In this document: positions 1-47,942 of the stretch, piece by piece
How the letters are laid out: each line of letters begins with the position of its first letter
How positions within the stretch are numbered: the first letter of the stretch is position 1
Assembly: GCA_016933955.1 (NCBI GenBank)
Contig: JAFGTT010000002.1
Location: 1-47,942 of the forward strand
Source of the DNA: Candidatus Zixiibacteriota bacterium
Lineage (GTDB): Bacteria > Zixibacteria > MSB-5A5 > GN15 > PGXB01
Length of the DNA stretch: 47,942 nucleotides
Direction: 5' to 3'
The notes under the pieces: model-generated
Seen by the model: only the letters and a program-made list of their open reading frames with translations
Told to the model about the DNA's origin: nothing
Database searches by the model: none
Position numbers and translations under genes: made by a program

Positions 1-1506
1 GGCATCGGCCTGATCCTGGTTGGTCACATCCGGGCAGTTGTCGCAGGCATCGCCAAAAGTATCCTCATCGGAATTGACCTGATCCTCATTGGCCACATCA
101 GGGCAGTTATCACAGGCATTTCCCCAACTGTCCGTATCCGAGTTTTCCTGCCCGGGATTGGCCACCGCCAGGCAATTGTCGCAGGCATCGCCCACCGTAT
201 CACTGTCGCCATCGGCCTGATCGGGATTGGTTACGGTCGGGCAATTATCGCAGGCATTGCCATACTCATCGCTGTCGGAATTCTGCTGATCGGTATTGGG
301 GGTGCTGATACAATTGTCACATATATCCCCGACATCGTCGCCATCGCCATCTTCCTGAAGCGGATTGACATCATCGGGGCAATTGTCACAGGCATTACCC
401 AGTTCGTCATTGTCATTATCGAGCTGATCCTGATTGGCCACATCCGGACAATTATCGCATAGATCGCCGACATCATCATTATCCACATCATCCTGCTCCG
501 GATTGTAATCGGTTGGACAATTGTCGCAGACATTACCGACCTGATCGAAATCGCCGTCGGCCTGATCATTATTGGCGACACCGGGACAATTATCGCAGGC
601 GTCACCATAATTATCGCCATCGGCATTCTCCTGCAATGGATTATATATCGATATACAGTTATCGCAGGCATTACCGACCCCATCACCATCGTTATCCTGT
701 TGATTGGGATTATATGTCGACGGGCAATTATCCACATCCGCACAATAACCATCGCCGTCGGCATCGTTATCGGGGTCATACGGACATTCATCGCAGACAT
801 CGCCGATATCATCTTCATCGACATCATCCTGATCGGGATTGGCTATCATGGGACAATTGTCAGCGGCGTTGGGAATACCATCACAGTCATAATCATTTAC
901 GCAACCGATTGTCCAGCAATGCGGCCCGTAAAACGGATAATTGGAGCCATCCGGTTCAAACAACCAGTCAAATTTTCCGGGAGGCTCCACATTGGGAACA
1001 CTGCAGGAATCGATACAGAACGTCCCGGCATCATCGATTTTAAAGGCAAACCGAAAATACAATTGCTCGCCGAGATCGGTCGGCCAGCCGGTTGTCGAGG
1101 CCACGGTGTTATTAAAGGTGTCCGGCAGATTTCCATCCCAGCCAAAACCCCACAGATCAAATACAAAATTCCAGAAGGTATTGAAATCATTGACAATAAG
1201 AATGGAACTGTCATTATAGCTGACGGCCGGGTAGGTGGGTGTCTTGGCGCTGAAACCCTGCACATTCCAGTGCTGGGCATAAGTGATACTCTGATCCGGA
1301 CTATAAAAGTACAAAGGCCAGCTGTAACCGGAATGCTGGAAACCATCATTGTTGTTCATGTAAATGTCGATGGTAAAAGGAACCCCGACTTCCAGAACAC
1401 CGGGATCGATTTCCGGATCGGCTTCAACTCGGAAGGTTATGGCGTTGGCTTGTCCGGCTATCAGAATTAAAGCGGCCAAGACAAGAAGGAGCGAAATAGG
1501 TTTCAT
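1..1506 (-). CDS. Secreted thrombospondin type 3 repeat protein, 5' part (runs off window)
   Basis: The minus-strand frame is open from an ATG at 1506 to base 1, giving at least 502 codons with no stop; the C-terminus lies outside the window. A GGAGGG Shine-Dalgarno site (1512-1517) sets the start. Residues 1-22 are a typical signal peptide ending in QANA. Residues 23 to about 200 look like a beta-rich domain (VGVPFTIDIYM near its start), loosely cohesin-like, which I cannot assign firmly. From about residue 202 come 12 thrombospondin type 3 repeats and the start of a 13th. Regular units are 23 residues (69 bp) with the pattern DNCPxxxNxDQxDxDxDxxGxxC, except one short irregular unit, DECPYDPDNDADGDGYC. 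Such repeats bind calcium through their Asp side chains and the Cys form disulfides, so the protein should act outside the cytoplasm. A surface or adhesive role is inference; the missing C-terminus may hold a sorting signal. Confidence 0.85.
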   Translation of the reverse strand, partial: MKPISLLLVLAALILIAGQANAITFRVEADPEIDPGVLEVGVPFTIDIYMNNNDGFQHSGYSWPLYFYSPDQSITYAQHWNVQGFSAKTPTYPAVSYNDSSILIVNDFNTFWNFVFDLWGFGWDGNLPDTFNNTVASTTGWPTDLGEQLYFRFAFKIDDAGTFCIDSCSVPNVEPPGKFDWLFEPDGSNYPFYGPHCWTIGCVNDYDCDGIPNAADNCPMIANPDQDDVDEDDIGDVCDECPYDPDNDADGDGYCADVDNCPSTYNPNQQDNDGDGVGNACDNCISIYNPLQENADGDNYGDACDNCPGVANNDQADGDFDQVGNVCDNCPTDYNPEQDDVDNDDVGDLCDNCPDVANQDQLDNDNDELGNACDNCPDDVNPLQEDGDGDDVGDICDNCISTPNTDQQNSDSDEYGNACDNCPTVTNPDQADGDSDTVGDACDNCLAVANPGQENSDTDSWGNACDNCPDVANEDQVNSDEDTFGDACDNCPDVTNQDQADA

Positions 1507-1737
1507 CAAATCCCTCCTTGGGCTGTGATAGGTTAGTACTATTATTTTCAGGCGGTTTGCTTTATTTTATAAGTCAATTATTTATAGCCTGATGCCCATC
1601 GGGAACCCTTTACCCCCTCTGATGTGATTAAAATAAAAAAACCTCCCAGTTATATTATAATATAAATCCAAAACTATGTTTCTGTCAAGCAGAAAATGGT
1701 ATAATACGGGAAGAAACGGAGTTTTGATTATTGATAT

Positions 1738-1757
1738 ATTGGAATTGTTATTCCAAT
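1738..1757. repeat. Perfect inverted repeat ATTGGAAT-TGTT-ATTCCAAT
   Basis: The two 8-bp arms (1738-1745 and 1750-1757) are exact complements around a 4-base spacer, and lie between two divergent promoters. It could be a regulator-binding site or a small hairpin. No long T-run follows, so it is not a good intrinsic terminator. It does not match a binding site I recognise. Confidence 0.4.
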
Positions 1758-1952
1758 TATTGTATTACACGTCACACGCAGAAATCCGTCCCCGGTCACA
1801 GGATTATTCCAAACCGTAAATGAAAGAGGGATTTGTTTTCCCCGCCCCCCTTAATCAGAATCCGGATCCTCGTATATCATTTAATCATAATAACTTATCG
1901 GGAATGTCGGGATCGTTGACGAATTCAAATATTCAGCCTGGGAACTTTTTAC

Positions 1953-1981
1953 TTTACTTTTATGTATAGTATTCGTATGTT
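1953..1981 (+). promoter_or_regulatory. Possible promoter of the suf operon
   Basis: TTTACT (1953-1958) and TATGTT (1976-1981) are 17 bases apart and end 28 bases before the Rrf2 start. Both hexamers are imperfect matches to the sigma70 consensus. A nearby TATAGT (1965-1970) is an alternative -10. Weak evidence. Confidence 0.3.
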
Positions 1982-2009
1982 ATTAAAAGGCCTGCTATAA
2001 GGATAAGTT

Positions 2010-2501
2010 ATGAAGATTACAGCATTAGAAGAATACGGCCTCCGGTGTATGTTGCAATTCGCCATAAGCGATAACGGCAAACCACTGACCCTTCCTGAAG
2101 TCAGTACAAAGGAAGGTCTATCTATTCCCTACACCGGAAAGCTCCTGATGATTTTAAAACAGGCCGGGCTTCTCAAGGCCATGCGCGGTCGCAACGGCGG
2201 TTATGTCCTGGCCAGACCCGCCACCGAAATGATGCTGGGTGAAATTTTCCGGGTGCTTGGCGATCGCTTCTACGGTCCGCATCACTGCCGGAGATACAGC
2301 GGCAATAGCGATGCCTGTGTTCACGACCAGGATTGCACCGTTCGTAATATATGGAATACTTTCGACCGCTTTATTAGCGGCATTCTCAATAAAGTCACCC
2401 TGGCCGATCTGGCGGCCGGCAATCTGAATTTCGTCGGAGCCTTGAATCCCATTCTCGATACCAGACTGCCGGACCGGACAATCCGGGGAAATAGATCCTG
2501 A
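2010..2501 (+). CDS. Rrf2-family regulator, IscR/SufR-like, of the suf operon
   Basis: The 163-residue protein begins MKITALEEYGLRCML, the typical Rrf2 winged-helix start, with the wing near RGRNGGYVLARP (59-70). Three cysteines, C93, C103 and C109 (contexts HHCRR, DACVH, QDCTV), sit where IscR holds its [2Fe-2S] cluster (Cys92, 98 and 104 in E. coli), although the first spacing is longer. It is the first gene of the suf cluster, 39 bases before sufC. From the family, it probably senses Fe-S status through a bound cluster and represses or adjusts suf transcription, including its own. An AAGGAT ribosome-binding site (1999-2004) supports the start. That it binds a cluster is inferred from the Cys pattern; the exact subfamily is not settled. 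Confidence 0.88.
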   Translation: MKITALEEYGLRCMLQFAISDNGKPLTLPEVSTKEGLSIPYTGKLLMILKQAGLLKAMRGRNGGYVLARPATEMMLGEIFRVLGDRFYGPHHCRRYSGNSDACVHDQDCTVRNIWNTFDRFISGILNKVTLADLAAGNLNFVGALNPILDTRLPDRTIRGNRS

Positions 2502-2540
2502 GTAAATTATGATTGTGATTCCAATAATAATGAGGTAATT

Positions 2541-3314
2541 ATGACGGCAACAAAGAAGATATTATCGGTCATAAATGTCCACGTTGAGGTGGAAGGTAAA
2601 GAAGTCGTCCGGGGTGTTTCCCTTGAAATTCACCAGAACGAGAAACATGCCCTGATGGGCCCCAACGGTTCCGGTAAATCCAGCCTGGCCAACGCCCTGG
2701 CTGGACATCCCAACTATACCATTACTTCCGGAGAGGTTCATCTTAACGGTAAAAATCTGCTGGAAATGGATGCCACCGAACGGGCGCTGGCCGGTCTTTT
2801 TCTGGGATTTCAGTACCCGCTTGCAATCCCCGGGGTCTCGGTGGCCAATTTCCTGCGGGCGGCCATTAAAGCCCGGGAAGGAGAAAAATCGCCCGCCCTC
2901 AAAAACTTTCGCAAAGATTTAAAAGAGCAATTCGAGCGCCTGGAAATCGACAAGGCCTTTGCCACCCGCTATGTCAACGATGGTTTCTCCGGCGGCGAAA
3001 AAAAACGGCTGGAAATTCTGCAGATGGCCATGCTGAAACCAACCATGGCAATTCTTGATGAAACCGATTCGGGACTCGATATTGACGCTCTTAAGATAGT
3101 CTCCCGCGGTATTAATGAATCGGCCCGGCCCGATGGCGCCGTTCTCCTGGTGACCCATTACCAGCGCCTGCTCAACTATGTCAAACCTGATAGGGTGCAT
3201 GTTATGATAAAGGGACGGATTGTCCGGGCCGGAGGTCCGGAACTCGCTTTGCAACTTGAAGATCAGGGTTATGATTGGCTTCATTCCGAGGCCATCGAGG
3301 AAGTCGGGGTGTAA
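2541..3314 (+). CDS. sufC: SufC, Fe-S cluster assembly ATPase
   Basis: The 257-residue ABC-type ATPase has a Walker A motif GPNGSGKSS (40-48), a Q-loop region in [17 protein letters not shown], the signature [14 protein letters not shown] and a Walker B stretch [13 protein letters not shown]. The DETDSGLD form and the PLAIPG segment are typical of SufC rather than of transport ATPases. In the SufBCD scaffold, SufC binds SufB and SufD in the cytoplasm, and ATP hydrolysis drives the conformational change needed for cluster assembly. Length is normal for the family (about 250). The stop falls 2 bases before the sufB ATG, indicating tight coupling. Confident assignment. Confidence 0.97.
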
Positions 3315-3316
3315 GT

Positions 3317-4747
3317 ATGAGTGAGGTTTTGAAAAAAAACGCCGGTATTGCCGATATCGGCGATAATTATGCCGAAAAATACGGTTTCCACGATCCCGAG
3401 GAGTATTTCCACAAGGGGGCCAAGGGCCTCAATCATGAAGTCGTCGAAATGATCTCCCGCATGAAACAGGAACCGGACTGGATGCGTGATTTCCGGCACC
3501 GGGCCTTAGATACTTTTCTGGCCAAACCGATGCCTCGCTGGGGAAATACCGAAATTCTCAATGCCATCGATTTTGACAATATTTACTACTATATCAAACC
3601 AATCGAAAAACGCGGCGAATCATGGGAAGATGTTCCTGAATATATCAAGAACACCTTTGAAAAACTGGGTATCCCCGAAGCCGAACGCAAATTTCTGGCC
3701 GGGGTTTCGGCCCAGTATGAATCGGAAGTGGTGTATCATTCCTTCAAGGAAGACCTGGAAAAACAGGGCGTGATTTTTCTTGACATGGACAGCGGCTTAA
3801 AGCAACACCCCGAACTCGTTAAAAAATATTTTTCCACCGTTATACCCATGGCCGACAACAAATTTGCCGCCCTCAATTCGGCCGTCTGGTCGGGCGGTTC
3901 ATTCATTTATGTCCCGCCGGGAATTGATGTAAAGATCCCGCTCCAGGCCTATTTCCGGATTAACGCCGAAAACATGGGCCAGTTCGAACGAACCCTGATT
4001 ATCGCCGATAAAGGTTCCCGGGTGCATTATATCGAGGGATGTACGGCTCCGGTTTACAGTTCCAATTCGCTCCATTCGGCGGTCGTGGAACTGATCGCCC
4101 TGGATGGTGCTTATATCCGCTATACCACCATCCAGAACTGGGCGCATAATATTCTCAACCTGGTCACCAAGCGGGCGGTGGCACACAGCCATGCCACCGT
4201 GGAATGGGTTGATGGAAATATCGGTTCCAGACTGACCATGAAATACCCCTGTGTCTATCTGGTCGGTCAGGGAGCTCGAGGCGAAATTCTTTCCATTGCC
4301 TTCGCCGGAAAGAACCAGCATCAGGATGCCGGGGCCAAAGTTATCCACGCCGCTCCCGACACCAGTTCCCGGATCACTTCCAAATCGATCTCCAAGGCCG
4401 GTGGACGAGCTTCGTACCGCGGCCTGGCCAAGGTCTATCCCGGCGCCGAAAACAGCAAAATCTCCGTAGAGTGTGATGCTCTGTTAATTGATGACGCCTC
4501 GCGTTCCGATACCTACCCGACCATGGAAATCGATGCCGATAACGTTCGGATCGAACATGAAGCCCGGGTCAGTAAAGTGGCCGAGGAACAGATTTTTTAT
4601 CTGACCAGCCGGGGATTATCCGAAGATGAAGCCCGTCTGCTGATAATCAATGGTTTTATCGAACCGTTTACCAAAGAACTGCCGATGGAATACGCCGTTG
4701 AGCTGAACCGATTGATTGAACTCGAAATGGAAGGATCGGTCGGCTGA
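3317..4747 (+). CDS. sufB: SufB, Fe-S cluster scaffold subunit
   Basis: SufB is the core scaffold of the SufBCD complex on which Fe-S clusters are built. The 476-residue product starts [15 protein letters not shown]; a longer in-frame reading from 3275 lies inside sufC and is rejected. Family hallmarks include [53 protein letters not shown] and the C-terminal [11 protein letters not shown], where the Cys corresponds to the conserved SufB cysteine used for sulfur transfer and cluster assembly (Cys405 in E. coli). Gene order C-B-D matches many bacterial suf clusters. Length agrees with other SufB proteins (about 470-495). No defect seen. Confidence 0.97.
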
Positions 4748-4781
4748 GGACCGATCCTGGTAAAAAGATTGAGGAGCTGTA

Positions 4782-6071
4782 ATGGCAACTAAAACGACCG
4801 CATTTAGAAAAGCCTCTGATAAAGAATCAAAATGGCTTTACAATAAACGCAAAAACGACTGGGCCGCATATCTCGAGAGTAATCTTCCCGACCGGGTGGT
4901 CCATCTCTGGAAATATACTGACCCGGCCCAATTTCTTCTCGATAACCAGCATAAAATATCCACTAATCACTCGGTTCAATCCAATTTATCCGGTCTGGAC
5001 AAAGACCTGCTAAAAGCCGAATTCGCCGGTTACGGTTACAACCGCCCCGACCTCATGACGATCGCCATGTTGAATCCCGAATTGAATGAAACCGGGATTA
5101 TATTCAAAGACCTCAACACGGCTGTCTTTGAAAACGAAAACCTGGTCGGTAACCATCTGGGTCATCTTATCGGAAGTGATTTCGGGAAATTCGAGGCCAT
5201 GAATTCCGCCCTTTGGAATTCGGGCTTGTTTCTTTATATTCCCGATAATACCATTATCGAAAAACCGATTCAATTGCATCGTCACCCGGTCGGAGCGGCA
5301 ACATTTTTAAGATTATTGGTCATCGTCGGAAAGAACGCCGAAGTCACCCTGATTGACGATTATCATGGTCAGATTACCGAGGGCGAGGGCTTACTCAACA
5401 GTGCCGTGGAAATTTTCGCCGGAGCCGCATCGCGAGTCCGTTATGCCAACCTGCAACGTCTGCCGCACAATTGCCGTGCCTATATCACCTATCGTTCGCG
5501 CGTTGATCATGGTGCCAATATTTTCTCGGCCCTCGGCGCTCTGGGCGGTTCGGTATCCAAGGTCAACACCGGAACCGTTCTCAATGGCCGCGGATCCGAA
5601 AGCCGTATCGCCGGAATCGTCTTTGGCGGCAAAGATCAGCATTTCGATTACCATACCCTCCATGAACACCGGGCCGATGAATCGTTTTCCAATATCGATT
5701 TCAGGGTCATTTTGAAAGATAAAGCGGTTTCGGCTTACACCGGTCTGATAAAAATCGACGAACAGGCTCGTAATTGTGAAGCCTACCAAATCAATCGTAA
5801 CCTGCTTCTCAATCCGGGAACGAAAGCAGAATCCATCCCGGAGCTTGAAATTCTCAATGATCAGGTTCGCTGTACTCACGGAGCCACTATGGGTCCGATC
5901 GATCCCGAGATGCTTTTTTATCTCAGAAGTCGGGGTATTTCCAATCAGGAAGCAGTTAAAACCGTGGTCTCCGGTTTTGTCGAACCGATGATCAATGAGC
6001 TTCCGGAATCACTCCGGGAAACTCTCAGGAATATGGTGGTCGGCAAGCTGACCGGAGAAGATAATGACTGA
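4782..6071 (+). CDS. sufD: SufD, Fe-S cluster assembly scaffold partner
   Basis: The 429-residue protein is a SufB/SufD-fold beta-helix protein. It shares with SufB the segments VHYIEG-like/RVRYANLQRLPHN, GGKDQHFDYHTLHEH and EAYQINRNLLLNPGTKAESIPELEI. The late motif CTHGATMGPID holds the His that corresponds to the conserved SufD histidine (His360 in E. coli). SufD pairs with SufB and is needed for iron acquisition by the scaffold. It starts 34 bases after sufB with a GAGGAG ribosome-binding site, and its last 8 bases overlap the next gene, indicating translational coupling. Confidence 0.95.
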   Translation: MATKTTAFRKASDKESKWLYNKRKNDWAAYLESNLPDRVVHLWKYTDPAQFLLDNQHKISTNHSVQSNLSGLDKDLLKAEFAGYGYNRPDLMTIAMLNPELNETGIIFKDLNTAVFENENLVGNHLGHLIGSDFGKFEAMNSALWNSGLFLYIPDNTIIEKPIQLHRHPVGAATFLRLLVIVGKNAEVTLIDDYHGQITEGEGLLNSAVEIFAGAASRVRYANLQRLPHNCRAYITYRSRVDHGANIFSALGALGGSVSKVNTGTVLNGRGSESRIAGIVFGGKDQHFDYHTLHEHRADESFSNIDFRVILKDKAVSAYTGLIKIDEQARNCEAYQINRNLLLNPGTKAESIPELEILNDQVRCTHGATMGPIDPEMLFYLRSRGISNQEAVKTVVSGFVEPMINELPESLRETLRNMVVGKLTGEDND

Positions 6072-6384
6072 GGAATATATCAGGGTCTGCCGCCTCGATG
6101 ACCTGCAGGAAGCCCGGACCAGGGTCTTCGAGATCGGCGGTAAACAACTGCTGGTCGCCCGGGAAAAAGACCAGGTCTATATAATCGACAATACCTGCAC
6201 CCATGACAACGGCATCATCGGTGACGGTAAAGTCATTCAGGGCGAGGTTCAGTGTCCGCGCCATGGGGCGCGGTTCGATATCAAAACCGGACGGGCCATG
6301 CAACTGCCGGCCATAATGGATATCAAAACCTATAAAACCATGGTTGTAAATGGCGATGTCATGGTATCGCTGAAACGATATTGA
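6064..6384 (+). CDS. Rieske-type [2Fe-2S] ferredoxin within the suf operon
   Basis: The 106-residue protein carries the Rieske ligand pattern C-x-H (C45, H47 in TCTHDNG) and C-x2-H (C64, H67 in QCPRHGARFD), with 16 residues between. Size and lack of other domains match small NirD-like or dioxygenase-ferredoxin proteins. It overlaps sufD by 8 bases and precedes sufS, so it is expressed with the suf machinery. Similar Rieske genes occur beside suf genes in other bacteria, but their job is not settled. Plausible roles are supplying electrons to cluster assembly (for example persulfide reduction) or acting as a target or sensor of assembly; both are inference. A link to a ring-hydroxylating dioxygenase is unlikely because no oxygenase gene is nearby. 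Confidence 0.9.
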   Translation: MTEEYIRVCRLDDLQEARTRVFEIGGKQLLVAREKDQVYIIDNTCTHDNGIIGDGKVIQGEVQCPRHGARFDIKTGRAMQLPAIMDIKTYKTMVVNGDVMVSLKRY

Positions 6385-6410
6385 CGCATATAAAACCGGA
6401 ATAATTTTTT

Positions 6411-7682
6411 ATGCATACGATAACCAAATCCAGGGCTACTGTTAATCGGAATAAATTCGATCCGGCCCTAATAAAAAGGGATTTCCCGATTCTGCAGAGG
6501 AAAATCAACGGCCACCGGCTGGTCTATCTTGACAGCGCCGCCACCACCCAGAAACCGATCTCGGTGTTGAAATCTCTCGATGATTATTATCGGGCGCACA
6601 ACGCCAATGTTCACCGGGGGTTGCATACCCTTGCCGAGGAAGCGACCTTGGCCTTCGAGACCACCCGCGAAAAAACCGCGCAATTCATCGGCGGAGTTAA
6701 ATCCGAGGAAATCATCTACACCCGTAACGCCACCGAGGCCATCAATATGGTCGCTCAATCCTGGGGCCGGGCCAACATAAAAAAAGGGGATCGCATCGTT
6801 ACCACCCATATGGAGCATCATGCCAATCTCATCCCCTGGATAATCCTCGCCCGCGATACCGGGGCTGAATTGCAATATATCCCGATTGACAACGATGGTT
6901 TCCTGGTGCTGGATCATCTTGAGGACATCATCGATACCCGCACCCGGCTGGTGGCCCTGACCCAGATGTCGAATGTCCTCGGGACCATTAATCCGGCTGA
7001 TAGAATCATCGACCTGGCTCACCGGCGCGGCGCCCTGGTCTTAATCGACGGCGCTCAAAGTGTCCCCCATATGCCGGTTAATGCTGTCGAATTGGATACC
7101 GATTTCCTGGCCTTCTCGGCCCATAAAATGCTCGGGCCAACCGGAATCGGAATCCTCTATGGGAAAAAAGAAATTCTGGAAAGCATGGAGCCGGTTCAGT
7201 ACGGCGGCGAGATGATCAGTGCCGTCACCTTCGAATCCGCCACCTGGGCCGATCTGCCTTACAAATTCGAAGCCGGAACACCCAATATTGCCGATGCCGC
7301 CGCCTTCTCCCCCGCTCTGGATTATCTGATCAACCTGGGCATGGAAAATATCCGCCGACATGAAATGGAATTGACTGCTTACGCTTTGGAAAAACTCGCC
7401 AGTTTGAAACATATCGAAGTTTTCGGACCCAAAAATCCCGAACTTCGAGGCGGAGCCATTTCGTTCATCGATTCTGCTATCCACCCCCACGATCTGGCCC
7501 AGTACCTTGATTCGTACGGAATCGCCATCCGGGCCGGACACCACTGCGCTCAGCCCCTGGCTCGTTTGCTGGGTGTCTCATCCACGGCCCGCGCCAGTTT
7601 TTACATTTACAATACCCTCGATGATATCGATACCATGGTGGAGGCTCTCAAAGAGGCCCGGAGGTATTTTGGTCATGTCTGA
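6411..7682 (+). CDS. sufS: SufS, group II cysteine desulfurase
   Basis: This PLP enzyme takes sulfur from L-cysteine, leaving alanine and an enzyme persulfide for cluster assembly. In the 423-residue sequence, the PLP-binding Lys is K239 (FSAHKMLGPTG) and the catalytic Cys is C379 (RAGHHCAQPL), followed by the SufS-type ASFYIYNT segment. The short active-site loop (no long Cys-loop insertion) and the VYLDSAATTQKP start place it in group II (SufS) rather than IscS. SufU, encoded next, is the usual sulfur acceptor for such enzymes. The N-terminal 20 residues are a slightly long lead, so a later start is possible, though no better site was seen. The end overlaps sufU by 8 bases. Confidence 0.96.
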   Translation: MHTITKSRATVNRNKFDPALIKRDFPILQRKINGHRLVYLDSAATTQKPISVLKSLDDYYRAHNANVHRGLHTLAEEATLAFETTREKTAQFIGGVKSEEIIYTRNATEAINMVAQSWGRANIKKGDRIVTTHMEHHANLIPWIILARDTGAELQYIPIDNDGFLVLDHLEDIIDTRTRLVALTQMSNVLGTINPADRIIDLAHRRGALVLIDGAQSVPHMPVNAVELDTDFLAFSAHKMLGPTGIGILYGKKEILESMEPVQYGGEMISAVTFESATWADLPYKFEAGTPNIADAAAFSPALDYLINLGMENIRRHEMELTAYALEKLASLKHIEVFGPKNPELRGGAISFIDSAIHPHDLAQYLDSYGIAIRAGHHCAQPLARLLGVSSTARASFYIYNTLDDIDTMVEALKEARRYFGHV

Positions 7683-8142
7683 AAATCTGGCTGATCTCTA
7701 CCGCGATATCCTGATGGAGCATTACCGCTATCCCCGGGGACATAATCTGGTAAGGCATCCCGACTATATCAACCAGGGGCATAATCCGGTCTGCGGCGAT
7801 GAAATCGAAATAAAAGTAAAAATGGACGGCGATAAAGTTAAGCATGTTTATGTCAATTGTGTCGGATGTGCCATATCGGTAGCCTCCGGTTCCATGCTGG
7901 CGGAAATCATTGAGGGGAAGACTATTCCCGAGGTCAAACATATCGCCGCAATTATAAAAGCCATGCTAAAGGGCGAGGAATATGACCCCGGAGATCTCGA
8001 TCTGGGCGATCTGGAAGCTCTCCGGGGGGTCAAGAAATTCCCGGTCCGTATCAAATGCGCCCTGCTGTCTTGGACTACTCTGATCGATGCCCTTGAGGCC
8101 GGTGAGATCGGTCATCCGGCAATGCCTTCATCGATAGAGTGA
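7675..8142 (+). CDS. sufU: SufU, zinc-dependent sulfurtransferase
   Basis: SufU accepts sulfur from SufS by a zinc-assisted ligand swap. The 155-residue product starts MSENLADLYRDILMEHYRYP, where the ATG overlaps the sufS stop by 8 bases; a longer frame beginning inside sufS is rejected. The zinc-site ligands expected for SufU are present: C40 and D42 (NPVCGDE), C65 (VGCAIS) and C128 (RIKCALLSW). The insertion between the second and third Cys (around PEVKHIAAIIKAMLKGE) separates SufU from IscU. Its position directly after sufS matches Firmicute and mycobacterial suf operons. Confidence 0.94.
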   Translation: MSENLADLYRDILMEHYRYPRGHNLVRHPDYINQGHNPVCGDEIEIKVKMDGDKVKHVYVNCVGCAISVASGSMLAEIIEGKTIPEVKHIAAIIKAMLKGEEYDPGDLDLGDLEALRGVKKFPVRIKCALLSWTTLIDALEAGEIGHPAMPSSIE

Positions 8143-8145
8143 ATT

Positions 8146-8454
8146 ATGAAACTGACTCGCGAGTTGATCCTGGAACATATCAGCCCGATTGAAGATCCCG
8201 AAATGCATATCGGACTGGTCGATCTGGGTTTGATTTATGATGTCGATATAAAAAAAGACGGCGTGGTCAATGTTACCATGACCCTGACCTCGCCGGTCTG
8301 CCCGATTGGACCGGAACTTTCCATGATGGTGCAGAAAAAAATCGAGGAACTTGAGGGAGTCACCGATGTCAATGTTTATATTGTTTTCGACCCGCCCTGG
8401 GACCCGGCGGAGATGGCCTCTGATGAGGCTAAGGATGAACTGGGGATCTGGTAA
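8146..8454 (+). CDS. sufT: SufT/MIP18-family (DUF59) Fe-S maturation factor
   Basis: The 102-residue protein belongs to the DUF59/MIP18 (PaaD-like) family: the IEDPEMHIGLVDLGLIYDV start and the TSPVCPIGPEL motif, with its conserved Cys, are diagnostic. SufT proteins help deliver or mature Fe-S clusters on client proteins. The ATG lies 3 bases after the sufU stop, so it is the last gene of the operon. No terminator is obvious in the 30 bases before the convergent gene ending at 8485. Its exact step is not known; the association is by family and operon. Confidence 0.9.
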   Translation: MKLTRELILEHISPIEDPEMHIGLVDLGLIYDVDIKKDGVVNVTMTLTSPVCPIGPELSMMVQKKIEELEGVTDVNVYIVFDPPWDPAEMASDEAKDELGIW

Positions 8455-8484
8455 GTATGGTCTCTTTGATTCGTCCTGACATTT

Positions 8485-9243
8485 CTAACCGACAATATTC
8501 CGGCCGCCGTCAATCACCACAAACTGACCGCATATCATAGCGGCTTCATTGGAAGCCAAAAACGCCACCACCCGGGCAATATCCTCCGGCTCGACAATTC
8601 TTCCCGCCGGGGTATGATAACGGGCATGGCCGAGAACTTCCCCGGCCCCGGGAATGGAACGGGCAGATTTGGTATCGGCCAATCCAGCCAGAACTCCGTT
8701 GACCACAATTCCCTTCTCCGCCAGTTCATATGCCAGACCACGGGTAATCGATTCCAGTGCCGCTTTGGCCGGGCCAACCACCCCATAGCCGGGGATAACT
8801 TTCTGACCGCCGTCACTGGTGATACTGATAATCCGGCCATATCCGCCGTTCATCAGCGGAACCGCCCGCCGGGCCAGATCCAGTAGAGATCGGGCCGAGG
8901 CCGCCATGGTGATATCCCAGTGTTTTCGAGTGACATCCATAAGCTGACCGGGCACTCCAAAAGCGGCATTGGCAATGACAATATCAATTCCGCCGTAAAT
9001 ATTTTTTATTTCATCGAAGAGGCGATCAAGAGCTTCTTCATTTCCCATATCGGCCCGAAGCGCCACTGACTCTCCTCCGGCGGCCCTGATTTCCCCGGCC
9101 ACCGCTTCGGCATCACTCCGACTCCTCCGATAATTGACAATTACCCGGCATCCCTCACCGGCCAAACGGAGGGCAATAGCTTTTCCGAAACCGCGTGACC
9201 CGCCGGTTACAAGAGCCCGCTTTCCATGCAATTCAGCATACAT
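8485..9243 (-). CDS. fabL: FabL-type enoyl-ACP reductase (SDR superfamily)
   Basis: The protein is a short-chain dehydrogenase/reductase with a nucleotide-binding TGGSRGFGKA motif near its N-terminus. Its catalytic pair is spaced Y-x6-K (YGVVGPAKAALE), as in enoyl-ACP reductases (FabI, FabL), not Y-x3-K as in ordinary SDRs. The C-terminal stretch (HTPAGRIVEPEDIARVV, then MICGQFVVIDGG) resembles Bacillus FabL from memory. FabL reduces enoyl-ACP with NADPH in the last step of each fatty-acid elongation cycle. I chose ATG 9243 (252 residues) because a GAGGGGG site (9252-9259) precedes it; the longer reading uses a TTG at 9267 with no site. No other fab genes are in the window, so the role is inferred from sequence alone; another enoyl or ketone substrate remains possible. 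Confidence 0.75.
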   Translation of the reverse strand: MYAELHGKRALVTGGSRGFGKAIALRLAGEGCRVIVNYRRSRSDAEAVAGEIRAAGGESVALRADMGNEEALDRLFDEIKNIYGGIDIVIANAAFGVPGQLMDVTRKHWDITMAASARSLLDLARRAVPLMNGGYGRIISITSDGGQKVIPGYGVVGPAKAALESITRGLAYELAEKGIVVNGVLAGLADTKSARSIPGAGEVLGHARYHTPAGRIVEPEDIARVVAFLASNEAAMICGQFVVIDGGRNIVG

Positions 9244-9288
9244 ACCTGTATCCCCCTCAGTTTTCAAATTTTTAATAATCGGATCGGT

Positions 9289-9492
9289 TTATGAGTTTTC
9301 GGCCCGGTGTTTGGTTTTGCAGGTGGAAATTCCGAACGGCACATATAAACAGCAGAGTCCGGTAACGGCCGTTAAAATTGGGATTATTCCGAGTAGTCCC
9401 CACCAACTGCCATAAGCATAGCCAAGAGCGATAATTATCACCCCGACAATAATCCTGATCAGCCGATCAAGGCCGCCGATGTTGGTCTTCAT
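9289..9492 (-). CDS. Small inner-membrane protein, DUF2892/YgaP-like
   Basis: The 67-residue protein starts MKTNIGGLDRLIRIIVG at ATG 9492, preceded by GAAAGGTGAT; an upstream in-frame start would add 14 unrelated residues. The N-terminal segment resembles the DUF2892 family (the membrane part of YgaP-type proteins), with two hydrophobic stretches (about 9-23 and 27-46) and a short cysteine-containing tail (TGLCCLYVPFGISTC). Function is unknown. Some relatives are linked to rhodanese domains and sulfur metabolism, but no rhodanese is fused here. Confidence 0.7.
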   Translation of the reverse strand: MKTNIGGLDRLIRIIVGVIIIALGYAYGSWWGLLGIIPILTAVTGLCCLYVPFGISTCKTKHRAENS

Positions 9493-9638
9493 TTTTATCA
9501 CCTTTCTTTGGATGTGATTGATTTTATTTTGCAATTCAAATCTGGACCAGATAAATCATCTTTTGAGACTTAACAAGATGACCGGCGGTTTAGTTCCCGG
9601 CTTTTATTATGATATTGAATAACAGCAGATTACGATTT

Positions 9639-10469
9639 TTACCCGAGAGCGACATCCAATGTCATCATGACCGCAAAACCGATAATGGCTCCGAAGGTGG
9701 CGGCATGAGAGTGTCCCCCTCTCTGTGATTCGGGGATTAATTCCTCGACCACGACAAAAATCATGGCTCCGGCGGCAAAAGCCAGGGCGTATGGAAGAAT
9801 CGGCTGCGCGACCAGAACCAGTCCCGCCCCCAGAACCCCTGCGACCGGCTCCACCAGACCGGACAACTGACCGTACCAGAAGCTCTTGAGACGGGAAATT
9901 TTCTCCCGGCGTAAAGGCATCGATACCGCCATTCCCTCGGGAAAATTCTGTATCCCGATCCCCAGCCCGAGGGCGATTGCCCCGGCCAGGTTGGCCGACG
10001 GGTAGCCGGCCGCGACCGCTCCGAAAGCCACTCCCACCGCCAATCCCTCGGGGAAATTATGCAGGGTGATGGCCAGAACCAGCAAAGTCGTCCTTCGCCA
10101 GGAAGTTTTGATTCCTTCTTCTTCAACTTCATCCGAGCCGGGAGCGAAGTCAACATGGATATGGGGCAGAATCCTGTCTATCAGGCGAAGACAGGCCGCA
10201 CCCAGTAGAAAACCGGCGGTGGCCGGAATCCACGATGGTAAACTCTTACTCTCCGACATCTCGATGGCCGGAGCCAGTAGCGACCAGAAACTGGCCGCAA
10301 TCATCACCCCGGAGGCAAATCCAAGCATCCCGTCAAGGGTCTTACGCGATAATTCTTTCGCGCTAAAAACACCGGCGGCCCCGGCCGCCGTCATAAGCCA
10401 GGTAAAAATAGTGGCAATCAGGGCCTGGATAATTGGATTCAATCCGGAAAACCATTCCGCAATACTCAC
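9639..10469 (-). CDS. ZIP-family metal transporter
   Basis: The 276-residue membrane protein carries the two ZIP signature helices, HNFPEGLAVGVAFG and QNFPEGMAVSMPL, plus VEELIPES near the C-terminus; their His, Asn, Glu and Pro residues form the metal path. It is of the ZupT/GufA type, which move divalent metals such as Zn2+, Fe2+ or Mn2+ across the inner membrane. About eight hydrophobic segments are visible, with a hydrophilic loop (HVDFAPGSDEVEEEG) between the halves. The start is taken as GTG 10469, with AAAGG upstream, because the 28 residues of the longer reading (RCRCYYII...) are unlike the family. The metal cannot be told from sequence. Confidence 0.88.
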   Translation of the reverse strand: MSIAEWFSGLNPIIQALIATIFTWLMTAAGAAGVFSAKELSRKTLDGMLGFASGVMIAASFWSLLAPAIEMSESKSLPSWIPATAGFLLGAACLRLIDRILPHIHVDFAPGSDEVEEEGIKTSWRRTTLLVLAITLHNFPEGLAVGVAFGAVAAGYPSANLAGAIALGLGIGIQNFPEGMAVSMPLRREKISRLKSFWYGQLSGLVEPVAGVLGAGLVLVAQPILPYALAFAAGAMIFVVVEELIPESQRGGHSHAATFGAIIGFAVMMTLDVALG

Positions 10470-10597
10470 GTTTATTACCTTTCCCTTTAGATGGATTATA
10501 TAATAACAACGGCATCGGGTAAAATCAATTACAAAAAGCCTGATGATTGACACACTTAATTATGGATGTCGCCAATGAGTTATCATGACGGAACCGC

Positions 10598-10627
10598 TTG
10601 ACGCCGATATTTGTTGAGAAGTATTAT
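10598..10627 (+). promoter_or_regulatory. Sigma70-like promoter before lipB
   Basis: TTGACG (10598-10603) and TATTAT (10622-10627) are spaced by 18 bases and lie about 50 bases before the lipB ATG. Both hexamers are one or two changes from consensus. It would drive lipB and perhaps the two genes after it. Confidence 0.45.
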
Positions 10628-10677
10628 ATTTATTGATCGGCAGACGGCAACGCTATTTGGCAGGACAATAAAATATT

Positions 10678-11373
10678 ATGAACGGAAACGGTTACAGGCG
10701 CCTGTTAAGGTTCGACCTGGGAAGAACTAAATACGAAGAAACCTGGAAACTGCAAAAAAAACTGGTTACCTTACGTTCTCAAAAAAAAATCCCCGATTGC
10801 CTGATTATAACCGAACATGATCCCGTCATTACCATGGGCCGCGGAACCGACCCCGATAACCTTCTGGTCACCCCTGAGAAACTGCTGAACGGGGGTATCT
10901 CTCTTTTCGAAGTGGAGCGTGGCGGCGATATCACCTTTCACGGACCGGGCCAGACTGTCCTGTATCCCATCATTGATCTCCATAATCGCGGTTGTGATGT
11001 TCATCAATATCTCCGCGATCTCGAGCAATTCGTAATCAATACTCTGGAGGAAATAGGCCTTGAAGCTGAAACCCGGCCCGGCCCGACCGGAATCTGGGTC
11101 GATGATTATAAAATCGGGGCGATCGGGGTGGCGGTTTCCAGGTGGATAACCTATCACGGACTGGCTCTTAATGTAAATACCAATCTAAAATATTTCGATC
11201 TGATAAATCCTTGCGGAATTACCGAATATCCGGTGGGGTCAATAGCCGATCTCCTCGGCGAAGAAATCGACATGAAAGAAATGAATAATCTTCTTGCAGA
11301 AATGTTTGCAGAATACTTTAATTACCAGATAGAGGAAAATAACAATTTGAATGCCCTTCCGGGCTCTGTTTAA
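10678..11373 (+). CDS. lipB: LipB, lipoate-protein (octanoyl) transferase
   Basis: LipB moves octanoyl groups from octanoyl-ACP to lipoyl domains, the first step of endogenous lipoate synthesis. In the 231-residue sequence, the catalytic pair is K145 (DYKIGAIGV) and C179 (INPCGI). Family blocks ITMGRG, RGGDITFHGPGQ and PTGIWV are present. The lipoyl protein it serves may be the E2 at 15613-16899 and similar proteins elsewhere. LipA, which adds the sulfurs, is not in the window. No strong ribosome-binding site is visible directly before this ATG. It is 88 bases before an O-methyltransferase gene on the same strand. Confidence 0.95.
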   Translation: MNGNGYRRLLRFDLGRTKYEETWKLQKKLVTLRSQKKIPDCLIITEHDPVITMGRGTDPDNLLVTPEKLLNGGISLFEVERGGDITFHGPGQTVLYPIIDLHNRGCDVHQYLRDLEQFVINTLEEIGLEAETRPGPTGIWVDDYKIGAIGVAVSRWITYHGLALNVNTNLKYFDLINPCGITEYPVGSIADLLGEEIDMKEMNNLLAEMFAEYFNYQIEENNNLNALPGSV

Positions 11374-11461
11374 ATTCTGCGCCGGCGGTTATGGAAGAAA
11401 GGGATTTTCTTCCCGGTAAGTTTTATCGCCACGCGGATCACCATGATCGGGAGCAAAGCGG

Positions 11462-12088
11462 ATGCATATTACCGAACCCCGTCTCAATGAATACATTCTC
11501 AATTCCCTGCCGGAACGCGATCAGGTTCTACTTGAGATGGAAGCTTATGCCCGCGAGAATCATTTCCCGATTATCGGTCCGATGTGCGGTACCTTTCTGC
11601 GCCAGATGGCTCTGCTGGTTGATGCCCGCGATATTTTTGAAATGGGTTCGGGATTCGGATATTCCGCTTACTGGTTTGCCGGGGGTATGAGAACCGGGGG
11701 GAAAATAGTCTGTAGCGAGGGATCCGAAAAAAATCGTGACCGGGCCATGGAATATCTCGGCCGCGGCGGATTTGAGGCCATGGTGGACTTCCGGATTGGA
11801 CGGGCCCAGGATATTATCCGGCAGTTTGACGGCCCTTTCGATATTATCTTAAACGATATCGACAAAGAGCAATATCTCGAGGCTTTTGATTTGGCCATTC
11901 CAAGACTTCGCCGCGGGGGATTGTTTATCACCGACAATGTCCTCCGGCACGGACGGATTCTCGAGCCGAATCCCGATGAGGAAGCCAGGACTATTCTTGA
12001 ATTCAATAAAAGATTATTTGCATCAAAAGATATATTTTCATCGATAATTCCAATCCGCGATGGATTGGCGATAGCGGTTAAACTATAA
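11462..12088 (+). CDS. Class I SAM-dependent O-methyltransferase
   Basis: The 208-residue protein has the layout of the O-methyltransferase family 3 (catechol-O-methyltransferase-like). It has the SAM-binding motif IFEMGSGFGYSAYWFA, an acidic residue after it (KIVCSEGSEK), the metal-site aspartate region IILNDIDKEQY and FITDNVLRHGRIL. Known relatives include caffeoyl-CoA methyltransferases and the bacterial tRNA uridine-34 methyltransferase TrmR. The TrmR idea is attractive because of its similar size and lone genomic position, but is not proven by sequence. It lies between lipB and class I aldolase on the same strand with small gaps, so it may share their transcript. Confidence 0.82.
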   Translation: MHITEPRLNEYILNSLPERDQVLLEMEAYARENHFPIIGPMCGTFLRQMALLVDARDIFEMGSGFGYSAYWFAGGMRTGGKIVCSEGSEKNRDRAMEYLGRGGFEAMVDFRIGRAQDIIRQFDGPFDIILNDIDKEQYLEAFDLAIPRLRRGGLFITDNVLRHGRILEPNPDEEARTILEFNKRLFASKDIFSSIIPIRDGLAIAVKL

Positions 12089-12145
12089 TTATAACAATAA
12101 ACCGGGCAAAAGGACTTTGCTCGAAAAATCTGCGAGGTGTTTATC

Positions 12146-13198
12146 ATGATAGACAAAATAACCAAAATGCTGGGTGATGATGCCGACAATCTGCTCAACC
12201 ATAAGTCCAAAACCATCAGTAAAGACCAGTTGCATCTTCCGGGACCGGACTATGTCGAACGGGTCATGTCGATTTCCGACCGGCCCGCCACAGTGCTGAG
12301 GAATATGCAGACTTTGTATAATCACGGACGTCTGGCTGGAACCGGCTATCTATCCATCCTTCCGGTTGACCAGGGGATCGAGCATACGGCCGGGGCCAGT
12401 TTCGCCCCCAACCCCGTTTATTTCGATCCCGAAAACATTGTCAAGCTGGCAATCGAGGGCGGTTGTAATGGAGTGGCCTCAACCCTTGGTGTCCTCGGAT
12501 CGGTGGCCCGGCGTTATGCCCACAAGATACCCTTTATCGTCAAGATCAACCATAACGAATTAATGACGTATCCCAACAAGTACGATCAGATTCTCTTCGC
12601 CTCGGTTGATCAGGTCTTCGAAATGGGCGCTATCGCCGTCGGAGCCACTATCTATTTCGGCGCCCCCGAGAGTAACCGCCAGATTGTGGAAATCGCCGAG
12701 GCGTTCGAGTACGCTCATAGCCTGGGCCTGGTCTGTATCCTGTGGGCTTATCTGCGCAATTCGGCCTTCAAGCATGATGGTACCGACTACCATGTGGCCG
12801 CGGACATGACCGGTCAGGCCAATCACCTGGGAGTAACCATTAAAGCGGATATCATCAAACAGAAACAACCGCAGACCAACGGCGGTTTTAAGGTCCTCAA
12901 GTTTGCCAAAACCGATGAGAAGGTTTATACCGAGTTGACCAGCGACCATCCTATCGACCTGACCCGCTACCAGGTAATAAGCAATTACATGGGCCGGGCG
13001 GGTCTGATTAATTCCGGCGGCGCCTCGGGCAAAAAGGATCTCGAGCAGGCCGTCAAGACCGCCGTGATCAACAAGCGGGCCGGCGGCATGGGCCTTATCA
13101 GCGGCCGTAAGTCTTTCCAGAAACCGATGAAAGATGGCGTTAAACTGCTTAATGCCATTCAGGATGTTTATCTCTGTAAAGAAGTCACGGTTGCCTGA
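12146..13198 (+). CDS. fbaB: Class I fructose-bisphosphate aldolase, FbaB/DhnA type
   Basis: This is a 350-residue Schiff-base aldolase of the FbaB type, the same length as E. coli FbaB. It splits fructose 1,6-bisphosphate into dihydroxyacetone phosphate and glyceraldehyde 3-phosphate, and can run in gluconeogenesis. Family blocks include [39 protein letters not shown], the lysine-bearing [10 protein letters not shown] (candidate Schiff-base strand) and the late phosphate-binding [10 protein letters not shown]. The ATG at 12146 is chosen because GAGGTG (12134-12139) precedes it; a GTG at 12137 lies within that site. A strong terminator follows at 13223. Confidence 0.92.
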
Positions 13199-13222
13199 TT
13201 ACCATTTGATTTAATAAAAAAA

Positions 13223-13250
13223 GGCGGATGATCACATCCGCCCTTTTTCT
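13223..13250. terminator. Bidirectional rho-independent terminator
   Basis: The stem GGCGGATG/CATCCGCC (13223-13230 and 13235-13242) has a 4-base loop, with an A-rich run on the left and CTTTTTCT on the right. It ends the aldolase transcript on the plus strand and can end the convergent pgeF transcript on the minus strand. Confidence 0.85.
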
Positions 13251-13263
13251 TTCCATCACATTT

Positions 13264-14079
13264 CTATTCCCACAGCATTATCCCCGCCGCCATTCGGCCC
13301 GATTTGGACCCCTGGTAACGGTACGAGAAGAACTGTTCCGGGTGGCTGTATGTACAAATCCCGGCAATTTCTATCTGATTCTCCGGGACACCCGCTTCAA
13401 TCAACTGCCGCCGGTTGGCCTCCCAGAGATCGAAATAGCCTTTTTCACTTTTTTTATCAATTCGTATCAGACCATCAATAGTACCGAAACTTTTCTCTGC
13501 TTCTGTTATCACTTCCGGGCCAACCTCATATTTTTCCGGGCCGATCGATGGGCCGATCCCGACCACAAGATCACCGGGTTGACAACCGAACCGGTCATGC
13601 AGGACTGTCACCACCTCGGCCGAGATTTTCCCGACAGTTCCCCGCCACCCGGCATGAGCGATCCCGATTACATTATTTTTGGGATCGTAAAACATGACCG
13701 GGGTACAATCCGCTATAATAACCGTCAGACAAACATTCGGCAGACCCGTCACCATTGCATCGGCATGCTCCTTGGGGACTTTCATATACGACGTTTCCCG
13801 CTCGAAACTCTCCCGCGTGATAGCCCGCACACTGTTGCCGTGCTCCTGCCAGCTGCTGACAAAACATCCGGCTTCAATGCCGAGAATCGAAGCCACCAGC
13901 TCACGGTTGCGGATTACCCGGAGGGGGTTGTCACCGGCGGACAAACCCATGTTAAGAGTATCATAGGGCTCCTGGCTGAAACCTTTGTGGCGGGTCGTAA
14001 CGAAATTCAGGATTCCGTCATATTCCGATAATCGATCACAATGCCAGAGCCTGACTGATTTTTCATAATCTTTAAACAT
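13264..14079 (-). CDS. pgeF: PgeF/YfiH-family (laccase-domain) protein
   Basis: The 271-residue protein belongs to the YfiH/DUF152 family. Motif regions with the expected metal or active-site residues are WQEHGNSV, IADCTPVMFYDP and GIAHAGWRGTVG (His, Cys, His). Family members were first called polyphenol oxidases or purine nucleoside phosphorylases, and PgeF has been linked to editing of a wrongly built peptidoglycan stem (removal of L-serine in place of L-alanine). I use the ATG at 14079; the longer frame to 14229 runs into lpdA, and its extra 50 residues do not resemble the family. It lies 115 bases downstream of lpdA, so read-through from the dehydrogenase operon is possible but its role is not obviously linked. 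Confidence 0.86.
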   Translation of the reverse strand: MFKDYEKSVRLWHCDRLSEYDGILNFVTTRHKGFSQEPYDTLNMGLSAGDNPLRVIRNRELVASILGIEAGCFVSSWQEHGNSVRAITRESFERETSYMKVPKEHADAMVTGLPNVCLTVIIADCTPVMFYDPKNNVIGIAHAGWRGTVGKISAEVVTVLHDRFGCQPGDLVVGIGPSIGPEKYEVGPEVITEAEKSFGTIDGLIRIDKKSEKGYFDLWEANRRQLIEAGVPENQIEIAGICTYSHPEQFFSYRYQGSKSGRMAAGIMLWE

Positions 14080-14194
14080 TACCTGATTATACGGATTAAA
14101 AGCTATTTCAACCAGATTAAAAGCGAGGACCGGACAACCGCCGATCCCCGCATTTTGAATCAAACTTTTATCTTCAGTGGCGTATTCGCCGGAC

Positions 14195-15592
14195 TCAATT
14201 AACGATATGAATAGCCCGTTTGTTGACATTCAGGGCCGCTTCCATCAGCGCTTCGGATAAAGTCGGATGAACCGCCATCATATGCCCCAGATCCTCCGCG
14301 GTACCATCCATCTCCATCATCGCCGTAGCGGTATAGATAATATCCCCCGAATGCGGCCCGAAAATATGCACTCCGAGAATCTCATCGGTTTCGGCGTCGG
14401 CAATCACCTTGGTAAAACCATCGACGGCCAGCGTGGCGATACCTTTGCCGACCGCCCGATACGGGAATTTACCGATCTTGATTTTTCTCCCGGAATCATC
14501 GGCCTCTTTCTCGGTTATCCCCACTCCGGCGATTTCCGGGTCGGTGAAAACCGCGTATGGGACCGCTTTCCAGTCGGCGCTCTCGGCGCTTCCGGCAATG
14601 GCCTCGACCGCCACAATCCCTTCATGCGAGGCTTTGTGCGCCAGAAGAATTCCTCCGGCCACATCGCCGATCGCGAAAATATTGCTCTTGTTGGTCCTCA
14701 TGTACTTATCGACTTTGACAAATCCCCTCGAATCGAGCCCCACCCCGGCTTTCTCCGGGTTAAGAAGCCGTGTATTGGGTTTCATCCCGGCGGCCACCAA
14801 AACCATATCGAAAGTCATATTTTTGTTACCGTCCGGCGTTTCGATAACGACATTTATCTTATCCCCGGTTTTTTTCGAGGATAAGACTTTCGAAGAAAGC
14901 ATGATTTCCATACCCTGTTTTTCAAGGGCCTTCTGACTGGCGGCGGAGATATCCTGGTCGAGCATCGGCAAAACCGCCCCGAGCATCTCGACAATAGTCA
15001 CTTTGGACCCCAGGGTGCTGTAAACGGTTCCCATTTCCACCCCGATCGGCCCGGCTCCGACCACCAGCATGGTTTCCGGGATTTCTGGAATGTTGATCGC
15101 TTCCCTGGCTCCGATAATTTTCTTGCCGTCGAATTTTAAAACCGGCAATTCCATCAGATGAGTTCCGGTCGCAATAATAAAATTCTCCGCCTCGACCTTG
15201 ATTTTCGTTCCGTCTTTATCGATCTCGATTTCCTTATCCGAAACAAAGACCGCTTCGCCCTCGAAGATCTTCACCTTAGCCTTGTCCAGAAGGAGTTTCA
15301 CTCCTCCGGTCAGCCGTTTCACAGTGTCATCCTTGTGCTTGCGAAGTTTATCGAGATCTATAGTAACCTTTTCGGCGCCCAACCCGATTCGCCCGGCATG
15401 TTCCATAGTTCTTTTCAGTTCCGTAACGTACAGAAGCGTTTTGGATGGGATACAGCCCCAGTTAAGGCAAACCCCGCCCATATACTCTTTTTCGACAATG
15501 GCCGTTTTCAATCCCAGCTGGGCGGCCCTGATAGCGGCCACATACCCCCCGGGACCGGCCCCGATTACGACAACCTGGTATTTATCAGCCAT
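14195..15592 (-). CDS. lpdA: Dihydrolipoamide dehydrogenase (E3)
   Basis: The 465-residue FAD enzyme reoxidises the dihydrolipoyl group of E2, passing electrons to NAD+. The FAD motif GAGPGGYVAA (11-20), the redox disulfide C42/C47 in GGVCLNWGCIPSKT, the NAD-binding VVGAGPIGVEMG and the C-terminal HPTLSEALMEAAL (catalytic His) are all present. Length is normal. The ATG lies 20 bases after the E2 stop, making it the last of the four dehydrogenase genes. It could also serve other lipoyl complexes encoded elsewhere. Confidence 0.96.
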   Translation of the reverse strand: MADKYQVVVIGAGPGGYVAAIRAAQLGLKTAIVEKEYMGGVCLNWGCIPSKTLLYVTELKRTMEHAGRIGLGAEKVTIDLDKLRKHKDDTVKRLTGGVKLLLDKAKVKIFEGEAVFVSDKEIEIDKDGTKIKVEAENFIIATGTHLMELPVLKFDGKKIIGAREAINIPEIPETMLVVGAGPIGVEMGTVYSTLGSKVTIVEMLGAVLPMLDQDISAASQKALEKQGMEIMLSSKVLSSKKTGDKINVVIETPDGNKNMTFDMVLVAAGMKPNTRLLNPEKAGVGLDSRGFVKVDKYMRTNKSNIFAIGDVAGGILLAHKASHEGIVAVEAIAGSAESADWKAVPYAVFTDPEIAGVGITEKEADDSGRKIKIGKFPYRAVGKGIATLAVDGFTKVIADAETDEILGVHIFGPHSGDIIYTATAMMEMDGTAEDLGHMMAVHPTLSEALMEAALNVNKRAIHIVN

Positions 15593-15612
15593 AGCACTTG
15601 TCCTTTTTCTAT

Positions 15613-16899
15613 TTAGATTACATCCACCAGCCAGCTCTCGGGATCCTCGAGATATTCAATCATTTTTCTTAAGAACTGCACGGCATAACCACCGTCAATC
15701 ACCCGGTGATCGAAAGACAAACCGAAATTGAGGATCGGCCTTATAACGATTTCACCGTTGCGCACGACCGGTTTGTCGACAATCTTGTGGACACCGAGAA
15801 TCGCTACCTGAGGCTTGGCAATAATCGGGGTTGATCCGAGCGCACCCAGACCGCCGGCGTTGGTGATGGAAATCGTTCCGCCCGAAATCTCCTCCATGGA
15901 GAGTTTGTCGGCATTGGCTTTCTCGGTCAATTCTCTCATCTCATGGGCGATTTGCAGCAGTGATTTCTGCTCGCAATGCTTGACGACCGGAACGATCAGG
16001 GAATTCTCGCGGGCCACCGCCATACCGATATTGAAATATTTCTTGACCCGCAGGATGTCTTTTTCATGAGTGGCATTGATCCAGGGAAAATCTCGCGCCG
16101 CAAAAATAATGGCCTTGGCGATAAACGGCAAAAAGGTAATCCGCACCCCGTGCTTCTCCTCAATCCGTTCGACATTCTTTTTCCGCCAGGCTTTTAACTC
16201 CGACATATCGCACTCATCGAAGGTTGTCACATGCGGAATGGTGAAAGCCGAATTGACCATATGATCGGAAATAACCTTGCGCACCCCGACAATCGGAATA
16301 ACTTCTTCGTCTTCCTGGTCGGGCCAGACAAAATTCGGTCTGGTGACATCGGCCGAATGACGCATGTTGATATAATTGATGACATCTTCTTTGGAAACAC
16401 GGCCGTCGTGCCCGGTGCCCTTGATCTTTCGCAAATCGATAAAATGCTCACGGGCCAGGCGGCGAACCACCGGCGATGATTTGGCGGCCTTGATTCCCGC
16501 CTCGATCGCCTCTTTGTCGGCATGGATACCCATTTTTTCGTGGTGTTCCATGGTTCCCACGAACTCCCGCGGGACTTCCTTGACCTCCTGCTCCTGCGGA
16601 ATTCTCTCCTCGCCGGATTCAGGCTTGGTTTGGAAGGTTCTGGCTTCGGTGACTTCGCCCTCGACCTCCATCAGAGCAATCGCCTGACCGATCTCGACCA
16701 CGGTATCCGGAGCAACCAGGTGTTTTTTCATGACGCCGTCATGGGGAGAGGGAATTTCCACATTGATTTTGTCGGTCATGATCTCGACCAGGGTATCATC
16801 GGTTTTGATTTGATCGCCCTCGTTCTTGAGCCATTTGACAATCGTCCCTTCGACAACCGATTCGCCCAACGGGGGGACAACAACCTTATATTCCATCAT
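15613..16899 (-). CDS. 2-oxoacid dehydrogenase E2, lipoyl acyltransferase
   Basis: E2 carries acyl groups from E1 to coenzyme A. The order is one lipoyl domain (about 1-80, with lipoyl Lys K44 in IMTDKINVE), a charged linker, a peripheral subunit-binding domain (SSPVVRRLAREHFIDL... near 140-175) and the catalytic acyltransferase domain (about 195-428). The active-site His is H398 in SFDHRVIDGG. A single lipoyl domain suits a branched-chain or Gram-positive-like pyruvate complex. The first and second ATG are adjacent and a GGAGGT lies directly before the first, so the true start may be the second, 3 bases later. Substrate (pyruvate or branched-chain 2-oxoacids) is not decided by E2 sequence alone. 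Confidence 0.93.
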   Translation of the reverse strand: MMEYKVVVPPLGESVVEGTIVKWLKNEGDQIKTDDTLVEIMTDKINVEIPSPHDGVMKKHLVAPDTVVEIGQAIALMEVEGEVTEARTFQTKPESGEERIPQEQEVKEVPREFVGTMEHHEKMGIHADKEAIEAGIKAAKSSPVVRRLAREHFIDLRKIKGTGHDGRVSKEDVINYINMRHSADVTRPNFVWPDQEDEEVIPIVGVRKVISDHMVNSAFTIPHVTTFDECDMSELKAWRKKNVERIEEKHGVRITFLPFIAKAIIFAARDFPWINATHEKDILRVKKYFNIGMAVARENSLIVPVVKHCEQKSLLQIAHEMRELTEKANADKLSMEEISGGTISITNAGGLGALGSTPIIAKPQVAILGVHKIVDKPVVRNGEIVIRPILNFGLSFDHRVIDGGYAVQFLRKMIEYLEDPESWLVDVI

Positions 16900-16905
16900 A
16901 CCTCC

Positions 16906-17889
16906 CTAATATTCCAGAACTTTTTTAACAACATTGGTAATTTTCTCGGCATTGGGCAGAAAAAAGTGCTCCATCGGCGGCGCAAATGGTATCGCCGGGA
17001 CATCCAGACCGCACACCCGGCTGACCGGGGCGTCAAGATAATCGAACAATTCTTCGGCTATGGCCGCTCCTACTTCGGCCATAACTCCGCCGGTCTTGGT
17101 GCCTTCCTGAACCAGGACCACTTTCGAGGTCTTCTTAACCGATTCAAAGATCGTTTCCCGGTCCCAGGGCAGAATCGTCCGCATATCGATAACTTCCGCC
17201 GAGATACCCTCTTTTTCCAGACCGGCCGCGGCTTCCATCGAGCGATGAGCCATCAAACCGTAGGCAACCAGAGTAATATCTTCCCCTTCTTTTCTTATGG
17301 CCGCCTTGCCGATCGGCACGGTGAAATCCTCATCGGGTAATTCTTCCTTTATCCAGCGGTACAACCGCTTATGTTCGAAAAAAATCACCGGATCCTCGCC
17401 GCGGATGGCCGATTTGAGCAATCCTTTGGCATCGTAGGCAGTCGACGGTAATAAAACGATCAAACCCGGCTGGGAGAAAAACCACTGCTCGTTTATCTGC
17501 GAATGGTACAATCCGCCGCCTACATCGCCGCCGCAACACACCCGGATGGTCATCGGGCAGGACCACTGCCCGCCGGTCCGGTAGCGCATTTTGGCCATCT
17601 GCTGGATGATCTGGTCCATCGAAGGCGTGATAAAATCGGCGAATTGGATTTCGGCCACCGGCCGGCATCCCACCAGGGCCGCCCCGACCGATCCGCCCGC
17701 AATATATACCTCGGATATCGGAGCATCAATCACCCGCTCGGCCCCGAATCGATCCAGCAAACCTTTGGTGGCTTTAAAAACGCCGCCGTACACGCCGATA
17801 TCCTGGCCGATCATGAACACCCGTTCATCGCGCTCCATTTCTTCATAAAGCGCCTGGGTGATGGCTTCAATAAAACTCGTCTTTTTCAT
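16906..17889 (-). CDS. 2-oxoacid dehydrogenase E1 beta subunit
   Basis: The 327-residue protein is the beta subunit of a heterotetrameric thiamine-diphosphate dehydrogenase. It has the typical start (FIEAITQALYEEMERDERVFMIGQDIG), the cofactor-region stretch DAPISEVYIAGGSVGAALVG, FFEHKRLYR and the C-terminal half with DMRTILPWDRETI and VQEGTKTGGVMAEVGAAI. With E1 alpha it decarboxylates the 2-oxoacid and acylates the lipoyl group of E2. Length is normal. The spacing to E1 alpha (60 bases) and to E2 (6 bases) indicates one operon. Confidence 0.94.
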   Translation of the reverse strand: MKKTSFIEAITQALYEEMERDERVFMIGQDIGVYGGVFKATKGLLDRFGAERVIDAPISEVYIAGGSVGAALVGCRPVAEIQFADFITPSMDQIIQQMAKMRYRTGGQWSCPMTIRVCCGGDVGGGLYHSQINEQWFFSQPGLIVLLPSTAYDAKGLLKSAIRGEDPVIFFEHKRLYRWIKEELPDEDFTVPIGKAAIRKEGEDITLVAYGLMAHRSMEAAAGLEKEGISAEVIDMRTILPWDRETIFESVKKTSKVVLVQEGTKTGGVMAEVGAAIAEELFDYLDAPVSRVCGLDVPAIPFAPPMEHFFLPNAEKITNVVKKVLEY

Positions 17890-17949
17890 TCTATCTCCCG
17901 ATACCTATTATCCTGTCTGAAGGCACGATCATCGACATCGCCGGATTCC

Positions 17950-18981
17950 TCAATATTCATCCCGGCGGACCGGAAAATACTTGGAGTACACATCATTGTA
18001 AGCTTCTTCCGGTTCCACATATTTTTCTTTCTCGCAGATATTCACGGCTTCATCGATTTCATGATTGATGTCTTCGATCATGGCCTCTCTCTGCTGATCG
18101 GTCAATAATCCCAGATCCATCATCATTCGCTCGGCCCGGGTCACCGTATCCTTTTTCTTCCACTCCTCGATTTCTTCCTCGCGGCGGTAATCGGCCGGAT
18201 CGATTTCGGAATGCCCATAATAGCGATATGTCTTGCATTCGATCAGGGTCGGACCCTCCCCGGCCCTGGCCCGTTTGATGGCTTCCGCGGCAGTTTTGTG
18301 AACCAGGACGATATCATTACCGTCGATGGTAATACCAGGAAAACCGTAAGCTTTGGCGCGGTCGGAGAAATTCTCTATACCGGCCTGCATATGCGCCGGA
18401 ACCGATTCGGCCCAGAGATTATTCTGGCAGATATAGACAATCGGTAATTTATGTATGCCGGCATAATTGACCGCCTCATGCCAGCCGCCGCGGGCGGTGG
18501 CGCCTTCCCCGAAAAAGGCAACCACGACATTGTCCTTTTTCTGAAGTTTGAAACCCATGGCACATCCGGTTCCAACCACCGTCTGCCCGGCCAGCGTTGA
18601 GGCCGGAGTAAATACTCCTTTATCCCGCCAGGAATAATGGCAGGGATGAGTCTTCCCCTTATCGGGTGAATTGGCCCGTGCGTATACCTGGGCGACAATA
18701 TTAACCAGCGGAATTCCCTTGGTCACCGCGGCGCCAATCTCGCGATGCGACGAAGCCAGAATATCATCATCACGCAATCCGTAAGTCGGGCCCACCGTGG
18801 TGGCCTCCTGTCCCACGGCCGAAAAATAGGTCCCGGCAAAACGCCCCTGACGGAACAGCTTACGAAACCGCTCGTCCAGCGTCCGGGTCTTCAGAAGATT
18901 ATAATATAGACCCCTAAGGGTTTCTTCCGGCAGACCGACCTGTTTTAAGCCGGGTTTGGCGGCCTTCTTCGTGGCTGGCAT
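17950..18981 (-). CDS. 2-oxoacid dehydrogenase E1 alpha subunit
   Basis: The 343-residue subunit binds thiamine diphosphate. The cofactor motif is GEG followed 26 residues later by NN (FFGEGATARGGWHEA to YICQNN), where pyruvate-type enzymes usually have GDG. GEG is known in some branched-chain E1 alpha proteins, including human BCKDHA, so the complex may act on branched-chain 2-oxoacids. The first-half blocks YGLRDDDILASSHREIGAAVTKG and PCHYSWRDKG are also present. A strong AAGGAGG site precedes the ATG. It is the first gene of the four-gene dehydrogenase operon. The substrate is not fixed by the sequence. Confidence 0.92.
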   Translation of the reverse strand: MPATKKAAKPGLKQVGLPEETLRGLYYNLLKTRTLDERFRKLFRQGRFAGTYFSAVGQEATTVGPTYGLRDDDILASSHREIGAAVTKGIPLVNIVAQVYARANSPDKGKTHPCHYSWRDKGVFTPASTLAGQTVVGTGCAMGFKLQKKDNVVVAFFGEGATARGGWHEAVNYAGIHKLPIVYICQNNLWAESVPAHMQAGIENFSDRAKAYGFPGITIDGNDIVLVHKTAAEAIKRARAGEGPTLIECKTYRYYGHSEIDPADYRREEEIEEWKKKDTVTRAERMMMDLGLLTDQQREAMIEDINHEIDEAVNICEKEKYVEPEEAYNDVYSKYFPVRRDEY

Positions 18982-19096
18982 CCATCCTCCTTAAAACCAT
19001 ATAAAAAATTGAATATTCCAATTATAGATAATCCCGGTAAAGATTCAAAGGATATTATCTTTCCATTGATTTCCAACCGTTGCCAACCGGGAAACC

Positions 19097-20113
19097 TCAA
19101 TAGCTTTCTTCCCCTATTACGGTGGTCCCCCTGAAAACCCGGTATATATAGGCCGAATAAATTATCACCAGGGGCATTCCAATACCCGCAATAATCAGCA
19201 TCACCGTCAGCGTCCTCGACGTCGAAGAGGCATTATAAATGGTCAGGCTGTAAGCCGCGTTAATACTCGAGGGAACCAGCGCCGGAAACATCCCGACCGC
19301 CGCCAGCCCGATCATGCAGGCAATCATCACCGACGATGACAAAAACGAACGTCCATACCGGCCCGCCTTCAACGACAGCGGTATATAGACAATGGCCCCG
19401 AGCAGAAGCAAAAACAATATCCAGAAAACCGGATTGTCCAGAACACCGTCAAAAAGATAGGCCGCCGTGAATATGGATGCCACCGTTGCGGCAATATAAA
19501 CAGCAATCATCATCATCCACATCGTTGATGCCCACCGGATCATCCGGTCACGAAGTTCTCCATCGGTTTTCATGGTCATATAGATAGCCCCGTGCATCAG
19601 GAACATGACCATACTCAGAACTCCGATCAAAATCGCATAAGGATTCAAAAGCCCGATAAAGGAACCGGTAAAAATACCATTGGAATCGATCGGGATTCCG
19701 CGCAGGATATTACCGACCGCAACCCCGAATAGAATCGCGGGAAGAAGCGAGCCCAGGCCGAACGACCAGTCCCAGAATTTTTTCCATCCCGGGGAATCGA
19801 CCTTACCCCTGAATTCCAGCGATACCGCCCGAAAAATCAGGGCTACCAGAAGAAGCATCAAGGCCAGGTAAAAACCGCTGAAGACGGTGGCATAAACAAA
19901 CGGAAAGGCGGCAAAAAGCGCTCCCCCGGCCGTCAGCAACCAGACCTCATTACCGTCCCAGACCGGACCGATGGCGTTGAGATTTATACGGCGCTCTTTT
20001 TCATCCCGGGCAAAAAGATGCAGTATCCCCACTCCGAAATCGAAACCGTCCAGGATGGCGTAGCCGATTATCAGAACACCCACCAGCAAAAACCAGACTG
20101 TGTTGAGATCCAT
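19097..20113 (-). CDS. cydB: Cytochrome bd oxidase subunit II
   Basis: CydB is the second integral-membrane subunit of cytochrome bd quinol oxidase. The 338-residue sequence starts MDLNTVWFLLVGVLIIGYAILDGFDFGVGILHLF, a hallmark region, and keeps WDGNEVWLLTAGGALFAAFP. About eight membrane segments are visible. Its ATG overlaps the cydA stop by one base (TAATG), as in a coupled pair. No small CydX-like reading frame was found in the 115 bases after it, so any such subunit is elsewhere or absent. Together with NDH-2 (29012) it gives a route for NADH oxidation without proton pumping by complex I. Confidence 0.95.
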   Translation of the reverse strand: MDLNTVWFLLVGVLIIGYAILDGFDFGVGILHLFARDEKERRINLNAIGPVWDGNEVWLLTAGGALFAAFPFVYATVFSGFYLALMLLLVALIFRAVSLEFRGKVDSPGWKKFWDWSFGLGSLLPAILFGVAVGNILRGIPIDSNGIFTGSFIGLLNPYAILIGVLSMVMFLMHGAIYMTMKTDGELRDRMIRWASTMWMMMIAVYIAATVASIFTAAYLFDGVLDNPVFWILFLLLLGAIVYIPLSLKAGRYGRSFLSSSVMIACMIGLAAVGMFPALVPSSINAAYSLTIYNASSTSRTLTVMLIIAGIGMPLVIIYSAYIYRVFRGTTVIGEESY

Positions 20114-21456
20114 TACGCCGTCACCTCCTTGACTGCCCCGCCGTGCAGACTGTGATTGGCCTCCCGTACCAATAGAAAAACATACAGGATAAACAACATC
20201 AGGTAAACCAATCCGAAAAGTATGATCGAAAAGAGAATCTCCCCCGCCGAAACCGTCAGCGAAATGGCATCAGCCGTTTTCAGCATCCGGTACACCACCC
20301 AGGGCTGCCGGCCGACCTCGGCCGCGACCCATCCGAACTGACAGGCCACTACCGGTAACGGCAAAGAAACAATCAGGAGTTTATAATACCATTTTTTATC
20401 ATAGAGCCTTTTACGATACAGGAAAAACACGCCCAGTCCCGTTACGCCAATAAAAAACAGCCCCAGGATAACCATGTTATGAAACGAGACGAACGTCAGC
20501 CATAACGGGGGGATTTCATCGGCCGGAAACTCATCGATACCCTGCACATGGGCATCGATATCTCCGAAAGCCATCCAGCTCAACAATCCCGGAATCTCAA
20601 CAGCCGCCTGCATCTCCGGAGGTGGCGCGGCATTGACAAATCCAAACAGGAGCAGTGGCGCCTGTCTTTGCCCGGAATACAATCCCTCGATCGCCGCGAA
20701 TTTTTCCGGCTGGGTCCGGGCCACCTGCCTGGCATGTTCATGACCGGTTGGAAACACCGCTAGCAAAGAAAATATCAGGCCCGCAATAATCGCAACTTTC
20801 AAAGCCTTCCGGGCGAATGGCAGTTCCTTTTTCTTATGCAGTAAATAAGCTGAAATACCGGCCAGGAAAAAAGCTCCGGATATCACTGAGGCCGTCATGG
20901 TGTGGAAAAATCTTATCAACGTGGAGGGATTGAAAACCGCTTCATAGAAACTGGTCAATTCCGCCCGACCATTCTGCAAAACATACCCGGCCGGAGTCTG
21001 CTGCCAGGAATTGGCCACCAGAATCCAGAAAGCGGAAATAGTTGCCCCCACCGCCACCATCAAAATCGAAAACCAGTGAATCCCCTTGGAAAGGCGTTTG
21101 CGTCCGAACAGGTACAAACCCAGAAAGGCCGACTCCATAAAAAAGGCGAAAATACCCTCGGCCGCCAGCGGTGCGCCGAAAATATCGCCGACGAATTTCG
21201 AATACTCGGCCCAGTTGGTCCCGAACTGAAACTCCATGACGATACCGGTGGCCACTCCCATGGCAAACGTCAGAGCCAAAACCTTGCTGAAAAATTTCCC
21301 CGCCCCAATATAGGTTTCATTCCCTGTCTTCCATCCGATTCCCTCGATTATGACCAGCAACCAGGCCAGTCCGATCGAAACCGGCGGGAATATGAAATGA
21401 AAACCGATCGTCATCGCAAATTGAATCCGCGACAGTACAACCGGATCTAAATCCAT
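20113..21456 (-). CDS. cydA: Cytochrome bd oxidase subunit I, short Q-loop type
   Basis: CydA carries the hemes of cytochrome bd and the quinol site. The 447-residue protein has the FHFIFPPVSIGLAW segment with the heme-ligand His, GVATGIVMEFQFGTNW, and the GWVAAEVGRQPWVVY block at the end of the Q-loop. It is about 75 residues shorter than E. coli CydA, consistent with the short-Q-loop class found in many bacteria and in cyanide-resistant oxidases. GGAGGAG precedes the ATG. High oxygen affinity is a property of the family and would suit a microaerobic or oxygen-stressed life. Confidence 0.95.
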   Translation of the reverse strand: MDLDPVVLSRIQFAMTIGFHFIFPPVSIGLAWLLVIIEGIGWKTGNETYIGAGKFFSKVLALTFAMGVATGIVMEFQFGTNWAEYSKFVGDIFGAPLAAEGIFAFFMESAFLGLYLFGRKRLSKGIHWFSILMVAVGATISAFWILVANSWQQTPAGYVLQNGRAELTSFYEAVFNPSTLIRFFHTMTASVISGAFFLAGISAYLLHKKKELPFARKALKVAIIAGLIFSLLAVFPTGHEHARQVARTQPEKFAAIEGLYSGQRQAPLLLFGFVNAAPPPEMQAAVEIPGLLSWMAFGDIDAHVQGIDEFPADEIPPLWLTFVSFHNMVILGLFFIGVTGLGVFFLYRKRLYDKKWYYKLLIVSLPLPVVACQFGWVAAEVGRQPWVVYRMLKTADAISLTVSAGEILFSIILFGLVYLMLFILYVFLLVREANHSLHGGAVKEVTA

Positions 21457-21610
21457 TGAGTCTCCTCCATGTGTATTATTTCGCGGGTCAGCAATACCCC
21501 GGCATCTGTATTTTTAAATTAACTCCCAAATTCTAATGACTGAGACAGGTTATTTCCATCACTCGGTCCCGGCCGGCGATACCCCATTTCATCAATGGCG
21601 GTATCCCGGT

Positions 21611-22429
21611 TCAATCATACTTCTCGAGATGAATCTGCCCCGGCCTGTCCGAACCGCTTTCGATAAAACCCTCTTTCCCCAGGAGTCTTATCATACCATC
21701 GATCATCATCGGGTTGCCGCAGAGAAAAATATGAGTGTCCTTCGGCGTCGGATGAAATCCCCAGGCTTTATCAAGAGCCCCATCTTCCCAGATTTTCTGG
21801 ACAAAACCGCGGTATCCTTTCCAGGGTGTCCATTCTCTTTCGGGTTCACTGATGATGGGGAAATAATTGAAATTTTTGGCCATCAAATCCAGAGTTCGCA
21901 GTTCATTGTTGTAACCCAAATCCCACGAATGCCGGGCTCCATGAATGACGGCGAAACGATGTCTCAAACCTTCGGCGGCTTCGGTCCGGATCATACTCAT
22001 ATAAGGCGCCAACCCGGTCCCGGTGGCAATCAGAACGGCATTTAACTCATTCGGAACATCCGAAAGAGTGAACATTCCGGAAAAGTGAGTCGATAGCCAC
22101 AGCTTATCCCCGATCTTCAGGTTAAATAAACGCGGTGTGAGCGATCCGGAGTACACCAGAGCGATATAATATTCAAGGTATGCCTTGGCCACCGATGACG
22201 AGGCTACTGAATATGCCCTGAGGATGAGTTTGTCCGGATCAGCCAGAGGATCCCCCTGAGGATCGGCCGAAGGACACCGGGCCGCAGAACCCGGTAATCC
22301 CAGAATACTGTACTGTCCGGGGGTGAAGTCGGGCAGTTCCCATCCATTGGGAACAACCCGTAACTTAATCAGCCCCGGCGCCACCTCGATACGCTGGGCG
22401 ACAATCGCATTAGCTTCCCTGGTTATCAT
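21611..22429 (-). CDS. Ferredoxin--NADP reductase-like flavoprotein
   Basis: The protein has the two-domain ferredoxin reductase layout. The FAD-binding block LRAYSVASSS and a beta-barrel with FTPGQYSILGLP form the first half. The second holds the NADP-binding LIATGTGLAPYMSMIRT and the late FLCGNPMMIDGM. I start at ATG 22429 (272 residues); an earlier in-frame GTG at 22477 lies inside the ferritin gene. No plant-type 2Fe-2S ligands are seen. It exchanges electrons between NADPH and ferredoxin-like carriers, which could feed superoxide reductase or the Fe-S machinery; the specific partner is unknown. It lies directly downstream of ferritin in the stress gene block. Confidence 0.82.
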   Translation of the reverse strand: MITREANAIVAQRIEVAPGLIKLRVVPNGWELPDFTPGQYSILGLPGSAARCPSADPQGDPLADPDKLILRAYSVASSSVAKAYLEYYIALVYSGSLTPRLFNLKIGDKLWLSTHFSGMFTLSDVPNELNAVLIATGTGLAPYMSMIRTEAAEGLRHRFAVIHGARHSWDLGYNNELRTLDLMAKNFNYFPIISEPEREWTPWKGYRGFVQKIWEDGALDKAWGFHPTPKDTHIFLCGNPMMIDGMIRLLGKEGFIESGSDRPGQIHLEKYD

Positions 22430-22445
22430 AGCCGTAGGTAAGCTT

Positions 22446-22940
22446 CTACTTGGCCGCGCCTCGTTTTCCGGCTTCACGATCCATCATGAAAAGAGCACCG
22501 GTGCTGTCGGACACCATCTTCATATGCTCGACCATCAATCCCACCGAGGCTTCTTCTTCCACCTGCTCGTCGATAAACCAGTTAAGCATGCTGTTCGAGG
22601 CAAAATCATTCTCCGCCATCGACAGCTTGACCAGCTTCTCGATGCAACCGGTGATATGCTTCTCATGTTTCAACGACTCCTGGAATGCCTCCAGAGGTGA
22701 TTTCCATTCGGTCTTGGGACCTTTGATCGGCTGCAATTTAACCGTTCCGCCCCGTTCCTGGATATGATCGAAAAACTTCATGGCATGGACCATTTCTTCC
22801 TTTGCCTGGGCTTTCATCCAGGCCGCGAAACCCTCGAAATTCTTCGTACTGAACCAGGCCGACATGGACAGGTAAAGATAGTACGAAAACAACTCCTCAT
22901 TAATCTGATCATTGAAAGCCTTTTCGATTTTCTTATTCAT
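22446..22940 (-). CDS. Ferritin (iron storage)
   Basis: The 164-residue protein is a bacterial non-heme ferritin, resembling FtnA. MNKKIEKAFNDQINEELFSYYLYLSMSAWF, AKEEMVHAMKFFDHI and DEQVEEEASVGLMVEHMK hold the Glu and His ligands of the ferroxidase centre. Ferritin oxidises Fe2+ and stores it as a mineral core inside a 24-subunit shell, which also limits Fenton chemistry. AAAGGA precedes the ATG. It lies between a ferredoxin reductase and a rubrerythrin-like gene, consistent with shared control by the Fur-family regulator upstream. Confidence 0.93.
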   Translation of the reverse strand: MNKKIEKAFNDQINEELFSYYLYLSMSAWFSTKNFEGFAAWMKAQAKEEMVHAMKFFDHIQERGGTVKLQPIKGPKTEWKSPLEAFQESLKHEKHITGCIEKLVKLSMAENDFASNSMLNWFIDEQVEEEASVGLMVEHMKMVSDSTGALFMMDREAGKRGAAK

Positions 22941-22963
22941 ATTCTTATCCTTTCAAAAAAGTA

Positions 22964-23419
22964 TCAGTTTTCCGTCAATACATTTTCATCATACTCGATT
23001 TCAAAACGAAGTTTGTGCTTGGCCTCTTCCTGGGCCAGTCCCAGAAACATATTTTTGATATTGGGATCATCGGTTAACGCGGCCAGATCGGTATAAAGCT
23101 TGAAGGAGGCTTTTTCGGCCTTCATGGCCACAATCAAAGCCTGCTGGAAATCCATTTCCGCATCCCACGGGATATCAATCAATCCTTCGGCGATTTTAAG
23201 ATTCATGATTTTCTGCTTGGTCGAGGATAAATCCAGCTTACCACCTTTGATTTGCTGCAACTTGGCCTTGTGACTCTTCTCTTCAAGGGAAAATTGTTCG
23301 AAAACTTCTTTCATGTGTTTTTTCGTCATCCGGGCGGCCAGATCGGTATAGAAGTCGGATGCGTCCTGTTCTTTTTCGATTGCAAAATCAAGTACTTTTT
23401 CGATTGAATCTAATTTCAC
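22964..23419 (-). CDS. Rubrerythrin-like diiron protein lacking a rubredoxin domain
   Basis: The 151-residue ferritin-like protein carries two diiron Glu/His sets: EKEQDASDFYTDL and SLEEKSHKAKL in the first half, and AEKASFKLYTDL and AQEEAKHKLRFE in the second. Rubrerythrins reduce peroxides in anaerobes and microaerophiles, but this copy has no Cys-rich rubredoxin module, so it would need an outside electron donor. The start is GTG 23419, 6 bases after GGAGGAG. A small redox or storage role is also possible. Confidence 0.82.
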   Translation of the reverse strand: MKLDSIEKVLDFAIEKEQDASDFYTDLAARMTKKHMKEVFEQFSLEEKSHKAKLQQIKGGKLDLSSTKQKIMNLKIAEGLIDIPWDAEMDFQQALIVAMKAEKASFKLYTDLAALTDDPNIKNMFLGLAQEEAKHKLRFEIEYDENVLTEN

Positions 23420-23522
23420 GACTCTCTCCTCCAGTAAATTAATGTCCCACCGGGTATCAACCCGAACCGGCTGTTTAAGCCATTATCAGCCCTATATTTA
23501 TTAAAATTTCCCGAAAAAGCAA

Positions 23523-23897
23523 CTACGCTTTCCATAAACCGTGTAGATTGCAGTATTCCCTGGCTACAATCTTATCCGCTTCGATCTCAAACATAGCCTC
23601 GGGAACCTCTCCCGGCTTTAACCAGCGACGATAAACCCGGCCGTCGGCAATTACTTCGATCCATTCGATAAAATGTTTTTCTTCCATCGGGTGGGCTACC
23701 TGACCGACCTTGACTTTAAAGCCGCCATTGACTTTTTCAATGACCGGCACATGCTTTTCAAGGGCGGCATCGACCGTTCCCGGCTTCAACAGGGTCATAT
23801 TCTGACCACAGCAAGCCAGTGTCCCGCCGGAAGCATGCACCACCTCAACCATGTTACCGCACACCTCACATTTGTAAACCTGCATTTTTTCCGTCAT
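23523..23897 (-). CDS. dfx: Desulfoferrodoxin (superoxide reductase)
   Basis: The 124-residue protein reduces superoxide to hydrogen peroxide without making oxygen, as in anaerobes. Its N-terminal desulforedoxin domain carries CEVCG and the CC pair (LACCGQ) that bind the FeCys4 site; the C-terminal domain has the HxxxxxH set ([23 protein letters not shown]) and the late CNLHG Cys/His ligands of the catalytic iron. Length is normal for the two-iron class. GGAGG lies upstream of the ATG. Its neighbours fit a superoxide and peroxide defence unit. Confidence 0.96.
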
Positions 23898-23934
23898 ACC
23901 CCAAGTCCTCCACTGAAAAATTTCATAGCCCGGA

Positions 23935-25341
23935 TTATTTTTTACTCTTTTCCTCCGGATTAATCGTCATCGACCGAATATCAAGAATTTTATCCGCCTG
24001 GTCCGGGTCGATAATCTTGTGTGATATTACCAGGTCGCGGATAAGTTCATCCTTTTCCAACGCCTCTTTGGCCAGTTCGGCGGCCTTCTGATAACCGATA
24101 TGCGGATTCAGCGCTGTCGCCAGGGCCGTGCTTTTTTCCGCGTACAATCGGCATTGCTTTTCATCGGCCGTAATACCCGTGACACATCGTTCGACAAAAC
24201 TGTTGATTCCGCCGGTCAGAATATCAACCATCTGAAGCAAATTATAACCCACAATCGGCATCATAACGTTAAGCTGCAACTGCCCGGCCTGGGCCGCATA
24301 CAAAATGGTGCTGTCACACCCGAGAGCATGAAAACACACCATATCCAGCATTTCCGCCAGGACCGGATTGACTTTCCCCGGCATGATCGAAGAACCCGGC
24401 TGTACCGCCGGAAGTTGTATCTCGGCCAGACCGGTTCTCGGCCCGGAACTGAGTAAACGAAAATCATCGGCGATTTTCTTCAGACCGGTTACCAGAACCC
24501 GCAGGGTCCCCGAGACCTCGACCACGGCATCAAGATTCTGCATCGCCTCGAACAGGTTGTTTGCCTTGCGGAAATGATACCCCGTGGCTTCATTGATATA
24601 TCTGATAGCCTCTTCCTTATAACCGGCTTCGGTGTTCAAACCGGTTCCGACCGCCGTCCCTCCAAGACAGAGTTCCAAAAGTCCCTCGGCGGCATGTTCC
24701 ACCCGGCGACGGCTATTACCCGCCATGGCCGCGAAACCGCCGAATTCCTGTCCCAGCCGCATGGGAACGGCATCCTGAAGATGCGTCCGGCCCGACTTGA
24801 TGATATCATCGAACTCGGCCGCTTTCCCGGCCAGAGCCTTTTCCAGTCGTTCAATCGCGGGCAGTAATTTCTGTCTGATTTCGATATAACCGGAAATATG
24901 AATGGCCACATGAATGGTATCATTGGTGGACTGCCCCATATTGGCATGATCGTTGGGATGAACCCGGCCGAAACCGCCAGTGCGGCCGGTTATTATTTCC
25001 GAGGCCCGGTTGGCCATAACCTCATTGACATTCATATTTTGCGAGGTCCCGGCCCCGGCCTGAAAGGCATCGACCACAAAATGCTCATCGAATTTGCCGG
25101 CGATAATTTCATCGGCCGCACGGACAAGCGCCTCACCGATGGTTTTGTCGAGCAATCCGGAATCCATGTGCGCCCGGGCCGCGGCTTTCTTGATAATTGC
25201 CTGGGCCGCCACAAAACTGCGCGGTAATCGCAGGTTGCTTACCCGGAAATTATCCACCGCCCGTTGCGTTTGAGCCCCGTAATAAGCCCCGATAGGAACC
25301 TTTACTTCACCCATGCTGTCTTTTTCAATTCGATATTCCAT
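23935..25341 (-). CDS. Class II fumarase/aspartate ammonia-lyase superfamily enzyme
   Basis: The 468-residue protein has the superfamily signature loop [11 protein letters not shown] and the blocks [17 protein letters not shown] and [14 protein letters not shown]. The stretches GQSTND, LQDAVPM and [11 protein letters not shown] read like aspartases, while [17 protein letters not shown] reads like class II fumarases. I therefore leave the substrate open: it either hydrates fumarate to malate or adds or removes ammonia on fumarate/aspartate. Class II fumarases lack a labile Fe-S cluster, so an oxygen-stable fumarase would make sense in this stress gene block, but that is inference. No defect is seen. 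Confidence 0.9.
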
Positions 25342-25380
25342 TTCCTATGCCTTCTTCCGGATCGTTCCAATACCATCCAA

Positions 25381-25896
25381 TCATACCGTCTTTTTAACCG
25401 CTTCGATCACCGCGGCATAATCCGGCTCGGATGCAGTCTCCTTGACATACTGCACGTAGGTTACCTTGCCGGTCCGATCAATAACGAATACTGTCCTGGC
25501 CAGCAAACGAAGCTCCTTGATTAAAACCCCGTAAGCATTACCCAGCGAGGCCTCGCGATAATCGGAGTAAACCTTAACGCTGTCTATTCCGGCCGCCCCA
25601 CACCATCGCTTCTGGGCGAAAGGCAGATCCATACTGACCGTCACAACCGCCGCATCTTTACCGAACCCGGCCGCCTCTTTATTGAAACGCCTTGTCTCGG
25701 TATCACATACCGGCGTGTCAAGCGATGGAACCGTCACCAGAACCACCACCTTGCCGTGAAATGACGACAACTTGACCGGTTTTAAACCCTCATCCAGAAC
25801 CGTCGCCTCGGGAGCCATATCCCCGACCCTGACTTCATTCCCAACCAGGGTCACAGGGTTACCTTTCATCAAAATCACATTCTTGCGTTCACTCAT
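25381..25896 (-). CDS. tpx: Thiol peroxidase Tpx
   Basis: Tpx reduces hydrogen peroxide and alkyl peroxides using thioredoxin. The 171-residue protein has the peroxidatic Cys in PSLDTPVCDTETRRF and the resolving Cys in KRWCGAAGI, the normal atypical 2-Cys arrangement. The MKGNPVTLVGNEVRVGDMAPE start matches the family. AAAGGGA lies before the ATG. It sits in the block of oxygen-defence genes after the Fur/PerR-type regulator. Confidence 0.96.
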   Translation of the reverse strand: MSERKNVILMKGNPVTLVGNEVRVGDMAPEATVLDEGLKPVKLSSFHGKVVVLVTVPSLDTPVCDTETRRFNKEAAGFGKDAAVVTVSMDLPFAQKRWCGAAGIDSVKVYSDYREASLGNAYGVLIKELRLLARTVFVIDRTGKVTYVQYVKETASEPDYAAVIEAVKKTV

Positions 25897-25921
25897 AAAA
25901 GTCCCTTTTAAAGCATCCTTA

Positions 25922-26359
25922 TCAGGCGTACGGATAGGCGCCCTTCTTTATCTTCTCCAGGTGGCCCAGTATTTTGTTGTGCTTCGCTTCATCTTCCATC
26001 AGGTAGTTGAGAAGGTACTCCTGGACCAGCATCTTCTTTCCCTTGAGAGCGCCGAGAGACTCTTTGGCCAGCTCCATCGTTTTCTCCTCCAGTTGAATAT
26101 GTTTCTCTATCATATCCCAGACCTCGCCCAGTTCATCGGTACTGAAAGCCACCGTCTTGGTGGTTAGACTGTCGGCGATAAATTCCTGGACCCGGTAATG
26201 AAACTGGGAATCTCTCTGGATGATTTCCATAATCATACGAACCACCGGATTATCGGTTGATTCGATGATTCTGCCGGTCGAGGCTACCGAAGCGTTTTCG
26301 ATTTTCTGCCAGCGCTTCATATTCTCGACCAATTTTTCCTGAATCTCTTTCGTAGACAT
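25922..26359 (-). CDS. Ferritin-like diiron-type four-helix protein
   Basis: The 145-residue, all-helical protein looks like the ferritin superfamily, with acid- and His-bearing helices: NMKRWQKIENASVAS, IQRDSQFHYRVQEFI, EKHIQLEEKTMELA and YLMEDEAKHNKILGHLE. The last two have Glu/His patterns usable for a diiron site. I chose ATG 26359, 8 bases after GGAGG; an ATG at 26374 overlaps that site. Specific activity is unknown; a peroxidase, iron-buffering or sensor role would fit its neighbours. Confidence 0.65.
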   Translation of the reverse strand: MSTKEIQEKLVENMKRWQKIENASVASTGRIIESTDNPVVRMIMEIIQRDSQFHYRVQEFIADSLTTKTVAFSTDELGEVWDMIEKHIQLEEKTMELAKESLGALKGKKMLVQEYLLNYLMEDEAKHNKILGHLEKIKKGAYPYA

Positions 26360-26464
26360 ATAGTCAGCCTCCATTAAATTGGTATAAATTAAAATATTAC
26401 TGATAAATTCCCCAATGAATTAGAGAAAGTGTACTATAAAAGCCCGTCAAAGTCAACCTCATCA

Positions 26465-26896
26465 TCACTCAATATTTTTTTGACGTGAATTTAATCCGGC
26501 TTTGTTTTTTCCCCGGCATTCCCGGCAGATGCCGGAAAATTCCAGATTGTAGCCGAAAACCTCGAAATCACTATTATCCCCCGGTCCGCCCTGAATCCGC
26601 ACCGATACCGGCTCGTGAATATCATCAATCCGGTTACAGCGCAGACACCGGATATGATAATGTTCCGATAAATCGGCATCGAATCGTCCCTGCCCGCCCC
26701 CATCAAGCTTTCGAACCTGCCCGGTTTCGACCAGCCTGTCAAGATTACGGTAAACCGTTCCCAGGCTTATTTGGGGAAGCTTTCTGCGAACTATATGATA
26801 AAGCTCGTCGGCCGTGGGATGGGTTTTCAGGCTCTGTAGCTCCTCGTAAATCGCCGCCCTCTGCCGGGTCATTCTCTGTTTAACTGTCTTTTTCAT
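26465..26896 (-). CDS. Fur/PerR-family metal-dependent regulator
   Basis: The 143-residue protein starts with a winged helix (MTRQRAAIYEELQSLKTHPTADELY, then SLGTVYRNLDRLVETGQV), as in Fur, PerR and Zur. The dimerisation half has metal-ligand clusters EHYHIRCLRCNRI and GICRECRGK, so a structural Cys4 zinc site (two CxxC pairs) and a His-based sensory site are present. It is the first gene of the oxygen-defence block, suggesting PerR-like peroxide sensing or Fur-like iron sensing; the sequence alone does not decide. A perfect inverted repeat lies 18 bases before the ATG and suggests autoregulation. No strong ribosome-binding site is visible. Confidence 0.88.
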   Translation of the reverse strand: MKKTVKQRMTRQRAAIYEELQSLKTHPTADELYHIVRRKLPQISLGTVYRNLDRLVETGQVRKLDGGGQGRFDADLSEHYHIRCLRCNRIDDIHEPVSVRIQGGPGDNSDFEVFGYNLEFSGICRECRGKNKAGLNSRQKNIE

Positions 26897-26913
26897 ATAT
26901 TAACTTAATAAAA

Positions 26914-26927
26914 GTAATTCCTATTAC
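26914..26927. promoter_or_regulatory. Candidate operator of the Fur/PerR-family regulator
   Basis: GTAAT-TCCT-ATTAC is a perfect inverted repeat ending 18 bases before the regulator ATG. Its position would block transcription or the ribosome site. The spacing and AT-rich arms are compatible with a Fur-family dimer site, but it does not match the classical Fur or PerR box. Confidence 0.4.
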
Positions 26928-27195
26928 CAATAAATTCACGAATTGTTCCCGGCCTATCAAAATTTATCATTAATTTTATAAACTTTATGTAGAAATAGCA
27001 GGAAGCCCCTTTTCATAATCCTTTCCGATGACTGTCCGGTCTCTTTCAATCGCTCTTAACCGGTTATAAAATAATATAATTATAATTTTAATAAGCATAC
27101 GCAGGCTTTGTCCTGAAATGCGAAAGGATTTTGAATGTTAATTGTATCTTGAGTTCTATTTGAGGCGACTGATTCTAAATTTCATCGCGCAGAAA

Positions 27196-27220
27196 AGGCC
27201 GAAGGGACTCCCTTCGGCCT
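27196..27220 (-). terminator. Rho-independent terminator of the S41 peptidase gene
   Basis: An 11-bp perfect stem (AGGCCGAAGGG, 27196-27206, with its complement at 27210-27220) and a 3-base loop are followed on the minus strand by TTTTCTG. It starts about 20 bases after the stop codon at 27243. Confidence 0.88.
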
Positions 27221-27242
27221 GATAATGTCAATAATTTCACCG

Positions 27243-28628
27243 TTATTTCTTGTCGGTTCGCGGTGATATATCCTTGTACCCGCCCTGGTAATGCCCGACC
27301 AGTTCAACCGGATGTCCGTTATTATCCTTAACCACTTCCAGACGGAAATAATCGAGTTCATCAAAACGGAAAAGATTATCCGACATCGGGATCATCTTAT
27401 ATTTTGGACGGTTTTCCCGCTGATAATACAACTCGCCATTTTCAAATATAATCGTCCTCGGTCCATAAATACCGGTATATTTCTTTGCGACTTTCGCATC
27501 CAGTTTGACCGGGTTCATTTTGCTGTCAATACCTGTTTTAACCCATTCCAGATTGGCCTTCACATCATCATCTTCCACTTTTTCATACAGCTTGTTAATA
27601 GCCTCGCGGTAAGCCACATCCAGAGCCCGGTCACGAGGGACCTTTATATCCGGATCCACTCCGGTTCCCTCCCAGTTGGTCCCGCTTATCGGATTGATTG
27701 CCCGACCGTAAGGAAGCGACATGGAGATATACAGGTTGGGGAATATCCGCCCCTCGACCGGATGGGCCCCTCCTCCGGTGGTCTCGCCGATAATTGTCGC
27801 CCGTTTCAGGTTCTTCAAATTGTACGTAAACTCCTCGGCACCCGAAAAGGTAAAACTCGAGGTCAACACATACAGATCGACTTTGGTCATTTTCTTCCCC
27901 GGCACATAACCCGAGGTCCAGAATTGCTGAATCGAATCCGTCTGGCGGATATAAAAACTGTTCAGATGGACCGTTTCTTCAAAAAAATAACTGGTGATAA
28001 ATTGTATCAGGCTCGGGGAACCCCCGCCGTTGTCCCGCAGATCAATAATCAGGGCATCGCAGTGGGCCAGAAAGCCCAGAGCCGAAGCGGCCGTCTCACC
28101 CGCTAATGATGCTTCATTGAAGCTGTTGAACTTCATATATCCGATATTCCCCGGCATCCATTCCACTTTTATAAAGTCAAAATTATTATAACTCAACTGG
28201 CGGTACAGCTCCTCACTCTGGGCATCCGTAACCGTGTCAATCTCGGTCAAAGTCAAATCGGAGGGATCATACAACCCTATGCTTAGATGACGATCCCGGC
28301 TGATTTCCCGGAGATCGGCGGTCAATTGCTGAGTAAATTCCGGAAGAGATTTAATGGCATCATAATTGTTTTCTTTAAGTTTGGTTCGCAGCTGCTCTTC
28401 CATCTTGCGGGCTGTTTCGGGGAAAACATAAACCTCATTCAAAGCACCCGAAATACTGTCGATAATTTCGGTCATGATGGCCCGGTTCAACTCCGGAAAA
28501 ACCGTTTCCTGACCGGCTTTGGTAACCTGGGCCGATACTGTTACCGCCCAACCGCCCGCCAGCAAAACTGCCGCAACAAGAACCACAACCGTTTTCAAAG
28601 CCCGCGGCATTAATTTGATTGCCTTCAT
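27243..28628 (-). CDS. Secreted S41-family (tail-specific/IRBP-like) peptidase
   Basis: The 461-residue protein has an N-terminal signal region (VVVLVAAVLLAGGWAVTVSA, ending near 33), then a helical N-domain (about 45-120) typical of IRBP-type S41 proteins. The peptidase core follows, with IIDLRDNGGGSPS (195-205) and the nucleophile S262 in SSFTFSGAEEF. The last 90 residues (from KKYTGIYGPRTIIFENGELYY) look like a DUF3471-type beta domain found on secreted peptidases and beta-lactamase-like proteins. It has no PDZ domain that I can see, unlike CtpA. It should act in the periplasm or outside; the substrate is unknown. AAGGAGG precedes the ATG. A GNAT remnant lies just upstream. Confidence 0.87.
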   Translation of the reverse strand: MKAIKLMPRALKTVVVLVAAVLLAGGWAVTVSAQVTKAGQETVFPELNRAIMTEIIDSISGALNEVYVFPETARKMEEQLRTKLKENNYDAIKSLPEFTQQLTADLREISRDRHLSIGLYDPSDLTLTEIDTVTDAQSEELYRQLSYNNFDFIKVEWMPGNIGYMKFNSFNEASLAGETAASALGFLAHCDALIIDLRDNGGGSPSLIQFITSYFFEETVHLNSFYIRQTDSIQQFWTSGYVPGKKMTKVDLYVLTSSFTFSGAEEFTYNLKNLKRATIIGETTGGGAHPVEGRIFPNLYISMSLPYGRAINPISGTNWEGTGVDPDIKVPRDRALDVAYREAINKLYEKVEDDDVKANLEWVKTGIDSKMNPVKLDAKVAKKYTGIYGPRTIIFENGELYYQRENRPKYKMIPMSDNLFRFDELDYFRLEVVKDNNGHPVELVGHYQGGYKDISPRTDKK

Positions 28629-28639
28629 CTTATCCTCCT

Positions 28640-28909
28640 TTATTTAACAACTGATTTTAAATCCAATTGCATCATCAGAGATAATCGCCGGTATTTTGAC
28701 CGTTCGGCCTTGCCGGGAGTTTTTTTCTTAAATCCGTATTTCTTATAAAAGCCGATTGCAGGTCTCAGTCTGGAGCTTGTCTCCAGTATCAGACGATTCG
28801 CGCCAAGTTTACGGGCGTATTCAATTAAAGCCGCTGTCATTTTCTCCCGGGCCCTGTAATCCGGGCAACGCAAGTCCTGCAATTTTACGTGAGCGCCTAC
28901 ATAAATGTT
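28640..28909 (-). pseudogene. Remnant of a GNAT acetyltransferase (C-terminal half)
   Basis: The minus frame from 28909 (after a TGA at 28910-28912) to 28640 encodes only the late half of a GNAT fold: DYRAREKMTAALIEYARKLGANRLILETS, then RLRPAIGFYKKYGFKKK. The acetyl-CoA loop expected as RGxGxG/A is degraded to RAREKM, and the N-terminal half is missing. No ATG or GTG with a ribosome-binding site opens this frame; the only start is a TTG at 28882. I read it as a decayed gene, though a short working protein cannot be excluded. Confidence 0.5.
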
Positions 28910-29011
28910 TCAATTCCTTGACAATCATCAATATGACTCCACCGGAACTCTATACCTGCAATCATGTTTTTATATATAGTCGTATGGTCTATAATTGATT
29001 AGAGGTCAGGA

Positions 29012-30367
29012 ATGAGCGACAATACATCAATCCGGAATAATCCCAAAATAGACCAAAAGGTCATAACAGAAAACCCGTTTCCCATCATTGGTCAGGCCCC
29101 CGGTGGACATCATCGAGTGGTTATTGTCGGCGGTGGCTTTGCCGGTCTCTATGCGGCTCGATCCCTCAAACGCGCCAGGGTTTCTATAACCATAATAGAC
29201 AGGCGGAATTTTCATCTTTTCCAGCCGCTTTTATACCAGGTGGCCACCGGAGAATTATCTCCCGGAGATATAGCCTCTCCTCTTCGGGCGGTTTTCCGCC
29301 ATAATAAAAATATTACGGTTGTGAAGGATGAGGTGGTCGATATAGAACCCGGCCAGGGTTATATCGCGACTTCTACTGGTCAAATACCCTATGATACCCT
29401 GATACTGGCCCCCGGTTCTCAGCATCATTATTTCGGCCATGATGAATGGGAAAAATCAGCGCCGGGTTTGAAAACTATCGAGGATGCTCTTGAAATTCGA
29501 AAACGAATTTTTGAGAATTTCGAACTGGCGGAACAGGAAAAAAATCCTGACAAGCGTCGGCGTCATTTAACCTTTGTCGTCATTGGTGGTGGACCCACGG
29601 GAGTGGAGTTGACCGGGACAATGGGCGAACTGGCCCTGAAAACCCTTCGAGGTGAATTCCGCAGTTTCGACACCATTCAGGTTCGAATTATTCTGATTGA
29701 AGGAAACCGCCGGATTTTGCCGACCTACCCTGAAAAATTGGCGGGTAAGGCCCATAAGACCCTCACCAAACTCGGGGTCACGATTAAAACCGGATGCCTG
29801 GTCACCTCGATCGAAAATGACCTTATCAAAATAAAATCCGGAGACGATGCGGAAACGATCTCAGCCGGAACCATCCTCTGGGCCGCCGGTATCAGACCAT
29901 CGGCACTCGGTAAGATTATTTCCCAAAAAACGGGGACCGAACTGGATCATCTCGGTCGGATCATGGTCGCCCCGGATTTATCACTGCCAGGTTATCCCTC
30001 AATCTTCGTTATTGGCGATCTGGCTCATTTCTCTCATGGCCGCCATGAGCCTCTTCCCGGTATAGCGCCGGTAGCCATGCAACAGGGTCGCTATGTCGCG
30101 GGGCTTATTAAAAGACGGCTGAAAGGCGGCAAGATACGGCCTTTCCATTATTCCAACCGCGGCAATCTGGCCGTCATTGGACGAAATGCCGCTATTGCCG
30201 ATTTTGGCCATATCAGATTCAGCGGTTTTATTGCCTGGCTGATCTGGGTCTTCGTGCATATCGGCTATTTGATTGAATTCGACAATAAACTTTTGGTGAT
30301 GATTCAATGGGGCTGGAATTACTTTACTCGTAAACGCGGCGCCCGTCTTATTACCGAGAGAAAATAG
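29012..30367 (+). CDS. ndh: Type II NADH dehydrogenase (NDH-2)
   Basis: The 451-residue flavoprotein has the FAD motif VVIVGGGFAGLYAARSL near the N-terminus, RNFHLFQPLLYQVATGELSPGDIA, the NADH-binding VVIGGGPTGVELTG, IFVIGDLAH and the quinone-side APVAMQQGRYVA. The C-terminus is hydrophobic (GFIAWLIWVFVHIGYLIEF), fitting membrane association. It oxidises NADH and reduces quinone without pumping protons. A roughly 30-residue N-terminal tail before the FAD motif is longer than usual but has no recognised domain. The start has AGGTCAGGA upstream, and a possible TATAAT -10 lies at 28990-28995. With cytochrome bd it can carry electrons from NADH to oxygen. Confidence 0.94.
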   Translation: MSDNTSIRNNPKIDQKVITENPFPIIGQAPGGHHRVVIVGGGFAGLYAARSLKRARVSITIIDRRNFHLFQPLLYQVATGELSPGDIASPLRAVFRHNKNITVVKDEVVDIEPGQGYIATSTGQIPYDTLILAPGSQHHYFGHDEWEKSAPGLKTIEDALEIRKRIFENFELAEQEKNPDKRRRHLTFVVIGGGPTGVELTGTMGELALKTLRGEFRSFDTIQVRIILIEGNRRILPTYPEKLAGKAHKTLTKLGVTIKTGCLVTSIENDLIKIKSGDDAETISAGTILWAAGIRPSALGKIISQKTGTELDHLGRIMVAPDLSLPGYPSIFVIGDLAHFSHGRHEPLPGIAPVAMQQGRYVAGLIKRRLKGGKIRPFHYSNRGNLAVIGRNAAIADFGHIRFSGFIAWLIWVFVHIGYLIEFDNKLLVMIQWGWNYFTRKRGARLITERK

Positions 30368-30404
30368 ACGAGACCCGGATTGCCGCTTTTAATCGGAATG
30401 GCCT

Positions 30405-31610
30405 TTACTCCTGAAGATGAATCTCCCCGGCCCGGGACAGGGCCAGTCGGGTTAGAAACGGTCCGATACCCTCATAGACAATTATTGATGACAGGATCAC
30501 CGTCCCGATAACCCGCCCCATCTCCGGATGAGATTCACTCACGGTGATAACCAGCCCGATCGCCACCCCCGTCTGGGGCAACAGCGCCATTCCGAGATTA
30601 TTTATTACCTGCGGTTCCGCTTTGTATCTGCGCCCCGCCAGGTACGACCCAAGGTACTTACCCGCCGGACGCATAACCAGATAAGCCGTTCCCAGGATTC
30701 CCAGACCGGTTAATTCCCCCAGATGCAGGCTGGCCCCTGATAGAACGAAAAAGGCAATATAAAAGGGCATTTCGGTTTGCCGTAATTCGCCGTACACCAG
30801 CCGATGCATCATCGACAGGTTATTGGTAATCGCCCCGATAATCAAACAAACCATCAGGTGTGATATTCCAATGGTCTTGGCCAGACCGATACCCACCAGA
30901 AGCCCCCCTATTATGACCAGCAGAAGTTCCGATAAATCATCGATTTTCTGTTCCCAGAATGTAATCGCGGCCGCCACCGCGCCTCCGATCAAAATCGAGC
31001 CGAGCAGTTCCTTAAACAATTCGTAAACAATTTCGACCAATTCAATGCCCTGATCCAGAGAATAGACCGCGAAAATTAGACGGAAAACGATCAGGCAGAG
31101 AACATTATTAATGGCCACCACCGCCAGCAGAGTATCCGTCAGCGGGCCGCGGCCCCGGTACTCCCTGATAACCAGCAGGGTGACTCCCGGCGCCGTGGCA
31201 ATACTTATAGACCCCAGTAAAACGGCCAGCGACCAGTCTCGCGAGATGAGAAAAGAGAAAATGAAAACGGCGGCAAAAGCGCCGGCGCTTTCGGCCAGGG
31301 CGATATAAATCACTCGGAGCCCCATAGCTTTCAGGTGCTGGAGTTCGATTTCGCCCCCGATGGCGAAAAGAATCAATCCCAGGGCAATATCGTTGACCAT
31401 CCGGATATCGACCAGCGTCTCCGATGAAAGCAGTCCCAGGACCGATGGTCCAAGGACCAGACCGGTCAGCATATATCCGGTTACGCGGGGAATTTTGAAG
31501 CGGTGAAAAACCTTTCCGCCCAGAAGTCCCAGCAGAATCACCATTCCGACACTGAGTAATTCATACACCTGCAACGGCAAATCCCCGAATGAAAGGCTTA
31601 TGACTGGCAA
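30405..31610 (-). CDS. Kef-type monovalent cation:proton antiporter (CPA2)
   Basis: The 401-residue membrane protein has about 12 hydrophobic segments and the Na+/H+ exchanger (CPA2, KefB-like) blocks RFKIPRVTGYMLTGLVLGPSVLG, LGLILFAIGGEIEL and SIATAPGVTLLVIREYRG. It lacks a C-terminal TrkA-N (RCK) domain, so gating by nucleotides would need another subunit. It would exchange K+ or Na+ for H+ at the inner membrane. The start is the TTG at 31610 after a G-rich site; a later ATG is possible. The ion is not known. Confidence 0.85.
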   Translation of the reverse strand: MPVISLSFGDLPLQVYELLSVGMVILLGLLGGKVFHRFKIPRVTGYMLTGLVLGPSVLGLLSSETLVDIRMVNDIALGLILFAIGGEIELQHLKAMGLRVIYIALAESAGAFAAVFIFSFLISRDWSLAVLLGSISIATAPGVTLLVIREYRGRGPLTDTLLAVVAINNVLCLIVFRLIFAVYSLDQGIELVEIVYELFKELLGSILIGGAVAAAITFWEQKIDDLSELLLVIIGGLLVGIGLAKTIGISHLMVCLIIGAITNNLSMMHRLVYGELRQTEMPFYIAFFVLSGASLHLGELTGLGILGTAYLVMRPAGKYLGSYLAGRRYKAEPQVINNLGMALLPQTGVAIGLVITVSESHPEMGRVIGTVILSSIIVYEGIGPFLTRLALSRAGEIHLQE

Positions 31611-31771
31611 AAAATACGCCCCACCCCGAACTTATGTCAACTAATAAAGCCCCTCCATAAATCAATGATTCTCTTCCTCGATCTGTCCTTTTTAGATGGA
31701 TAATAAAGGACTTTTTTTTATATTGATAAAAACCGCCGTTGAGGAAATTGGACTGAACCGGTCAGAGTGAT

Positions 31772-32632
31772 ATGAATTGTTTTTTTGTTTCGGATCTGCA
31801 TGGTAAAATCGGGCTTTATCGCAAGCTCTTTGATATAATACAGCGCGATTGCCCCGAGGCTCTTTTTCTCGGCGGCGACCTTTTGCCATCGGGCTTGAAT
31901 CAGCTGGCAGAAGATGATATCCAGCCGGATAATTTTATCCTTGATTTTATCCGTCCACAATTAACCCGATTAAAAACGAATCTGTCCGATAAATTTCCCC
32001 GGATATTTGTCATCCTCGGTAACGATGACAGCCGTCTCGAAGAAACCGCCGTCATGGATATCGAAAACGAGAGCCTCTGGGAATATATTCACGGGAAAAA
32101 AACGGCTCTGGATCGGTTTCCTGTTTATGGATATGCCCATATTCCCCCCTCTCCTTTCCTTCTGAAAGATTGGGAAAAATATGATGTTTCCAGGCATGTC
32201 GATCCCGGCAGCTTATCGCCGGAAGCGGGATACCGAACCATTCCGCGGGAAATTCAAAAGATCAGGTACAGTACGATTGCCCGGGACCTGGCCGACCTGA
32301 CCGGAGATTTTCGGCTCGACCACTCCATATTTTTATTTCACTCCCCGCCCTACCGGACCAGACTCGACCGGGCCGATCTCGATGGCCGGATGTTTGAGCA
32401 TGTTCCTCTCGATGTTCATATCGGGAGTATCGCCGTGCAGAGGTTTATTTCGGAGCGACAGCCGCTTCTGACTCTTCATGGTCACGTTCATGAATCTTCG
32501 CGCCTTACCGGCACCTGGAGCGATCGGATAGGAAAAACGGTGTGCCTTTCGGCCGCTTATGATGGTCCGGAACTGGCCCTGGTTCGTTTCGATCCGGATT
32601 GCCCGGAAAAGGCCGTTCGGGAATTATTGTGA
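31772..32632 (+). CDS. Calcineurin-like metallophosphoesterase
   Basis: The 286-residue protein has the metal-ligand series of the family: FVSDLHG (D-x-H), LGGDLLP (GD), LGNDDSR (GND), FHSPPYRTR and LHGHVHES (GHxH). It should hold a two-metal site hydrolysing a phosphate ester or a cyclic nucleotide. Its C-terminus overlaps by 9 bases the end of the convergent gene 32624-35809. No signal peptide is seen, so it is probably cytoplasmic. The substrate is unknown. Confidence 0.88.
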   Translation: MNCFFVSDLHGKIGLYRKLFDIIQRDCPEALFLGGDLLPSGLNQLAEDDIQPDNFILDFIRPQLTRLKTNLSDKFPRIFVILGNDDSRLEETAVMDIENESLWEYIHGKKTALDRFPVYGYAHIPPSPFLLKDWEKYDVSRHVDPGSLSPEAGYRTIPREIQKIRYSTIARDLADLTGDFRLDHSIFLFHSPPYRTRLDRADLDGRMFEHVPLDVHIGSIAVQRFISERQPLLTLHGHVHESSRLTGTWSDRIGKTVCLSAAYDGPELALVRFDPDCPEKAVRELL

Positions 32633-35600
32633 CGATTCCGGCTGTCTGCCTATCTGCAATGGCCGGGCGGCATCCGTAACGGCATCGATCTTGAGAGCGT
32701 AACTGGTCTTCGAGGCGATATCCTCGTCGGTCACATAATGCACATCAAGCAAACCCCCCGTTCGATACCCGGTCCGCAAATAGTTGAAATCGGCCAGGCT
32801 TAAACTCCAGCCCTCCAGCCAGGAATCCAGTAACCGGCGTTGCTCCGGCGAACCCCGGAAATGTATCAACAGGTCAATATCGCTGGCCGGCCCGGCCGTG
32901 CGATTTTTGGTACTGCCGAAAATATAACATCCCGCCACCCCGAAACGGGCCTGATCGATTTGAGAAGCAATCATCTCGGCCGACCGCAGGCGCCAGTGCC
33001 AGTAATTCTCTTTATGATGCTCCTCGGCCTGAACCAGCCCGATCGGGGCCGTATCGGTACTCGGTTGCACCAGCACCCCCATGGCTTCATCCAGATCGGC
33101 ATTCATCAGAACTCGTAGAATCCGCCCCTCGGCATTGCTGGGAACATCGATCAACCGGACCACTTCAGCCAGGGATTGATACTCCGGCAGAAAATCGGCC
33201 AGAATGTTTTTCGACCGCGTCAGAAACAGCTCGTTGAACTCCACTCCCTTATCATCCGGATAAAGCGGTAAATAACGGATATTGGCCTCCACCAGATCCT
33301 GGAAAAAATGCGTTCCAAAAGAAAGATCGGGCAAATAATTACCCTTTTTGAAAGCGATCTCGATCAGAACCGCGGTATTGCTGATATCCGAATATGTAAC
33401 ACTGACTCCGAGTTTGATATCTCCCCGACTTCCCCAGCGTCCCGGTCCCATCAGGATGAATTGCCGTTTGGGAAGAAGCTTGTTGAGTTTGCCGACCACC
33501 CGGCCAACCTTGGCCATCGAGTTGTAGTCAGGCAGATTATCATATTTCTTGGGATCGACGTAAACAATATGCGTCACATCAGGAACCCGGCCGTTGGAGA
33601 CAAACCGGTTGGCCGAAAATACGATTTGCTTCTTGGGGAAATCCTTTGGGATCGGGGCCGGCTTTCCCCGATCCGAATGACTCTGGGGCCGGCACTGAAG
33701 TAGATAAAAATCCTGGCCATCGGAAGCGAATTCGATGTCGACCGGGTACCCCAGTCGCTGTTCAAGAGTTTTCAAAATAGCATCGATCTGTTTTACAAAC
33801 GACGTCCCGGCTATCAAACCTTCAAAAGTAACCACCAGTTTATCGTTATCATAATCAATACTCAGTCCGCTTGGCTGGCTGAGATGCCCATCCTGGTAAA
33901 CGGAAACCAGGTTATGGACCCCTTTCATTTCCCCGCCAACTTCTCTCAAAAATTCGCGGATGGGGATTGTCTCGAAGCTGTTAGTCTCCAGATTGATGAC
34001 GTCAATTTCCCGAGGTGAATACCTGACCACTTCATCAGCCGTGACATTGACCCTCATACCCGGCTGTCCCGGAGCGACCAGGACCGGATAATCATTCCCC
34101 AGCCGATCGACCGCCCGTGTTCCCAGACCCGGTACCAGCCGAATCAAACCATCTTCACGCCGGATACTCGGCGACCAGCGGAATTCATTATTGCTGAAGG
34201 CCACACCGGCATAGGCGGGCAGGAAATAGCGGCCGTAACGTTTGCCGACCACTTCCTGAATCATGATGCCCATTTCCTCGCCGAAATCAATCAGGCCTCG
34301 TTCGGTGCGATACTCTATCGGGTCGGGACTGAAGGTCGAGGCATAGACTTCCGCGATGGCATCCATAAGTGCCTCCAGCCGTTCCTGTTTGGTCCCCTGA
34401 TTGGCCAGAAAAAGGCTTTTGTACTTACCGGAAAAAGCCGCGCCCACCCGATCTTCGAGCAGACTGGAACTGCGGACAATTATCGGTCGTTTACCGAAAT
34501 CATCGAGAGCCACCGATAATCCTTTGACAATATCGGCCGGGAAACGGGCGTTTTTGAACGTCTGGACGATATGGGGGTACTCCAGCCGGACCTGGTTGAT
34601 GCCTTTGTATTTCTGCTCGACCACATCATCGAAATTATTATAGTGCATGAAATGTAGAAGAATATCCGAAGTAACATGCCAGGTTCGCGGAATTCTAATA
34701 TTTTTCAGGATATCCAGTTCTTCGGATTTCTTACGAATTATCTGGGCCGCAAGGTAAAGCCCGGCGCTTTTCCCGCCCAGCTTACCGTGACTCTCGGTCG
34801 TGAAAATCATCTTCTGCAAAAGATGATAAAAATCATTAACGTCAATATAATCCTTGGCGACGCTGACATAGGACAACTGGTCCGATAAGAACCGCCGAAT
34901 CAGGGAAACATGAATACCGATCTTGCTCGGCGAAAAAATATCCGGGTCATCGGCCGCGATATGATGATACCGCCGGATGGCATCGGCCACCTCGGCCAGA
35001 GCCAGATTCCGGTTGACCACCTGGGCCAGAAAGCTCAATTTATCTTCCTGGATCCATCTCTGAACCAGTTCAAGTATCTGCTCGTCCTGGAGACTCTCCG
35101 CGGCGATCCGAAAAGCCCCTTCACAGAATTCCGTGGTCATTTCAATCTCGCGTCTCTGGTGCGGCTGGTTCCAGTCCTCTTCCAGCCCTTCATTGGACAT
35201 GAAAGCCGTCCCCTCCCGCGAATGCAGGAATTCCTCGGCCTCCTTAATCCCGCTCCAGCAAAGATGGTTGAGCATCTTCCGGGCAATATTGAAATAAAGG
35301 TTACGGTCGGTCTGACGAAGCATTTTCAGCACCACCGACCATTCCTGGCGGCTGGCTCCGTTCTTCCAAGAACCTTCCAGCTCCTGGACAATTGTGGACA
35401 TCTGCTGATGCATGATATGACTGCCGAGTCGTTCGGCAATGGTCCCGATCAGTTTCGATTCCTCTTTCAAAAACGGACCGTCATCGGCCGGCGGCATTTC
35501 CTCGGTATAATATACACTGATTTTGCCCAGGACCACCTGGTGGACGATTATATCGACACTCTGGTACCAGGGTGTCTCGAAAAACCGCGGCGAGGCATAA

Positions 35601-35809
35601 ACCTGGTCCTCAAAAACTATTTTCGCCTGGCAGACATCGGGGTACTGCCAGCCCGGCGGTATCGCCTCGACTACCTTCTGAAAAATGGAATCGAGCGGTT
35701 CATTGGGTTCGCGAAGGATTTCCTCAATCCGGTACAGACAATTAAGCTCCTTGGCCCGTTCTCTGAGCGATTCTATCAGTTTCTCGACCGGTTTTTTATG
35801 ATTGCTCAT
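32624..35809 (-). CDS. GAF-like, PPDK-type ATP-grasp and nucleotidyltransferase fusion
   Basis: The 1061-residue protein has several parts. Residues about 15-135 look like a GAF-type sensor domain. About 140-330 is mostly helical. About 340-710 is an ATP-grasp domain related to the N-terminal (ATP/phosphate) half of pyruvate phosphate dikinase and PEP synthase, with KLGGKSAGL, RSSSLLEDRVGAAFSGKY and the late FYLLQCRPQ. About 725-855 is a region shared with the next gene (MGPGRWGSRGDI, FGTHFFQDLV). Residues about 955-1025 form a nucleotidyltransferase: FGSTKNRTAGPASDIDLLI gives GS and DxD, with a further acidic strand LLDVHYV. The phosphohistidine (swivelling) and PEP-barrel domains of true PPDK are absent. 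It overlaps the upstream paralogue by 4 bases. No reaction is known to me. Confidence 0.8.
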   Translation of the reverse strand: MSNHKKPVEKLIESLRERAKELNCLYRIEEILREPNEPLDSIFQKVVEAIPPGWQYPDVCQAKIVFEDQVYASPRFFETPWYQSVDIIVHQVVLGKISVYYTEEMPPADDGPFLKEESKLIGTIAERLGSHIMHQQMSTIVQELEGSWKNGASRQEWSVVLKMLRQTDRNLYFNIARKMLNHLCWSGIKEAEEFLHSREGTAFMSNEGLEEDWNQPHQRREIEMTTEFCEGAFRIAAESLQDEQILELVQRWIQEDKLSFLAQVVNRNLALAEVADAIRRYHHIAADDPDIFSPSKIGIHVSLIRRFLSDQLSYVSVAKDYIDVNDFYHLLQKMIFTTESHGKLGGKSAGLYLAAQIIRKKSEELDILKNIRIPRTWHVTSDILLHFMHYNNFDDVVEQKYKGINQVRLEYPHIVQTFKNARFPADIVKGLSVALDDFGKRPIIVRSSSLLEDRVGAAFSGKYKSLFLANQGTKQERLEALMDAIAEVYASTFSPDPIEYRTERGLIDFGEEMGIMIQEVVGKRYGRYFLPAYAGVAFSNNEFRWSPSIRREDGLIRLVPGLGTRAVDRLGNDYPVLVAPGQPGMRVNVTADEVVRYSPREIDVINLETNSFETIPIREFLREVGGEMKGVHNLVSVYQDGHLSQPSGLSIDYDNDKLVVTFEGLIAGTSFVKQIDAILKTLEQRLGYPVDIEFASDGQDFYLLQCRPQSHSDRGKPAPIPKDFPKKQIVFSANRFVSNGRVPDVTHIVYVDPKKYDNLPDYNSMAKVGRVVGKLNKLLPKRQFILMGPGRWGSRGDIKLGVSVTYSDISNTAVLIEIAFKKGNYLPDLSFGTHFFQDLVEANIRYLPLYPDDKGVEFNELFLTRSKNILADFLPEYQSLAEVVRLIDVPSNAEGRILRVLMNADLDEAMGVLVQPSTDTAPIGLVQAEEHHKENYWHWRLRSAEMIASQIDQARFGVAGCYIFGSTKNRTAGPASDIDLLIHFRGSPEQRRLLDSWLEGWSLSLADFNYLRTGYRTGGLLDVHYVTDEDIASKTSYALKIDAVTDAARPLQIGRQPESSQ

Positions 35810-37560
35810 TTGAAAATTGCTCCCCGGCCGGTTCGGCCATCGACTTTTATGGTCAGCGGTGCGGCCGTTTTGACATGACTGACGAATTCCTTCCTGCTTT
35901 CTTCCTTCTGCTTACCCAGCCAGTCCCAGTCGATCCGGAATTTCCCCGTATGCGGTACCATAAAATAGCAGATCTGAAAACTCGAGATATTATGGAAAAA
36001 ATGTGAACCCTGGCTGAGATCGACATTCATATCCGGCATCGTGGCCTCCACAATTGCCCCGGCCCCGGAAATCTGACTCCATTCGACCGGAATCCCCAGC
36101 CAGGGATCGGAACTTCCCCACCGTCCGAAACCGATCAGAAGATATTTGCGCCCGGTATCCGCCATTTTGCGGTTGATCGCTTCCAGTTCGGAGGCGATTT
36201 CGCGCGTATATTGGGCCTTAAAGGTCTCTGGCCGAATATAAACAATATCGACTATATTTTCAACCACGCCATTACCCATAACGTTTTCCGAAGCCGCCAG
36301 GACCTTTTCTACGGACATCTCGACCGAAGCGACCTCGACTTTTGAATGCGAAACCACCATCGGCCGGACCTGCAGAAATCCGAACCGGGCCGGAAGACCA
36401 TGATTACGGTCAAGGGTTACCGCAAACTCGATTTCCACCTCACTGCCGACTGACTCCTCGCACATCTTCAGCAACGATGTCACCAGCTGATTGAAGGGCA
36501 TGGCATAACCGCTTAAGACCGGGGCGAAGGTTAAAACCCGCGGGCCATCATGACCGATCCCCGAAACCAGTCGATCATCCTGGGGCCGGTAGGTTGAGGC
36601 GATATATTTCAAAACACCGTCATATTCGGCTTCGGCCAGCGTTCTTTTAACCATGTACTCGGTTTCCTTAATCGGATCATGCTCCGGCGGTTTTCCCATA
36701 TTTACCGCCCAGAATTCCGTCTGGGTCGTTTTCATAAGCTCACCGACTGAGCCGACCGGCGGGGTCACCTTCGGAAACGATGGCGAATAACACCACACCA
36801 GCCCGCCGTCGACAATCGTCTTACCCAGTCCCAGTGCCAGATCAACCACACCCTGGTCCGGCCGGGCCCGTCCGATCGGATAAAAATTATAAGAACGGGC
36901 CACTCCGGAAAAAGTCGGGTAAAAAAACTCACCGTTTTTCAATCCGACTACCTCCTGGATAATCACCCCCATCTTTTCATCGCGGGGCGATTTCCCGGTC
37001 GCCCGGATATAATCCCTGGCACTCTTGAAAAAGGTCGAGGCATAAACATATTTTATCGCCTCCATCAGTTTGACAAACCGGGTATCCGTATCGGGCTGGT
37101 TATTGGGAATCATCTTGGTGGCGTAAACCCCCGCAAAAGGCTCATACATGGCATCTTCAAGAAGGCTTGATGACCTTATGGCCAGCGGAGTATGAACCGA
37201 ACCGGTCAGGGCCCTCAGATCCCCTACCATCTCGGCCGGAAAGTCGGCCTTTTGAAAAGCATGGGCGATTCGGTTGTCCGGCTCTTCGGATTGCACCGTT
37301 TCCCAGAGACCATTACGCTCCATGAAACTGTCGAATACATCCGTGGCCAGTACCGCCAGCCGGGGAATATTTATCGTTATCTGATTGAAAGCCCGATGAT
37401 CGAATTTGTCAGCCAGAAAATCTTTGATAAAAGCCAGACCGGAGGCCTTTCCCCCGATAGCCCCGGTTCCGATACGGGTCAAAACCTCGTCGGAGCCGAA
37501 AAAATCACGGCTGAACGGTTTGATTTTGTCTATATCGAATTTGATCGAGCGGGTTTCCAT
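35806..37560 (-). CDS. PPDK-type ATP-grasp protein, paralogue of its neighbour
   Basis: The 584-residue protein has the PPDK/PEP synthase ATP-grasp landmarks IGGKASGLAFI, LAIRSSSLLEDAMYEPFAGVY, MGVIIQEVVG and FGFLQVRPMV. After these comes the same extra region as in its neighbour (IGFGRWGSSDPWLGIP, QGSHFFHNISS). It lacks the phosphohistidine and PEP-binding barrel domains, so it cannot run the full pyruvate-to-PEP reaction by itself. It begins the two-gene unit and ends with ATGA, the ATG being the start of 32624-35809. The two proteins may form a complex. Possible jobs are phosphorylating or adenylating a target, or a nucleotide sensor; all are inference. Confidence 0.8.
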   Translation of the reverse strand: METRSIKFDIDKIKPFSRDFFGSDEVLTRIGTGAIGGKASGLAFIKDFLADKFDHRAFNQITINIPRLAVLATDVFDSFMERNGLWETVQSEEPDNRIAHAFQKADFPAEMVGDLRALTGSVHTPLAIRSSSLLEDAMYEPFAGVYATKMIPNNQPDTDTRFVKLMEAIKYVYASTFFKSARDYIRATGKSPRDEKMGVIIQEVVGLKNGEFFYPTFSGVARSYNFYPIGRARPDQGVVDLALGLGKTIVDGGLVWCYSPSFPKVTPPVGSVGELMKTTQTEFWAVNMGKPPEHDPIKETEYMVKRTLAEAEYDGVLKYIASTYRPQDDRLVSGIGHDGPRVLTFAPVLSGYAMPFNQLVTSLLKMCEESVGSEVEIEFAVTLDRNHGLPARFGFLQVRPMVVSHSKVEVASVEMSVEKVLAASENVMGNGVVENIVDIVYIRPETFKAQYTREIASELEAINRKMADTGRKYLLIGFGRWGSSDPWLGIPVEWSQISGAGAIVEATMPDMNVDLSQGSHFFHNISSFQICYFMVPHTGKFRIDWDWLGKQKEESRKEFVSHVKTAAPLTIKVDGRTGRGAIFK

Positions 37561-37677
37561 CTGTCAATCCTGTCTATCAGTCTATCTCAACCGTCGGCCG
37601 TCATTTAGTATTTTCGTCATCATTGATAATATCCTGAGACCGCAGTCTTAAATCAAGATCAAAACCGCTCTCCACGG

Positions 37678-38964
37678 CTAAACCCAGCCTCGATCCCGGC
37701 AGGCCTGGGCAACCCGCGAGATTCCAATCAGATGGGCCGCGTCACGCATATTCAGACTCTTCTTTAGGGCCAGTTCACTGACATCCTGAAAAGCCGTCGT
37801 CATCCTGACATCAAGCTTACCGAGGACTTCGTCTGTGGTCCAGTAATAATTCGAATTGCTCTGAACCTGCTCGAAATAACTACAGATAACCCCGCCGGCA
37901 TTGGCCAGAGTATCGGGAATTAAAAATATATTCCGTTCGGATATTATCCGATCAGCCTCCGGCGTCACCGGCCCCCTGGCTCCCTCGGCAATAATTTTAA
38001 CCATGGGATTGATTCCCGGGGCATTCTCCTTGGTAATCTGGTATTCCAGCGCGGCCGGAATCAAAATATCTACCTCCTGCTCCAGCCATTCTTCCCCGGG
38101 TCGAACTTCATAGCCAAGGTCCTGCGCCCGGTCTTTGGAAATGCCCCCGAAATCATCGGTGATCTTCAGCAATTCATCCGGTTTGATGCCTTCTTTTCTA
38201 ATGTAAGCGTACGAAATCTGGTCATACTGATCCCAGCAGGAAACGCATTTAACCGTCCCGCCGATTTGATTATATAGACGGATGGCGTGCTGACCGACAT
38301 TACCGAAACCCTGCACACTGGCGGTGGTGTTCCGGGGAGACAGGTTAATCCTTTTCAACGCCTCACGCAAAGCATATATAATCCCGAAACCGGGTGCCTC
38401 CCGCCGTCCCAGGGAGCCGCCCTGACCAACCGGCTTCCCGGTTATAAAACCGGGATAACGCCCGCCATGAATATTTTCATATTCATCCAGCATCCAGAGC
38501 ATATGTTGCGGGGTCGTCATAATGTCGATCTCCGGGATATCCGCCAGCGGACCCAGCACCCGGGCCAGTTGCCTGACCCACCCCCGGCAGATCAATTCCT
38601 GAACCCGGATACTCAGATCATGCGGATCGCAGATAACCCCGCCCCGACTTCCACCCAGCGGGACATCGACCACCCCGCATTGCCATGTCATATTCATGGC
38701 CAGAGCCCGTACTTTGTCTATCGTTTCCTGAGGATGAAAACGGATCCCGCCTTTACACGGTCCGCGGGCATCATTATGTTGAACCCGGAATCCGCGAAAA
38801 ACCCGCGTCGAACCATTATCAAGGCGAACCGGAATACTGAACTGATATTCACGAACCGGTTGCCGCATAAACTCCCTGGTGCCGCTGTCCAGATCAAGCA
38901 TATCGGCAATACGATCGAATTGATCCTGGGCCATCCCGTAAAAATTGAAAGCCTTGTCATTCAT
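37678..38964 (-). CDS. Glutamate dehydrogenase homologue with altered lysines
   Basis: The 428-residue protein has the Glu/Leu/Phe/Val dehydrogenase fold: GPCKGGIRFHPQ (with K71), PEIDIMTTPQHMLWMLDEYE (with the expected Asp) and the Rossmann region ASVQGFGNVGQHA. Two positions normally Lys differ: MTWQC in place of MTWK (Q95) and PLGGSRGG in place of GG(A/S/G)KGG (R107). The second is the usual catalytic Lys of the family, so normal oxidative deamination is in doubt. The start ATG 38964 is preceded by AGGAT; a longer reading (38988) adds 8 residues. It is followed on its strand by the ATP-grasp pair after a 117-base gap. Confidence 0.85.
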   Translation of the reverse strand: MNDKAFNFYGMAQDQFDRIADMLDLDSGTREFMRQPVREYQFSIPVRLDNGSTRVFRGFRVQHNDARGPCKGGIRFHPQETIDKVRALAMNMTWQCGVVDVPLGGSRGGVICDPHDLSIRVQELICRGWVRQLARVLGPLADIPEIDIMTTPQHMLWMLDEYENIHGGRYPGFITGKPVGQGGSLGRREAPGFGIIYALREALKRINLSPRNTTASVQGFGNVGQHAIRLYNQIGGTVKCVSCWDQYDQISYAYIRKEGIKPDELLKITDDFGGISKDRAQDLGYEVRPGEEWLEQEVDILIPAALEYQITKENAPGINPMVKIIAEGARGPVTPEADRIISERNIFLIPDTLANAGGVICSYFEQVQSNSNYYWTTDEVLGKLDVRMTTAFQDVSELALKKSLNMRDAAHLIGISRVAQACRDRGWV

Positions 38965-39208
38965 ATAGTAATCCTGAATATATGTCACACGGATAATTAT
39001 TCATAATAATAGGCTCTCTGTAGCCGTCATAACAATAGATTATGGAATATTTAAAGTCAAGGGACAATGGAGAGAGCAATCAGATCGGAAAATAGGGATT
39101 ATTTAAAAAAATGTGATTCTCATTTGCATCTTTCTTACTTATAATTGACCTTCGGGAAAGTTGCCGGAATTGTCAATGAAAATACAAACCGGATATTACA
39201 AGGAATAT

Positions 39209-40441
39209 ATGTCCCTGCCGGAAATCCCGTTATCAATCGCACGGAGAATGGCTCTTCGAGCACAGCTTTTTGGTAATAATTCCCGTCTGCCGAAAGGCAA
39301 AGAGGGCGTCGCCCGGATTGTGGATAAACTCGGCTATATCCAGATCGATACCATTGCCGTTATTGAAAGGGCTCACCACCACACTCTCTGGACCCGTTTT
39401 CACGAATATACGCCGGCTATGCTCCACGATCTGCAGGCCGTCGACCGCCGGATTTTCGAATACTGGGGCCATGCCGCTTCCTACCTGCCGATTTCCGATT
39501 ATCGCTTCTACATTCCCCGCATGCACCGATTCGTCAATCCCGGCAATAGTTGGGAAAAAGAAAGACTGAAGAAATATGGCCACCTGATGAAACCGATTCT
39601 GGAACGTATCCGCAGTGAGGGTCCTCTGGGATCCCGTGACTTCGCCTCAACGGGCAAAAAAAGGGGCACCTGGTGGGACTGGCGCCCGGCCAAAACCGCT
39701 CTGGAAATGCTCTTCTGGCGTGGTGAACTGATGATCACCGAACGACGTAATTTCTCCCGAATTTATGATCTGACCGAAAGGGTCCTGCCCGAACAGGTTG
39801 ACACCCGGGTTCCCGAAACCGATGAGCTGGGGCGGTTTTTGGTCCGCCGGGCTCTTGATGCTTTCGGTGTCGCGCGTTTGGAAGAAATTTGTGATCATCT
39901 CCATGCCGCCCCGAGAGAGACAATAGCACAAGCCCTGAAACAGCTTCTGGATTCCGGCGAGGTGACCGGGGTGCAAATCGCGGAGGATCAAAAAGTTACT
40001 TACTATGCACACACGGAATATCTTGAAAGATCCGGGCGTCTTCGAAAATCTAAACCCCGGCTTCACATTCTCTCGCCCTTCGATAATCTGATAATTCAGC
40101 GCCATCGGACAAACCGCCTTTTTGGATTTGACTATTCTCTCGAATGCTATCTTCCGGCGCACAAAAGAAAATATGGGTATTTTGTTCTGCCGATTCTCTG
40201 GAACGAAAACCTGGTGGCCCGGCTGGATGTTAAAGCCGACCGTAAAAACCAGAGGCTGATTTTAAATAGCCTTCAGTTTGAACCATCATTTAAATCTTTC
40301 AATGAAATGCTACCGGCCTTGGTCGAGAAACTCCGGCGGTTCGCGGCCTTTAACAACTGCCGCGATATATGCATCAAGAACGTCTCCCCCGCCAAATTCA
40401 AACGGGAAATAGCCGGACTGATGACCCGTAACTGCCCATGA
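39209..40441 (+). CDS. ycaQ: YcaQ-like DNA crosslink glycosylase
   Basis: The product is 410 residues from ATG 39209, the same length as E. coli YcaQ. The start SIARRMALRAQLF, the QIDTIAVIERAHHHTLWTRF block (with Gln and Asp of the family's QxD active-site motif), FEYWGHAASYLP and LSPFDNLIIQRHRTNRLFGFDYSLE match the winged-helix (HTH_42) AlkZ/YcaQ family. Members release damaged bases and unhook DNA interstrand crosslinks. AAGGA lies 4 bases before this ATG; a longer reading from TTG 39161 has a weaker site. A TATAAT lies at 39140-39145. It is unlinked to known repair neighbours. Confidence 0.87.
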   Translation: MSLPEIPLSIARRMALRAQLFGNNSRLPKGKEGVARIVDKLGYIQIDTIAVIERAHHHTLWTRFHEYTPAMLHDLQAVDRRIFEYWGHAASYLPISDYRFYIPRMHRFVNPGNSWEKERLKKYGHLMKPILERIRSEGPLGSRDFASTGKKRGTWWDWRPAKTALEMLFWRGELMITERRNFSRIYDLTERVLPEQVDTRVPETDELGRFLVRRALDAFGVARLEEICDHLHAAPRETIAQALKQLLDSGEVTGVQIAEDQKVTYYAHTEYLERSGRLRKSKPRLHILSPFDNLIIQRHRTNRLFGFDYSLECYLPAHKRKYGYFVLPILWNENLVARLDVKADRKNQRLILNSLQFEPSFKSFNEMLPALVEKLRRFAAFNNCRDICIKNVSPAKFKREIAGLMTRNCP

Positions 40442-40465
40442 TGATTGTATATGTCGGGGTAATAA

Positions 40466-40496
40466 AAATCCCGGCCTCAACTGGATTCCGGGATTT
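40466..40496. terminator. Terminator between convergent ycaQ and ABC exporter genes
   Basis: The 9-bp stem AAATCCCGG (40466-40474) pairs with CCGGGATTT (40488-40496) around a 13-base loop. On the minus strand it is followed by TTTATTA, good for ending the ABC operon; the plus-strand side is weaker. Confidence 0.65.
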
Positions 40497-40528
40497 ACAT
40501 AAGAATTAAATACCTCTCGCCTTGATTC

Positions 40529-41749
40529 TTATTCGTAACGAAGAGCGTCAATCGGATTTAAAGCGGCCGCCTTTCGGGCCGGATAGTAACCGAAAAAGAT
40601 GCCCACCACCGCTGAGAAAATTACTGATATAAAAATAATCTGCGGACTTATAACGGCGCTCATCGTGGTAAACTGATTGAGAATGTATGTCACCGCGAAG
40701 GAGAGAATGATACCGACCAGCCCGCCGCTCAAACTGAGAACAACCGCCTCGGAAAGAAACTGAATCAGAACATCGCTTCCTCTGGCTCCGACCGATAGTC
40801 TGATACCGATCTCGCGAGTCCGCTCCGTCACCGAAACCAGCATAATGTTCATAATTCCGATCCCCCCCACGACCAGCGAGACCGCCGCGATAGCTCCCAA
40901 AAGCAGGGTCATGGTTCGCGACGTTTGAGTGACAGCATCGGTAATCTCGGCCTGGTTGGAAATGGTGAAATCATCGGCATCACCTTCATTCAGACGGTGT
41001 GCATCCCGAAGAATCAGCCGCAATTCCTCCTGAGCCTGGTCCATGACTTCGGTCGAGGCCGCGCTGGCATTGATCATATCAACAAATTGCCGACCCTTGA
41101 GACGGTACAGCACGGTGGTGGATGGAGCCAGGATAACATCATCCTGATCCTGTCCCATACCGCTTTGCCCTTTGGAAGCCAGAATCCCTATTATGGTGAA
41201 CGGGATATTGCGGATACGAATTTCCTTGCCAACCGGGTCCTGGTCGGGAAACAATTCATCGGCCACGGTCTTACCGAGCACAGCGACTTTTTTGCGTGAA
41301 GTCACATCTCTCTCGGTGAATGCCTCTCCCGATTCGACAATCCAGTTGCGAATTGTAAAATAATCTGGAGATACACCATAAATAGTCGTGTACCAGTTGC
41401 TGCTGCCGCCGATCACCTGGCCGCCGGATCGTACGACCGGCGAAATACCGCTGAGTAAAGTGGCCTGCTCTTTTATTTTCTCGACATCTTCAAGCGTGAA
41501 CCGGTTAAACGATCCGGCCCCCTGACGAACCCCGCCACTACTGCTTACTCCGGGGAAGACAATAATCAGATTGGTTCCCAGAGCGTTTATCTGTTGCTCG
41601 ATTGCCACCTGACTGCCCTTTCCGATCGCTACCATAATTATCACGGCGCTGACACCGATAATAATGCCCAGCGATGTCAACAAACTGCGCATCCGGTTTT
41701 TCATTATACTGGAAAACGCCACCTTAAGAAGATTCGTGATTTGCATCAT
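40529..41749 (-). CDS. MacB-like ABC transporter permease (FtsX family)
   Basis: The 406-residue permease has an N-terminal membrane segment within SIMKNRMRSLLTSLGIIIGVSAVIIMVAIG. A large periplasmic domain (MacB_PCD type, about 45-270) follows, then three membrane helices near the C-terminus (LLLGAIAAVSLVVGGIGIMNIMLVS and others), ending in the PARKAAALNPIDALRYE hallmark. This is the mechanotransmission type of permease, which moves or pulls substrates in the periplasm. It starts inside the end of the ATPase gene (4-base overlap), so the ATPase and permease are coupled. Substrate is unknown. Confidence 0.92.
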   Translation of the reverse strand: MMQITNLLKVAFSSIMKNRMRSLLTSLGIIIGVSAVIIMVAIGKGSQVAIEQQINALGTNLIIVFPGVSSSGGVRQGAGSFNRFTLEDVEKIKEQATLLSGISPVVRSGGQVIGGSSNWYTTIYGVSPDYFTIRNWIVESGEAFTERDVTSRKKVAVLGKTVADELFPDQDPVGKEIRIRNIPFTIIGILASKGQSGMGQDQDDVILAPSTTVLYRLKGRQFVDMINASAASTEVMDQAQEELRLILRDAHRLNEGDADDFTISNQAEITDAVTQTSRTMTLLLGAIAAVSLVVGGIGIMNIMLVSVTERTREIGIRLSVGARGSDVLIQFLSEAVVLSLSGGLVGIILSFAVTYILNQFTTMSAVISPQIIFISVIFSAVVGIFFGYYPARKAAALNPIDALRYE

Positions 41750-42537
41750 ATATTATCTCCCGCGGCCGTCCCCGCCAAGGAAGCCTGCCACCCGGCCGGG
41801 GCCTCGATATCCTTGAAATTGGCCAAATCTTCTCCGGCATTACGCCGGTTTACAACTTTAAAATCCCGCAGTATCACTCCGTCCCGCATCTCGATTATTC
41901 TCTTCGCGTACGAGGCGATGTCCGGTTCGTGGGTGACCAGCAAAATGGTAATTCCCTGATCGTTAAGTTCCTGGAATACCGAAAGAACATCGATTGAGGT
42001 TCGCGTATCGAGATTCCCGGTCGGCTCATCGGCCAGTATTATTGCCGGTTGATTCACCAGTGCCCGTGCGATCGCCACCCGTTGTTGCTGTCCCCCCGAA
42101 AGTTGATTCGGCTCATGGTCATACCGGTCGCCCAGACCGACTTTCTTAAGAGCCTCAATCGCCGCCTGGCGGGGATTTTTTATCCGCATGGTACGATCAT
42201 ATATCAACGGCAATTCGACATTCTCAAGCGCCGAAGTCCGCGCCAGAAGATTGAATCCCTGGAAAACAAAACCAATTTTCTGGTTGCGGATATCCGCGTA
42301 ATCCCGCCCGTTCCGTAAATTCATATCGGTCCCGTCAAGGAAGTAATTCCCCGCCGTCGGCATATCCAGACAGCCCAGAAGATTCATCAGGGTCGATTTA
42401 CCCGACCCGGACGCCCCCATGATGGCCAGGAATTCGCCGCGATTTATTTTCAGATCGACTCCCCTCAGAGCTTTGACCTCGATATCACCCATCCGGTAAA
42501 TTTTCGTCAGTCCTTTTATTTCAATAACCGTTTCCAT
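41746..42537 (-). CDS. MacB/LolD-type ABC transporter ATPase
   Basis: The 263-residue ATPase has Walker A GASGSGKST (41-49), a Q-loop FVFQGFNLLARTSALENVELPLIY, signature LSGGQQQRVAIARAL and Walker B IILADEPTGNLD, followed by the switch His in THEPDIASYAKR. This LolD/MacB-like sequence type pairs with FtsX-family permeases. The last 30 residues (after DFKVVNRRNAGED) are an extra tail. It is the middle gene of the adaptor-ATPase-permease operon. Confidence 0.94.
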   Translation of the reverse strand: METVIEIKGLTKIYRMGDIEVKALRGVDLKINRGEFLAIMGASGSGKSTLMNLLGCLDMPTAGNYFLDGTDMNLRNGRDYADIRNQKIGFVFQGFNLLARTSALENVELPLIYDRTMRIKNPRQAAIEALKKVGLGDRYDHEPNQLSGGQQQRVAIARALVNQPAIILADEPTGNLDTRTSIDVLSVFQELNDQGITILLVTHEPDIASYAKRIIEMRDGVILRDFKVVNRRNAGEDLANFKDIEAPAGWQASLAGTAAGDNI

Positions 42538-42571
42538 TGTCTTATCCAGTTTTTTTCTCGTTGTATTTATC

Positions 42572-43831
42572 TTAAAATCCGGGACCCGGCATCGGCGGCC
42601 GAGTTTGCATCTGGCTTTTCTGCGTCGATGAACTTGTACCGGTGCTTGTCGCCAGACTGCTGATCACCTGCATCCCTTCTTTCAAATCACGGCTTTCCAC
42701 GATCTCGGTTTTGCTCCCGTCGGTCAAACCCGTTTTCACCATGGCCATGGCCAGCGAGCCGCCGCTATCCAGGTACCAAACCTCCTTGAGATCACTGGGA
42801 AAATCTTTTGCCTTTCCTCCACTCGCGGCCGGTTGCTGCGGCCGAGGCGGCTTCAGTGAATCGGGCATATTCTCGAACCGGGTTTTGCGCTTTTCGAAGG
42901 CCTTGGCCATCTCCTCTTCCGATGGCTGAAAACGCAGACAGGTGTTGGGAACCAGAAGGACATTCTTTTTTTGCTCGATTATGAAATCGACCGTCGCCGT
43001 CATTCCGGGAAGCAATAAACCTTCACTGTTGGCCGCATCGACAATCACCGTATAAGTCACTACATTCGAAACCGTCTGGGGCTGCAATCTGATCCGTGTC
43101 ACTGATCCCGTGAATTCTTTATTGGAATACGTCTGGACATCAAAACGAACCTGTTGCCCTTCTTTTATCGAACCGATATCGCTCTCGTCAACGTCAACCT
43201 CTATCTGCATATGGTTCAAATCCTCGGCGATCATGAACAATGTCGGCGTCGAAAAACTGGCCGCCACCGTCTGCCCCCCCTCAACATTTTTCTCGATCAC
43301 GATGCCGTCTATCGGTGAGGTGATAACCGCATACTGAAGATTCTTCACTGCTCTCTGGTAAGCCGCCTCGGCCGATTTCAATGAAGCCTTTTGAGTCTTG
43401 ACACTTATCTGATATGGCAAAAAATCCGCTTCCGATATCAAATCTTTCTCAAATAAACTGTGGTAGCGCTCAAAATCCGCCTGGGCCTGCTCCAGCTGAG
43501 CCTCCACCCGCTCCATCCCCGCCTCGGCATCGAGCAAAGATGCCTTCAGCAAGGTCGTATCAAGAACCGCCAGAAGCTGTCCCTTTTTTACGTGATCGTT
43601 ATAATCGACATATATGGAATCAATTGTACCCGACACCTGCGTGCCGACCTCGACTATGGTCACCGGGCTCAATGTCCCGCTGGCCGATATTACTGTCTCC
43701 AGATTACCCCGTGTAACCTCCGCAAACTGGTACCGGGTATCATTCTTGCTGATTGCGAAACTGTAAATCAATTTGGCCGCTCCCAGAAGAACAATCAGGA
43801 CAATTATACTGACAATTATTTTCTTTTTCAT
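42572..43831 (-). CDS. MacA-like membrane-fusion adaptor (HlyD family)
   Basis: The 419-residue protein starts with a membrane anchor (MKKKIIVSIIVLIVLLGAAKLIYSF). Next come the lipoyl-like split domain (TLSPVTIVEVGTQVSGTIDSIYVDYNDHVKKGQLLAVLD), a coiled-coil hairpin (SLLDAEAGMERVEAQLEQAQADFERY...) and beta-barrel parts with GGQTVAASFSTPTLFMIAEDL. I use ATG 43831 because AGGTGG precedes it; the longer frame adds 23 unrelated residues. A low-complexity Pro/Gln/Ser-rich region lies near the end (PPRPQQPAASGG). It would bridge the inner-membrane pump to a TolC-like channel, which is not in this window. Confidence 0.92.
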   Translation of the reverse strand: MKKKIIVSIIVLIVLLGAAKLIYSFAISKNDTRYQFAEVTRGNLETVISASGTLSPVTIVEVGTQVSGTIDSIYVDYNDHVKKGQLLAVLDTTLLKASLLDAEAGMERVEAQLEQAQADFERYHSLFEKDLISEADFLPYQISVKTQKASLKSAEAAYQRAVKNLQYAVITSPIDGIVIEKNVEGGQTVAASFSTPTLFMIAEDLNHMQIEVDVDESDIGSIKEGQQVRFDVQTYSNKEFTGSVTRIRLQPQTVSNVVTYTVIVDAANSEGLLLPGMTATVDFIIEQKKNVLLVPNTCLRFQPSEEEMAKAFEKRKTRFENMPDSLKPPRPQQPAASGGKAKDFPSDLKEVWYLDSGGSLAMAMVKTGLTDGSKTEIVESRDLKEGMQVISSLATSTGTSSSTQKSQMQTRPPMPGPGF

Positions 43832-44074
43832 GCCACCTGTCCTTTTTGATGTCACAATCATCATATAAACCATTCCTTTTAATCTTCCCTTTTTTGACAA
43901 TCGGAACCATCAAAAGACTAAAGTAAATTGATACAAATCTTTCAGCCGGTTTTCTAACCGCTATAACAATCAATCCCATATCGGGTTATGGTGAACCACT
44001 AAAAATACCCGGCGTTATCCCGTGCCAATGCCGAAACTATCTGACCATTAATTTTATTCCCGCTTATATACCGG

Positions 44075-44080
44075 TATAAT
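44075..44080 (+). promoter_or_regulatory. Possible -10 element for a leaderless transcript
   Basis: TATAAT lies 6 bases before the flavoprotein ATG at 44087. If used, transcription would begin at or near the ATG, giving an RNA without a leader, which fits the lack of a ribosome-binding site. No good -35 was found, so this is tentative. Confidence 0.35.
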
Positions 44081-44086
44081 TATCTT

Positions 44087-45376
44087 ATGCATATGGATGA
44101 AAATACCATTATCGTTATTGGTGCCGGCCCCGCCGGTCTGATGGCCGCCGGGCAGGCGGCCATGTGTGGCGCGGCAACCATGGTTCTGGAGAAAAAATCC
44201 CGCCCCGGTCGTAAATTGCGTCTGTCCGGCAAAGGACGATGCAATATCACCAACCGGGCCCCTCTTTCTCAATTTATTGCACCCTTTAATTCCGGGGGCG
44301 ATTTCCTCCGTCAGGCTTTCGCCCGGTTTTTCGCACCCGATTTGATCTCCTTCTTCCATGACCTCCATCTATCCACCGTAACCGAACCCGATGGCCGCGT
44401 GTTCCCTGCCGACAACGACGCCCGCCGGGTGGTCGATACCCTGGAAGGATGGGTTGCTCGTGCCGGGGCGCGCCTTATCACTTCCGTCCGGGTCGAATCC
44501 CTCACGATAGAGAATCACCGTATCACCGGCGTCGAATGCCGGATCGATTCCCCCAAAAACCAGCCCGGCCATCACCGCTTTTATCCCGCCGCGGCCGTGA
44601 TCATCGCCACCGGCGGTAAATCATACCCCGCCACCGGCTCGACCGGCGATGGTTACCGCCTGGCGGAATCCGCCGGGCATACCATCATACCCCCTACCCC
44701 CGCTTTGGTTCCGATTATCACCGCCGGGGATATTCCCCGCCGCCTTCAGGGTCTTAGCCTTAACAATGCCGGGGTGAGACTTATCATCGACAGAAAAAAA
44801 CAGCCCGCCCGAACCGGAGAGATTCTTTTCACCCATTACGGTCTCTCCGGCCCGCTGATCCTGTCGCTCAGCCGCAAAATCGTTATGGCTCTCCGGGACA
44901 AACAAAAAATTGAACTGGTAATCGATCTTTTTCCCGATCAAGACCAAAACAAACTCGAAACCAGCCTGCTTGACCTGATAACCCGTCATGGCAGACAGAA
45001 AATTTCCGGCCTGCTGAAAACCTTTCTTCCCCCCAAGATCATCCCTCTCGCCTGCGAGATCAACGGTCTTGCTCTCGACAAACCCGGACATCAACTGACC
45101 GCGACTGAACGCCGTCGGCTGGTCGTCTGGCTCAAGGGTATCTCCCTGGAGGTGGTAGACCACCGCGATTTCAATGAGGCTATTATTACCGCCGGAGGAA
45201 TCGATACCGCTCAGATCGATCCTCGCACCATGCAGTCGCGTCTGGTCAGCGGTCTTTACTTTGCCGGGGAAGTGATGGATATCGATGCTGATACCGGAGG
45301 GTTTAATCTTCAGGCGGCTTTTTCCACCGGTTTTGTCGCCGGCTTCTCCGCCGCACGGGATGTTCTTCACTCCTGA
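44087..45376 (+). CDS. HI0933-family FAD-dependent oxidoreductase
   Basis: The 429-residue flavoprotein begins with an FAD motif IIVIGAGPAGLMAAGQAAM and carries the HI0933/YhiN/BaiN family block LSGKGRCNITNRAP. The late AGGIDTAQIDPRTMQSRLVSGLYFAGEVMDIDADTGGFNLQAAF is also diagnostic. Its metabolic role is not known; in some gut bacteria a relative (BaiN) acts on bile-acid intermediates, which is not implied here. No Shine-Dalgarno site is seen; the TATAAT at 44075-44080 ends only 6 bases before the ATG. Confidence 0.9.
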   Translation: MHMDENTIIVIGAGPAGLMAAGQAAMCGAATMVLEKKSRPGRKLRLSGKGRCNITNRAPLSQFIAPFNSGGDFLRQAFARFFAPDLISFFHDLHLSTVTEPDGRVFPADNDARRVVDTLEGWVARAGARLITSVRVESLTIENHRITGVECRIDSPKNQPGHHRFYPAAAVIIATGGKSYPATGSTGDGYRLAESAGHTIIPPTPALVPIITAGDIPRRLQGLSLNNAGVRLIIDRKKQPARTGEILFTHYGLSGPLILSLSRKIVMALRDKQKIELVIDLFPDQDQNKLETSLLDLITRHGRQKISGLLKTFLPPKIIPLACEINGLALDKPGHQLTATERRRLVVWLKGISLEVVDHRDFNEAIITAGGIDTAQIDPRTMQSRLVSGLYFAGEVMDIDADTGGFNLQAAFSTGFVAGFSAARDVLHS

Positions 45377-45436
45377 TTTATACTAAACTCATTTATATTA
45401 TTCCCGCTCTCTACCTGTCATTCCCGAAAAAAGCCC

Positions 45437-45463
45437 GTCATTCCCGACCTGATCGGGAAGCCA
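45437..45463. repeat. REP-like palindromic repeat, copy A
   Basis: A GTCATTCCCGA half and a TCGGGAA half form a hairpin with a 5-base loop; a half copy (TCATTCCCGA) lies just before it at 45418-45427. The unit lies between two convergent genes and is nearly the same as the copy at 47403-47429. Confidence 0.75.
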
Positions 45464-45498
45464 AAGTCTCCAATATATCGTAACCAATCGATAGGCAC

Positions 45499-46071
45499 TT
45501 AAGCAGTGTGGGCGTTCACGTACTTGTTCAACGATGATGCCGCTATCGGCGGAAAGATCACCAGCGGCAACAATCCCAGTGCAAAAACAACATTTATTAA
45601 AACGAGAATAACAACTCGTTCTTTCCCGCCCGATAGAAGCCATGCATCCACCCGATCTGGCCCGATTATCGACATGGCGTTTCTGACTTCAAAAATGACC
45701 GATCCCCAGGTTACACCTACCAATGCCAGGTCAATCCAGCATAGAAACCAGAAAAATTCCTCATTAATCTCAAAAGGACCATTGTTCGCCGTAACATCCC
45801 AACCCGTAACCAGTGAAAGAACTATAAAAAAAAGTAAAACCATCCCCAGGCTTCCGGTCATTACCCCTATAACCGTACTCCTCCGGGTTTTCGGGAGCTT
45901 TTGACCAACGATTTCCTGGTGCTTGCGTGCCCAGCACGCGAAGTAGAAGGACCAGAATACACCACCTGTCAATAAACCGAGTAGTGTGTATCCCAATGTC
46001 GGGATATTCAATGTGTTGCGTTCGGTGTTTTCCAAAGAAGAACCACTGCTTGAACCTGTTTCATTACTCAT
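45499..46071 (-). CDS. Small membrane protein, possibly DUF4234-like
   Basis: The 190-residue protein has a polar, Ser-rich start followed by four probable membrane helices (around LGYTLLGLLTGGVFWSFYFA, STVIGVMTGSLGMVLLFFIVLS, the FWFLCWIDLALVGVTW region and VVILVLINVVFALGLLPLVIF). The first part, with a short gap and aromatic residues then a polar loop, looks like DUF4234-type membrane proteins, but this is a weak match. No catalytic residues are recognised. Function is unknown. It is followed by a REP-like repeat. Confidence 0.7.
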   Translation of the reverse strand: MSNETGSSSGSSLENTERNTLNIPTLGYTLLGLLTGGVFWSFYFACWARKHQEIVGQKLPKTRRSTVIGVMTGSLGMVLLFFIVLSLVTGWDVTANNGPFEINEEFFWFLCWIDLALVGVTWGSVIFEVRNAMSIIGPDRVDAWLLSGGKERVVILVLINVVFALGLLPLVIFPPIAASSLNKYVNAHTA

Positions 46072-46404
46072 ATAATCGACCCTCCTCGGCCATTGTATTT
46101 ACCTGAGAAATAAACACTAATCCATTTGATTAGAACCACCGCCTGCAAAAGCAGAATTAATTAGTGTTATCAATCGGCTATGGCATGAAATATATCTAAT
46201 TAAGAACGTCCTGAAAAGCAATTAATATTTATGCGGCAATCAAACCATGTGGCCCACTCAATAGATGGGTAAAGTAACATAAAAAGCAAAAAACCAGGCT
46301 TTTGACTTACCCCGATTTTTGTGTCGTATGCAATGTAATAGCCTGGTTTTTCATTCGGCCGCCGATTCGTTCGGAACCCGACCTGCTGTTTCCGGGGCGA
46401 AGTG
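46072..46404. other. Intergenic region with a long-loop terminator
   Basis: No supported gene. On the minus strand it follows the beta-barrel gene and holds the inverted repeat listed at 46289-46351; it also provides the upstream region of the membrane protein ending at 46071. Confidence 0.6.
46289..46351 (-). terminator. Likely terminator with a 12-bp stem and long loop
   Basis: AAAAACCAGGCT (46289-46300) pairs with AGCCTGGTTTTT (46340-46351) around a 39-base loop. On the minus strand it is followed by a T-rich run, so it can end the beta-barrel transcript (stop at 46405). The long loop makes it less typical. Confidence 0.6.
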
Positions 46405-47079
46405 TTAGAAGTAAACCGATATTCCAAACCGCACTTCATCGCCATCGAATCCGAAGGATGTTGTCTTCCTTTCATCCGCCTGGAAATACCCGCCGTTCGC
46501 TGTTAGTTCGGATGTATATTTGGCATGTGTATACATTAAAGTCGAACCGTACTCCGCCAGGAAACTGATGTTTGACCATACAAACCATTCCACCCCGAGT
46601 ATTCCGGACATACCAAATGAGTAAGTCGTACTGACACCGGTTTGTTTGTTCCACCAGCCACTCAATGGATTTTCCGACGTGTACTTACGCTTATATCTCC
46701 CGTAGCCAAAATCCGGGCCGAATCCCCAGTAGAAATTGATCTTGGCATCCGGACGCGGATAAAAAACCCTCTGAATATGAAGGACAAAGGAATAATCATC
46801 CATGTCATTGTTCGTCTGTCCAATGGTAGTGTCGATCCTGTTTCTTGAATTTTCATCTTCACGGAATTCAATGTCGGTCGAAAGTCCTAATCTCCAGGCG
46901 GCACCATCCGATGTATGTTTCTTGCAGGATATGGTGCTTCCCTGAAATGCCGTAAGTTCCAAATCTCTGTTTGCTTCAAACTGGAAAGACCAGGATCCCG
47001 CCTTGAGTGAATTTTCCGCCGATTGAACAGCCACGGGAATCATTAAGGCACACAGGATAATTGAAACCAGCCTGTTCAT
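46405..47079 (-). CDS. Outer-membrane beta-barrel protein
   Basis: The 224-residue protein has a signal peptide (MNRLVSIILCALMIPVAVQSA) followed by alternating hydrophobic/polar strands rich in Tyr, Trp and Gly (YSFVLHIQRVFY, INFYWGFGPDFGYGRYKRKY, SYSFGMSGILGVEWFVW-like strand), and ends in Phe (VRFGISVYF), the usual signal for barrel insertion. The strand number suggests about 8-10 strands. No specific family is recognised. It could be a small structural porin or a receptor. Confidence 0.82.
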   Translation of the reverse strand: MNRLVSIILCALMIPVAVQSAENSLKAGSWSFQFEANRDLELTAFQGSTISCKKHTSDGAAWRLGLSTDIEFREDENSRNRIDTTIGQTNNDMDDYSFVLHIQRVFYPRPDAKINFYWGFGPDFGYGRYKRKYTSENPLSGWWNKQTGVSTTYSFGMSGILGVEWFVWSNISFLAEYGSTLMYTHAKYTSELTANGGYFQADERKTTSFGFDGDEVRFGISVYF

Positions 47080-47203
47080 ATCATCCCTCCCAAATTGATT
47101 ATAATGAAATTGGTTGAATTAAGTTTAGTAATTATAAATCATTCTGGATATTTGTCAAGTAGTTCTGGTAATTCAGAACCCCCGCGTCCCCGGTTATTCG
47201 CTG

Positions 47204-47411
47204 TCATTCCCACCTTTTATTGGTCATATCCGCCCATTTTTATCATTCCCTCTTTCTTGTCATTCTCGCCCTCTTTTTTGTCATTCTCGCCCTTTTTCTT
47301 GTTATTCCCCCTTTTATGTCAATCCCCCTTTCTTGTCATTCTCTCTTTCTTGTCATTCCCTCTTTCTTGTCATTCCCTCTTTCTTGTCATTCCCTCTTTC
47401 TTGTCATTCCC
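47204..47411. repeat. Tandem array of a 17-base CTTGTCATTCC unit
   Basis: The unit TCTTTCTTGTCATTCCC occurs in four perfect contiguous copies (47344-47360, 47361-47377, 47378-47394, 47395-47411). Before them come about eight degenerate copies with spacings of 17-21 bases, starting near 47204. The array leads into the REP-like palindrome at 47403-47429, whose left half it repeats. Confidence 0.85.
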
Positions 47412-47429
47412 GACTTGATCGGGAATCCA
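47403..47429. repeat. REP-like palindromic repeat, copy B
   Basis: A stem of ATTCCCGA/TCGGGAAT with a 5-base loop follows the tandem array. The sequence matches copy A (45437-45463) except at two or three bases. Confidence 0.8.
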
Positions 47430-47574
47430 GCTTTATCCCCTCTTGAGAGGGGTGGATCCGCCGGAGGCATTTATGCCGCAGGCGGAGACGGGGTGTGTTC
47501 TCCAATCTGCTTTACAAACCCGCAAATCCGCTCTCAAGAAGGGACTTTGAACCATTTCGTGAGCGGCCATGTGG

Positions 47575-47590
47575 CCCGCCTTCTGGGCGG
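47575..47590 (+). terminator. Possible intrinsic terminator without a gene
   Basis: CCCGCC/GGGCGG (47575-47580 and 47585-47590) with a TTCT loop is followed by GTTTCTTATTCTGTTCTTT. No plus-strand gene ends nearby, so this may be chance or part of a repeat. Confidence 0.3.
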
Positions 47591-47748
47591 GTTTCTTATT
47601 CTGTTCTTTCCCTCCTCCCATTTTTTCCACCCCTTCACCCCTGATCCATACCCTTCGCCATAATGTATGAATACCCGTACCTCAGGTATGCACCGGACAA
47701 AAATCACACAGCTTATATACCGAATCCCGCAAGAAACTTTTTACTGAG

Positions 47749-47800
47749 GAAACGAACCCATTTTTAAAAAAATATCCGGAGGATGAAACGAACCCATTTT
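47749..47800. repeat. Two direct repeats of GAAACGAACCCATTTT
   Basis: Copies begin at 47749 and 47785 (36 bases apart) and share the GAAACGAACCCATTTT core followed by an A/T-rich run. They are dispersed-repeat-like, with no gene in this region. Confidence 0.7.
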
Positions 47801-47819
47801 ATAAAATTCCCGGGTAACC

Positions 47820-47835
47820 CAGGTCTTCAGACCTG
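47820..47835. repeat. Short inverted repeat near the window end
   Basis: AGGTCT-TC-AGACCT forms a short hairpin. On the minus strand it is not followed by a strong T-run beyond TTTC on one side, so a terminator role is uncertain. Confidence 0.3.
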
Positions 47836-47942
47836 AAAATTAGTGAGCGCACCTAAATGTGAATTCGAGAGAAACCCGACAAAATAATGATGAATACTGG
47901 AGATAATATAACAATAATATGCCGGAATCGTTTGGTTTTCGA

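Follow-up and report, generated by a model that had tools for sequence, protein, structure and literature searches.

PPDK-type ATP-grasp proteins encoded beside glutamate dehydrogenase genes: candidate regulators of ammonia assimilation

What might a PPDK-type ATP-grasp domain be doing in proteins in which the remaining catalytic domains of PPDK are not recognised? This question is raised by a 47,942-nucleotide stretch of DNA from Candidatus Zixiibacteriota bacterium (contig C2 of its genome; the whole stretch is called the window hereafter), in which two adjacent genes on the minus strand encode proteins designated PA (1061 aa; 32624..35809) and PB (584 aa; 35806..37560). An initial annotation prepared from the sequence alone described them as a pair with overlapping genes that may phosphorylate or nucleotidylate an unknown target. 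Both open reading frames were recovered, and the junction (...AAATGAGC...) contains the ATGA overlap. Translation, Pfam searches and structural comparison divide PB into an ATP-grasp domain and a C-terminal domain carrying GRWGS and GxHFF motifs, with no other domain, and PA into a GAF domain, a helical linker, an ATP-grasp domain, a GRWGS/GxHFF domain and a nucleotidyltransferase.

The ATP-grasp domains are matched by Pfam PPDK_N at residues 34-415 of PB (36316..37461, minus strand; E 3.5e-34) and at residues 343-726 of PA (33632..34783, minus strand; E 5e-61), where K347, R446, E693, Q705 and R707 are kept. AlphaFold predictions for PA and PB have low confidence because the alignments are shallow. 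In the predicted PB model, VIA-align superimposes the ATP-grasp domain on that of RPH (Z 12.7, 2.8 A, 137 residues), and Foldseek and VIA-align together find the ATP-grasp of RPH and PEPS, GAF domains and, weakly, MNT-type nucleotidyltransferases in the PA model. The catalytic K, R, E, Q and R of PPDK_N are 96-100% conserved over 124 homologues, a set that comprises three types: PA, PB (26 proteins) and PC (37 proteins). The GGKxxGL, RSSSLLED, LQxRP, GRWGS and GxHFF motifs noted initially are likewise near-invariant in this set. PC is a relative encoded outside the window, represented in the same genome by a 993-aa protein with tandem receiver-like domains (L023 6349-9330). Its second receiver is canonical, with E182, D183, D252, S286 and K305 present in 100% of the 37 PC proteins; the first receiver of this representative looks degenerate. 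Thus, PC has the appearance of a response regulator, with the ATP-grasp plus GRWGS/GxHFF module as its output.

The two additional domains proposed for PA are also upheld. Residues 11-140 (35390..35779, minus strand) are not recognised by Pfam, and in the predicted model they align by VIA-align with many solved GAF domains (Z 9-12, 2.0-3.2 A, about 90-130 residues), the best matches having Z of about 11-12 (up to 11.9), rmsd of 2.1-2.8 A and 105-121 aligned residues. At the other end, residues 935-1055 (32645..33007, minus strand) form a nucleotidyltransferase with an NTP_transf_2 match above the cut-off at 954-999, and Foldseek relates the modelled domain to MNT/HI0073 (E 0.14-0.37). The GS pair (965-966), the DxD acids D977 and D979, and a third aspartate, D1022, are kept at 92-100% in 36 PA nucleotidyltransferases. 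Because the key residues of the ATP-grasp, the nucleotidyltransferase and the PC receiver are conserved, PA, PB and PC look catalytically competent.

A dikinase of the PPDK type also needs a phosphohistidine swivel and a substrate domain, and both had been declared missing. The PEP-binding barrel (PF02896) is indeed lacking from PA and PB as judged by Pfam, which matched neither PEP-utilizers nor PEP-utilizers_C in either protein. The absence of a swivel holds for sequence searches as well, and is doubtful at the level of the fold, as far as a low-confidence model can tell. The domain concerned occupies residues 405-584 of PB (35809..36348, minus strand; GRWGS and SxGxHFF motifs) and about residues 715-905 of PA (33095..33667, minus strand; placed by alignment and hhalign), and might be a divergent swivel. 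The PA and PB versions match each other at 99.7% by hhalign, and conservation of the GRWG and SxGxHFF motifs over the 124 homologues is 96-100%. No match was found in Pfam, and PDB sequences yielded no meaningful relative, only weak longin/VAMP7 matches. Sequence homology to real swivels was rejected, with a negative profile comparison and hhalign values under 1%.

This domain contains the only near-invariant histidine of these proteins, conserved at 98% over the 124 homologues and invariant at the GxHFF position in separate alignments A3 and A4. It corresponds to H520 of PB (36001..36003, minus strand), H834 of PA (33308-33310, minus strand) and position 924 of PC, and is a candidate phosphoacceptor. 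The PB model has a mean pLDDT of 48, with parts of the C-terminal region at 65-90. In VIA-align comparisons with this low-confidence model, residues 405-584 align at Z 5-6, where a structural Z below 8 can reflect a mere common arrangement, with the transferrin-receptor apical/PSMA, nicastrin and LD-carboxypeptidase C-terminal domains; residues 26-584 align with PPDK 10-507, phosphohistidine domain included. The first three belong to the swivelling beta/beta/alpha fold of SCOP. These matches are suggestive, not proof, of a resemblance of the GRWGS/GxHFF domain to that fold. If it is real, the claim of no swivel fails at the fold level and H520 becomes the natural phosphoacceptor.

The genes that flank the pair provide the most useful hints regarding function. 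Upstream of PB, 117 bp away on the same strand, lies a glutamate dehydrogenase (GDH) gene of a subtype termed GDH1 (37678..38988, minus strand; Pfam ELFV_dehydrog), and on the far side a calcineurin-like metallophosphoesterase gene (31772..32632, plus strand; Pfam Metallophos) converges on PA with a 9-base overlap at its end. The host genome holds five PPDK_N proteins, comprising one true PPDK and four without a swivel by sequence. The latter are encoded at three loci, namely the PA/PB pair, a PA paralogue (C19:43 kb; L022) and PC (C18; L023), and a GDH gene lies directly beside each. Conversely, all three GDH genes among the matches listed for this genome adjoin a member of the PA/PB/PC family. 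The true PPDK (C19:104-107 kb), which has both swivel and PEP barrel, is not beside any GDH. Genome-wide, the PF00391 swivel, like PEP-utilizers and PEP-utilizers_C matches in general, is confined to this PPDK and a C31 protein of 590 aa interpreted as PTS enzyme I.

The search for conserved neighbours in other genomes, proposed initially as a check, extends this arrangement to further members of the phylum. The sample consisted of 83 genomes at least 90% complete, and its GDH1 proteins are about 55-72% identical to the GDH of the window. Among the matches listed, GDH1 occurs in 40 of the 83 genomes and all 40 also carry PA/PB, which occur in 42 (Fisher p 1e-21, a value not to be read literally since the genomes are related). 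The comparison of GDH1 with its paralogues inside the same genomes is independent of kinship: a family member is located within 6 kb for 39/48 GDH1 genes and for 1/54 other GDH paralogues, again among the matches listed. Counted from the other side, with the same restriction, a GDH is found within 6 kb of 30/39 PA and 24/28 PB genes in the 83 genomes, and several exceptions sit at contig ends. In a matched control covering 34 of these genomes, none of 81 PF00391 swivel enzymes has a listed GDH within 6 kb. Most often the genes run GDH1-PB-PA and the convergent phosphoesterase comes next; a metallophosphoesterase is near 23/29 PB and 30/73 PA genes.

Similar linkages were observed in other bacteria. 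PB was matched at E <= 1e-20 in 92 of 388 genomes sampled across Bacteria, and GDH is present in 31 of 40 neighbourhoods examined from bacteria outside the phylum. In Parabacteroides distasonis a PC-type gene, whose product (WP_041525632.1) is annotated merely as a PEP/pyruvate-binding domain-containing protein, is head to head with gdhA, and Phocaeicola massiliensis has the same layout. In both, PC faces one GDH head to head and is located past the 3' end of another. Certain PA copies adjoin a glutamate synthase operon instead, with NuoF/GltD-like, ferredoxin and Glu_synthase genes (L015, L059, L061, L066, L067, L069 and L070), and these are mostly short forms that lack the nucleotidyltransferase. 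Some PA and PC copies are near neither GDH nor glutamate synthase genes, several of them at contig ends. On one contig (L015 1-23061), PC, GDH2, GDH1, PB, PA, the phosphoesterase, another PA of the short type and the three genes of a glutamate synthase are neighbours, which gives the impression of a complete island for glutamate synthesis.

The tie of this family to GDH, and in some cases to glutamate synthase, is strong and comes from genomic linkage. The target of the pair is thus not wholly obscure, as it had been in the initial annotation, which reported no GDH linkage. The other part of that proposal, a multi-protein system that phosphorylates or nucleotidylates and senses through a GAF domain, keeps its place as the preferred interpretation in view of the conserved ATP-grasp residues, nucleotidyltransferase acids and, in PC, receiver residues. 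We propose, with a probability of roughly one half, that the PA/PB family consists of dedicated regulators of GDH and some glutamate synthases that act by histidine-mediated phosphotransfer and, in PA, by nucleotidylation. The proposed chemistry draws on the conserved residues and on what is known of how PEPS, RPH and HpeHI work (PMC12167813). The ATP-grasp domain would phosphorylate the invariant histidine of the swivel-like domain (H520 in PB, H834 in PA), and the phosphohistidine would pass its phosphate to GDH or glutamate synthase, or switch the target through it. The target enzyme would thereby stand in for the missing substrate domain. Depending on the nitrogen or carbon status of the cell, this activity might be set by the GAF domain in PA or by the receiver in PC, and the conserved metallophosphoesterase is a possible eraser that would reverse one modification. 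GlnE and GlnD are nucleotidyltransferases that regulate ammonia assimilation by covalent modification, and the nucleotidyltransferase of PA could add a second modification as they do in enteric bacteria. By this analogy PA would differ in having the nucleotidyltransferase fused to a PPDK-like ATP-grasp and linked to GDH and glutamate synthase.

The GDH of the window bears on the proposed regulation through its catalytic residues. At the catalytic positions K89, K113, K125 and D165, which follow the numbering of the C. symbiosum enzyme, it reads K, Q, R and D; the substrate-binding and the catalytic lysine are both replaced (K113Q, K125R), and the protein is probably inactive. All four positions are intact in 59 of 66 aligned GDHs, and six further linked GDH1 proteins are altered at one or more of the four, in differing ways. 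In other linked GDH1 genes the catalytic lysine has been lost independently, to N, M or G. It looks like pseudo-GDHs have evolved recurrently among the linked GDH1 proteins. The persistence of linkage around degraded GDHs is an argument that some GDH1 proteins serve as regulators or adaptors. Because its catalytic lysines are lost, the GDH of the window may be a subunit that senses glutamate or 2-oxoglutarate, or an adaptor, for the other GDHs of the genome.

A common pathway, and not regulation, could also account for the linkage. PB, PA and PC might be dikinases for a small metabolite connected to glutamate or 2-oxoglutarate, with GDH and glutamate synthase as partners in the pathway. Their ATP-grasp residues are intact, and the well-known relatives PEPS, PPDK, RPH and HpeHI all phosphorylate small molecules (PMC12167813). 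This explanation is unlikely, given that the proteins show no recognised domain for binding a substrate, such as the PEP barrel, that the additional domains are sensory (GAF, receiver) or nucleotidyltransferases, and that the linkage is kept where GDH1 has lost catalytic residues.

Alternatively, the family might bind ATP and ligands and keep GDH or glutamate synthase in either an active or an inactive form with no transfer of phosphate, and the inactive GDH1 copies could be scaffold subunits. A role as non-covalent activator or assembly factor would also fit the title of Baggio and Morrison (1996, as cited in PMC4539542), which reports that GDH activity in B. thetaiotaomicron is affected by separate trans-acting gene(s) located downstream of gdhA. 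PC-type genes resemble this arrangement in being about 3 kb long and lying beside GDH in related genera, and are candidates for the trans-acting gene. A 3-kb segment is reportedly needed for the effect. The head-to-head placement of PC in P. distasonis and Phocaeicola is a point of difference. The conserved ATP-grasp residues, the invariant histidine and the nucleotidyltransferase acids all suggest catalysis, however, which makes a purely non-covalent role quite unlikely.

Another division of labor would make nucleotidylation the main output, with PA adenylylating or uridylylating GDH, glutamate synthase or a signalling protein in the manner of GlnE or GlnD, and the ATP-grasp acting only as a sensor. 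The nucleotidyltransferase is carried by 42 of 61 PA proteins and its active site is conserved as described above, but PB, PC and the short PA forms lack the domain and are still linked to GDH or glutamate synthase, so this possibility is improbable. Other candidates were discarded: an ordinary or broken PPDK is at odds with the conservation of the family, including its distinctive C-terminal domain, in different phyla and with the separate true PPDK of the genome; an HpeHI-like split enzyme does not fit a genome without a dedicated swivel partner gene and a pair whose members are both PPDK_N proteins; and a defence or toxin-antitoxin (MNT) function has only weak nucleotidyltransferase matches, with no HEPN partner gene noticed adjacent. 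No phage family match was found for PA or PB.

Histidine-mediated regulation of GDH and glutamate synthase would set this family apart from the systems that it resembles. With PEP synthase, PPDK and RPH it shares a PPDK_N ATP-grasp with catalytic residues and probably the order of ATP-grasp followed by a swivel-like domain; it differs in lacking a PEP barrel and any recognised RIF-binding domain, in a histidine domain that sequence searches fail to recognise, in its additional sensor and nucleotidyltransferase domains and in its linkage to GDH and glutamate synthase. In the two-component dikinases HpeHI, CreHI and PpsAB, one subunit holds the ATP-grasp and the other the swivel plus substrate domain (PMC12167813). 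PA and PB are similarly a two-gene unit with the ATP-grasp encoded apart from a classical substrate domain, but both carry an ATP-grasp and the same novel histidine domain. In the open-licence literature searched, no paper was found that assigns a function to PA/PB or describes the linkage of PA, PB or PC with GDH genes. The parts are known folds plus one conserved domain without an assigned family; for their assembly and its connection with glutamate enzymes, no description seems to exist in that literature.

To our knowledge, the control of GDH and glutamate synthase activity is poorly understood in many bacteria outside the well-studied groups. There is a substantial chance that the PA/PB/PC family is a new class of nitrogen regulator. 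Its fuller form, in which ATP-grasp proteins with a new swivel-like histidine domain control GDH and glutamate synthase post-translationally by phosphotransfer between proteins, the target enzyme takes over from the missing substrate domain, inactive GDHs serve as sensors and gut Bacteroidota use a response-regulator version, is put forward tentatively, at somewhat less than even odds. The PA/PB pair probably switches ammonia assimilation on and off, and the family suggests that dikinase machinery has been recruited for protein regulation. Since these proteins are widespread under generic names and physically tied to GDH and glutamate synthase genes, the question of regulation is directly testable.

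Two further loci were noticed among the neighbourhoods. On plasmid CP1 of Deinococcus radiodurans (L117 725-2801), a gene for a PEP-utilizing enzyme lies beside a stand-alone PPDK_N gene near a Qat anti-phage system, and this pair is possibly an HpeHI-like split dikinase. Elsewhere (L010 6490-9537, minus strand), a 1015-aa protein combining WD40 repeats, a Roc GTPase-like region and a TIR domain is encoded two genes from a PA copy.
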